Source of the DNA: Boletus sp. NGJ | Lineage: Eukaryota; Basidiomycota; Agaricomycetes; Boletales; Boletaceae | Assembly: GCA_019096195.1 (NCBI GenBank) | Contig: JAGTXK010000185.1 | Coordinates: forward strand, 62,001 to 126,000 | Direction: 5' to 3' | DNA: 64,000 nucleotides | Shown: positions 1 to 64,000 of the stretch, piece by piece | Position numbering within the stretch: position 1 is the stretch's first letter | Layout: every line of letters starts with the position of its first letter | Made by a program: the position numbers and the translations under genes | The notes under the pieces: model-generated | The model's input: the letters and a program-made list of their open reading frames with translations, nothing else | Database searches by the model: none | What the model was told of the DNA's origin: nothing

Positions 1-1446
1 TTTCCCGTTCACACCAAGTTCTGCTTCGCGTACCGAGCACACACCTGGAGGGGGCATTAACTGGTGGAGGATGTACCGATTCCCGGCAATAGCATCCCCA
101 AATCTGGGACAACAAGGAGGGCCTCAAGGATCATCACCACTATCACAATCGGCTTTTCGCACCCCAACGCAAGGTCCGAGTCACACTTCTACGTCTCCCT
201 GGACAAGCACCACAGATCAAAACCAGCAAAATGAAGTGATTACGCCACGTGGGATGGCCCAAATCCCCGGTATACATAGTGGGCTGGCACAGCCAGCACT
301 AACGCCTTCTGCTGCTACATCCACCAACATGCCCGAGATGGTGTCTACTACCAATCAGAGTACTAGTACACCCCCATTCCCAAATAGTCAAGACTCCAAT
401 CCCCCCACGAACACGAACACGAGCACCAACCCTCCAGAACACCGTAGTAACGTCGTCGTACCTGTCATCGTGGTTGGACTGCAGTCTGTGAACGTGGACA
501 GACAGCCTCCACATATGCCTCCTCCACACGCAAACCACGCACCTGCAATAGACGACGAGGATGGAGAAGGTATGGACCTTGACGGTTTGGAACAACCAAT
601 GTCGATGCCTCTGCACATTCCTGAGCCAGCCGAATTCCGTCACCATACAAACGAACAGGGCGGTCAACAACCAGCCCGCGGACGAACGTGGCACAGTCGT
701 GCTGCTAATGCGATTAGGAATTTGAGGCCTTCGAGGAGAAACACAGATGCCACCAGCCCACAGCCACAAGAGACCCCTGGTTCGAGGACGTTCTTGATTT
801 ATGTCATTGGGGGTACGTCTTTAGATCGCTCTTCTTCTCGTCGTCGCTGATGTGTGCGTTTGGTAGGGTATTACCCACCTGACCACCAGATCATTACAGG
901 TGGTAACTTGGATTCCTTTGAGGCATTATGGTGGGTCCTTCATTTTCCTGTGCCTTTGTTGGGCAGGATATTCAAATCCCTGGGACGGATAGGGAGCTTG
1001 CCGAGTTGTTGGGTCAAGTAAAACCTCCAACTGTGTCCAAAGAAGATATTGACAAGTCTGGGCTCGAAATTATGCAAGCATCGATGCTCGCAGAATACGA
1101 GAAACAAGGGCGTGTTGCGAGCAACTGCATCGACAGAGTATGTATTTTTTCGACGAGGCAGAATTAGCAATAATCTTGCTCCAGTGCCTCATCTGTCTCG
1201 ACGATTACAACCCACAGGACGAGTTGCGAGTGCTGACATGTAAACATACATTCCACCAAGGCTGCGTGGACCGATGGCTCGAGACAGGCCGTAATAATTG
1301 CCCCGCATGTCGCACGAAGGTCTGTCCAGTGTGGTGAGCTGCCCATTCTGGTGCTGAACGATCATTTGCACCACCAGGGCGTTGGTAATGAAAATGCAGG
1401 ACCCAGTTCTGCAACATCACCAGACCGGCTATTGCAGGACATCTAG
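1..1446 (+). CDS. RING-H2 finger protein, probable E3 ubiquitin ligase (5' end cut by window)
   Basis: Probable ubiquitin ligase. Exons are about 1-812, 867-930, 993-1137, 1185-1319 and 1378-1446; all junctions keep frame with GT-AG borders. The first in-frame Met is at 71, but the frame is open to base 2, so the true start may lie upstream. The first 240 residues are Pro/Ser/Thr/Gln-rich and look disordered. The C-terminus carries a RING-H2 finger: CLICLDD, then TCKHTFHQGC, then CPAC, giving the full C-C-C-H-H-C-C-C metal ligand set with normal spacing. The segment before it, read across exons 2 and 3 (around EALWELAELLGQVKPP), is my recollection of a motif in fungal RING proteins of this type. 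No membrane segment is visible. The substrate is unknown. Confidence 0.85.
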
Positions 1447-1890
1447 CTGCTCCGCTAAATCTGCGCATTGACACGTATCACCATTCACTTCGCATTCAAA
1501 AGCCATTCCTTCATTTATTTCCGCATCGTCACATAAACAGAAAACCAGAACCCCCCAACTGTAGCATGTTGTCTGTTCTCATCCTGTCTTCTTTTATTTC
1601 CTTCCAAATTTTGCACTTTGTCGCGTGCCAGTGCCTCAACCTGCTCATATATATATTGGCTGCTTAGCACAGCACACTCGTTCCCCCTCACCTACAAACA
1701 TGGCGCAATCACGTTCCCCCTCGCTCAATTTTTTCACCGTCTTGTGTACCGTTAACTCGGGGATTAGTAATCATGAAGGACCCTTGAATCCATAACTTAT
1801 TCCCCCAACGCTGTTCGTTTGATGTAACCCGGTGGTGACTGGCTTTATCAAGGCAACGGGTATACACGCGATTTCGGACTATGTAGTTAC
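1447..1890. other. intergenic region between convergent genes
   Basis: The RING gene (+) and the ETF beta gene (-) end towards each other here, so this holds their 3' ends. It is AT-rich in places (a TATATATATT run near 1650). I see no further gene. Confidence 0.6.
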
Positions 1891-3030
1891 TCATGCCCGC
1901 CTCGCAGTGATCCCGGCCTCTTTAAGCTTCGCTAATAGCTGGTCAACGTTTTCCACCTGTTGACGGCAAAGCATTCATGATCCGCCAGAACTAAAGATGA
2001 GGAAAACCGCACCTTGCCACCACCAACGCGCTTTGTAGGCTCAGTGACCTTGATGGTCTCTAAGCGAGGGGCAAAGTCAACGCCAAGATCTGCAGGTGTT
2101 AATTTTTCGAGGGGTTTCTTCTTTGCTTTCATGATGTTAGGCAAAGATGCATATCTAGGCTCTGAGAATAAAGGATTATGTGAAGGAACTACACATCACA
2201 TACGTGGCTAGCACGCACCATTCAATCTAGGAACACCAAGTCAGTCTACTAGTCCCTCAATGCCCTCCAAGACGCTCACCTCAAATCAGTGGTGACCACA
2301 AGAGGAAGCCTACATCGGAGCTCTTCCAATCCGCCATCTATCTCCCGAGTGACATGCGCCACCTTCTGTACCGCATCGACGTCAACCTTGCTCGCAAACG
2401 TCGCCTGTGCCCAACCCATGAGACCAGCGAGCATCTGGCCTGTTTGGCACGCATCGTCGTCAATGGCTTGTTTACCCATAATGACGACATCGACGCCGTC
2501 GGATTGGCGCTCGATAACCGCTTTGAGAGCCTTGGCGACACCAAGCGGCTCGGGGGAGGGTGCGGACTCGGGGATCTCGATGTGGATGGCCGAGTCGGCA
2601 CCCATGGCGAGCGCTGTCCGGAGGGTCTCGGAGGACTTCGGGGGGCCGATAGTGACGACCTTGATGGACTTGACGGCGTCCTTCAGGCGTTCCCGTATCC
2701 GGACTGCCTCTTCCACCGCTGGGAGACGTCCGTCAGAAATGGTGTGGTAACGAGGGCCAAGGGGGGGGGACACACCGATCTCGTCAAACGGGTTCTGTAT
2801 GAAAAATGGGTGTTAAACGAAATAGGGCGGCGTTGGAGGCGACGCACCATCGAGTGTTTGACGTTGAGGTCGATGCCGGTCTGCTCTGGGTTGACGCGGA
2901 TTTTGACGGCATAGTCTACTGCTCTTCGAATAGAAGTTGGGTGAGTGGGACCTTGTATAAGGCATGTGTGAATGATTTACCGCTTCACTGGGACGAGGAT
3001 GTTGAGTAGGCGTACAGCAGAAGGTCTCAT
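1891..3030 (-). CDS. electron transfer flavoprotein subunit beta
   Basis: Beta subunit of the mitochondrial ETF heterodimer, which takes electrons from acyl-CoA dehydrogenases and passes them to ETF-ubiquinone oxidoreductase. Seven exons on the minus strand: 2981-3030, 2848-2923, 2776-2794, 2280-2718, 2219-2226, 2013-2161 and 1891-1956. Together they give 268 residues with every phase consistent. Family motifs seen: [20 protein letters not shown] at the N-terminus, [20 protein letters not shown] across two introns, [11 protein letters not shown] in the middle, and [20 protein letters not shown] near the C-terminus. Two exons are tiny (19 nt and 8 nt); both are needed to restore conserved residues. 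The Met at 3030 gives a short N-terminus before ILVPVKR, normal for the family. Assignment is secure. Confidence 0.95.
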
Positions 3031-3516
3031 CCTTGAACGTGGTGGTCACCGGGAACAGTAAATACTAGGTCACTGTCGGAACCCGGCGGAGTCGCCGAAC
3101 AGAGTCACATGCCACGTGATTATTTCATCGCACAAATGCACTGCCACTGCTGCGATCTGGTTACCTTTGCCAGTCATTTCAGAACCCGGACTTTGTAGCG
3201 GTCCCATACAGGTGAACTTTGAAGATGCATCTCCTTCCAAATTTCGTCGCAAACCTAGTCTGGAACGAGAAAGCAAATGATTTGATGCAGGTCTCGGACC
3301 TAAAGCTTTCTTCAAGACCCGATCCCTAGTGACTCCGGATAATCAAATCGAGTGCCGGTCAGTATTCAAGCTCCTTTGCACGTCGACTTTCTAGTTTGGC
3401 TTTCGGGGAAAGACATGGGAGACAAACATTCTAGTCCTCTGGCCGACTCTGGGGTTTGCAACGCTTCTTTTAAGCAAGAAGATAATCTTCAACGATATGG
3501 GCTTCTTTGAGCTAGA
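3031..3516. other. intergenic region upstream of ETF beta
   Basis: This should hold the ETF beta promoter and the far end of the ABC transporter relic. I see no coding frame with family motifs and no clear core promoter element. Confidence 0.4.
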
Positions 3517-4460
3517 TTAATCGGGGTCACTCATTCGCACCTGGCCTACAGAGTAGTTTGACCCGTTATCGTCGACGACGGTGTCGAGCTTGGACTCTGG
3601 GGAGGCAACAAAGTGCTTCAAACCGACAAGATCGAGGGCTTGCCAGAGTGCATCGTCTCCATGCTTGCCGTCGAAATCGAGAGAGGAGCGGATCGTGCCC
3701 GAGAAGATGAAGGGATCTGCAGGCGCCAGGTTCAGAGCATGAATGCCTGAGAGCAGCTTACCTTGGGGTGTCACCTGCATACCACGGCGCAAAGTCGACA
3801 CGCCAAAGGACCTGATGTCTAGCGAAGAAAGTAAGATCATAGATCAGAAACTGGTGGTACAAATCGATAGATAATCTACCTCTGCCATTGGTCTCGACCG
3901 TGCCATTGCTGGATTCAATCATGCGGAGCAACAACGATGTACAGAAGCGTAGACTTTCCAGAACCAGTGCGCTCGACAATAAAGACCGTCTCTCCTGAAT
4001 TGAACGTAAGGCTGACATTGCACAGGACGAGCTTGCCAGGGCGAGAGTGATACGTGGCATTTACATCACGCAGAACAATCTCGTCGCGTGAGGGCTAGAT
4101 TCCGTCAGTAGGGTCGGAACCAAGATATGCGGGATCTTCCTCGGGGAGCGAGGTGGAGTAATCCATGAGACGTTCAACAACGTCCATCTAGAGATGGTTG
4201 ACAGTCCAAAGTCTCATAGCAATTGCTTAAATGGACCACTGCTTCGACGTTGGCAGCACTCTTGAGGAGCAGGTTCATGATGTAGGTGAGAGTCGATGCA
4301 TAGGTCAATGCGAGTACGGATTGCATGACAAGGACAAAGACACTCGTCGAAGACATGATTTCCATACGCAGGGTGACTCATATTTCTGGCCAGACTTTCA
4401 GCCATTCTGAGTAACGGTGAAAAAACTGACGTACCGGTATGCATCCTCAAGAACACTCAC
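3517..4460 (-). pseudogene. ABCC/MRP-type ABC transporter remnant (last membrane segment and second nucleotide-binding domain)
   Basis: Remnant of a multidrug-resistance-type ABC exporter. Read on the minus strand it shows the end of a transmembrane domain (VLALTYASTLTYIMNLLL, about 4290-4340), the start of the second nucleotide-binding domain (DEIVLRDVNATY), a Walker A (GSGKSTLL, about 3945-3970), the ABCC Q-loop area split by an apparent intron (RRGMQVTPQ then DPFIFSGTIRSSLD), and NYSVGQ. A stop codon interrupts the frame just before the nucleotide-binding domain, near 4100. The frame shifts right after Walker A. Reading ends before the ABC signature and Walker B. The N-terminal two thirds of an ABCC protein are not visible upstream. 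It follows the adenylation gene in the same direction, so the two may once have worked together; that is inference. Confidence 0.7.
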
Positions 4461-4599
4461 AGGCAGAGATGATACTTTCCATAATTTATTGGCGGCGGAA
4501 CATATCGCTCCGAATAATTCAGGGTTCTTACAATTTCTGTTGTAAGAACTCTGCTCGTAATTGAGTCCAGAAAGGCTCCACCCAACGCTCCACCATAAC

Positions 4600-6870
4600 T
4601 GCTTCGTCGCTCCGTCTCAGAGGGAGCAAGTCCTACAGGAAGAAAGAAAACAAGAATTACATGTACAGTTCAACCAGAAACGAATACACCACCGATTTCA
4701 ACAATGGCCTCTTCGATCCCAAGCGGAGCAACGGCGTCATCCACGATAAAAACAGAAACACATAGGGCGTGAAGTGTAGTGTAGGGTGAGTGGGGATATC
4801 ATTGACGGTATTGTATTGGGCACGGTGGTTTCGACGCAAGGTTGCATGACGATCAGTGTACCTAAGCGGGCGATCAAACGCGCGAGTGGGATTGCATTCA
4901 TGTGCCTTCTTGAACGGATAATCTCGCTGACCACGATTTCGAGAGAAGTTGTAGCAGGAGCCTTGACTGGGTGGTCTGGAACTTTTTGGAGACGAGGATG
5001 TCGATGTTCTCATCGCCAACCACGGTAACCTGGCCAGTGGGGCTGGTAGGGGCCATGACGACCTCCTCAGTTATTTCTTCTTCATTTCCCAGAATCTCCG
5101 AAGTGATCGTTTGAGCGGTAACATCCTCGTCAAAGAGGCGGTCCATCCGCTCCGAGTAGTCATATTCGGACTGAAACCAGAAGTGCAGGCGAACTATGGT
5201 GATCGAGGTAATGTTGGAGTAAAGGAGAGGTAAATTCGTCGGAATGGCAGCAAGAGACTTGGACAGCTTCGTAACCTCGGCCGCAATCTTTTCCGCGAGC
5301 ACATCGACTTTGGATGGGGAGGCAGTCATTGAAGACTCCGCAAATTGGCCAGGAGGAAGTGTTTCCGCGGAGTCGATCATCTTCTGAAGCTCAACAAGAT
5401 CGATCTTGTATGAAGCGTTAAAGGGCATCTTTGAAATGCAACGAACGGAACGAACCTCTCGGTTGTAGTTGACTTCACAAGTTTGAAACTTGTGACGTCG
5501 AGGGACTTGTCAGCGAAAGCAGGGGCCACTACACGCTCGACGTATTCAAGGCCCACGAATAAATCATTGATCTTGACATTGCGTGCGCTACGGCCGCGGA
5601 TTCGGATTACAATGGTACCATCGGCTTACATGCAACCAATGTCATCCGTGTAAAGGAGTGTGTCATCCCCAGCCCATGGGCGGAACATATGCTGGGATGC
5701 TTCTTCGTTGTCAAAGTAGTGGGTTGCGCTCTGACTTGTGATCAACCCAACGATCCCTGTTGCGCCTTCTTCACTCCGGGGAATGACAGACAGCGACTCG
5801 TCGAAAAGGACAAGGTCCGTACAACCTTGTGTGGGGCCGAATGAAATCGTGGACGGGATGGGATCGGTGCGGTGAACCAACTTTGCGAGATACCGGCAAA
5901 ACCGACCTCGGAGCACTGTACAGGGGTTTAATAAAACGCGGAACAAAAACTGCCGAAGAGAAGAAAACTGACCGTGTGGCTGCAAGTAATTGTTGTACTT
6001 GGGGAATATGACAGTAGCCAATGGGAGGTCACGAACGTCAAGTGTTTCACCACCAAATCACCACCCAATAGACACGGCTGAAGCCACGGGGAAGCCTGGA
6101 TCCACCAGCGCGCATTTGCGCATGCTCGGCGAACGCACGAAAGACACTGGGTGTAAAGTGGACTCGCATCATCTGAGAGGTGCGAGAGGACTCGAGCTCT
6201 TCACACTTGAATGCAATGCATTGGCTGACGACAGAAGAGGACCCATCAAGGTATACCGTCGCCCGGCTGAACATGAAGCAGCGGATCTCGAACAGACGGC
6301 GCAAGAACGACTAGTTTGGCAGAATGATCAGGTAAACACTGACCGTCCCACCCCGCAGCTGTTGGCCATCCGTAGGTTTGAAGTGTGCAGAAGACGCTTC
6401 AAAAAGCACAGCAAGGCTCCTGGGCATGGGGTATACGATGCTGTTTGGGACGCCTGTGGTACCACTGGTAGGAGTAATGGAACAAATCAGGGGGACCGTT
6501 TCAACCACCTCTTCGTACGGCGGAGGAAGTACGTGGCTTGGAGGCTTCGGGGGAGTCGACGAAACTGAAAGTAGAGACGGCACAGACTTCCGGTACAGCT
6601 GGCGGCTCCGATGAACCAAAAAACATGAGATGTACATCGGGGCGCTCAAGAACAATCTGAAGGACCTCTGGTGTCCATTTCGAGGATAGGAAAACAACTG
6701 TACGTCCTGAAAGCCAGATAGCATGAGGCGTTACGCAGTGTTGCAAACGCGGACGTACTAAGAAGTTGATGCGCTTGGCACAAGACAATCATTACAGTCG
6801 GCTCCCTTATAAGTAACCTTGGGGGTTTGGCCATCAAAGTGTGATCGTTCAGATACCGTCCGAACACCAT
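4600..6870 (-). CDS. adenylate-forming (A-T, NRPS-like) protein, possibly decayed
   Basis: Adenylation plus carrier protein, as in NRPS-like enzymes. On the minus strand, in order: an N-terminal region (KWTPEVLQIVLERPDVHLMF, about 6640); the A3-type P-loop TPTSGTTGVPNSIVYP (about 6430-6480); SGATVYLDGSS-like sequence near 6250; the A5-type FGPTQGCTDLVLFDE (about 5800); a weak A7 motif TLLYTDDIGCM (about 5630-5660); the A8 region RIRGRSARNVKIND just downstream; and the A10-like NASYKIDL (about 5400), whose Lys should contact the substrate. A degenerate carrier domain follows (LYSNITSITIVRLHFWF, about 5160-5220), with a Ser where phosphopantetheine would attach. The stretch 4600-4900 is open in pieces but unassigned. 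The frame changes near 6520 without an obvious intron, so the gene may be damaged. I cannot predict the substrate. Confidence 0.55.
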
Positions 6871-7158
6871 CAGTACGAAATACTCAGATACTTATTAAAC
6901 ACAAATTTCGATTCTGACAAGTCTGCCCTACCAAATATCGAGAGCACGATAGAGATATGGTAATAGACAAACATTTCCAGAGGTCCAATTTAGTGAGTGT
7001 GGCCGTGATTCTAACTGATGTCATGTGGGTCGGCTCATTACGGGTGAGTAGTATGAAACCACACGATACATCCCCTGAGGAAAGGGCAAAAGTCGTGATA
7101 TCTATATGTAGGGGGTGTCGAGGTTCTGAGATAGTATATCGGGAACGTAGCTTCTCGT

Positions 7159-8912
7159 CTAGTACTTGTCGACTTCTACACCAGAGTCGCTAGCACTATC
7201 GTCTGTAATCTTGGGTCTACTGGCAGCCAGGCCAAGGGCATTCTTGTAAAAAACAATGTTCCCTTCATCCTCGACGAACTGCAGTGTCTATCAGTATCTC
7301 GCAAACGAGGTCGAACATCCGATAATACCTTGCACTCGCTGAAAACTCGGTACACTTCTCTCCATCCGCCAGGAGCTCCGTTAAGAACGATGCCCGCTTG
7401 TTTCAAACGCTGACGAAGAGCATCAGAAGCTTCCCATCTACGTGAGGCGAGTCAGCGTTGCGGATAAAGGCAACGATAGGGTCTTACGCATTATAATGCG
7501 GGATCTTGCTGGAAACGTGGTGCAAGACATGAGTCTCGGAGATGCCATGAGTTGCGTGAGCTCCAATCCAAGCCATGACCTTGCCACAGTCACCCAAGAG
7601 ACTACGATCAAGCGTAGCCAAAGCGCCACGAGGGAATGTGAACTCTGGCGCACGGTAGTGAGGGAGAATGGGATCGGTATGTTGGAGGAATGTGATCAGT
7701 ACCAGCCAGTGGTTAACCCTAAGATGATTGATCAGTAAATGAGGACTATACGTATATATAGAGGCTCACCATAGGTAAGGGACGAGATAGAGGCGGAAGA
7801 CATCCCAGAAACCAAATGTGTAGATAGACCCAGAAACTCCAATCAACCAGAACAAAACTCCGATATCAGATATGATGACTGAGCCATATTGGTGAGGCGC
7901 GAACATGGCAGCATTTGGATTGAAGTCTGATTGGGCTTGGTGGCAGTGCTCACATTTAAAGAAGCGGCCACTTACGGTTAGTGCCGGCAGGGTATCGCTT
8001 TTGACCAGAAGCATTGCGGATCAGGTATGCTGGCCAACCACCAAGCTAAGAGCAGGATGAGTATACACGATGCAAAGACCCTGCATTAGAAACGCACGAG
8101 ATAACCAGCAGCACCGAGAGTAGCGCCGATCGGAGAATCACCAAGAGCATCCCAGAGTTCGTTTTTAACCTTGTCGCTTACGCTCGAGCCAAGAATGTTT
8201 TCGTGTGTATGATCAAAGGCAGGCAAACCGAGTTGGGAGCGAGTCTTGGGGACGAAGACTTGGTCCTGAGTCATATGTGCGGTGGATGCATGGTGCTTGG
8301 CATGGGTGATTCTCCACGAGTGATATGGAACGCCCAATCTGGAATTTCAAATACGGAACGGTCATATAAATTACGTGAACAGGAAAACAAAATCACGCAC
8401 GCAGAGTGAAGCACCCAGCCCACGCTGTGGTTAATCAACTTTGAGTCGGAAAATGCTTGATGGCCACACTCATGTGCCACGACCCAGAGACCAGTGGCGA
8501 AAAGACCGGTCCAGAAACCGTACAAAGACCATAGTGAGAGCCGCGCGACCGGGTAAAGAAGGGGATAAGGCAAATTGATGGCCTCCGGAGTAATGAAAGC
8601 GTCAAGGAATGTTGCGGCTTTGTAGATACCACCAATGACGATGCAGTCCCACGCGCTGCCACGAAAATTACGCGTCAGCGATGTGGCAGAGAAAAAAGTA
8701 GGTGGCATACACGTAGAGTGACGAACGAATGGCAGAACGTTTGAAGCAGTGCGCACTGTGCATTGCAACGAGGTTAGCTTGGCGCCGTCGAAAACTGGAG
8801 AGCAGCGATGAACTTACGGGATCGCACTCAACATGTCTTTGATAGTGAGGTCGGGAATAATCACCTCGCTTTGCTTCATGGTCGTCACGCCATCCTTTGA
8901 TTTGATACTCAT
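7159..8912 (-). CDS. delta-12-type fatty acid desaturase
   Basis: ER membrane desaturase that inserts a double bond into oleoyl chains to give linoleoyl chains (family knowledge). Nine exons on the minus strand: 8818-8912, 8711-8755, 8401-8655, 8098-8338, 7976-8045, 7770-7926, 7488-7718, 7329-7437 and 7159-7278. They give 440 residues in a consistent frame, normal for FAD2 proteins. The three His boxes are present: AHECGHQAFS, RITHAKHHAS and ETHVLHHVSS, followed by KIPHYNAWEA. Hydrophobic spans flank the first two boxes as expected. The N-terminus is soluble with DLTIKDMLSAIPAHCFKRSA, typical of the family. Delta-12 is preferred over omega-3 by overall fit, but I cannot separate the two by eye. 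It is probably functional: no broken frame and all His ligands are kept. Confidence 0.92.
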
Positions 8913-9357
8913 AGCGATCGTGGTCGACGTTAGAGAGCTTCTAGTCTATCCCAGCAGGTCCGAACAACAAAGGGAAACACGAGGGCAGGTATCAGGGAGG
9001 GAGGGACAATGGATTTTAGAGTGAGGCCATTTTATTGGGGAAAAAATACATGGTCCGGATTTGGCCGGGTGTGCACGTGTCACTTCCAATAACATACCTT
9101 TATGGTTGCCTGATTGCAGCAGTCTGACCTTGGCAGGGCTCGTACCTGGTAAGTCACTTGTCTTTCAGTAAAGTTCTAAGCTAAGCTCAAGCTTTGAATA
9201 AAAGAACTATTCCAAACCAGCAACCACTGTTAAACCTGACCGTGAAAATTTTGGGGCATTGGTGTCAGTGTATTTATCTCACGACTGCCGACCCGAAATG
9301 CCAAATCGAACCGCAACGACAAGATTAGACGTGGGCGTGGGGCAGTTACAAGCCATG
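8913..9357. other. upstream region of the desaturase gene
   Basis: Holds the desaturase promoter (minus direction) and the 3' end of the CK1-like gene. I see no coding frame and no distinct repeat. Confidence 0.5.
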
Positions 9358-11212
9358 TCAAGATCTATTCAGTACTTGCAATCGTGCTGCTAGACCCTCT
9401 AGGAAACCAAAACCGTCCTTGGTAATCGTATGTGAACTGCACCTGTTCATCACAGCTCCAAAGTCTGCTACCATCTGAGCAAGTGCTTTATTGTCCGGTG
9501 CCTTTGCGACGTGTAGGTTCAACCTCGTAATCACGCACAATTTCTCCCAGGAAGCATTGACTTCGACAGTCTGATCTAGATTGGAACTCCGGGCTCGCGA
9601 TGTCCGCATCGGTTGCACGACCACTGCCGGGTCACCAAGTTGCTTATACAAAGCGTCCAAGAAACAGAAGCCGTCTATAGTCAACGTTTTCGACGTCCCA
9701 GTCTCCTTGAGGACCATGGCGAATTCTGCCACAATCTTTGACAAAGCAGTGTTATCTGTAGTTTTCGACACTGCCACCCGTAGCTGCCGGAGCCGTCCTG
9801 ATTTCTTGATGCGCACAGGAGTGCGTGGCAAGTTTTTCGGTTGCTCTGGAGTTCGGCGCCCTCCGGTGGAATCGCCAGTCAGATCAATGGCGTCGCCCTC
9901 ATTTTTCGAATCATTTGGCTTTGCTGCCTGTGTACCCTGCGTGCGTGCGTTCGTCTGGTTAGCGAGGGCTGGCCGGTGATTGAGCTGGAGCTTGGCAAGA
10001 TCCTGGAGTACATCTTCCATCTCTGATCTGGTGCATGTAGGCCGTTTGAGCCCTTTTTGCGAGACCGGTTTTGCCTAGAAATAATATTCTTTCATCCGAA
10101 ACAAGATCACATCTTGTAATGAACCGTACCTGTTGGGGCGGTGGCCAGATAAACTTGTCAATGTCCGTAAACCCGTTCTCACGAGCGAGTTCTTGGAACT
10201 CGTTCATCCAGTGCTCATAATCAGGTCGCTCAGCGAATTTCAATCGTCGACAATACCTAAGGAATTCTTCAAACTCGGAGGGCATCCCACGGCAAAGATC
10301 CTCTGGACGAGCAGACTGTTTGGCACGCTTTATACGCATGTGCTGCTCGTCTGTTTTCGGTACGCCATTGCGAGTCCACGGAAGTCCGCCAGGGGTGAGA
10401 AGATGGATAAACATCAGCGCAGCGGCTTCAAGGTCGTCCCGACGAGACGGAACTGCAGTATAATTCATTCATGGGGACGTATCAACCAGCAAAAGAGCCT
10501 GGGATACTGACCCTTGCCTTTACAGTGGACGCCGACTGATGTAAACCAATAATTCCCGAGAAAATCTCTCTTTTGCTTCGAGTCAGGAATGTGACGGCGA
10601 GTGAAGGGATCGATATAGCGCTTGGAGAATCCGAAGTCGATCATGTAGATCAGAGTGTCGTTGGGTGCAGGACCAAGCGCACAGTTTCCAAGTTGAATAT
10701 CGCGATGGAGGACTTCCCGTTGATGCATTGTCAGGAGCCGTGATATCTGCAATGAAACATGATCAATGGATTGAACCATGGGGATGTCCTGTGAGGCTAC
10801 AGTACCACTTGGTAAGCAATCGAGCAGACACTTCGTAAATCGAACGTCTTCTTGCCGTTGTTTCGGTAGATACTATCTAAGCTTGATCCAAGCAGACTGA
10901 TGACAAGATAGTGCCATTTCCCTTGTACGCCAGAGGCGAATAGACTCGGCATGCCTTCCCCGCCTTGTAGCAGTGGATAGAAATGTTCTTCATATCGGTT
11001 AGTGGGGCATTCGTGATTGACGTCTTGCACTTTGAGTGCAACCCAGTCTCCACTGTACACGTGGTTGGCGCTGAAGATCGAGCCTACATCGCTTGGGCTG
11101 AACAATGGAGCCGGGGAAGGACTACTAGCTTACCAGAATAACCAGATCCCAACCGCGAGTGCAGCCAGTAATTACCTAGGCGGCGAGGTATCTCTTCAGA
11201 ATTGTGGGTCAT
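9358..11212 (-). CDS. divergent casein kinase 1 family protein with duplicated C-terminal module
   Basis: Protein kinase of the CK1 group, possibly weak or inactive. Five exons on the minus strand: 11134-11212, 10806-11083, 10512-10746, 10130-10452 and 9358-10074, giving 543 residues. Kinase landmarks: glycine-loop-like LGSGYSGSIFSA (about 20-31), VALK lysine, HRDIQLGN (133-140) and DFG (156-158). In normal CK1 the catalytic loop reads HRDIKPDN, so the loop Lys is Gln here. The CK1 GTARYAS segment is replaced by GNYWFTSVGVHCKG, while SRRDDLE that follows is kept. After the kinase (residues 306-543) comes a tail with an acidic IDLTGDS, which resembles a SUMO-interacting motif, and two copies of a module of about 50 residues (399-451 and 483-537), each ending in xDGFxFLxxLxxxL. 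The tail has no family I recognise. Confidence 0.85.
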
Positions 11213-11494
11213 GGTGCCGGTCGTCGGCCGAAAGGTCTACAGAATTCAACGTTACAGCCAGCAGGTTGGGGAAGTCGTTGAGTTCAACAGAGAGTCCTCG
11301 TGTAAACTGAAATAAGGATGCGAGTGCGACGCGAGGTGAATTTGGCCAAAAAGTTGTAATGTTCAGCCTCAGCGCGTCAGTCACGTGAGCACGTTAATAT
11401 AGGTTCTACAGAAGACAATGGCTCAGTGAGAGGCAATTATACAACAATCATTCATACAGCCGTCGGTCGACACACACGGTGAAGGAATACGTAT

Positions 11495-14142
<2,648 letters not shown>

Positions 14143-14220
14143 GACAAATTCACTGGCTTGGACTTAGTCAGTGACGGATGTATGACGTCTGAGAAATGAC
14201 TTGCCTATTTAAGCTAGCCC

Positions 14221-14792
14221 CTAAGTCTTCGCCCACTCCTCCTCGAGGATGCCCATGTACAACAGATCTTCCCAGCGTCCCTCTACCCAGTTTGCCCGCC
14301 TTTTCGTTCCTTCATGCTTGAATCCCCTTTCAAGACTATGAGCAAGTGGCAAGACAGACCCGTCACCACTCACAACTTCTTGTAGACCGCTATCGCGGCT
14401 GCATTGCCTTCGAGCACCGTCAGCGATACTCGCTGGATACCTAGAGCTTTAAACGCGTATCCAATCATGAATTTTGATGCTTCCGTTCCGTACCCATTGC
14501 CCCAGAACTCGGAGTACATGGAGATCCCAAATGTCCCATCCCTGTTCTTGGGCTCGGACACCTTCATACTGCATTGTCCCACAAAGTCTAACGTATCTTT
14601 CAGGATGATCGAGAACCATATCGTCGAGTCCTCTGCTTGCGCCTTTAAAAATTCCTTGTACTTTGCTGGACGAGGTACGACAGGCTCTGCTGTGATGAAT
14701 CGCTGGACGCGAAAATCGTTGCGCATCAAATACAAGTGTTCGACGTCACGGTCTTCGAAGCCACGAAAGAGAAGACGATCAGAGGTAAACAT
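14221..14792 (-). CDS. GNAT-family N-acetyltransferase (RimJ/RimL-like), copy 1
   Basis: Acetyl-CoA-dependent acyltransferase of the GNAT fold; the substrate is unknown. Two exons, 14374-14792 and 14221-14326, give 174 residues. N-terminus SDRLLFRGFEDRDVEHLYLM fits the RimJ/RimL subgroup. Motif A is EFWGNGYGTEA (acetyl-CoA binding), preceded by NRDGTFGI; motif B is VLEGNAAAIAVYKKLGF. The intron falls in phase 2 between KK and LGF, and the final exon carries GFKHEGTKR to the stop. The other GNAT gene at 33.2-33.8 kb has the same layout and the same intron place, so the two are likely paralogs. A single gene, pyruvate decarboxylase, lies just downstream in the same direction; no functional link is evident. 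Confidence 0.9.
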
Positions 14793-15455
14793 GGTAGGTT
14801 GCTTGTAGCAGTGGTTTGACGAAATCGATGAACGTTGCTGTGGTTGCTGGCAGCCACAGAGTATGGGTAGGTAAGCAGGCACGCATCCTCTTTCTCCTTT
14901 CGCTAGTTCACTTCTCGTCGTCGCACCCGTCCGCCACTCCCAGTCCTCAACATCCCGTTTCGACTCCTCGCAGTTCTCCCCTCCTGTGGCCCCTAGCGCG
15001 ATAGCGCATCCTGTTTGCAGCAAGTGAGTCCTGCGAGGTGGTCGGTCGCAAGGTAGGCAGGGGAATCAGCATGGAAGGTATGTATATAACAATAGACCAA
15101 GCTATCGTGGGTAACCTGATCCCGGCACCGGAAATGTGGTCAGTTAAATTCAGTGGATAGATCCACCCGGGCAATATGCACTGAATCTGAAATTCATGTT
15201 GTTTACTAGCCAGTAAATTTAGATGTCCGTTTCAGCAGGATTACATCTTCGTTTAGAGCATTTGGCAAGAGTGGGGAACTCATCAGTCGGGTGTTAGGTT
15301 AGGCGACAGCACGAGGATAAGAGAGGCAATAAAATGCTGTATTTTTGAGTTGCATGCATCATACCATAACATCATAAAATGAACAATCATGGGCAACCAT
15401 GGCAAGAGCATGCGGAGGACCGGGATATGCGGGGGATGCCCGGGGGTCAATACGT

Positions 15456-16045
15456 TTATTCGTCGTCTTCCTCTTCACCCTCTTCTTCTTCCTCATCCTC
15501 ATCCTCCTTTGCAGCTTCAACGACAGCTGTTGCGATTCGGTCCAAGTCGCGTTGACCGTCCTGGCTAATTCTCCGGCCACCATTATCGGTCTGCTCGAGG
15601 ACACCGATCTTCTCCAGGGATTGGCAGATCTTGCGTTGGATAGAAGCGGAGGCGTTGGCGTGGTGTGAGGGACGGTTACCACGTCTGTTGCGGCCACCAT
15701 GGAGTTTTGCGAGCTTGCCAACGCCGACGTCTTTGCGAAGGTAGATGTGCCGTGCGAGGGCAGCTACAGATCGGTGGTGATGTTGAGTGGGGATATTTCG
15801 ACGTGTTGGAGATGATTACCTGCACGAACGTAGTACCAGTCGGGGTCATAAGGTGCAAGCTCTTTGAAAGCGCCGGTTTTGACGAGGTCGACCCATGTTG
15901 GCACCTCGAGCTTGCCGGAGCGCTTGAGATGGGATGCGTATGCTACGATGAATGCTTCTGCGCTGATCAAGGCAAGCATAAGGGTTAGCTCCGAAAGTGA
16001 ACAACGATTTTTGAAAGCGCACCTGATGTCCCTTACGCCTGGCAT
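15456..16045 (-). CDS. RPS19: 40S ribosomal protein S19 (eS19)
   Basis: Component of the small ribosomal subunit, needed for 18S rRNA maturation. Three exons on the minus strand: 16023-16045, 15820-15962 and 15456-15763, for 157 residues. Family motifs: MPGVRDI at the start, [58 protein letters not shown] and [17 protein letters not shown]. The first coding exon is only 23 nt, common in ribosomal protein genes. The C-terminus ends in an acidic run ([16 protein letters not shown]), which is longer than in most S19 proteins. Confidence 0.96.
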
Positions 16046-16580
16046 GATGAGAAACGGCGGGGATGAGGTTGAGGAGAGATACGCGGAACGTCGAGCACAG
16101 CGGTGGCGTGTGTGTACAAGATAATTAGAGTTTGAGCTCAGCTACTCTCTGTGCAGTTCTCTGCTTAGTCAGCGGCTTGTCCCATTGAACCAATTGTCGA
16201 GAAGCAAAACTTCAAGTACTCTCGCTGCACGACCGTCATTAAATTCGACCGTACATGCTTTCAATATTCAAAGTGATGTTCACAGACATCATTGCAGTCC
16301 CCTCATCGGCTCACGAGCCAACATTAGACGATTTAAAGATATCCGAGACACCAGGAACGAAGAGATTGGCGAGGCGAGCACAGTAGCGTAGCACAGATAT
16401 CCATACCTGAACGATCTTATGAGCACCTACCAAGAAGAGGGGACGAGGTGATGATAATCTCTTTCTCGTTGGAACGTTCAAGTTCGTGCCGATGTAGTTG
16501 GTGTCCATGTGCTAGTACTTGGCTACCTCAGACCGGCTACTTGGACTGAACTGAACCACCACCATTAATATTACTGTACA
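16046..16580. other. upstream region of RPS19 and of the F-box gene
   Basis: Shared divergent upstream region of RPS19 (-) and the F-box gene (+). A short minus-strand frame (Met at 16508, about 34 residues up to a possible donor near 16405) ends in VGAHKIVQ, faintly like the VGANKIV of LUD-domain proteins. It is too short to call. Confidence 0.4.
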
Positions 16581-17972
16581 ATGGACGACATCACGCCCTG
16601 TCCAGCGCCGTCCACATCGATACGTTCTCTTCCTCCAGAGTTACTCGTCGAGATATTCGTATCTTCGTCTCATTCAGGCGCTCCGTTGACACCCCTTATC
16701 ATCTGTACAGTTTGTAAGCTCTGGAGGGACATCTGTATCGCCTCCCCCAGAGCATGGCAGCTCATCATCGTCAGCAAACCCTGGCGCCGCATCTCCTCCA
16801 TCAAAGCTCAGGCCGAGCTGTGGATCGCTCGCTCAGATCCCCTCCCCTTCCGCGTCGATGTCGAACTTGCCGACTTTGACCGCCTCCTCCCAATCATGTC
16901 TTGTTTTCTACCCTATTTAACTCGCTGGATGGATTGCAGAATATCATTTCAAGGCCGCACAACGCACACCAGACTGTCCGATCTCACCCTGTCTGCTCCT
17001 CGCCGCGTCCTTCATCACCTTGATGTCCGCCTCAAGACTCCCTTCGACGCCGACGGAGGTGACGATGACAATATCTTCTTCTCTTGCGGAACAAGCACGT
17101 TCCGACACGTCTCCATGAAGATAACGGCTTCCGGTCTCCCCTCGTCAATCTTTATCAACCCACTCCACTTCACCTCTCTCGACATCTCAGAGTCCCCCGC
17201 CCACAACGTCCATTCTCCCGAGCTGCTCAGCTTCCTTGCTCGCTGTCCGAATCTCGAACACTTCTACTTACATGGTCTCTCCCATGAGGAGGGGATCCTG
17301 GACACCTCGCCAATCGTCGTCATGCTCCCACGATTACACACCCTCCTATTGGACCTCATCTGCATCCAGCGCAGTGTCCTCTCACATCTGCACCTCCCCG
17401 CCCTCAGAGAACTCCATCTTCGAAACTTGAACATGGACGTGTTTCTAGATGGTTACCACCCGGAAGAGTGTGGCGACAGCGACGACGAAGCCCGCGACTT
17501 TTCCCAGTCCCCGTGGAGTGACCACCACACCGGCATGGGTCTCCGGAAGTTCATTTCACGTTCGCAACCACCCCTCGAGATTCTAGACATGGATCTTTCG
17601 GACATGCGCACAAAGGATTTTAAATGGGTTTTCGATAGGCTGCCATACTTGAAGCAGTTCTCCATCGTTGGATCGGACATGTCCAACAAGGTCGTGCAAC
17701 TCTTCAAACCCGAACCCATGGAGACCGTACCCGAGTCCGGCGATGGCCGTTACCGGGTCCGTCTTCCACAGCTGACAACGCTTAAGCTCTTTGGATGTCA
17801 GCAGTTTTCGGGAGATGCTTTGGTAGAGGCGCTCAGCGCTCGGGTCGCCTACACTGATGCAGCCACGCCCAACGAGACGCTGACGAACGTCGTCGTGTCC
17901 GGATGCCACAACTTTACGGCCAGTCATGGAATTCAGCTTTCGTGGTACCTCCACGAACGTCTACATTTCTAG
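16581..17972 (+). CDS. F-box protein with leucine-rich tail
   Basis: Single-exon gene of 463 residues. Residues about 12-60 form an F-box (SIRSLPPELLVEIFVSS, then ICTVCKLWRDICIASPRAWQ), the part that binds Skp1 in SCF ubiquitin ligases. The rest has loose leucine-rich repeats (LPALRELHLRNLNMDVF, PLEILDMDLSDMRTKDF, LPQLTTLKLFGCQQFSG), the usual substrate-binding part of agaricomycete F-box proteins. Such genes are greatly expanded in mushrooms and often intronless. The target is unknown. The frame is intact from Met to stop, and codon use looks like that of its neighbours. Confidence 0.93.
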   Translation: MDDITPCPAPSTSIRSLPPELLVEIFVSSSHSGAPLTPLIICTVCKLWRDICIASPRAWQLIIVSKPWRRISSIKAQAELWIARSDPLPFRVDVELADFDRLLPIMSCFLPYLTRWMDCRISFQGRTTHTRLSDLTLSAPRRVLHHLDVRLKTPFDADGGDDDNIFFSCGTSTFRHVSMKITASGLPSSIFINPLHFTSLDISESPAHNVHSPELLSFLARCPNLEHFYLHGLSHEEGILDTSPIVVMLPRLHTLLLDLICIQRSVLSHLHLPALRELHLRNLNMDVFLDGYHPEECGDSDDEARDFSQSPWSDHHTGMGLRKFISRSQPPLEILDMDLSDMRTKDFKWVFDRLPYLKQFSIVGSDMSNKVVQLFKPEPMETVPESGDGRYRVRLPQLTTLKLFGCQQFSGDALVEALSARVAYTDAATPNETLTNVVVSGCHNFTASHGIQLSWYLHERLHF

Positions 17973-18243
17973 TAGGGCAGATTCCTCTCGCTTGGGGCAT
18001 CACCTATTGTTATCCGTATCATCCTCATCGTTCGTCGTCGGTGTCATTTTGTCTATATGAATGTAGCAGACTTTGACTTTCTCACGAGCTTTATTTCACA
18101 TCCTTTTTTCCAGATTCGTGTCCTTTAAAGACAATGTCGACTACCCGTGTGCATGACAGTCCGAGGACTGGGTAGGAGTTTGACATTTACACGATATCGA
18201 AAAGGGACTACTAGCCCAACAAGATCTGGCATGTATCGTGCCA

Positions 18244-21192
18244 TCATTGACCACCCAGGTTCACTGGAAACGTGTCATTCAGGCTCTGTCGGTTTGCCGA
18301 CTCTCGCAGGAGATGCCGCACGTCTGCAATGTGACGATGATCACCCCGCCAGATGCCGTCCTCACCACGTTCGCCCCAGTGGAAAGTATGAAACGTGTCC
18401 ACCTCGTAGCCTTCGGTCCATTTCTGCCTCACGAACGACGCATTGAACGGAGGTTGGTAAATCCACCACTGTTGGGCATTCAAAACTCAGTCGTCGATCG
18501 GGAAGAGGGGAGAAAGAGACGGAAACGGAAACGGAAGAGCGAATAATCACGTACATGGTCCACGAACTGGATCGATTCTCCGGGGGGGACGACGAGGTGG
18601 ACAGTCGTCGGCGTCGCAATCTCCAGAAAGCAATCGGTATCGAGGAACAGCGCTAATACGTCCATGAACGCCTTGCGATGCCGGCCCGGAATGTACAGCG
18701 TATCCGCGGAGCCACCGATAAGCCTCGTCTGTCCGTTATTGAGCTCAGCGAGGTGCACACGCATAGCCTCGGGAACCTTGCGAAAAGCGTTCATGCATAC
18801 AGACACGCCCACATGGGGGTCGCTGATAGAAAAATAGTCAATGGTGATGACCATACGGGGTAATCGGCGTGCGACTTACCCCCACCTAAAATCGGAGAGT
18901 TAACTTATTCAGTCGTGCGATGATCTGATTTCTATTGGTGACTTACCACCAGTCAGGGCCCCAGCCCCTCCATGTTGCTGTGAGATTGATGGATGTATCG
19001 GGAGATATCATCGCAGGAGGGGCATGTCGGGTGATGTTCAGGACGGGTTCTGTTAGGTCGCCAAGGGTGGGATTCGGAACGGGCTGTCCCCAAGGAGAAT
19101 GGTACCAAAACAAGCTTTGATTGAATCTCTGGAGTCGAGGAATATTAAGGAGTGTATCGAAAGGCACCCAGAGATAACCATCATAGCAGCCATGTTCTCG
19201 CAAAGCTGTGTAGAGCATGTGGTGGGCCATCTGGGCGAATGATGAGGACTTGCCTACTCCGGTAGATAACGGTGTGTACTCACCCGTCCTGCCATCCTAT
19301 AAGAAAAAGGGTCGTTGAGATCTTCTTCTGATTGAAACGAGTCAACAAGGACATCGTAAGAATGAGCAAACCCTTTATCATCGCGGCTTGCAGGGCCGAT
19401 ATAAACAATCTAAGTATATCAGTCATCGCGTGGATAGATCCCACTGTTCTAATTACTCACGTTCGGGAAATAATCCGCATACACTTCTCTATGAAAGTCC
19501 AGGTTGGTATCATACCTGGCGTGGCTAAAAAACACGATGAGTAGGATGTTGTTGAAATGAGTATAATTAGTGATAGTCTGCGCATGAGTCAGAGTCGATG
19601 ATTCCGGAGAACGGCAGTCGGAACGATTCCTCGACAGGCCAGATAACTTTGTTTGCATGGGGGACAAGTCCGAGGAATTAGTCCCGGAGTTCTGGGATAT
19701 GACCACGATAATGTATCCCAATGCCACCAAATATATCAGCACAGCTGCAAAACATCGACGAACCTGTGGTCCATACATTCAACGACAAAATTCCGGTATT
19801 TCGGAATGAGAGGCTTACTGAAATGAAGAGATCATGCTGAGCCTGCTGTTCGTCTGTGAGTTTCCCGCTCAGAACAAATACGCCAGATCCAAGGATGGCG
19901 ATCAGACATCCAAGAAATGCGGAATACGGAGCTTCGAGGAGCCTCCACGTGTCAACGGTAACTAGAAAGGTCGACGCCAATGAAATAAGAATCCCCTGAG
20001 TAATCGCACCATATTCTGCGACGCATAAGATCGTAATAGCATCAATGAATGACCAGTCACTCACGCTGTATAATAAATATTGCTACGATGTCTTTTGCCG
20101 CCTCAATTAAAGGCAATGCTTCTAGTGTGACTGCGAAACGATTGATGTATGAATGCGAGATGCTATGTGATGGATGCAATATAAACAATAAAGAATGTAC
20201 GAGGCACGATTGCACGAATATTGCAGTGTTGATGAGATGAACGGATGGCGAGCGATGAAGCTCATAAATCTAGTTACGCATGTTATTAGACATATTGAAA
20301 TGGTAGTAAATTACGAACCAGGTTAACGAGAGATATCCATATTGAGTTGCAAAGAGCGAACGCAAACAAAAGACTGTAGGATGGAGGGACCGAACCAACA
20401 AGGGCCTCCTTTTGAATGTTGATCGATAACTTAGCCGACACTGCGCAAATCAGGCTTCTAAGGTTGGCTTACCCTAGTAATGAAGAACCCTGCAAACTGA
20501 CGTCAGAGTGAGCTTGGCATTCTAAGGCGACATCTATTTGGGACACCACGAACTTGGAGGACAGTCGCATGCCAGAAAGAAGAAGGGAAAAATTGCCAGG
20601 AATTGATTCGCAAAATGGAAAGGATGCCCAGAACTATCACAGGGAAAGCGAGGCACAGAGTAAAAGGGTCGGCGAACTCTCGAGTCCTGAGATCCTGTGG
20701 GAACAGATACATTCTTAGTCAATGCATCCGTTAAATAGGAGCCAGCTTTAGCCGAGTGCACGTACGATATGAGCACGGAGATTGTACACCAGAGCGACGG
20801 CGAGAATAAACAGGGGCAGTCGCACGCTTCCGAGGGATGAAGTGACTATATTTGATCGAGAATATGGTTCTCGGCAATTAGAGCAAGTCCTGGAGATGGG
20901 AAAGTCTTGTTCGTGCTCGTGAAAGAGTGCGTTACGCGTTGGGAGGTGTGATTCAGAGGAACCACCAGATGCGACGGCGATAGTCGATAAGGTGTCTATG
21001 TCTCGGAATTGCCGGCAGACAAACCATATGGACAGGGAAAGTATGGACTTGACGAGGTCGCTTGCAGCGAAGTCAAGGCTGTCTTGGTGAGCTTGAGGCC
21101 GTCTCTCTTGAGTCCATCGTATAGCCTCTGCCAGTAAACACAGCACCAGGAAGGTGACCTGCAATCGCAATTCGAGCGCTGCAACCTGTAAG
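18244..21192 (-). CDS. multi-span transporter-like protein fused to a glycosyltransferase-like domain (5' exon unresolved)
   Basis: Read on the minus strand as one multi-exon gene. The N-terminal part (about 21190-19700) has ten hydrophobic segments, among them RLQVTFLVLCLLAEAI, SDLVKSILSLSIWFV, LPLFILAVALVYNL, AFPVIVLGILSIL, YSAFLGCLIAILGSGVFVL and CFAAVLIYLVALGYIIVVI, like a nucleotide-sugar transporter. The C-terminal part (about 19690-18244) starts with FSHARYDTNLDFHREVYADY and continues with GPASRDDKGFAHSYDVLVDS, MAGRMAHHML, CYDGYLWVPFD, FWYHSPWG and GGSADTLYIPGRHRKAF, which I read as a luminal glycosyltransferase; family unsure. The parts join through a 55-nt intron (19764-19818, GTAAGC donor, CACAG acceptor, phase 0). 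A Met at 19778 that could start a separate gene lies inside this intron. The first coding exon upstream of 21192 was not found. Confidence 0.6.
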
Positions 21193-21491
21193 GGAAATTT
21201 TTACACCCACCATCAATGCTGCCCTTGGACATGAGAAGACACGGCGACATGTTCTCAAAGGAGCAAGAACGACACTGGACATTGACAGATACGAACACGC
21301 TAGGCTGGATTACCCTCGGGGCAAACCACAACAAAAAGTCTGTAAAAAAAATTAAATGGAGTCAGAGAAGCCACCGCGTACAATGTCAATGTGTTACATT
21401 GGATGACGTCACAATCCCGGTTCACAGATACAATTCCAACGTAGATCGTCGTTCTCTCTCATACACGCTACTTAGTGCACTTGTGTACCAT

Positions 21492-23008
<1,517 letters not shown>

Positions 23009-23375
23009 AGTGAGGTCCACTGCGAAAAGGCGGTGATGAATCGATCTGTTGAAGACGAAACAATTAACCGGAGTATATTGGGGACCTACTTTCTGCTGCA
23101 GAGGGCTATATAGGTCTTTTCAAAAAGTGGCGTCGTCGACGGGGTCAGTACCAGATGTTGGGATATCCCCCTTCAGGGATGGAAACGACTTGAGAAAAAA
23201 CAGTCGCAACGACCCGTCTGTCAAGTTTCCGACGAGTACCGAGTCATTATCGTAAATCTGCTTCCACGCCACGATTGGCAAAGCGGGCACGTGCTTTTGA
23301 GTGCAGCAAGCCTTTCAACCATTCTCCATTCTCCATTTTCCCACTTTCTTTCTGTCACTCCACTCTCAGTTCAAC
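23009..23375. promoter_or_regulatory. divergent promoter region between DAHP synthase and TIM9
   Basis: The two genes start back to back, so both core promoters must lie here. The end near TIM9 is pyrimidine-rich (CATTCTCCATTCTCCATTTT), common just upstream of fungal start sites. No TATA box is clear. Confidence 0.5.
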
Positions 23376-23793
23376 ATGGATTTCTCACAGCTCAACACTG
23401 CGGAACAGGCTCACATGACAAAGGTCATTGAAAAGAAACAGGTACGAGAAGATACCGCTCTCAAGACCCCCCTCATTAGCGTGTTTAGATGCAAGACTTC
23501 CTGCGTCTCTACTCCGGCCTCGTGGAGAGATGTTTCAATTCATGTTGTAATGACTTCACCAGCAAGGCGCTCTCCTCCAAAGAGGTCCCGCTTTCGTCTT
23601 CCTATCCCATCAATCAAACTAACGCCGTTTATAGGACCAGTGTGTCCTTAACTGCTCAGACAAGTTTCTAAAGCACTCCGAACGTGTTGGCCAACGCTTC
23701 GCGGAACTGAATGCTGGTACGCTCCGTTATGAACATTCTGTCCGCCCTATTATTAATATTTCCTCAGAGGCTATGAACCCACCAAAACCTTGA
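23376..23793 (+). CDS. TIM9: mitochondrial intermembrane-space chaperone Tim9
   Basis: Small Tim chaperone that with Tim10 guides carrier proteins to the TIM22 complex. Four exons: 23376-23441, 23489-23584, 23635-23716 and 23768-23793, giving 89 residues. The twin CX3C signature is present: CFNSC (in [13 protein letters not shown]) and CVLNC (in [13 protein letters not shown]), with normal spacing; an extra Cys follows the first motif. N-terminal [20 protein letters not shown] and C-terminal [17 protein letters not shown] match Tim9 better than Tim8, 10 or 13. The coding part was absent from simple long-frame reading because all exons are short. Confidence 0.92.
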
Positions 23794-24957
23794 ACTAACC
23801 CATCAATCTCTGCACAGCATCCCCATAGCACGAGAACTCAAATCCGACGGTAGCTGAATTGACCCTGTAGCATGGTAAGACCCCCATGGACCATGCGCTC
23901 ATGTGAGAACGCGTACAGATATTAGAGTAATCTCGCGCTCCTTGCTGGCCCTAATATCAAATGGTTCATATTTTACTCACGAGAAGGCTGCAAGTCTTGT
24001 CAATAAATCTTGAGGATGCCGTCTACCATGCTACACCAAATTCTCGAGGAGATCTCCTGCAAGGAGGTACATGCAGTACGTGCGAGTTCCTGAACGTGTT
24101 TGCCGGTGCCTTTGAAATAATCCTCTCTGAACAGATCAGGATCTTGACTTGGTCACATTCATTCAGTTGCGTGTGTGGACATGGCTCCTGGGGTTGCACA
24201 TCCTCTTGTAAAGTCAATTTGATGAGATCTTGTTTCTCATCGCCTCGATCGTCATGCTTGGTGGGAACGGATAAAACCCTATCCCAGGCCTCGCCTCCAC
24301 CTTCGAAGGGCTGTAACGTGGGTCATGGATAATCGAAAACGGGCATCTACCTCAGGTCGAGGTGCCACCAAAGCGTGCCCATTTTCTCATGCTTCTTCTC
24401 CCATGGTATTTTTTTGTTTCCAAGTTTCGCCGTGTTCCTACCCGATATCAAGCAGTGGTTCAGTGGAGCGAACCGTCTGCCAAGTGTGATGGCGAGAGTG
24501 AAACCACTGCCTTTTCTCCCGCCAAGACCTGTTGCCTCCATTGTGAAAAGTGACCCGGACCCGGCTTTTCTATAGGATTAATCGGTGGATTATGAAAAGC
24601 CAGTTGGTCAAGCTTAAAGTGCTGACAAGTTGTAATCACGAGTCTATCATTCTAGGTTTGGTTGCATATTGCCATCGCCAACCTCTTTTAGGCCCGGGTC
24701 AAAGTCTCACCGCCAACTACCCCTCGGATTTCTGGCCTACACAATCGAGCAAGTTCGCACTTTATCAGCGTTCGCGCCAAGTTCGCGCCACCTATTTCGC
24801 CACTCTTTTATTTGTCGATGATGTTGGTGTGAGAGTGTAACATATGCGTATGTTGCCCAAATATAGGGTCCCAGTCCGAACCCTTGTCACCGTTCTCCCA
24901 GTGACCACTCGCCAGTCAGGTTCCTAACACCAACATCTCTCAACTCGCCTTCTAAGA
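23794..24957. other. intergenic region between TIM9 and the peroxiredoxin gene
   Basis: About 1.2 kb. Open frames here have no family motifs and I accept none as genes. The last 100 nt should hold the peroxiredoxin promoter. Confidence 0.4.
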
Positions 24958-25786
24958 ATGGCTCCCCAACACCCACTCATCGATAAGCCCGCACCGTCCT
25001 TCAGTATACCGGATTCAAACGGCACAATGTTCAAGTTCCCCCCTGAGCAGGAGGGTCAGCGCGTTGGGAAGCCAATCGCGTTGTTCTTCTATCCCGAGTC
25101 CGGTAAGCTGTGCTTCATGAGGGCGCAGCGCAGATCTCATGTGTTTCCGATGCGCAGGTACCTACGGTTGCACCCGTGAGGCCTGCCAATTCCGTGATGC
25201 CCTAGTTGGTGTGTTGTCTCGCCCGAGACATCGCTCTGCACAGGACACTCATGTCTACTCACCGTCCCCTACAACAGAAAAGGAAATATATAAGCATTCC
25301 GATGTTCTGGTCGTCGGTGTTAGTTCCGATCCAGTGGAGAAGCAGAAAGCATTCGTCGAGAAGCACAAGCTCCCTGTGAGTTCTTCCTGAAAGGCAAGTC
25401 GCGGCGAGATGATGCTCATTGGTTCACGTAGTATCCCGTCTTGAGCGATACAGACCAAAATGCACACAAGGCATACCAAATTGGACGGGGAATGTTAGGA
25501 TTGGTTGACGCTCGCACCACGTTCGTCATCGACCACAAGGGGATCATCAAGTAAGGTGTTATTTTCAGCCCTTTTAGATCTACGCACGCTCAACCCACTC
25601 GCTAGGGGTGTACTGAGCGCTACAATGAATTTCGGCGCTCATGTGAAGTTCGTCACCCAGGAGCTCGAGAAAATGCAGATTCCTGATGCCACAGATGCCG
25701 GGGGTGATCGGGAGAACGCGATACCTCCCTCCGAATCTGCGGAGAGGGATGGGCTGGGTCGGGCTGCACAAGCGGTTTGCGCTTGA
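24958..25786 (+). CDS. BCP-type (PrxQ-like) peroxiredoxin
   Basis: Thiol peroxidase that reduces hydrogen peroxide and alkyl hydroperoxides. Five exons: 24958-25102, 25158-25208, 25278-25375, 25432-25550 and 25606-25786, for 197 residues. Motifs: FFYPESGTYGCTREACQFRD, with peroxidatic and resolving Cys four residues apart as in bacterioferritin-comigratory proteins; VVGVSSDPVEKQKAF; LPYPVLSDTDQNAHKAYQIG; and the TTFVIDHKGII strand, then NFGAHVKFV. In yeast the relative Dot5 is nuclear. No clear targeting signal is visible here. The last 30 residues are hydrophilic and unlike the core family. Confidence 0.92.
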
Positions 25787-26240
25787 TGGTGTCTCCCCCC
25801 CTCGACGAGAAATTCTTACCTCCCTCGTGTTGACCTTTTAAATTATCATTGGTAGGAAGTTCATTGAAGCCCTGTATTATCCGCGTTTCTCCGTTGCCAG
25901 ATCGCCATCCTGTAAACAACACACATATGACTCGTTATTGTATGGACCACGGCTTGTCGATGTTTTGTAGCTTGAAACTATGACACGTCTCGTGAAATAA
26001 GTATGATAAGTAATCGCCTGCAAACAGAACAGTTCGATTCAACCTGCATATACCAAAAATCATTGTTTTGGACAACATCCGCTGAAAAGTATACGTCGCC
26101 TGCTTCCCGAGCCGCTGTAATGGCTTGGGTTCGCCTTGCATTTCTTCTAAACCCGCTGCATCACTTGTGTGAGGGATTGCGAAAAATAAAATTGAAAGGC
26201 GCACGTCGACCCAATCACGGAACCAAACTCCATACGACAG
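25787..26240. other. 3' region of the peroxiredoxin gene
   Basis: Non-coding as far as I can see. It contains the 3' end of the peroxiredoxin gene and the 3' end of the doubtful minus-strand gene that follows. Confidence 0.4.
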
Positions 26241-26770
26241 ATTAAAGCTTAATGGCGAGCCTAAACTCATCCGTCGTGTGGTAAGGACCAGACTCGCACT
26301 TGGCGATCGCGTTCGAATTGGTGGGGCATCCGCTTGAAAAGGAGATATACGGGTCCATGCGGGCGCCATAGCTCATCTCCGTGAATGGTTTGATCATGAC
26401 GGGCTCGCTGGACGCGCAGGTGGTCCATTGGCTGCCGATGGCTGGGAGGTGGGGAGTGGCACGTCAGTGTACCGTTCACGGAGTCACCTTGACACAAGAG
26501 ACCCTCGATGACGTGGGTAAAAGGGGGGGACGCAGTACATCCATCTCCACCCAATGAAAAAAAAATTGTAGGACTCGGTACCTTGAGTACATCCGATGAT
26601 CCATCGATCGAACAAGGCAGGCCACGCCAAAAGAGAACGACACCTACAAGGTACATGGATGCAATGGTCTCCGTAGTAGAGATCGCCGCAACAGCCGACG
26701 CAGTAGAAGAGTCGCGAAGAGCCAGGACGAGAAGATTTGAAGGCCAGTAGCAACAGCAGCGGAAGAGCAA
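26241..26770 (-). CDS. possible small secreted or membrane protein, doubtful
   Basis: The last exon-like stretch on the minus strand (about 26440-26241) reads IGSQWTTCASSEPVMIKPF, then YGARMDPYISFSSGCP and CESGPYHTTDEFRLAIKL, ending at a stop. Upstream, 26770-26590 is hydrophobic with many Cys, and could be a signal or membrane part joined by one or two introns. I could not fix a start codon or a consistent splice path, and recognise no family. It may be a real short secreted protein or a decayed one. Confidence 0.3.
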
Positions 26771-27911
26771 CTTATCTGCAGAAACGGTGTAACGTTATCG
26801 CTTGACGACTATAACTTACCACAGTTCTTTTGAGGACTGTGATCGGAGGACGACTAGCGAGAAAGGATTTAAAGGGTCCCGCCGAACTTTTCAGAGTACA
26901 ATATAGTTAACTTCTTATGGTAGTAGTGTATTGGACTTCGAACAGCTCCCGGATCATGGGATGCGGGAGAAATGACGCCTGGGTCCGAACGCTATCGGAG
27001 TGGAGCGACCCTGAGCAACCACAAATTATTGCTCGAGAATCACGTAGCCACCTTGATTCTTTCGAAAGTGCCAGCCACATCCGATGCCAGATCTTCCGTA
27101 CAAACGGAGGCCAAAGGAAGCATTGCTGAAGAGTGGTACAGGTCCCGCCAGCAGTGTAAAACCTCTGGAGAGTAAGGATCATCAAAATCTTACCCTTTAC
27201 GACTGGCTAAGAGTCGAGCACCACCAAGACATTGTCTGGCCATGGTGCTGTGAGATCGACTTCGGGCGCCGCGCCATTTCCTAATTAGCTTTGACCTCTA
27301 TCCTCGTGGGGATATTTTTCTAGGGAGCTCCCGCTGGTAGAAAGTTCCAGCCTCAGATGGGCCCGGGTAAACGGGCTTCGATTTCTTGATTCGAAGGACA
27401 GCCAAAGTAGGTTTCACGAAATTTCGGATGGAATCTGGAAAACGAGTAAGGACGCGCTCGGACTTCAAGACGGTTCGGGTTTTGATAAAGATATCGACTC
27501 GGAGGGGACTCACTATTCAGAATTTTTATCGTTCAGAAAACATACCAAGGAACACGGCAACTCTTCGTGGCATTCATAACCTCGTGGTTCGAGGACATTG
27601 GAACTTGGACGGGTTGGATTGTGTAAGGGTCGCGTAACGCAACAACGTATCGAAAACCAAGAGAGGCTGTGCGGCGGCCCACTTTACAACCATTCACGTG
27701 ACCGCGTAGCTGCCTCGTGTCGGTTCGAATCGCAGACCCGTGAACACAAAGAAAATTAGTTTGTTTTTCGCCTTCATCGTCGCCGTCGTCGTCGTCGTCA
27801 ACGCTCGCGACGTGTCTTTTGTCGTCGTACCGCCTTCTATCACTCTGTTTCATTTATCTTTTATTTCGTTCCATCTTCTTATCCGCGTAAGTCAAGTTCA
27901 ATTCCCCCGTC
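26771..27911. other. intergenic and upstream region of the Mps1-like gene
   Basis: No gene recognised. The 3' part (about 27760-27911) is rich in CGT/CGTC repeats and pyrimidines and is probably the 5' leader of the kinase gene. A GGTTCGAATC string at 27721 resembles a tRNA B box, but no tRNA fold surrounds it. Confidence 0.4.
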
Positions 27912-30900
27912 ATGATCCCTTCCACACTTTCCCGAACGGTATCGCCGTCAAATGGCGACAATCGTCTCTCACCACCCCGCACACCCCCAACTACCGCTCT
28001 TGACGCGCCCAAGAACAACCGCCAACCATCTACTTGTCCATCAGACGACTCTTCTATCATTGAGCTCTCATTCGACTATGAGCTCGATTCCGCTGGTAAC
28101 TATGTCCGCATCTCCAAAGGTTCATCTCGCTCCAACCAATCGAGCCCGCCCACCCCTCACGATACCCTGCTTGATGGTCCTCTTGCACATAAACCACCGC
28201 CATCGCCTCCCGGAACATCAGCTCATATCCCTTCACACGCCCATATCAAGCCACCATCACCGATATCACTCAACTCTCCGGATCATCCCCGCCGCAACTC
28301 ACTCTCGCGCTCTGAGACATATCCTTCACAACACAATGCCCTTCATGACCAGTTCCAACATCGTCAACAGTCCCTGGCCACCGCAAGTTCCACACGATCC
28401 TTCCACCGTGCTACGTCCGGTCCAGCCGCACTGACGCCGGCTGCGCAATCTGCCCTTCGAGCCCCTACCTCTAACGGCCTGCGTGGAACTGGCCGCAAAC
28501 TCGGTCGGCCACAGCGCATACCTCTTGATGATCAGCGAGATTCCCAGCAAGCTGACGAACGAGATGATTTCATGCTTCGCGTACGCGGGGATTGGGACAT
28601 GCATGTTCAAGAAGAAAAGGAGAACTTGATTGCTTCTTCGGATGGCACCGACGGTGTGTCGTCTGATGGCGGCGCAGTAAGGCGAACATCCCCAAGGCTG
28701 GTCAGTCGATCTGCCTCCCTGAACCAAGTCGATGGGCGCGCAATTTCTGGGCTACCCACGCGCGCCTACGTTTCTTCTTTGTCGGGTACCAATGGCTTGT
28801 CACGCCCCCCACTACAGCCTGGGCGGCAGATTATGCCGGGACCTAGCCGGGCGGGCCGTGTATTGATGGTCGCAAAATATGGTGTCGGTGGTGGTGGATT
28901 TGATAAAATCAACGAACACGAAGGAAGCGAGAGTGAAGTTGCTTATGACTACGCAGGCGAGGAAACTGATACGGGTTTGTGATTGTCTTGAAATGAAGGT
29001 ATGAGATATGCTAAATATGCCCGCTTATAGGCGGGGAGGAACCACAGCCCGTAAATGGCCTGCTTCGACATCGGAACTACGCTCCCCCTGTTACACAACC
29101 GAGTAGCACTCGTCCACGGCGATCCGCAAGCCTGAGCGACGCCTCTGGCGGTACGTTCCGAACCACCTCTTAAACTCTGTATCTCAGACCCACTGCTAGC
29201 TGAAGAGAGATATTCTCCCGGGGGGCAATCAGCTCTGCCGAATACTCAGAATCAGTTTTCTTCGCGACCAGGATCAAGCCAGGGTCCGAAGTCTGCACGT
29301 GTACGGCGGGCGCCGACGGAGCAAGAAGGTTCGGCTAGCTAACGGTCAAATTTTCATTGTTGCTCGACTCACGAATCATCTGATATGTAGAATACGTCGC
29401 CGAGCACCCTCGGAGGCAGATGGCAGATGCTGCCCCCGACGCCCTCGCTCAGCAACCTCGCCAGTCGCCCTCCCCGACACACATGTCGCAAGCACATCTT
29501 CGCTCGCAGGTTCATACCCACAGTCGACGCGACTCCGACACCGTCCGTACGTTAGCCCTCGACTCAGCCCCCTCTGGATCTCCAACCGCCGTCGAACACC
29601 TTCCAGTACGCTTGTCGCCGAAAGGCAGGGCTCTATTACAGCAGCAGCAGCCGTTTCCTGTCATCCAACTACAGCCCTCGCAAATCCAATCACAAACACA
29701 GGGACAAGTATACCATCGACGGAGTCCGACTGCTCCAGAACCCCCAACGACAAGTGGCACGCTTGCGCCTCCACCTGGCACCGGGGTTCAGAAGAATGGT
29801 AAGACTTGGGCAGCTGGTGAGGAGCCTGTGGAGAGTGAGTCGGAGGCAAAAGCTACACAGCGGGAACGAATGAGACCGGCACCACCACCCCCTGCGCTAG
29901 CTGCCCCCGTCGCCGTCCCGGTACGGAACCACAACATTGTGGTAAACAAGAAAGTATACGCGCGTCTCGATCTCCTCGGTAAGGGCGGCTCCTCCCGAGT
30001 TTACCGCGTGATGAACGCGGCAAACGAAATCTACGCCATCAAACGTGTCTCCCTCGATAAAGCCGACTCAGAAACCATTAGTGGGTATATGAATGAAATT
30101 GGGTTACTCAAGCGACTCGAAGGGAACAACCGAATCATTCAGCTGTTTGACTCGGAGGTTAAAGCTGGGCCAGCTGGTGGCAAAGGTCATCTTATGTTGG
30201 TGATGGAGTGCGGGGAAATCGATCTGGCGAAATTGTTGCAAGAACAACAAAAGGAACCCTTGAACATGGTGTGGATATCATATTACTGGCAACAGGTACG
30301 CTCAAGCCCATCTCTTCACCTGCTGGTTGTGACCGAAGCCGAACTTGCAGATGTTGCAAGCGGTGCATGTCATACACGAAGAGAAAATTGTGCACTCGGA
30401 TTTGAAGCCAGCTAACTTCGTGCTCGTGCGGGGGCAATTGAAGTTGATTGACTTCGGAATTGCCAATGCTATTGCGAACGATACTACTAACATTCAACGA
30501 GATCATCAGGTATCGAGCTCTTACCACGTGTTAATGCGCATCACTGAGTAGCATCCAGATTGGGACGGTCAACTACATGTCCCCTGAAGCCATTGAATTG
30601 CCAGATGGCATGCGGCGTCTGAAAGTTGGTCGGCCCAGCGATGTTTGGTCCCTGGGCTGCATCTTGTATCAAATGGTCTACGGCCAACCACCTTTCCAGC
30701 ACCTATCGGTCTATCAGAAGATGAAAGCCATCCCGGACCTTGCCCATGAGATCGAATTCCCGGAGTTCAGCATTCCCAGCGTGGTCAATAAGAGCGGAGA
30801 ACGCAAGAAGCTCGATCATCTGAAACGACCTGTCAGAGCCGACGTGATTCGTGGGATGAGGAGTTGTTTGGCGAGGAACCCAAAGGAAAGAGCTACGATA

Positions 30901-31247
30901 CCCGAACTTCTCGAGCAGGAATGGTTAGCGTTGCGGGAACGTGAGTGTGTGATTGGTCTGAACGCCGCCGGGTTTCACTAATGTTCTTGACAGCGGAACT
31001 TCCCCCAGCCAAGGCATTGCTGGCGGGCGACGAGACCATTATAAATCCCTACTACATGAAGCAATTGCTCGAGTACGGTATCAAGCTTGGGCAACAAGCA
31101 CAAGCTGGTGACATTGACCCAGCACACCTTGTGAAGGAAGCCGAGGTCGGTACTCGTCCTCTTTTTACGCCGTTGAACGGGTCCTCTGATTCCTGCTGTT
31201 CTTGTCTGCAGCGGCTCGTCGCCGAGCTAAAGGCTCTCGAATCGTGA
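27912..31247 (+). CDS. MPS1: Mps1/TTK-type dual-specificity spindle checkpoint kinase
   Basis: Kinase acting at kinetochores in the spindle assembly checkpoint and, in yeasts, at the spindle pole. Eight exons: 27912-28974, 29031-29150, 29188-29328, 29391-30295, 30351-30509, 30559-30940, 30994-31145 and 31212-31247. They give 985 residues, all in phase. The first 620 residues are Ser/Pro/Arg-rich and look disordered. The kinase domain follows (about 630-890): [21 protein letters not shown], the HSD form of the catalytic loop ([14 protein letters not shown]) typical of Mps1, DFGIANAI, then [20 protein letters not shown], a segment diagnostic for Mps1. After the kinase, [12 protein letters not shown] and a short helical end are seen. 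Assignment is strong. Confidence 0.94.
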
Positions 31248-31779
31248 TGAAACTGTTTCAGCACTCAAAACCATTCTCTTTCGGAATTAATTTGTAAGCA
31301 ATGTATTCGTCAGCGCAGCCAAGCGTATCCATTCCAACATTTGCACTGTACGCGGCGAAGCCACCAAAGCAATTCACACTCACACCATGTATGTTAGCCT
31401 ACGAATAACTATGCGTTCCACGCATGTACTTTCCTTACTAGAACTCTACCCTTTTCTGAACCTTTGGTCTCGCTATCGCATGCATTCCTGGTTGTTTTCG
31501 CTCTCTTAGCTGTGTTCTGCATCCAGCCTCGTTTATCATTTGCAAAACTCGCTACGATTTTGCCTACTTTTCCGCCTTTGAAGGGGTGTGGTTTGGCCCG
31601 GGCCATGTTCGTGGCAGATATAAGACTTAAATGTAGACACATGGTCGATTTAATGTTGGATAGTGGAGATGTTGAGCTTATCTGACATGACCGTGTATGG
31701 CATTCACACAACGTTATCCCCGCCCTGTTCCACCATTACTGAGCGCTGAAACGTCGACCCCCCCCCCTCAAGCGAAATA
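31248..31779. other. intergenic region between Mps1-like kinase and BTB protein
   Basis: A minus-strand frame (about 31610-31409, MARAKPHPFKGGKVGK) is basic and could be noise. I see no family match and call no gene. Confidence 0.4.
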
Positions 31780-33055
31780 ATGGCGCACTTGCCCCCGGAC
31801 GTCTACCTCACAAACACCTTTATGCACTCGGGAAACGTCAGCCCGTCGACGCCCAAACTGCAGCTTCAACTGTCCATCCCGATCCCCACCAGAGACACCA
31901 TATATTACTATTCCGATGGAAACACGGTGTTGCTCGTTGAAAATACTTTGTTCAAGGTCACTTCTTCCTCTCCTTGTGCCAATTCAATCACGCCCAAGCA
32001 TACCCCCAGGTGCATCGCTCAGCCTTGACAAAGGAGAGGTCGACGTTTGAGAGCATGTTCTCGTTAGACTCGGACCTGCGCTCTAGCAGTAGCACCTCCA
32101 ACAGCAACTCGAGCGTGACAGTTGGACCCGAGGGCGAAAGCGACGACAACCCGATTAGACTTCAAGGAGATACTGCAGACGAATTCCGATCCCTTTTGTG
32201 GGCGTTGTACGCACTGTACGTACATTTCCTGCGGTGTGGGTCGAAGTTGGGCGATGTCATAACCTCTATATCCATTACAGGCCACATGAATTGGAGGGTG
32301 CAATGACGACCAAGGCGATCAGCCTAAAGTTGTTCAACCTTGCGCGTATCACTCATAAATACGAGTTCCGCGCCATCGAGAGCTGGGCCCTGGACAAACT
32401 CAAGACGATTTACATTCGTCCCACGCATTCTCACATCGATGATGCAGACGGGCCGAATCTGGTGCAACTTACCGAGCTCGCATCGCTTTGCGAGCAACGC
32501 GATCTTCTCGAAGCCGCAACGGTCCGGTGGAAGCGTCTCATTGCTTCTGGCAAGGACGTTGCTTTAGCGATCGGGATGGCAGAGCGGCTCAATCTGCGTT
32601 CGCTCCTCGGGTCGGCATATCATGCCATGTTACTGCAGGGACGCGAGGTCTGGGATGCAGACCAGCAGTTGGCTCGCACGCATCGCATACGTTTGTTGTC
32701 TGGGCACTATGCTCTCGGTCGTCTTTGCGAGCGTCTCCCGAATGAACCCCCGACGCTGCAGCACCATCCACGCTGTACGGGAAGTGCCCAAGTACGATGC
32801 AACCAGGCATGGGCTGGTCTTTGGCGGTCGACATTGGATATGGGAAGGCACGGGCTACCTTTGCAGTACCCGGACGTCATTGGAAAGACGATGCTCGCGG
32901 AAAGCACTCTGAAGGCGTTTGTAGAGCGCGAGATACCCGTTCACGGTTTGCTAGACGCGATGCCGTGGTGCAAAGAAAGTGCCTTGGTGGCGACTTCTGG
33001 AAAGCTGAAGGAGATGCAGGAGTCTTTGGCTGACTATTTCACAGACGTGGCATGA
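31780..33055 (+). CDS. BTB/POZ domain protein
   Basis: Exons 31780-31956, 32010-32215 and 32281-33055 give 385 residues. The N-terminal half is a BTB fold: YYSDGNTVLLVENTLFKVHR, ALTKERSTFESMFSLDSD, GDTADEFRSLLWALYALPHE and ISLKLFNLARITHKYEF. The loop between strands holds a Ser/Asn-rich insert (SSSSTSNSNSSVT). The C-terminal half is helical with no known domain: ELASLCEQRDLLEAA, LRSLLGSAYHAML, and an ending of MQESLADYFTDVA. Such orphan BTB proteins are numerous in agaricomycetes, and their partners are unknown. The junctions keep frame with GT-AG borders. Confidence 0.88.
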
Positions 33056-33211
33056 TTGACTGTTACAGTATACACGATTTGCGATGCACCTCTTGTCCTT
33101 TTTTTTTCCGTTCTGACTCGCATGGGCTGTATCGTATACATGCTACCCTGTAATCATACATTTAAGTATGTAGTTTTTGGGTCTGGGTATCTCAGAAGTG
33201 ACTGGTTTAGG

Positions 33212-33822
33212 TTACTGCTCGAGGATAGAAATCCTCTGTATCCACTCGTCTCGCAGGATGCCCATGAACAAGACATCTTCCCACTGATTGTTCGACCAGA
33301 CGCACGCCCGCTTTCGCCCTTCGATTACGAACCCCCTGTACATTCGAATAGTCCATTATCCACCGCTCGAATCGAGCCAACCCGTGTCACTCACGTCTTG
33401 TCATACACCGCGACCGCCCGCGCATTGCTTGCAAACACAGACAGCGACAACCGCTGCAGACCGATCCATCGGAACGCATAGTCGACGACGAACGCCGTCA
33501 CCTCAGTGCCATACCCCCGATTCCAAAACCGAGGCTCGAGACAGATCCCATACGTCCCGTCCCGATTCTTGCGCTCGTGCACGTGGAGCACGACCTGGCC
33601 CATAAACTCGCCCGTGTCTCGACGTCGGACGATGGCGCCGAACACGGCGCTCTCCATCTGTGCGCGGAGGCGTTTTTTGAGGTGGAGACTGCTGCTGCTG
33701 CGGGGCGTGAGCTCGTCTGTCGTCATGAGGGGTTGGACGAGGGGGTCGTTCCAGAGGTGTATCAGGTCGTCGAGGTCCGCTTCGGTGTATGGGCAGAGCA
33801 GTAGACGCGCGGTGGCGAGCAT
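33212..33822 (-). CDS. GNAT-family N-acetyltransferase (RimJ/RimL-like), copy 2
   Basis: Two exons, 33395-33822 and 33212-33335, give 183 residues. N-terminus TARLLLCPYTEADLDDLIHL, motif A area KNRDGTYGICLEPRFWNRGY then GTEVTAF, motif B VFASNARAVAVYDKTGF, and last exon GRKRACVWSNNQWEDVLFMG. Same order, same phase-2 intron before the GF of the final exon, and same C-terminal pattern as the gene at 14.2-14.8 kb. This is most easily explained by duplication. The GC content of this copy is clearly higher, notably at third positions. The substrate is unknown. Confidence 0.9.
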
Positions 33823-34191
33823 GGCGCGGCTGGGGCTGGTCTTGTGAACGGGTGTTTTTGCTTGCTCCGAGTCGCACTCTTAAGGGATGGGCAGATGGCT
33901 GCGCCCGCGGTCGTGACGCATCTCGGCGCGTTGTCGCTCTCTGCACCGGCCGCAGCGGTGGGTAGGTCCAAGTGCTTGCTGGAAGTTGCCAACATGTTCG
34001 GTAGCAGTCGCCTTTGCCTACACGGAGTGCTGTAATCCAGTATAACATCTAGTCATTTCTAGCTACGGTACCAGACGTGATGTCAATAAATGTAAAACGA
34101 GGAACAGCCGGTGTGATTAGGAGTCGGAGAAGTACATGGTGTTGATCCGAGAACACCAAGGCTGTACCACCACTAGTCAAAGAGTGACTAC
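33823..34191. other. upstream region of GNAT copy 2
   Basis: Contains the promoter of the GNAT gene and the 3' end of the permease gene. No other feature seen. Confidence 0.4.
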
Positions 34192-35876
34192 TTAGGCTGC
34201 AACGGCTTTCTCGGGTACATCGTGTTCCGCTTGAATCCCGCCCATTTTTCCAGAGGGTAAATTGGAAACGGGGCCATGGTAGTGTCGATGCGCGCTCAAC
34301 ACATACCAGATCACCGAGCTCGCAATCACTCCCACGATGATTACTGCGGCATAGTTCATATTTGTTGCCTTGACAGGCATTTGTGTCGGCAGTGAAAACA
34401 CCACGCAGACAAAGGATGTCCAGAGTGCGCACCACACATTGACAAAGACACCAAACCAGCCATCGCCCATGTAGTATGGACCAGGTTTGAACTGGACTTC
34501 AGGGTGGGAATGGAAGATGCGTCGGAGGATGATGGGGATCACGTAGGAGAGATCTAGAGCCATGGCTGTCGTAGCGAAGACAGCATTTGCAGCGACGGGA
34601 CTGGCTAGGTCGAGTAGTCCGGGAAGAGCACTGATAAGGACCGTTAACCAGACGGCCCGAAGTGGGGTTTGCGTGGCGACGCTGATGTGTCCGAAGTATC
34701 CACCATCCGGCAGGGCACGGTCGCGACTCAGCGCGTAAACAGAGCGAGATACTGCTTGTAGGGCTGTCTGCGCCACGAAAAAAGCGGTCATGCAGACAAA
34801 GACCCAGAGAGCGAGGGAAAGGGGGAGTCCCAATCGCAAGACCATGATCGCAAGAAATGCAGACCCGGACGGGCCAGGAAGGTCGGCGAATGGCCCGGAG
34901 CAAAGAATGAGTGTGATGTTAAGGAGCCAACCTGCGGCTGCAGTACCGATCGCCGCGATAAAGATGGCCGCTGGCGCAGCGTATGCGGCACGACGAAGCT
35001 CCTCGGAAATATGAGCTGTGCAGTCATATCCTGTCATGGTCCATTGAACACTCAACAGTCCGAGAAAAAAGCTGACACTGTTGTTCCAGCCTCCTGTTCC
35101 GTTGATAAGCCCATCAGCACCAAAGACATAGGAGGCAGGATGCATGTCGGATCGCGGGGTTATCGCGAGGAGTAGAATGATGATTATAAATGTTGCACCC
35201 AAATTGATAAACATAAACGAGCTGGTGAGATAGGCAAGCTGTCGAGTTTTGAGTGTGTTTAGTGTGCCGTGGATAACAAGCAGCCCTGCGGTTAATCCGA
35301 CGACTTTTCCTGGTGTGATTGAAAACGCTCCGTTGGTGGACATGGATACGGCGGCGAGTATCATGTTGGCGAGCCCAAATTCAGTAGACGACAGCCCAAC
35401 AACTTGACCAAGGAGGTTGAGCCAGCCAACGATCCACCCCACCTGTAGATAAGAGAAGTTGGTCACTATTCAACGACTTTGGAGGAGAGAGAGAAGGAAC
35501 GGACCGTTGCACGGTACCTTTTTGGGCACAACCGAGCAGAGGCTCCGTAAAGCGCACCACATGTTGGATACGCGCTGACGATCTCAGAAATACTGCTTGC
35601 TAACGCGAGGCAATTCATTCCCCCTAAGAACCAGCACCAAGTGACGGATGCGGGGCCTCCAAGAAGCAAGGGCGTATTGAAAGTGCTGGCAATACTGGAG
35701 CACACACCCAGGATGCTAAAAGCAAAGCTTATCGTGGCGAGGTTGGTGAACTCGCGGCGGAAGGAGGGGACATAGCCCAAAGCTCGTAGTTCCTTGTTGT
35801 CTTCATCGTCGCCGTCGCGGGTCGTTTGTTGCGTGTTCCGCTGGTGGTATCCGTCCGAGCCGTCGTGGAGAGACAT
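34192..35876 (-). CDS. APC-superfamily amino acid/GABA/choline-type permease
   Basis: Plasma-membrane transporter of the amino acid-polyamine-organocation superfamily. Two exons, 35505-35876 and 34192-35442, give 540 residues. The intron (donor GTCCGT, phase 0) joins LCPKRYRAT to VGWIVGWLNLLGQ, the motif at the start of the third span in this family. About twelve hydrophobic segments follow in order, including TISFAFSILGVCSSIAST, FINLGATFIIIILLLAI, TAFFVAQTALQAVSRSVYAL and YAAVIIVGVIASSVIWYVL. YALSRDRALPDGGYFGHI is typical of the fungal GABA/choline permease (Uga4/Hnm1) group. The substrate cannot be set from sequence alone. The N-terminus is charged and soluble; no damage is seen. Confidence 0.9.
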
Positions 35877-37017
35877 GGGTGGACTTGAGATGGGCTGTCT
35901 GATCCATTCGAGGTTGGTAGATAACAGGCAAAACCCCCTCCATTAAATTAAAAAAAAAAAGAATCAGTTGTGTGGGATGATGCCATCACGGGACTATTGC
36001 AGTATTGCAGGGAATAAGTTGCCGGATATTTTGGACGATCTTGGTCATTTCAGCTCGGATTGAGTTCATTCAACTTCGCAGGACCTTGAAATAATGGCTC
36101 GAAGAACTTGAGTTGTAGGGACAAGTAAGAGGAGTGAGGAACGTATGTAATAAATGACTCCGAAGTCAAGCGGTATGAAACATACGACACAAATGAGCTG
36201 GCACAGCTTGAAACCATCCCATCCCTGCATGCTCCAAAGCGGCAAGTTACTGAGGTAAATACTTTGGTTTCTAATGCAATATTTGTATTATTCTGACATG
36301 GAACTTTCTGGTCAAAATTCGACGAACCCCAAGTGAACTTTGATCGAAGCGCGGTTACTTTATCGGAGCTTCCTTTATCTCCGCGCTTTCAACTCCGTTA
36401 CGGAGTCTGCCTGGTACTGTGAAGCTGCAAGCTTGGATCATACTCCAGGTTGTGTGAACATTGTAGATTCTTACACGTGCTTGGATCGCTGATTGTAACT
36501 AGGTTAACGCCACCGGTATAATTATCGGACAGATAACACGCGAGCCACGTCAGGAGGCGAAAGAGGCGGCGAAAGGGTGACAACAGCGAGGCAAAACTCT
36601 TACCCAAAGCCCTGCGAGAAACGAAAGGTGCACAAAGAAGCTCTCAAGAACAACTCAGCCGTGAAGCAGCAAATTTGGCCCCACGTAGGCTTCGCTTGCA
36701 CTCGATCTGTTTCCACAAGATACATCCATTATATCCATCCTACGAACACACTACATGTAATGTCTGACATGAGGCAATGATCCCTGCTAGGAAAAAGACG
36801 TTGCTCAAGGTCCCCTGCGCTCATGTCCTGTCATTCGGGCCACGCGATGATCAATCCATTCACTACTGCGGGCCACTTATCTAGCGTGGGAGACCCGAGC
36901 CGCCTTCTATCCAGGCTTGCCGTGGAACCACGCATGCTTAAAGGGCCGTCCAAGGGGAATTCAAAGGGAAAGTCTGTAATGGTAGGCAGAGTCCATCCTT
37001 CTGCCCCCATCTGCTTA
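35877..37017. other. intergenic region upstream of permease and hydrolase
   Basis: About 1.1 kb between divergent genes. A run of A's near 35949-35960 and an AT-rich middle part are visible. I find no coding region. Confidence 0.4.
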
Positions 37018-38041
37018 ATGAGTTGTCCAGACTGTATCAGACGCTCCATTCTTGCAGGAACCCATTCAGGATCTGTCAAAAAGGTGAGTGGTGTGGATGC
37101 TTACTTTGTGTCAGGTGTCCCCGACCCGACGCCGAAAACATTCGGTGTAATTTTCCTCACTGACGGGTTCGGGCTTGAGCTGGTTAACAACAAGCTCATC
37201 GCCGACAAGATCGCCAAGGTGCTTGCTTGCGATGTCTGGGTCCCTGATTTGTTCGATGGTCGTCTCCTCTTTTAACTCATACCACGTCCAGACCATCCTG
37301 GTGCTGGCCATTGTGGGACAAGCTCCGCTTGTTCATTCGCATCATTTGGAATATTCGGATCTTCTACCGTGCACGTCCATCCGTCGTCACTCCTCGTACA
37401 GCCGAGGTACATCCCAAGCCAAGCTGATTTGACGTCTCCTAGTACTCAATCTTCTAGTTCATCAAATGCGTCCGTGAGCACATGCTTGGCGCTGTGGGGT
37501 ATGTCAGGGATGTCATCCGTACAGACGTGCAAGAATACTTATCGAGCACCAGGTATTGCCTCGGTGCTGGCATTGCCGTTCGTCTTGTGCCTTTTAAAAT
37601 TCTTGACAGCATCGTGCTCTGTCGCTGACGGAGGCGTCGATCAAAGCTATTGACGTGGGTGTATACCCTGCTTGCTTCGTTCGTGCCGCTTCAATACATC
37701 CTTGTTTCAGGTACCAACTGCATGGGCTTGCGCTGAACGTTGGTTCAAGATCATTCGTTTGATCTGCCATGAGTTGACATTCTTGAACAGAGGACATGTC
37801 ATTCTCCCAAGACACGCGCTCGAAGGCCGAGGCAATCTTCGCAGCGCACAAGGATAAGGCAGACTTTGTTCCGTGCGAGTTCGTGGATTACAAGGGTGAG
37901 TCCGGTCTGTTGTCCATTTCACATCTAGTCCGTAACCCAGGAACGGTCCATGGTTTCGCCCTGCCCATGAGGAAAAAGGCAGGGTTCAAAGGCAGCCTGT
38001 CACAGACGGTGGAATGGTTCTGGAAAACTTTGGCATCTTGA
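37018..38041 (+). pseudogene. dienelactone hydrolase-like protein, apparently disrupted
   Basis: Alpha/beta hydrolase of the dienelactone hydrolase family, which uses a Cys-Asp-His triad on lactones. The N-terminal exon (from 37018) reads MSCPDCIRRSILAG, DAYFVSG, VIFLTDGFGLELVNNKLIAD and DVWVPDLFDG, all typical. Later parts can be spliced with good borders: GAVG joins YCLGAGIAVRL (Cys nucleophile kept), SIKAID joins VPTAWACAE, DMSFSQDTR follows, and DYKG joins TVHGFAL, which supplies the His. Two places do not fit. Near 37260-37320 the frame changes twice and about 30 residues of the usual loop are shortened. Near 37610-37625 one frame ends at a stop after IVLCR and a second frame takes over. 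Either I missed unusual introns, or the gene is recently broken; the conserved catalytic parts favour recent loss. Confidence 0.6.
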
Positions 38042-38323
38042 TCCGGTGACGTTGGGATTCATTAATTCCTTGCCCAGCATGTAACCTAGGTCTAAACATT
38101 GAGTCGATTTGAGCGCATTCAAGATTGGCCTTGAACCATTGAGTGGTTGTTCCCACCTCTTATCATCAGCTTTAGTTATCTCTCACCTATTCCTGGTCAC
38201 TGACCCCGTGTCGCTACTTACTTCACCTCCCCTGCTGACGCTGAACGACCAAGGGCGTCCCCTTCCCTGACTGATCTTTGCAATTCCACTGTTCGCACCG
38301 GGCACGACGTGTAGGCTGACATC

Positions 38324-40004
38324 ATGGAGGAGGAGCGAACACTCATTACAAATGTCCACTTGGCATATGAAGACATAGATCTGGCAAGACAGCTCTGGGA
38401 TGTCCAATGTCTCAACGGACGTGTGCTCAGCATTGCGCCTTCCGATAAGCAAGTTAGGCCTGCGGTGGCAACTTCAGCGGGCCGCTGTACTCTAATTCCA
38501 GGCAACGGTGGAACCCTTTTACCATCGTAAGCCATTTTTCCAAAACGCATAGCGAACACGACGTCTTCTATTCCAGCTCCCCCACAGTTTGTGTCATGCA
38601 CATATTCACCTGGACAAGTGCTTCATTATGGAGCAATGTGATCCGCTCCTGACAGGGTGAGCGTTGGTCGTGTTCCATCGTTGATAGTCAATGCTCACCT
38701 CCCGTAAGCTCCCTTCCCGAGGCCTTACAAGTGACCAATAAGGCCAAGGCTAGATTTCCAGACCGTTTGGTAGATCTCCACGCTCGTGCTACACGACTCG
38801 TGCGCCAGAGCGTGGAAGCTGGTGTCACGAAGATGCGAGCATACGTCGAGATTGATACAACCGTCGGGATGGCATGTCTAGACACCGGGCTCAAAGTCAA
38901 GTCCGAGTGGAAAGACGCGTGCGACATTCAAATCGTTGGTGAGTAACCACACCTCGCCAAAAAAAAAAAAAAAAAAAAAAAAGTCTCACACCCAGAGTCC
39001 TTGTAGCTTTCGCTCAGGAAGCATTGTATCCATCAGTTACAGCCGAGATAGCAGGGGGTAATTTCAAACTACTCCAAACTGCTCTCGCTCGCGATGGGAT
39101 ATCGGTCGTTGGCTCTGCGCCATGGGTGGAACCATCCCGGGAGCATGCACACAAGAACATCGCACACATCCTCAAATTAGCTCAGGACTGTCATCTTCAC
39201 GCCGATTTCCACCTCGATTACAACCTAGACGCCAATGCAGAGCCGATGGTGTGGGAAGTACTCCGTCAGATGAGGGAAATAGGATGGACGAAAGCAAGCG
39301 CCGGGAATGGATGTGTCACTATTGGGCACGCTACGCGACTTGGAATGTTCTCAGCCAAGGAGTGGGTAAGACTGCGCACCGAAATGGATGAGCTTCCTCT
39401 GGAAATTGTCGCCTTGCCGCAAAGTGACATTTATATGATGGGTCGACCCAGTTCGGATGGAACTCGAAGCGTTCCACTCACAGACCGGACCCTTGATGTT
39501 GCCACGATCTGGCGAGATTACGGCGTCCATGTCGCATTGAGCGTGAATAACGTGGAAAATGCATTCACGCCTCAAGGATACCTCGATCCACTGACTCTGA
39601 CTTGTCTAGAAGTGGGGCTGTTCCAGGTCGGGACCGAGCCTGGATGGAGGGAACTTCTGGTACGCGGTCAAACGCTTGGTTTCTGTCTAGACTGGATTGA
39701 CAGGAAAAACAAGCGTTCAGTATCCACTACTTCGAAGGAGGCTATCGGCGCCATGGAGGAAGCTGGTCGCCTCGACGGGAAGGCTGCCGACAGTCTCGTA
39801 CCATTCATTGGAGGACGCGCAGATTTTGTCTTGATACACGAGGCAAGAAGTTGGCAGTCTGCGGTCTTGAGTCCAAGCTTCGACCGGACTACGGTGTTTG
39901 GTGGCAGGGAGGTAGCCCGGCGAAAAGCATCGAGCTGGACCGTCTTTGATGGAATGAAAGGTATGCAGGGCGATAGGACGGGGAAATTGAATGCGTGCCA
40001 GTGA
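38324..40004 (+). CDS. cytosine deaminase-like amidohydrolase
   Basis: Metal-dependent amidohydrolase of the cytosine deaminase/amidohydrolase-3 group. Exons 38324-38526, 38588-38656, 38709-38938 and 39007-40004 give 499 residues in frame. The first metal site is LCHAHIHLDKCF (HxH), split from the N-terminal strand by intron 1. Further sites are HLHADFHLDYNLDANAEP (metal His), GNGCVTIGHATRLG and IVALPQSDIYMM. The barrel start is ITNVHLAYEDIDLARQLWDV and the C-terminal GRADFVLI segment is the returning beta domain. In fungi related proteins are often annotated as cytosine deaminase-like, but the true substrate is open. Intron 3 carries a run of 24 A's. Confidence 0.88.
38959..38982 (+). repeat. 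poly-A microsatellite (A)24 inside an intron
   Basis: Uninterrupted run of about 24 A's within intron 3 of the amidohydrolase gene, close to the donor. Likely to vary in length. Confidence 0.9.
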
Positions 40005-40638
40005 ATGTGAATGATAGGACGGTAATATATACGATTTGAGGTACAGCCAAGGTGTAGAACGAGAGGGTTGGGCCATGGATAAGACTTGCCCACATGAATT
40101 ACCAAAGACATGCACGTTTCAGGGACGAAAAGGTACTATACCTCATCCAGACTCCCAGTTAGCCGAGATGGCACTCACGAGGACATTGTACGAATCTGTC
40201 TCCCTTTCAAAAGGATGGGTCAAGGCGTTCACCATCCGGGCAACTCACCTCACGCATTACTACCGAGGTCATGATGAGAAGCGAAAACCAATTCGCGTCA
40301 GACTAGGAGGGAAAGGGTGCCAAAAGCCACATCTTGATCCTCGGCTGTAGCGATGAGTAAATTGGCACCACGCTTCTAACGCAACCGCAAGGCTCAGGCT
40401 GATACATGACAACAAAATATGAATGAATGCGAGGGAAAATACCACAACCCAATTGAGAAGACCGTGAGGTTGAAGCAATCATGTGTGCAGTGACATTGAT
40501 ACCATTTGACATATTTATTGCTCCACGGCTGCCAAGCCTGCCACACCACACCGCCCCTCGCCAGGTGGTGCACAGAGACCAACGAAAAGAAGGGTATAAC
40601 CCGGCAAGATTCTTAGACTCTGCGTCCTAATGTCGTGT
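40005..40638. other. intergenic region downstream of the amidohydrolase
   Basis: Open frames exist on both strands but none has family motifs. I see no gene. Confidence 0.4.
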
Positions 40639-41040
40639 TCAACTCAGCGTGAGGGTGGAGAGACTGCTGAAGGCTGAAGTATACCATGCGGCAATCATTT
40701 CCGTTATCAGTGAGTGCTTGGTCGGAAGGGTCCAGCTGGTATCGGTGCCGGCATAACCCCATCGTTCATTCTGGACAAACACGGCGAGCGCCCAGCCAAG
40801 CTTGGACGAGATACGACGATCGTCTAGACTATTTTTGCAGGGCTTCTTGATGGAATCGCCAGTGATTGACGTGTAGCGGGAGACAAGTGTGAAGACCTGC
40901 AAAGGAGGTGACAGTCGACATTGAAAGGGCAGGCTGATCCGAATTTACTTTACATCAGGTCGACTGGGCAGTTGACCAAAGGTACGGCACGGGTCTCCGC
41001 CAATTTTCGCACGGCTTGCCAATATAATGGCACGAGCCAT
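40639..41040 (-). CDS. hypothetical small protein, doubtful
   Basis: Possible two-exon gene, 40954-41040 and 40639-40896, 114 residues. The intron has a GTAAAG donor and a TTTGCAG acceptor in phase 0, joining LPSRPD to VFTLVSRYTS. The C-terminal end is mildly hydrophobic (MIAAWYTSAFSSLSTLTL). I recognise no domain. The candidate start codon lies only 60 bases from the start of the GPI protein gene on the other strand, very tight for two promoters. It may therefore be a remnant or the end of a longer gene. Low certainty. Confidence 0.35.
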
Positions 41041-41100
41041 CACCGTCTTGTTCCGGTGAAGCTCTTCGCTTGAAGGGTCCCCACCAAACAGCCAGGAGAG

Positions 41101-42069
41101 ATGTTCATGTTCATCCGATACGTTCTGCTCTTATCGTCTTTGCTTTCTTCCGTTTCGGCCTTGCCCCTAGCCTTGAGGGATGTCGTATCGCCCCCCATCA
41201 CCAGTCCAACTGCTGCTTCCGTTTGGGTGGTTGGTCAGACGCAGACGGTGACCTGGTAGGCTGCTCGCCTGCATGCAGAACGCACACTCATTCTCTGTAG
41301 GAGTACTACTGGCTTGCCAGTGAACCAGACCAACCCGGTCGGGATGTTGGTTCTTGGCTATCTGTACAACAACAGCGAGAACCTCATGCTAAGTAAGTGT
41401 TGCACTCGATGTGGCTGAGGGAGTCCATCTCCGTACGTGCACGTTGCTCCAGCAACATTGCATGTGGTGGGACACCTCAGCTGTCACTGGGCAGACGCTA
41501 ACAATTCATCAAGACTCCCCTCTTGCTACCAACCTCAACTATTCTGTTGGACAAGCTCAAGTCACGGTACCTAATGTCCCCTCCAGGACAGACTATATTG
41601 TCGTCCGTAAGTGGCCGCCACACTGCTACATGATACGCCATGCTCATTGCTCATGACAGTGTTCGGCGATTCTGGTAACGCGAGTCCCGAGTTCACGATT
41701 ATCAACGATGCAGCTACATCGACTTCGGTGCCTCCAATCCCCCTCCCGGCGAGTTCGGCAGGTTCGTCCTCTCCTGCTGCATCAACGCCTGCATCGACCC
41801 CACCAGCGAATTCAAACTCTCCTAGCAGCTCTGGCGTATCTCCCCCGACACCCATAACCGGCTCCCCGTTGCCGAGTGGCGTGTTACCGACTACTACGGC
41901 ACCCTCGAGTCAAACAGCAGCTTCTTCTTCTTCACCTACCCTTGTCACTGTAACGTCCTCGACCACCCCGTCCCCAACGCAGTCGAATGCTGCCTGGCAG
42001 AAACATACTCCAAGCTTGAGGATCCCTCTTGGCGTTACGTTGGCTTGCATCTACTTTGCCTTTTCATGA
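41101..42069 (+). CDS. Ser/Thr-rich GPI-anchored wall protein with Kre9/KNH-type domain
   Basis: Exons 41101-41255, 41301-41392, 41514-41606 and 41660-42069 give 249 residues. A signal peptide opens the protein (MFMFIRYVLLLSSLLSSVSA), then SPPITSPTAASVWVVGQTQT and VTWSTTGLPVN, the pattern of the Kre9/KNH Ig-like domain. This domain ends around YIVVLFGDSGNASPEFTI. Next is a Ser/Thr/Pro-rich stalk of about 110 residues likely to be O-glycosylated. A hydrophobic tail (RIPLGVTLACIYFAFS) probably directs GPI attachment. Related proteins sit in the cell wall or plasma membrane and are common and variable in agaricomycetes. The role in beta-1,6-glucan known for yeast Kre9 should not be assumed here. 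Confidence 0.85.
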
Positions 42070-44249
42070 GCAAACTTTGATCTTGACTTTTTGAAACATG
42101 GACAATTCACGGTCACGCAAAGCACGCTAATGTTGTTTGATGTGAAGTGATTTTCTCTTTTGTGTGTGCACGATCTACTGGCTCCAACCCCCTTGATTCT
42201 CCCTAATGTACGACATTGACGACGTCGGTGGGTTTATTCGTGAACAATTACGTTTGCTACCACATACTCACGTGTACATGACCCTGCATTTTGATTGTAA
42301 CAATACCCCATCCGGTGTTTATGCTTTTGCACAGACTTGCGAGTATCATTTGAAGAACAGGGTGCGTAACGCCGTTGGAGCTTGCTGTTGTCGATGCAAC
42401 AGAGACACAGTTACGCAAGCTTGGAGTCGCGGTGCCCGCTCGGCGAATCACAGAGGTTCGATGGTCAGCGAACGGAAGTTCACCAGAGACTCTATAGAAG
42501 CATTGGTGGCATGGGCATACGTCAAGGAGCTCGAGCTGATGTTGTTTCCCGTGGACTCGACTGACAATTGCGACAGAACCTTGGATCAAACTGCAGGTGA
42601 TCGATAACGAACGTGTGGTAGCAAAGTGCACAATCAGCGGATGTGCTTCTCCATGCATATCGGACAGGCGCAAGGAAGATGCGACCACTGCAAAAATGAA
42701 TGAAACTAGGAACCTGTTTTCACCCAGGACATCGGGTTGTAAAGTCCCCCCCTCGGATCATGGGCAATGGGTAATGCGTTGCTGATTTCTAGATGGAGCG
42801 AGCGGCACGCCGTACACTTTGGCCTCGAGACCAGAAATGTTCCGAGTGTAGCCCATCGCTGCTTTGATCAGTGGTGCGACCAGAACCACGATAGCGGAAA
42901 GGTACGAGCGCAATCTCTTTTAGAAAGCGAGGATACAAAGTCGAGGGAAGAGGAGATACCCGGATCCGAAATAAATAGCGCAGGGGGTTCCTTCCCATAC
43001 CACCATCTCTCTGCAAAACGATTGCACAGGCCGCGGAGCAAAAGGACGAGCCCAGACCTTTTACTCAAAGACAGAAATTCCAGACCCACCTCGCGCAAAT
43101 GAAAACGTCGGTGGTAGAAAGCCCATGTAAACATTTATCCTTTGTGCTACCACAGAGACCGAGGTTATTCTCGCTTCGAACAATTGATAACTCATATAAA
43201 GCGCGCCTCAACAACGTCGCGATCCGACGACGGCGCACCCCTGTTTTTTATATATATGAATGTCGAGAGTGCCCCCTCGAGCGAGGAAGGTAAAGCGGGA
43301 CAGGGAGGTGGTGCGAGGCACCACGAAGCCGTTGATGCCATGACCATTTGTTATCATTCCATGTGCGTCTTGCAACCTCTCTCTCGGAGTCACTGAACGT
43401 TCGTCTCGCCTAGATAATCACCGTGATCTCCATCGGTCCATTCCGTATTTGATCAGCCCCCGTCGTCGTCAAAGTCGTAACCTGTCTCGGAACTAACCGC
43501 ATTCAGGAAAACGGCTCGTTCAATCCCATCCGAGAACCTCTTTGGTTATCAGCGATTGGGCCGAACGATGATTCCCCTTGTAGGATCTGTCTCTGCGTTT
43601 CCCAGAGCTAGATGTGGGAGGTGGCGTCGGGAGACTTGGTAGAACGAACGCGCTGTTGGCTTTCAGACCCAGGTGTCCCTGAACCTCGCACCAATCACTC
43701 GGACTGTTGCAAGGTCTTCAAGGGACGTGAAGGGGTGAACTTCTGAGGAGGAGTTTACAATACACTGGTCCTCATTGGGTTTTCGACCAAGTCTCCAAGT
43801 TGGCAGATTCCGTCCCGCTAAGCTCGAGAAAGATTTGCTGATGGCGTGACACGACGGAAATCTAGTTCGAGTTTGTTCTATTAGCATGCGAGCAAGCGAA
43901 GCGAACAACATATCGATAATAAACGACCTCCTCGACGAATTTTTTTTTTTTTTGCGAAACCAAACTGACTTGTATTGGGAAGCGAAGGTCATAGACAAAA
44001 GTGAGGTCGTAAGAAAGGTATCTAAGATACACAACGTAATTCTATTCGCGTAAGAGCTACAATCGAGGCTTGCCTGAGCCTATCCCTTCGTGAAAGCGGA
44101 ACATATATAGCCTGAAGTATACATCACCAAAACGTTACGATTCGCAAACACGTCCTGATGACGCGCTTCACAAATCATCATCATCTATTCATCATCGAGG
44201 AGAGCCGCAGGATCTCGAGGAGAAGAGCAATGCGCGGGAAATGATCCAC
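42070..44249. other. gene-poor region
   Basis: About 2.2 kb. A frame at 42206-42607 (+, 133 residues, Cys-rich middle) and frames opposite it lack family motifs and credible splice partners. A TATA-like string (CATATAAAG) is near 43195, a TATATATA string near 43250, and a 14-T run at 43940-43953. I accept no gene here. Confidence 0.4.
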
Positions 44250-44817
44250 TCAAGGCGACCATTCCACAGGCATGAAATTCCAGGAGATGGCCAGTACACC
44301 GGTGCTCAGGTCACCAAGCTGCTCAAACATAGCGATGGACATATCTTGAAAGTCGATGAGAAACTGCAGAGGAAAATTTGGAGCGTAGGCATACCTAGAT
44401 CCTGTGGGCCGCAGCTCTGGCATTCATCACGCATCAGGCCGAATGCTGTGTTTCCATTTTGCGTGTTTGTGACGCGGACCCACTGAAGCACGACGTGAGA
44501 GGCTGGTATCGAACATGAAAGGACACTCACTTGGCCACAATTGGCCCCTGTGCCATAAATCTGGGCCGAAATGGCGACAATGAGGTCGCTGTTGGCGTTG
44601 TAGAAACCACATGCACCCAAGCCATCGTAGAACCATGTCCCCTGAGTGGCCAGTGGTCAGTATCGAGACATGAAGGGGGGGGGGGGGCAAGCGGTCGACG
44701 TACTCTCCCGTACCGTTCACCCCGTTCGCCGAGTGCCTGATCAGACGGCAATGGTGCTGCCAGTACCGAGAGACAGAAGATGCTCAACACAGTGAAGATG
44801 ATGGTAAATTGGTGCAT
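44250..44817 (-). CDS. secreted double-psi beta-barrel (RlpA/expansin-like) protein
   Basis: Four exons on the minus strand: 44704-44817, 44531-44641, 44395-44482 and 44250-44344, for 135 residues. The signal peptide is MHQFTIIFTVLSIFCLSVLA. The rest is one barrel domain: GTWFYDGLGACGFYNANSDL, IVAISAQIYGTGANCGQWVR, VTNTQNGNTAFGLMRDECQS, CGPQDLDMSIAMFEQLGD and GVLAISWNFM. The Cys pairs and the Asp in MRDECQSCGPQDLD match the fungal family that includes cerato-platanin-neighbour and barwin-like proteins. Members are often found at plant contact or in fruiting tissue. No expansin carbohydrate-binding module is present. The last intron was placed so that DLD joins MSIAMFEQLG, the expected motif. 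Confidence 0.9.
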
Positions 44818-46324
44818 TATGAGGGGAAGGACAAGGGTCTGAGAGAGCAGTCTGGGACGCTGGCAGTCGAGCGGGAGGTTAGCAGCTCGACTCTCCATGC
44901 ATCATTTTTTCAGACGTCTTTTATACCCAGAGCGCGGCTTTACCTCACCTATGGGAGGGGAATGGATTGCTGTGCTCGAACGAGAGATCGACCGGGAAGG
45001 GATCGTATGTACCCACATACCGAGTGAGAAAAAGAAGGTAAATTGCCTTTGGTGTCTGAGCCGAAGAGTGGCCTCGGATGTCAGATAATGGATTCGGGGG
45101 GATTACTGATTCCAGGGCGGGGTGGGATGCGGGTGACGGAATCACCAGCAGCCTGAGGGCGCACCATGAGGAATTCGCGCGGAAGACCTCACAGCCGACA
45201 ATCAAACCCGCTTGCTAAGAGTAATTGTCTCGCCTGGTGTTCATCATGGACGGAAGGTTTGCTTCCACTGAGCTTGGTCTGCTCTCGTCAACCTACCGTT
45301 TAGAACATCGCCGCCGTACTCGCGCCAGTCCAAGCTCTCTTCTTGCAGACCGATTGCCGTTTTCTAACATCTAGTTTCGCATGTCGTTGACAAGGCCATG
45401 CATTGTCGGGGCCGGCCTGGACAATGCCCGGTGTTGGTCAGGATCGCAAGGTTCGGATCAATCTAACAGTTGTCGAACTCATGGTCCCAATCCGGGGTCG
45501 TCCCGTCGTACTCTCGAAACAAAGGTACACACCGACCCGTACAGCCCTCCCTCTAGTAATACCTTTTGCGAACACGCCTGGGACGGCAGCACGTTTTTTT
45601 CAAGTAAATCCACATGCCCATCATGTCGGGCTGCTGTCAGCCTCGGCCGAGAATTGCGGACCGGGGCTTTGAGCGGCGAACATTTCTTTCGTTGCTACCT
45701 CTACAGCCCACCTTTGCGCCGCTCCGTGAACACATTTTTACTTTGTCGCGAGGTACGGAACGTAAGTCCCCGCAGTAATCAAACGTTTTCTTCTCGGTTT
45801 ACCTCATCACCTTGTCGCGATGTTCAAGGCGGAAGTATAGCTTTACAATCACCTACGGCATGGACATCCAGACAATTCATGTAATCTCCTTTGATCACCG
45901 CCCCTACGTCTCTCTCTTTCAGCATAGCATCGCGGCTAAGAGCATTGCAGCGGACCATCTCATCGGAGAGTGCCACGAATAGCAACCAGTCGTTTGACAC
46001 CGATATTCGAACTAGTTCAAGGACGCCATCGCAGCTTTGGAACAGTGACAGAACCCGCCAGACAGCGGCGTCAGTATGTGTCGCCGTCAAGTCTTTCCCC
46101 ACGGAGATCAGCAAGTGAGATGCCAATGTTGAACTTGGCGCGAACGGATTGTGGATGTGAGGGTACAAGCAAACTCACTCGGCGTTTAAAGAATATTTTT
46201 TGTTGCTCACCGCGAAATTGAGAGTCACGGACTAGTGCGCTACACGTGATAAGTGTCATCGCGTTAACTTTTTGGCTCTTGTATCATTCGTTCAACTTGG
46301 ACGCACCACGCTCAGCATCTCAGA
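44818..46324. other. intergenic region with unassigned frames
   Basis: Longer frames exist at 45381-45884 (+) and 46168-45824 (-). The minus one has a plausible protein-like run (SDEMVRCNALSRDAMLKERD) and could be the end of an unrecognised gene, but I found no convincing upstream exon. The last 60 nt should hold the Bzz1 promoter. Confidence 0.35.
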
Positions 46325-49300
46325 ATGCAACAGGTTGAGAGTTACGGTCAAAGCCTCCCAGTAAAACGTATTTCTCGATTGTTGCACCGCGAGAGTTGAA
46401 CACTTCGCCAGGACCAAGTGGACCGTATCGCTGGTCATTTCGATGCCCATCTTGGACTGATCGTTGATGTATGTAGTCCCGTTCGTGGAGAGTTGGTGTG
46501 GGGTGTTCAGTGCATCATTTGTTCAGATCCACGACATTTACCGTGATCGGGTAGCGCTGGAACGCGAATACGCGTCAAAGCTTCAGCTTTTGGCAAAAAA
46601 GGCTACGGACAAGAAAAACAAGGCTGCAACCTCGCTTGTTGCTGGAGACAGTCCCACGAAACCCTGTTCTGACAGCACTATTCAACAAAAGTTAGTGGCA
46701 TCCTCTTTTATCTCGTGATACATTCTCAGAGATTAGCTTTGACTTAGCACCCTCATTAACGCCTATGCCCAAATCATTACATCTATCTCAAAAGTCTCCC
46801 AGGACCATGTCCAACTAGCTGACACGATCACGGTGCGAGTCACAGAACCACTCAAGGCGTTAGAGCGCCGAAATGAAAGCCTGAAGAGAAAGGTCTGGGC
46901 AGCCTGCTGTAACTTGTTGGATGCCACCAGGCTCACGTGTCTTGCAGCAATCCCAGTTTTACCAGAAATTGCTCTCGGAACGCGAACGCTTTTATCAGGA
47001 TCGGCTCAAAGTTTGTGTTCCCAGCGGTTTCTTCCCTGAACGAGTTAATCTGTCACTTGCATAGACTAAGCAAAAGGAATGTCTCCTTTCTTGGCGGAAC
47101 CTCGACTGCATACAGTACTGACCTCTTTTCAGTACGATGACGACTGTACCGAGGTCGATGTATACCGCCAGAAGCAGGTATTTTGTCCGGCATTGTTACC
47201 TACTATCATTGTAGTGAGGCTGCAAGCATGGACAGGCTCAGCAAGATCGGCACGCTGACCGTGCGGCGCGGCAATATGAACAACACCGAGATGATATGCT
47301 TACTAGCAAGAAGTGAGGTCATTCATTCATACGTCGAGGCCACCGACTGACTACCTGCAGCGTGTATCTTGTTTCCATCGCAGTTGCTAACAAAGTCAAA
47401 GATAAGTTCTATACTGAGGATTTACCTAATCTTGAGGATGTGCGTGACGTTACCTTGAGCCTTCAGTTCACAGCGGGCAATTCACCAAATCATTATCCAG
47501 AGTTTCCGTGAGCGACTTTCCTTTCAACTTTGAGACTGTTTTAGGAACAACAATTTCAGAAGAGTTGCAGACACGGCTAGTGAAGAACTGCACGAGTGTC
47601 CTGCTTCAGGCACAAGCGATACAGATATCACATCAAGAAGTGCTGAAGGATCGCCTTGCTTCTGTGACAACTGCACTCAACGGAGTCCAACCTCAAAAGG
47701 ACCAGAGTCTTTTTGTCAATCTCAACGTCAGACCATTTAGTTTACCTAGTGACTGGAAATTTGAGCCCTGCACAAGTCACTATGATACTGTAAGTTGCTG
47801 CTCGCGTAGACTGCATTGGCCACTTAACATTTTCCCAGGACGAAATTTGTCTTGAATCCTCCCCGAAGGTGTTTCTGCAGAACAAGCTTATTCGTTCGCG
47901 AGGAAAGCTACAGGAACTGGAGTCGGTCCTCAGCGCGAAACGTGAGGGACGCATCCTGTTGATGTGTGACTACTGACTCATACTGTGCAGGCAATGAGGT
48001 AGAAAAGTATACCAATTTAATTGCCTCGTATCCCGCAGACAACACGCTCGGAAACATCGACGATGCCGTGAATGTACTGAGCTCTATCGCCTGTGGTGCA
48101 TGTTCATAGCGAGCATATTTTCTGCAGGGTTATCTAGACGCCCAGCATCAAGTGGCATTCTTCGCGACGTCGGAGGTCATCCTCCACACAGAAATCGATA
48201 TCATTGCGGCAGCACTTGGCGGTAGGTTGAAAATAATGTTTGGGTGCCCAAGCCTGACGGAGATGATGACTCATCTTCAGATGACGAAGGCGGTTCCAGT
48301 CCGCATGACTTCAAGAGCTCGTCATTCTCCATTCCCACTACGTGTGGTTACTGCAAGGTGTGAACCGATGAGTAGATTTTAGCACCCAGGATATTTACGA
48401 CTCACAGACCTCGATTTGGGGACTAAGCAAACTCGGAAAAACGTGCAAGGCGTGTGGATTTTCAGTTCACGCAAAGTGCGAACTGAAGGTAGGGGAAATC
48501 GTTCCTCATCATGCACTTCTGTGTGAATATTTGAAAGGTACCCGCGGAATGTACCGGCGTTCGTGGCGATCACAAGGTCGCGGAAACGCCGTCTAGGGCC
48601 TCGTCGACGGTATCCCGGAAGGAGACACGCAGCGAGTCCTTTCGAGTGGCTTCTTTGAGGAGACCCACTTCTACCCATTCTTCCGCAGCTGATGCCGTCG
48701 GAGATACTCCAACGCCGTCCTCGTTCGTCCAGGACGACGCACCACCTGGTTATCCACCAGCCCGTGTGGCATTTGATTTCTCAGCATCCTCGCCCTTCGA
48801 GCTGAGTGTTTCTGGCAAGTCGATTCTTCTCATGCACATGTGCTGTCTTATGAATATACGGTTGTTGATACGTTCCATAGAGGGAGCGACCGTCCATGTG
48901 GTGGAAGACGATGATGGTTCTGGATGGGTTAAAGTGACTGACAATCACGGTGGGAAAGGACTCGTTCCAGCTTCCTATCTTGAGACTGCCGACGTAAAAT
49001 CAGTCGAGCCCTCTGGGAGCTCTGAGGAGCCGCGGACCTCTGGGCAGTTTGGTAAGCATCCTTCCGTTGTCGGCCCGATTGAATGACGAGTGAGAGTCCG
49101 TGCCAGTGCGAGTGATGTACGATTATGAAGCCCAGGGCCCAGACGAGCTCAGCATTAAAGAAGGGGAAGTGCTTGAGCTTTCATATGGCGGTCAAGATCG
49201 TGCGGACGGATGGTGGGAAGGTGAGAAAACAACCCCCTCCCTCATTTAAATGATTGACCGATTACAATTTTAGGGTATTCAAATGACGGAAGGAAAGGAA

Positions 49301-49392
49301 TATTCCCCAGCAATTATGTACGTCCCTTCCTTGCAGAAAAAAAAAAGCAACAAGGTTATTGAGTATGGGTGTGGCAGGTTGAATTAGCCTGA
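46325..49392 (+). CDS. Bzz1-like F-BAR, C1 and double SH3 protein
   Basis: Membrane-curving adaptor that links endocytosis to actin through the WASP/Las17 pathway (known for yeast Bzz1). The first exon is 46325-46360 (MQQVESYGQSLP, 36 nt), then an exon starting DQVDRIAGHFDAHLG (acceptor CGCCAG), then HDIYRDRVALEREYASKLQL, the start of the F-BAR helices. The F-BAR continues with DHVQLADTITVRVTEPL and ERERFYQDRLKYDDDCTEVD to about 47700. Next is a C1 zinc finger (SIPTTCGYCKTSIWGLSKLG, then CKACGFSVHAKCELKVPAEC, about 48320-48550). Two SH3 domains follow: RVAFDFSASSPFELSV to GLVPASYLE (about 48765-48990), and VMYDYEAQGPDELSI to GIFPSNYVELA at the stop. About fifteen exons; the order and domain set match Bzz1 exactly. 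Confidence 0.92.
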
Positions 49393-50177
49393 TTTTTTGC
49401 GGCCGCACGCTCCCGTCGGTCTGGATGTAGTTTGTACATCAAACGTTTGTTGCGTATGTAAGACACCTTCCATACCCTCACCGTGAAACACCGTGAACCC
49501 ATGATTCTAGGCAAGCATGCTGCAGGCTTCTTCTCGTAAGTGGCGCGGCTCGTACCGACTCTCTGGCTCAATGATAGAACCGTCACCTGAGAGAGAGGGT
49601 ATCGCCGTTGAGCATAGAATTAACTCCAGGTGAATATATTGCGTCACAGGCTTCGCTTAGCCGATAACTCGGTTGTATCGATTGTCTGGGCGACCGTGGA
49701 TGGGTCCTTATCACTTCCTTATCTCGGTCTCGTCAATGGTCTCGCCCTGGGTCGATCAGGTAGTCACAATGGTCACGAGCCTCTCTTTGAGACTCTTGAC
49801 TTTTTTCAGTACATTACGGGTTCTATCGGTAGGTGAGCTCAGCCGACGAGAGCGCCAGGAACAATCTCAAGGGTTGATGTCGTACAATTACGATGCCATG
49901 CGACGTGGTAGTGGTAGCTGTGATGAGAGCCAGCAAGATAAATTTGGTGCACCCATCACAATTAACAACGAGAATGGATACAGCTATTTGACCTAGTGAG
50001 TATCCCCCCAGAAGCCATTTTTTTTCCGCTCTCATGACAAGAAATGGATTTGTAACGTTCCACCGCAGGATCGGGTCTAGGCCAACGCCAGTGCGAAACA
50101 CAAGGCTGGTCTGCACAGCCTACCCATTTGCTACGAACTATGCATCTCTCCGAGATGTTGAAGTTACCGCTGGGTAG
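49393..50177 (+). other. unassigned open frames downstream of Bzz1
   Basis: Coding-like but unassigned. A frame from about 49630 to 49836 reads LADNSVVSIVWATVDGSLSL, then LFETLDFFQYITGSIG, and a second (49860-49995) reads LMSYNYDAMRRGSGSCDE and ITINNENGYSYLT. An intron around 49833-49850 could link them. No Met or family match is clear. It could be an unknown gene or a decayed one. Confidence 0.3.
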
Positions 50178-51143
50178 GGTCTGGAGATTGCCCGTCATCT
50201 TAGCCGCTGTCTCACAACTGAATTAATTTACCCCTCAATAGTTAAATCCCCGAGGGCGTGCGTACCGCTCTTTTCCTCACAATCGCGTGTAAAAGCGGCC
50301 TTCTGTTGACCGCTGTTGACCAGCTGATAAATATGTATTGATCAATAGGCCCGCTCCACCGGAATATGTTACTCTCGGCTCAACGACGACGCCAAAGGAA
50401 TGGGCCGCGTTTCTCGATGCGGGTTTTTGTTTCCCTGTTTCTCCTCCCCCCCATCGTATTTTCCTTGACCCCAGATGGGGTCAAACATGTCTCTTGACGC
50501 CTCCGGGTGTCGAGCTGTCCGGGGGAATATGTCGATGTCACTTCACGTCATGCCCATACATCAAAGGCTGAACACTGCGGACGCGGCCACCCCATTTCAC
50601 TGACCACCACGCCGATGCGGCTCCCCTTTGAACGATCGCGCTATTGATAATGGCAATCTCTCTCTTCCAATGGACGGAGGGCACCACCTAAAAAAATTTC
50701 ACAGTCCGAACTTGACGAGAGAAGGCTGTCCACGCTGCAATAGCAGGGACCTGTCTGTCATGAGATTAGTCCCTTTTTTTTTTCTTCCGAGCGACAGCTT
50801 TTCACCGACGACCTGTCTTTGTGCCGAGACTCGGGAGTTTATTTTCCCCCCAGTCTATGTCTCCACGGTTGACATATTTTCGAGTTCCCCGTTCGGTGTA
50901 TTCGGCGTCGACCTATTAATTGATCAGACAGCTCTTCAAAGACAGCACCGGAGAGCCATACGGACCAAGCGTGGATCATGGTTCCACAACGTTCCGTAGC
51001 TCAGCCCAGGGGAGTGGATATTGTAGTGTTTTCAACAGATCTCTCATTGCGGTCTGTTCTAGACCAGAGAGCCAAACTCGGACCACGCGGATATGAGGAA
51101 AAGGGGGCACGTCAACTGGCACGGAACCCTCGCGCTCTCCAAG

Positions 51144-51150
51144 TATAAAA
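51144..51150 (+). promoter_or_regulatory. TATA box without a recognised gene
   Basis: TATAAAA within AAGTATAAAAAGGGACC, a near-ideal core promoter sequence. Transcription would be expected to start about 30 nt downstream, near 51175-51185, just before a run of pyrimidines. No known gene follows on this strand. Confidence 0.45.
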
Positions 51151-51790
51151 AGGGACCGCCCATGGAACGGTGAGCAGTACAGTTCTCAAACGACCCACTT
51201 CCTTTGTTGAATTTACTCGTTCGTTGCCCCCCTTGTGTGGACGACGCTAGGTGGTTTTACATTCTGAGCTCGTTCCCCGCATCGACGTCGGAGATCCGCG
51301 CAAACGAACACTGTCGGCGTCGTTTCGCTCACTCGAGCGAGCCCCGCGTCGGTGCTCTTGCGATGGATGACTGCGACGTTGATCCTCGGAAAGGACGCTT
51401 GCGCGTAACGCTCCCTCGTGTCTCGGCAAACGAATACGCGACTCTCCTCCTCCCCCCCCCTCCTCGTACGGTGGTGACGAGCTCGCTTCCGCTGAGCAGA
51501 CATATCGGCCACTGCGCTCGCACATACACGCGCACTCTACGAAACTCTTGTCGTCCGTGGATGGTACGGGGAGTCCCGTACCTGTCGATGAGTTGATGTA
51601 CGGCACCCTCCTGCCTCGCTACGGTCCCAGTCCACCGGCGACATTCGCCATCACGTCACCGGGACGCATGTTAGCGAGACGAGCATAGCCGATCACGCGT
51701 ACATCGTTCTCGAGGGTCTGGGAAATGGATGATAATACCGCAGGGGGGTTCTGAACGTGACATGCTCGGATGTATGGAGGTATAATATAC

Positions 51791-51814
51791 TTTTTTTTTT
51801 TTTTTTTTTTTTTT
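51791..51814 (+). repeat. poly-T tract (T)24
   Basis: Uninterrupted run of 24 T's after TATAATATAC. Could be a microsatellite or the poly-A end of an old retroposed sequence on the minus strand. Confidence 0.85.
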
Positions 51815-52180
51815 GTTTGCCAAAAACCTCTTTTGGGGCGACGGGTCCTCGTTTGTACGCATGCCCTCCTCTTTTTCTTTACTACGCTCCCTGTGGCAAT
51901 GGTGACGCGTGTGACGAGGGGGAGTTGGCGACCGTCCAATTTGGTGCGGTGTTGATAAAGTCAAACTCAGCAGTGCCGCTCCCGCTTCAACGCGCGCTGA
52001 ACTCATTCACCAAACTCCGTCTGCCTTTTGCCTTTGTTCTCCACTTTCAATTCGGGCACTGGCGTGACCACGAACGGATCTCGCATACACAATTTTATTG
52101 ACTAGCAGTCGAGAATTGGAATTCAATTTTTGGTTGTTTTGTCACGCAGAGGCGGGGTGGGCGGTACATGGCACCGGCCC

Positions 52181-52182
<2 letters not shown>

Positions 52183-52214
<32 letters not shown>
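52183..52214 (+). repeat. poly-T tract (T)32
   Basis: Uninterrupted run of 32 T's, the longest in the window, downstream of the CAF1 gene on its 3' side. Same two possible origins as the tract 400 nt to the left. Confidence 0.85.
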
Positions 52215-52515
52215 CGTACGTGTCCGGGAGAGAGATCTGTAGGCTCGAACAGCTACTAGTACATACACGCTGCCCCGACGATGTCTTGTCAATATTTTTT
52301 TTGTTGGTCCTTTGTCACCCAAAAGTGCAAGATCGGCCCAGATCGATGATCATCCCGCTTCAGGACGAAAACGGCGCACGGTAGCCCTGGAGAGCCTGAC
52401 CAACGACGCAAAAACGCAATGCGGTTTTTTCTTTGCTCGAATACAAACGAGAATAATTAATTACACAGTCCATCGAGACCAACAACCAACAGATAAATAA
52501 GAAAATACGTCCCTC

Positions 52516-53903
52516 TCATCGCCCACCGACACCGATCGCCGTACGCATGTACGGATTACTCCCCCCAAGGGGTCCATACGTCGTTCCAGACGGTAATCCG
52601 CCCCCCAACGACGACGCCGTCGGAATGGGCACCCCGATCCCCATCACGCCGCTTTGGCTCTGCCCATTGCTTCCACCACCACCCGGCGTCGTCGTCTCCC
52701 GCCCATCCCTCGCGAGCGCGCCGACGACACTCCGATCATCCCGCTCCGCAATCGTTGCCCCACCACGCACGCTGTCCGTAAACCCGTTCGGGACGGAAAA
52801 CGTCTGCCCGAGTCCGTAGAGTTTACCATTGTACTCCCCGTCGTCGACTTCGTCGCCAAAGTACAGCTCCCGCATCTTGAAAAACGTCGAGGCGGTGAGG
52901 AGCGAGTCCGAGCCTGCTTGATGGGACGTGCCTATGCGCATGACCTGTTGGATTCGCAAAACGTCACTGATCATCTCGAGGAGGGATCGGTGGGGTGCAA
53001 GGAAAGGGACGTACACCAAGGTCATCTGCGACGTCTTGCAATCCTCCCTTGAGCGACTTACAAGCGCGCATCATGAACTTGATGTCGTAGCAGTGCGGAA
53101 ACCACGTCCGAAGACTCTCGAAAAAGATGTCCTCCGATGTCGGCAACGTCATGGCGGTCAATAGCTTGACAAGGTAGCCAAAATCATAGCCACTGTCAGA
53201 AACGAAGGAAAACAAAAAAAAAAACGATGAGCGACTAGGGTCCGTCGCGCCAGATTGCGAAAAGATAAAAAAAGGGCGGGGAGAGACGGGTGGCGTAGGA
53301 TCCCCACTCACCTGTGAAACGATATCCACCTGGCTTCTGGAACGAGGACGAGACCAGAGGTGATGAAGAGCTCTGCAAAATCGTTTGGCAAGATACCCAT
53401 CTCCTCGTGTCTCTGGAAATCGATCCCCGATTTTTGCAACAGCTCGATCGACTCTGGCGCGTACATGTCCTCGCTATAAACAAAACAAAAAAAAAGGGGG
53501 AGGGGGGGGGGACATCTCACAACCCATGAATCACCGAGCAGCATGTTACGCACCCGATGCTAAACTTGAAATTGAACTGCCACGTCGTGACGTCTTGAGG
53601 AAAATTGCCTTCCTCGTCCGCGAGCGTGATGCCGATTTGGATGAGCTTGAGGAGATCGACGTTGCAACGCATGGTTTGGTAGTGATAATCTGACGAGGTT
53701 TTAAAAGTACCGATAGGTCTTGCGACGACGCCGGGAAACTCGGTATCCTGTCGGTCATGGTCCCTAGACGTGATATGGTATGTAGGGGGGGGGCAGGAGA
53801 TGACACATACCATTGCGACATATGGATATTGGTCGATCATTTCGCGAATGTTCCGCATCTCTGCTTCGAGGTTCGGACCCCATACTTCCCGTATTCGAGA
53901 CAT
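52516..53903 (-). CDS. CCR4-NOT deadenylase subunit CAF1/POP2
   Basis: 3'-5' poly(A) exonuclease of the DEDD family within the CCR4-NOT complex, starting mRNA decay in the cytoplasm. Five exons on the minus strand: 53811-53903, 53554-53747, 53312-53473, 53015-53192 and 52516-52944, giving 351 residues. All four catalytic acidic residues are present: VAMDTEFPGVV (Asp and Glu, split by intron 1), SFHSGYDFGYL (Asp, intron inside HS) and TSHQAGSDSLLT (Asp). Further landmarks: IREVWGPNLEAEMRNIREMI at the N-terminus, LLKLIQIGITLADEEGNFP, CYDIKFMMRACKSLKGGLQD. The C-terminal 90 residues are Gly/Ser/Thr-rich and variable, as in other fungi. No damage is seen. Confidence 0.95.
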
Positions 53904-54152
53904 GGTGGGTTCTCGACAGGTGTTGGGTCGTAATGCTCGTGCTGGCCGTCGAGGTCGTCGTGGTCACCGTTCAAGCTGTACACCAACCCACCGAGCCGCG
54001 TCAACACAAAGCTGTTTGTCTTACGTAAGCACTTTCAATAATTTGTCTCATTTAATACAACACTGTGCTGCTCGTAACGACGCGGGTATCCCAAGAACAA
54101 CGTGCCCTGTCAACAAGAAAGATGATAATCCCAAGATCATGTCATGGCGGCG

Positions 54153-57119
54153 CTAAAACCAGGACATGTACGTGTTACTTTGATTTTCCACGTTCGACGC
54201 CAGTGCACCGAAATCAAAATTGAACGTGTGGTTTCCCACTCGCTGGGGTCCAACTCCAGCGGTAGCCGAGTCCGAGAGAGGGTGCCTCACAGAGATCAAG
54301 TCTCCGTTCCGTCCGAGTGCCAGGGCCAACATGTCCGTCGACAGATCGTGGGCACTAATAGGGTCGGGGCGGGTTTCCGACTCAACGTGGGCTGGCCTGC
54401 TCTGTGGCACGAATGTTGACAAGGCGTGGAGGGAAGGAAGGGGTCGCTTATCAAAGTCTTCAAGACACCGTGTGAGATCAGGGTGCACGGTGGCAAACGG
54501 ACTGTTTCCGTCGTGCGCCCCAAAGGAAACGACGTTTGGTGCATCTCCCTGATCAATGTCCATCTTGGCAACATCTTCGGCGGTCGTTCTCCACTGTACG
54601 TACGACTTGCGGGATCTCTCCGCAATCTTCGTCAGCAGGGGCTGGTCGAGTAGGTGAGCACGAGGCGGGGGCCGAATTAAAAGAGGCTCACCAGTGCCTG
54701 AGCTACTTTGGGGCACTCCTCGGCGACCTTGGCAAATAACCGGTGCACGGTGTCGAGTTCTTGAAGCGCACACGGCGCCAGGCTGAGAAACGGGGTCCTG
54801 GATACAATCAGGGATAAGGCAACCTAGCGCGGGGATTAAACATGGCCAACAAGCCGGTAAATGCATACGTACTGCGCCTGAAAATGCATTGAACCAGAAA
54901 CACATGAACCGCTTGCTTAATTGTGGTTCCCGTGCTTCAAGCGCTTTCAGGGTGGCGATAAGGCGGGTCGCGCTCAGATAGGTCGCTACAGCAGACGGGG
55001 CGAACTTGTGGTGATAAGAGAATGCATCATAGTCGCTCACGGCCACGGTGAAAAAGTTTCTGTGCAGCTGGAGAAGAACTGGTGGTCGTCGCGCCTGCAG
55101 CCCCTACACGCAACATGCGACGATGCAAACGCACCTATTTCGCGGCCGCTGGACACCAACACTTGCTGCATGGTGAGCTGTCGATTGTCGTGGATGCCAT
55201 CGATGTTGAAGATGTCGAGTGTAGGCGGGATGCTAAAGTTGCGGATGATCCTGTCGACGTCCAAAATCCTCTGGTAGGGCTGTGGTTGGGCTGAAATCGC
55301 TGTGGTCAACACTGGGGTCAAGCAGTTGAGGAAGAATCCATGTTTCCATTCATGGTCTGTCGATTGCGTGAGTAGACTGTACAACCCCCTGATGCGATGC
55401 TCACATGACTGGGCCCCGGGGACGATGTACATCTCGGGGGCTGCATACGATGGACGGCGACAATCGACATGATCGAGACATATCGAAGGAGGACGTCCGA
55501 GGGAGAGTGCCTTGGACAACATGTCAAAGAGGAAGCGCAAAAAAGGATGTGGTACATACTAGTCGGGCGTCCAGATTGAGGAGCTCCCAAAAGAGCATTC
55601 TGCGGCGCTGCGATTCTTCGGGTATGACCTTCCATCGGTTTCCATCGCGATCTAGAAGAAGACGGCGGTAAGCGGACAGCGACGTCGGGGTTGCAGGACC
55701 ACGCACGAAGGCCCAACTAAGGCAGCAAGGGTCAGCGAGGTCAAGGACTGGGTGTATGTGTGTATGTGGGGGGGTGGCTCACGCTTTGCGCCAATTTTAC
55801 AGCGAGTCCCATGATACTCCAGGCATAAGCGACGGCCTGGCTCTTGTCTGAGAAAATGAGGAGATACCAGATCATGTAAAACTGCAAGCCTGTGAAGAGG
55901 GTGACATGAGGTGGGCAATGGATGACGTACGAGGGTCTGGATGAGGTCCAGGTTGGGCTCATCCATGAGGTTCATCTCGCAGAGGGACGCTCTGGCGAGA
56001 CGGTGGTAGAGGTCTGCGCGGGGAGATTCGTTCTGCTGGTTTAGATCGACGAGGAGACCTATGGACATCATGATGAAAAGGAGGGATAAGCGTCGGAAGC
56101 AGAGGTCTTGTACGGGAGTTGTGTAAACGTGGTGAACCAGATTTGGGAGCCAGGTCTCGCTTGGGTCGAGGTTGTACCTGGTGGGAGCGGTGAGGGGGAG
56201 GGGAAGGACGAGAAGGGTAGGCTTACTGCCAGAGGGCGTTGAGACGGGCTTGGCTGCAGAGGTACTCGGCCTCTTCGCGGGAGGGGATCATGCTGAATAT
56301 GCGCTCGCGCATGGGGTTGTTGGGGAGCCAGGGATAGGGAAATGTCTGGCTGAGTTTTTCGATCTCCGGAGAGAGTCTGGGGATCTCAGCGGGAGGGATC
56401 TCAGCGGACGAGCTCCTGTCCTGGGAGGGTGCATGTGAGGTGGGGGGACGAGAGAGGGGGGTGAGGGATACCTCTGAGGGACGGGACGAGTGACGGTCAG
56501 TGTCTGGGGGCGGGAGACGGGACGAGGAGGGGACAGGGTCGTCGCGGTTGTCTGGGGGTGCGGGGACGGTCTGGGGGCTGTAGAGCTCGAGCGAGTTTTT
56601 GATGCGGAGGAGATCCTGTGCGAGGAGGGGGTGCGGATCGGTGGCGCATTTTGCCTGGAGGGAGCCAAGGGCGTCCTCGAGCTGGCGTATGCGATCGCTC
56701 ATCTGTATAATTTTTGCATGGAGCTGCTCGGTGTTTGCGAGGATGAACCTGGCGGGGTGTGAGCGGGGGGAGGGGGAGGTGGGGACGGACTGACCTGCTG
56801 CCTTTTCCCGATGTGAGTGCGCCTGTGCGGGGGGTGAGCGAGGGTGTGTGGGGGAGAGTATGACAGACCGTCTGGACATATTTCGGCGCAGCCACGCTTT
56901 GAGCAGGACTGGCAGGGAAAGACACGGTCGCACTGGGAGAGGTGAGCACGAGGAGAGAAATGGAGCGGGGAGAGGAGGACCTTGAGCTTGAGCCTGGCAA
57001 GGATGAGGAGGAGAAGGAAGAGGGAGAAAGAGAAAGACCTGCCTGCGACACTCTGCACAAGAGAGGGGCTGTTTCTTTGTCTTTCGGTCGTCTTGTCGCG
57101 CTCGTTTGTTGGCGTGCAT
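54153..57119 (-). CDS. Zn2Cys6 binuclear cluster transcription factor
   Basis: Fungal-specific DNA-binding regulator. The N-terminal exon (57043-57119) reads KRARQDDRKTKKQPLSCAEC, followed by a 13-nt exon (56981-56993, LKLK), then CDRVFPCQSCSKRGCAEICP DG. All six Cys of the cluster are kept. Then FILANTEQLHAKIIQMSDRI and RQLEDALGSLQAKC form a probable dimerising coiled coil (about 56600-56750). A Pro/Ser-rich linker follows, then LSQTFPYPWLPNNPMRERIF and IPSREEAEYLCSQARLNALW, which open the fungal regulatory domain of many agaricomycete members. The rest continues to 54153 with about eight more exons that I did not fix one by one. A Met also lies upstream at 57140 in the same frame. The first intron appears to use a GC donor. 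Target genes are unknown. Confidence 0.85.
56981..56993 (-). other. 13-nt coding micro-exon in the zinc cluster gene
   Basis: On the minus strand this exon is GCTCAAGCTCAAG, with an acceptor CCAG before and a GTCCTC donor after. It supplies the end of an Arg codon plus Leu-Lys-Leu-Lys between the second and third Cys, the DNA-contact loop of the cluster. Confidence 0.8.
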
Positions 57120-57190
57120 CATCCAGTTTATAACAACCAACTCCGACCAGAACGGACATGTCCCCCTCTATCAATTATGTAATCTCAACC

Positions 57191-59465
57191 TTATCCGTTC
57201 ATATCGGCCCCCTCAAACATCATCCGCGTCTCCGTCGCCGCCTCCGCTAGAAAATGTCTCAACGTCTCACCGTCCCCCCTCAGCGACGTTATCGTCCACC
57301 GCACATAGCCATCGTCAATCGAATACGACAGCCCGTACCCGTCCGGTACAACTGCAAAATCGTCAGCCCAAATCCACCGCACAAGGCGCACGCTCACCTT
57401 CCCCGTATCCCCACCCATCGAGATACCTCGACGACAACTGCGACGTCGACAGCTCCCAGTGGTTGCTCCTCGAATACCCCACGTCCGTGTACAGCTCCGG
57501 CGTCTCCTCCCCCCTTCGCAGCATCCGCTTCAGCCCATACAGATGCCGGTCGACGCCCTGTCCCTCGCCTGCCCACCCCGCATACGCCAAGTGTCGCCCA
57601 ACCGCACGGAGGAACAGCTTCGCACGCTCCCCATCCTGCTCACCCAGTCAGCACCATCCCCCCTCCCCTTGCATGCACACTCACCGTCACGTCCGGGTCC
57701 AGCATCGCCTCCGTCCAAGCCTTGCTCTCGTTGCTCGCACTCCGAATCACCTCCGTCCGTCCCCGCTGGTACTTGCGCGTCTGGCAACTCTCGTACGTCA
57801 CCCCAGGCCGGTTGAACATCTTGTGGAACGCCAGCTGCTTCACAAGCTGCACCCACGCGTCCGGCGACACCTTGAACCTCTTCATCAACGCCTTCCCATA
57901 CCCCTCATAGTGCAGAACCTGACGCACGTCAGCCGCGCACCCGCACACGAGGTCAAACCAACCCACTTGCATCTCGTGCTGGCCCACCAGCCCGTCAAAG
58001 TGCTCGCACGCGGCATCAATATACCCTCGGCATCGCGCGTCCAGCTCAAACTTGAGCTCCGTCGGCGCCACAAGTTTCGTCCCAGTCGACTCCGTCCGGG
58101 CCGGTCCGAGGTCGACCTTGTTTGCCGCAAGCGATGCCAGCATAAACTCGTTCATCCGCAGCGTCGGCGTCCCGTCCATACACGAGTGTTCCCCAAGGAA
58201 CCCAGACCGCCCGTTCTCGAACACGAGCACTGCACCCTAGAGTTAGCTACAACCATGTACACCGAATCAAGTAAAATCATACATTGATGCTTGTCGTAAA
58301 ACCGGTTTCGTCCATCCCCAACCCAGCACGCCCACGAAACGTCCTCGCGCGTGACGGGCTTGGTATCATCCAGGCAGACAACAATCGCAGCAGATTCGAT
58401 CCGTTCCAACGACTTGCCATTGATCGGCGACGCTGCCAGCAGCGCGCCCCGCGCCTGCATTGAAACCGACTTTGAGTATGGCGTCGACCAAACAACACTT
58501 GTCGACCTACATCCGTCCAAACGTCGCGATGTTCGCTTGTCAACGCACCCACAGGAACCCCCTTGTCCCCTCCAGCCAGCGCAATCACGCGCTCGATCTG
58601 ACTATGTCCCAACAATCAAGAAACACCCTCTGACAGCAACGACGACGCACACTTCGAGCTCGGCCGCGCTCAGCTCCACGCCCTCCTGCGAAGCGAGCGG
58701 CACCTCGAAAAACTTGTTCTTGCGCACAAACACGACGTGATCGTGCGTGGGTGGGTCAAACTTGGCCGCCGTGTCACAAGGCTTGACCGGATACCGACAC
58801 GCATGGAACCTAGAACCGCGTCAGCAACACCTCCCCCGAATCCGATTCTCTCTACTGACAGCCACTTGTACGAATCCATGCACAACGGTACCCCACGGAC
58901 CTTTTCCGGCTCGAGCTGTCCCCTGTGGCCCCCCCCAAAAAAAAATCAACGTCCGCGTCCGAGAAACACAACGCACAACGACGTACGACTCTGTCAATGC
59001 CCTAAACGGCAACATCGCCTTGAGCAACCTCGCCGCCCGCTCCACCGGTCCCCGCCTCCTCCTCGGATCATCCATGTGGACATAAAAGTAGCTCACAAAC
59101 ACCACCACCGGATCGCGGTAGCCCATGTACGCCACCTCGTTCCACCAGTCCGCGAGCCAGTTGTTGCCCACGCCCGGATCGGCCGCGCGGGTTTCGAGGC
59201 GGCGCTGCAGATCTGCGGCGAGCGGGGAGGCGAGGAAGGCCTGCGCGCGTGCATAGGTGGTGGCGTATTCGGCGGGGGAGAGGTGGGGTTGGACAGACTC
59301 GAGGTATTTGGAGACGGTTGAGGCGAGTGGGGGCACGGGGAGGTGGGGCAGCGAGGCTTGGAAGCGGAGCATCGGGCCTGCGGAGGGGTCTTCGACGTAG
59401 CCCTCTGGGAGGGGGTGAGACCTGCGCGGGGCAGACGACTGCACGGTGCGGTTCTTGGTCACCAT
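57191..59465 (-). CDS. carnitine O-acetyltransferase
   Basis: Transfers acetyl groups between CoA and carnitine, for moving acetyl units out of peroxisomes and into mitochondria. On the minus strand, from Met 59465: KNRTVQSSAPRRSHPLPEGY, FQASLPHLPVPPLASTVSKY and LESVQPHLSPAEYATTYARA, the family N-terminus, then NNWLADWWNEVAYMGYRDPV. The catalytic His is in LGEHSCMDGTPTLRMNEF (about 58150-58210). Later motifs are LHYEGYGKALMKRFKVSPDA and QLVKQLAFHKMFNRPG then TYESCQTRKYQRGRTEV, the carnitine-binding part, and the end is PDGYGLSYSIDDGYVRWTIT to a stop at 57191. A mitochondrial leader upstream of 59465, common in fungi, was not found and might sit in an extra exon. Several introns were not fixed. 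Confidence 0.9.
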
Positions 59466-59622
59466 CTGGTATACAAACTAGAGCAAGGATCAGACCCAAG
59501 TTTTTTTTTTTGTGTTTCGAGATTACAGACCGGGTTACGTGATGAGCCAGAGCGAGAGAGAAATATGCCTGAGCATGCCACAGTCGAGTGTCGAAATTTA
59601 AGATGGCTCGTGATTATAAAAA

Positions 59623-62044
59623 CTATGGACAGAGCTTTTCTGCCACTTCTAAAACCAGCTTGCGGACCTCCTTCTTCCCAGTCCCACCCTCCAGTTTCCG
59701 CTTCAACACCTCCCTCGTTCTCAGCGTATCCAACATCGCGGTAACCTCCTCCGCGTACGGCGACAGCCGCAACAACAGCCCAAGACACGCTACCAGCCGG
59801 TGCACTGTTCCCATGTCAGTACACGACCCGCGCAAACGAATCACACTCGCCTGTTTCTTCGCTGCTCATCTCCTGTTCGATCGCCCCCAAAACAGCCACC
59901 ACAATCTCCATCTCCCACTCCTCGCTCTCCTCGGGACTCGTCCCGTCATCTCGCGCTTTTATCTTGTCTACCCTCAGCCTCTGCAAATACGCAGCCATGT
60001 TGAACCCAAGACTCGCCGCCGCCGTCCGCACCGTTGCATCCGCGTGCAACAGCGCATCCACGAGCAACCTCGTCACCGACCCCCGCGCAAATAGAATCAC
60101 CTCCCGCGCCAACACCCGGTTCGAGAACGCGTTCGCGAGCATACGCAGGACCGTCAGCACGTAGTTACGCGGGACGACGTCCCCCGCGTGCAGCGCCTTG
60201 TCCATCAAGCGCTGCAGAGGGCCCTCGCTCACACTTTTCGTCGCGGTCCAGGCGGCAAAGCGTGCGTCCAGGAGCGCGATGCGCCAAATGTCCACCAGCG
60301 GGAAGAGCTCGCTCGGTCCCAGGTTCTCGGCGAGGCTCGACGTCAGCGCGGGCCAGTGATTGAAGCTCATTGATTTGGGCTGTGGAGTGGGCGGGGTGGT
60401 CGTGGACGCTTTGAGGAATGGAAGCACCGTCTTTGATAGCGTCTCTTTCACGTGTGCTTGTGTCACTGTCCCAGTCCACGACGGCACGCCGTCAATGAAT
60501 CCCGCCAGCTTGGCAAACATCGCATCCAAGTTGGGTGCCTGCGTGAACAGGATCGGATCGAGCGAAATCGCTTCGACGGCCGGTAACGAGAGCGACATGT
60601 GTGCATGTGCTATCAGAACATGATTATCAGCGAAATCGAGACAAATATCCCGCGATGACGACGCACGAGGGAATGCTTCGTAAATCAACAAATCCAACTG
60701 CGTCCTCAGTTCCGGCGCATTGACCCCCTTGAGCTCATACGTCTGCCATTCAACCACGATCAGCAAACACTCGTGCCAACGAAATCATCACCCTCACCTT
60801 GCTGCCGTCCAAGAAAAAGATAAACGTGGGCGTCGCCCGGACCTGATACGCGCTCGCCACCGCGGCGCCCATCCCGACGCTCAAATCGATCTTGGCAAAA
60901 GCCACTCCGCCGTCCGGTCTACTCTTGCTCTTGGCCAGGTCCTCGAACACGGGTTCGATCATCCGACAGGGTCCGCACGTGGCGCTCGTGAAAAAGGCCA
61001 CGACGGCGCGATGCGAGCGCAAGAGACTGTTGAATGATGCGGGGTTCGTGGTGATGTGCATAGGCGCCGCGAGCGGGGCGTCTGGCGCCGGTGTCGTTCG
61101 CGAGGGTGGGGTAGGCACCGATGCCGGCGTCGGTCCTGGAACAGGTTGCGTGCCAAGGGACGGACTGCCCGTCGTTGCTTGTGCTTGCGCAGCGACAGAC
61201 TGAAGGAGACGTGCCGCGAGTGCGGGATCGGGGGACGCCGACGCCGTACTCGGCGCCGCTGGGCGAGCGGGAACCCCGTTCGCAGGACGGCCGGTAAACA
61301 TGGCGTCGATGCTCGGTCGGAGTGCCATCCCAAAGGGCGTCGAGAGGAAATCGCTCGGCATCGCTGCAACCCACCCCGTCAATGCCAGTGTCAACGGCAA
61401 GAGACGAAAACGGGGGACTAGTACTTACATGTAATGTAGGAAGGGAGGCTACCGCCGGTCAGGAATCCCATACAGTCGTTGGTGAACGAGTTGCAATTAA
61501 AATCTGTCGGGGAACCTCCTTAGTCTTTGCACCCTCCCGGGGAAGCGAGGATCCGCTCACCCAGCAGGTGGTACTGCGAACACGTGGGTCAGTCGGACCG
61601 AGATCGTACTATTGAGATTAGCGTCTCGCGTACCTTGTCAGCAGTATAATGTTCGCGCATCGCAAAAAGGTAATCGTCAAACGTCTCCTCGTCTATCGCA
61701 GTCTCCCCCATGTCGACGATCCGAAACGGCGATCCATACTGTTTTACCGTCACCGGAAGAAGGGCGGTCAGTGTCGTCGTACAGCAAACCGATGATGTCA
61801 ACGTACATGAGACCTGCCGGGTTGTGTGATGTTGATCCCTTGTCCGTAGAATATCTCCTTGCCAAAAACGACGACGGACGTGTGCCTGCACTTGAGCGTG
61901 TACGATCAGCACCGAGACACTCAGACGTACAGCCCGCGAGACGAACCATATACCGTCTAACTGGCGGCCAGTGAGCTGAAGAGAGAGCTGTCTGGCCATG
62001 CCATTGCTGAGATCGTACACATAGAGCTTGACTGGGCTGGACAT
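59623..62044 (-). CDS. PPPDE (DeSI-type peptidase), thioredoxin and PUL domain protein
   Basis: Three-domain protein. The N-terminal PPPDE domain of the DeSI isopeptidase group reads SPVKLYVYDLSNGMARQLS, then WHTSVVVFGKEIFYGQGI (catalytic His, split by an intron) and YHLLDFNCNSFTNDCMGFL (catalytic Cys). A Pro/Ala/Ser/Thr-rich linker follows. The thioredoxin domain has AVVAFFTSATCGPCRMIEPV with a CGPC active site, and VRATPTFIFFLDGSKTYEL with the cis-Pro. The last third is helical, matching a PUL domain (FNHWPALTSSLAENLGPSEL, VLTVLRMLANAFSNRVL, LEVAEKLCP), which in other proteins binds Cdc48/p97. Start chosen at Met 62044; stop at 59623. Proteins with this domain set occur in fungi as far as I know. 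Role: possibly removal of SUMO or ubiquitin with Cdc48; inference. Confidence 0.88.
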
Positions 62045-62433
62045 GCAAGATATCGTTGCGGAGGACGTGGTCGTTGCACAGGAGGGACCTGCCCAGCATG
62101 TGCCGAAAATGTAAGAGAGACGCGCAAGCGATGTCATACCAGGACGGTCGAGTCACGAGACCTCCTCATTCATTTCTCTGTTGCACACTAGAGAGCGTTC
62201 CGCTTCTGCTCGGTGCCCAACCCATCGCAGTCCGGGGCCGGCGAGCCTTCGCTCATCTTGCTTGATCTCGCTCATTCTCGTATCTACATACTACTCGTAC
62301 ACACACACCTTTCTGTATTGCACGTCAGCGATCGATGTGCGGACTGGATCACGAACAAACACGCGATAAGATAAGATACGAAAACGAGTACCTGCACCCA
62401 AGTGAAACGAAACAACAACAATAATAAAAACCC

Positions 62434-64000
62434 CTAGAGTTTCGCTCTCGGCTTTGCCCTCATCGCCCGAGCGCGATCCCGCAACACACGACGAAGAAGC
62501 TTCCCACTCGGATTCTTCGGAATCGCATCGACAAACTCGACCCCTCCCGCAAGCTGCTTATACGCCACCTTGTTGTCTGCCACAAACTAGTTGTTCCATC
62601 GACATTCGAACCGTCATTAATCATCCCCGAGCGAGTCGACGTCAGTACAAACCTTGATGATGGCAACCTTGACTTTCGCTGCCTCACCCGGGTTCTCTGC
62701 CACACGCTTGGCGACGTGCGCATGAAGAACGACAAACGCCATGGGTACTTCGCCACTGTAGTCGTCTGGAACCGGAACGACGCATGCATCGGCCACCTCG
62801 GGGATGTTGAGCAAGCATCCCTCCAGCTCAGCCGGCGCCACTTGAAACCCCTTGACTTTCATCATTTCCTGCCGACGCGTCAGTACGGGATGCATTTAAG
62901 AACGACACCACTGACTTTGAGACGATCCAGGATAAACACTTCCTTGTCTTCATTGATGGTGACTTCGTCGCCCGTGCGGAGCCACCTATCACAAGCCAGA
63001 GTTAGTAGTGCGACGAGTCAATCAGACAGGCTGTCGAGGTAGCGGTTTACCCGTCCACAAAGGTTTCCTTCGTCCTGTGTGTCGTTGAGTTCCAAAGACA
63101 CCCCGCGGGAAAAGGAAACTTACGCCTCCTCGTTCTTCCAGTATCCAAGGGCCAGCGAAGGCATGTTCACCTGGAGCTCCCCAGGCTCATTGAATCCCGC
63201 AAACGTCCCATCCGCTTTCATGACACGAGCAACGACGCCTGGGAGGAGCCTTCCAGCGCTTCCCAGGATTCCAATCCTTGACTCCGTGGAAAACATACAG
63301 ATCGAGGTCGACGACTCAGTCAAGCCTACAACAGACCTCGTCAGGACGTGAAACATCGCAAGCAACACGAACGATACTGGCCATAGCCCTGCCCAATTTG
63401 CGCATTGGGGAGGACCTCCGAGATCTTGTTCATGAGCTCCGCGGACAGAGGTGCTGCACCACATATCATGCATCTGATGCCTGAAAGATCATACTGTTTC
63501 GTTGCCGGATGCTGGTGTCGTTGGATGAGTATCCACAACGGCAACCACTGGAACTTACCTTGCAAAGCAACACGATTTGAGGAGGTACGAGCCTACAAGA
63601 ACGTCGGTTAACTGTGTCGGGACGAACGAATAGCAAGCATTACATCAAGAGCGTTATCTTGTGTCGAGCAATGCTCTTCAAGAAGTCTGTAAAGCTAAAC
63701 TTTGGGACCACCACCAACGTGACCTGAGGAATGCGGTCACCACGACGTTGCAAATAGAAAAAGGAGGTCCTTACGCCACAAAACATCAAAAAGTGCAACT
63801 TGAGTCGCACGTGAGCCATGCGAGATACCGCACACGAAAACGCACGAGGCTTACAGAAACAACGAGACCGTAAATATCTTGATTCGCGAGACGTTAGAGT
63901 AGTCCAAGTATAGATACGAGATCCACCTACGGTAAAGCGGCAGTACTGGACCGTCACTCGGTGTTCAGTACCAGGCAAAGAACACTGGCTCGTTGGACTT
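62434..64000 (-). CDS. 4-coumarate-CoA ligase-like acyl-CoA synthetase (5' end beyond window)
   Basis: Adenylate-forming enzyme that activates an aromatic or fatty acid with ATP and couples it to CoA. The gene runs leftwards and its start lies beyond base 64000. Motifs: FSFTDFLKSIARHKITLLM (about 63640-63700), ATKQYDLSGIRCMICGAAPL, the A5 motif GQGYGLTESSTSICMF (split by an intron), DGWLRTGDEVTINEDKEVFI, DRLKEMMKVKGFQVAPAELE and NPSGKLLRRVLRDRARAM, with the catalytic Lys. It ends at 62434 with a basic tail (AMRAKPRAKL). That tail may resemble a peroxisomal PTS1 (AKL), common in this family. The stop is normal, and several introns of about 50-60 nt are seen. The substrate is unknown. Confidence 0.9.

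Follow-up and report, generated by a model that had tools for sequence, protein, structure and literature searches.

A nucleotide-sugar-transporter-like half and a glycosyltransferase-like half joined in one gene of Boletus sp. NGJ and other Agaricomycetes

In the animal Golgi, SLC35A2 reportedly associates with B4GalT1. Non-covalent association of SLC35A2, SLC35A3 and SLC35A4 with MGATs is described in PMC6453868. For SLC35A1, PMC8411240 reports E52, K55, Y214, K124, T128, S188 and K272 as critical; N210 is not required there, whereas its counterpart in SLC35A2 is. Here we describe a gene that joins a transporter-like half to a transferase-like half. Both folds are known and their covalent combination appears to be new. 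We found no earlier description of such a transporter-transferase fusion among the matches listed in the PMC literature, and in the excerpts of PMC9368800 the word fusion refers to tags, cell fusion and laboratory chimeras.

The analysed stretch, here called the window, is 64,000 nucleotides of contig JAGTXK010000185.1. The fused gene is located on its minus strand at 21282-18244, and has 13 exons and 12 introns that together give a product of 777 aa (Table 1). The introns are 49-86 nt each and 705 nt in total, all are of the GT-AG type, and the frame contains no internal stop codon. A six-frame search of the 32.8-Mb genome gave at least 10 matches to the fusion protein, every one of them at this locus. 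An earlier sequence-only reading had placed the gene at 18244..21192; the 18244 end is correct, whereas the other limit is not, as exon 1 had been overlooked and the true start is at 21282. A 25-nt intron at 21210-21186 was considered as intron 1 and dropped, because the start of P0001 supports the 52-nt intron. The same reading was right about the length, donor, acceptor and phase of the 55-nt intron 7, which joins ...DLFIS to VRRCF..., and the Met that would open the right-hand frame (MYGPQ before VRRCF) does sit inside this intron. If intron 7 were retained, the product would be the transporter-like half followed by 46 aa of tail, without the enzyme; initiation at 19778 would yield only the enzyme. 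It is conceivable that a splicing switch selects between these two products.

Table 1. Exons and selected introns of the fused gene (window positions).
Feature	Position	Strand	Remarks
Exon 1	21211..21282	-	start codon at 21282, MSSVVLAPLRTCRRVFSCPRAALM; the beginning of P0001 aligns here; beyond the coordinates of the sequence-only reading
Intron 1	21210-21159	-	52 nt; position 21192 falls within it
Exon 2	20766..21158	-	TM1-TM3 region; from homolog alignment, helices by comparison with P0002
Exon 3	20554..20694	-	transporter-like half, TM4-TM5 region
Exon 4	20473..20496	-	24 nt, FAGFFITR, in TM5; equivalent residues in homologs
Exon 5	20319..20408	-	TM6 region
Exon 6	20065..20269	-	TM7-TM8 region; Asn and Phe at the SLC35A1 N210 and Y214 positions
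Exon 7	19819..20015	-	TM9-TM10; end of the transporter-like half (...DLFIS)
Intron 7	19764..19818	-	55 nt, phase 0, GTAAGC/CACAG; joins the halves; in-frame ATG at 19778
Exon 8	19461..19763	-	TM11, then start of the luminal GT-A domain
Exon 9	19284..19409	-	GT-A domain
Exon 10	18947..19230	-	GT-A domain; CYDGYLWVPFDTLLN, possible site of a DxD-like motif; P, F, D, L and N invariant in 63/63
Exon 11	18880..18885	-	6-nt microexon GTGGGG; completes DWWWGDPHVG
Exon 12	18555..18822	-	GT-A domain with GGSADT and CFLEIATPT
Exon 13	18244..18468	-	C-terminal part of the GT-A domain; stop codon 18246-18244

Homologs were searched with an earlier spliced protein of 762 aa, which lacks exon 1, and scoring was limited to the 7994 candidates with the most words in common with this query. 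At E <= 1e-3 the search returned 93 proteins. Aligned to the final 777-aa model, 68 of the 93 contain both halves, that is, at least 250 of the 374 N-half residues and at least 320 of the 403 C-half residues; 22 are partial and 3 miss the N half. The closest full match comes from Chiua virens (Boletaceae), with 69% identity and 99% query coverage, and the enzyme half shows 86% identity to proteins of Boletus edulis and Imleria badia. As far as names are recognisable, the named homologs belong to Agaricomycetes throughout, presumably to the orders Boletales, Polyporales, Russulales, Hymenochaetales, Agaricales, Auriculariales, Cantharellales and others; P0021 and P0086 come from Pleurotus ostreatus. 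No relatives outside Agaricomycetes were recognised among the named matches of searches that need shared 5-residue words and leave many matches unnamed. A family alignment was made from 63 of the 93 homologs and a later one from 62 of 180 proteins; manual curation of these removed fragments, merged gene models, some near-duplicates and many of the models with a skipped exon.

The entire fused frame is also present in four proteins encoded on 'lgn' contigs, where 179-330 nt are left beyond the coding length. This spare length is less than half of the intron length of the window gene, and the four are thus most simply explained as spliced transcripts. Homologs align through the junction and transcript-like contigs carry the joined frame, which bears out the proposal that one gene joins both halves. 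The fusion gene is real and is conserved in many Agaricomycetes.

A DAHP synthase gene (PF00793) lies directly upstream on the minus strand, at 21492-22766 (pieces 22766-22053 and 21806-21492). In P0023 from Athelia sp. and P0029 from Pleurotus djamor, a DAHP synthase domain comes first and is followed by fusion-family sequence. Reading these two as merged gene models suggests that the neighbourhood is conserved across orders.

Exon 11 is flanked by the introns GTAAGT...TTTTAG and GTAAGT...TATCAG. Its inclusion gives DWWWGDPHVG and its skipping DWCDPHV. A model without it, as in P0001, was rejected because the transcript-like homologs read DWWWG; WWWG is present in all four. A loose pattern search of 180 proteins found 73 of the included type, 17 that are skipped-like (14 with DWCDPH, 3 with DWWSP) and 90 of neither type, which are fragments or carry other variants, P0098 and P0107 for example. 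Since its residues are absent from 17 of these 180 related database proteins, gene models apparently often drop the exon, and the genes of skipped-type relatives probably hold the identical 6-nt exon. A microexon has been described in Trichoderma, in a source that calls functional microexons previously undescribed in filamentous fungi (PMC11121469).

In predicted structures of homologs, the C-terminal approximately 355 residues fold into a GT-A glycosyltransferase domain that is nearest to GT31/GT14, consistent with the luminal glycosyltransferase-like domain proposed from the sequence. Identity to GT31/GT14 enzymes in the structural alignments is 7-11%. Foldseek alone gave nothing for the enzyme half at E <= 0.001 (best 1.5e-3), and a PDB profile search returned a single chain, at E 0.29, which is not a glycosyltransferase. 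Against a viral structure library the matches were weak, two of them at E <= 0.001, and several are named glycosyltransferases. Pfam glycosyltransferase families matched none of 63 full or 6 C-half sequences, and STELLO (PF03385) was not among the Pfam matches of the window protein, the 63 members or the 6 C halves. The STELLO, Galactosyl_T and Fringe profiles found no match in the own genome, nor did they in the control genomes. No Pfam family matches the window protein, and most of its named database relatives are labelled 'hypothetical' or 'unnamed', which suggests that mushrooms have a glycosyltransferase family not yet described.

Besides the five invariant residues of APFDTLLN, the E of FLE and the His and one Trp of DHWW are invariant in all 63 members. 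We regard these residues as candidates for donor binding and catalysis, and those of APFDTLLN and FLE may have counterparts in GT31 motifs. GT31 enzymes carry a DDD-type motif. The DxD-like place of the enzyme half contains one invariant Asp.

The predicted structure of homolog P0002 has ten membrane helices, which correspond to the ten hydrophobic segments noticed earlier in the left piece, and an eleventh helix ahead of the enzyme domain. The transporter-like helices of this model are mostly of high confidence. The N half of the homolog structures has the ten-helix DMT/nucleotide-sugar-transporter fold that the sequence-only reading had anticipated. This fold is common to the choline importer LicB and PfCRT, and the match covers the whole superfamily. 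At the sequence level, hmmsearch with the 63-member alignment matched 6i1r, a characterised nucleotide-sugar transporter, at E 2.2e-9, and hhalign against a template of two canonical transporters from the same genome gave E 5.7e-10 in global and 1.2e-7 in local mode, from one comparison each. PF04142 matched neither the 762-aa window protein nor, with E values up to 0.1 allowed, any of the 63 members, and none of the Pfam transporter models matched the 762-aa version; EamA matched 1 of the 63 members (E 9.9e-5). Pfam searches with single exons and a PDB search with the spliced sequence gave no match. Mean identity to the window protein is 20% in the N half and 60% in the enzyme half, calculated over those 81 of 93 homologs in which both halves have over 150 aligned residues. 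The TM2-TM3 loop, encoded by exon 2, is otherwise variable and keeps an E..PL motif in the 63-member alignment (E 38/52, P 33/51, L 44/53), possibly a sorting signal.

The register with SLC35A1 comes from a HMMER alignment that starts at TM3 and from an hhalign comparison with the two canonical same-genome transporters, which includes TM2. E52, K55, N210 and Y214 belong to the nucleobase pocket of SLC35A1, K124 and K272 to its sugar pocket. The E52 column is acidic in 51 of 53 members (E 46, D 5, other 2), with D in the window protein, and the K55 column has K in 48 of 53, the window protein included. At N210, N is found in 47 of 58, again including the window protein, and at Y214 there are 50 F and 8 W (n=58), the window protein having Phe. 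The TM2 acidic/Lys pair and the TM7 Asn rank with the most conserved positions in the transporter-like half. Lys is found in none of the 56 members with a letter at K124 (TM4) and in none of 63 at K272 (TM9), where E (23), V (13) and L (9) prevail and the remainder is mixed; Thr occurs at T128 in 5 of 56. The same genome encodes at least two canonical transporters of PF04142 (G000:C22 780619-781635 and 952911-953959; L002-L004), in which the TM4 and TM9 lysines are intact. Judged from these alignments, the nucleobase pocket of SLC35A1 is mostly retained and the phosphate- and sugar-contacting lysines are lost. This pattern and the fast divergence of the N half leave us divided between a transporter that still works in altered form and an anchor or sensor derived from one.

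Residues 1-374 of the window protein lack N-x-S/T sites; eight such sites follow TM11. Among 67 sequences, the window protein included, the density of such sites per 100 aa is 0.36 in the N part and 0.83 in the C part, with 0.37 for the shuffled C part. Loop charges leave the orientation of some helices unsettled. An N-in ten-helix transporter followed by TM11 would bring the enzyme domain to the luminal side, the location required of a Golgi transferase.

We suggest, with a probability of about 0.48, that the two halves work together in the Golgi, and that the transporter-like half handles a pyrimidine nucleotide or nucleotide sugar on behalf of the luminal transferase in the same chain. In brief, a single gene would give a single membrane protein of the secretory pathway, most likely of the Golgi. 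Residues 1-374 would form a ten-helix fold of the SLC35A kind, and the eleventh helix would lead the chain into the lumen. The transporter-like half would bind a pyrimidine nucleotide, either a UDP-sugar or the UMP by-product, and move it across the membrane so that the attached transferase is supplied or cleared. The transferase would then attach a sugar to a glycan that is secreted or belongs to the cell wall. The continuous frame in many relatives, both folds in homologs and the concentration of glycosylation sites in the enzyme half support this reading. Against it stand the apparent loss of K124 and K272, the faster divergence of the N half, Phe or Trp in place of Y214 and the rarity of Thr at T128. 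The missing Pfam transporter match, the Foldseek-alone value of the enzyme half and the one invariant Asp, compared with the DDD-type motif of GT31, also speak against it. The sugar-nucleotide importer with its own transferase, as first proposed, is plausible: the mostly kept nucleobase pocket agrees with it, whereas the absent lysines and the low N-half identity do not.

The N half may instead be a non-transporting module derived from a nucleotide sugar transporter, which serves Golgi placement, oligomerisation or nucleotide sensing, the donor being brought in by ordinary transporters. We consider this a real possibility, though not one we would bet on. Both sugar-pocket lysines are missing from every sequence examined, the N half diverges fast, and the canonical transporters of the same genome keep the lysines, all of which speaks for such a module. 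A mere anchor would not need the conserved TM2 acidic/Lys pair and TM7 Asn, however, and the mostly high-confidence N-half helices of P0002 also argue against it. That the transporter-like half works on another substrate, for example by exporting a nucleotide by-product or carrying a substrate with fewer phosphates, and so helps the transferase with no import of its donor, is unlikely. A pocket that keeps its nucleobase side and lacks the phosphate- and sugar-contacting lysines would suit this, as would LicB and PfCRT having the same fold, but the fold match is superfamily-wide.

Separate pieces were found in some relatives. With the N half alone as query, six short proteins were found; the three that are named come from Boletus edulis (two) and Imleria badia (one). 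In Boletus edulis BED1, the N piece P0182 and the C piece P0096 are on contigs both 1143339 long, and in Imleria badia the N piece P0184 and the C piece P0095 are on contigs both 341568 long. By eye, P0181 continues past the window intron site 20318 and P0184 past 20553, P0182 departs from the family sequence near TM9, and all three stop short of a complete ten-helix domain. The C pieces P0095 and P0096 begin within TM11. Further enzyme-half-only proteins, Mycena included, came from the enzyme-half search, which had a length limit that shut out full-length fused proteins; the starts of the enzyme-only models examined vary, and in some, such as P0099 and P0102, translation is annotated from within the transporter half. 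We take most separate pieces to be broken gene models; the gene may be damaged in some strains, or some Mycena copies may be genuinely enzyme-only. Two separate genes at this locus, one for a transporter whose end lies before 19819 and one for a type II glycosyltransferase that begins at the ATG in intron 7, are very improbable: that start codon, the apart-listed proteins of Boletus edulis BED1 and Imleria badia and the possibly real enzyme-only proteins would fit, but the N pieces read past intron sites, diverge or end before a complete ten-helix domain, the C pieces start inside TM11, enzyme-only starts are inconsistent, and the joined frame prevails in homologs and on transcript-like contigs.

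Within the coupled reading, a single chain may act as Golgi donor importer and transferase and channel a pyrimidine nucleotide sugar directly to its luminal enzyme, a covalent version of the animal assemblies kept across mushroom-forming fungi. Donor hand-over in the Golgi has hitherto been studied with non-covalent complexes, and the fusion, found in several fungal orders, makes direct hand-over from transporter to transferase testable within one polypeptide. If the N half is dead, the gene would show how a transporter can be turned into an anchor for an enzyme.

Compared with known systems, the N half resembles SLC35A1 and SLC35A2, and Vrg4 by fold, in its ten-helix DMT/NST fold, and in the TM2 acidic-x-x-Lys and the TM7 Asn of most members. 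Unlike SLC35A transporters, the fusion lacks the TM4 and TM9 Lys and a PF04142 match, has Phe or Trp for the TM7 Tyr/Gly, and adds an extra helix and an enzyme domain at the C-terminus. The enzyme half is like CHSY3, B3GalT5, B3GNT2 and C1GalT1, which we take to be CAZy GT31, and C2GnT-L and XylT1, which we take to be GT14, in having a GT-A fold, predicted to be luminal, behind a membrane helix. It differs from these enzymes by its low identity, the missing sequence-profile match, the transporter-like tether and the single invariant Asp. As in the animal Golgi assemblies, a donor transporter, here a putative one, is paired with a transferase; there the partners are separate associating polypeptides, whereas in many Agaricomycetes they form one covalent chain.
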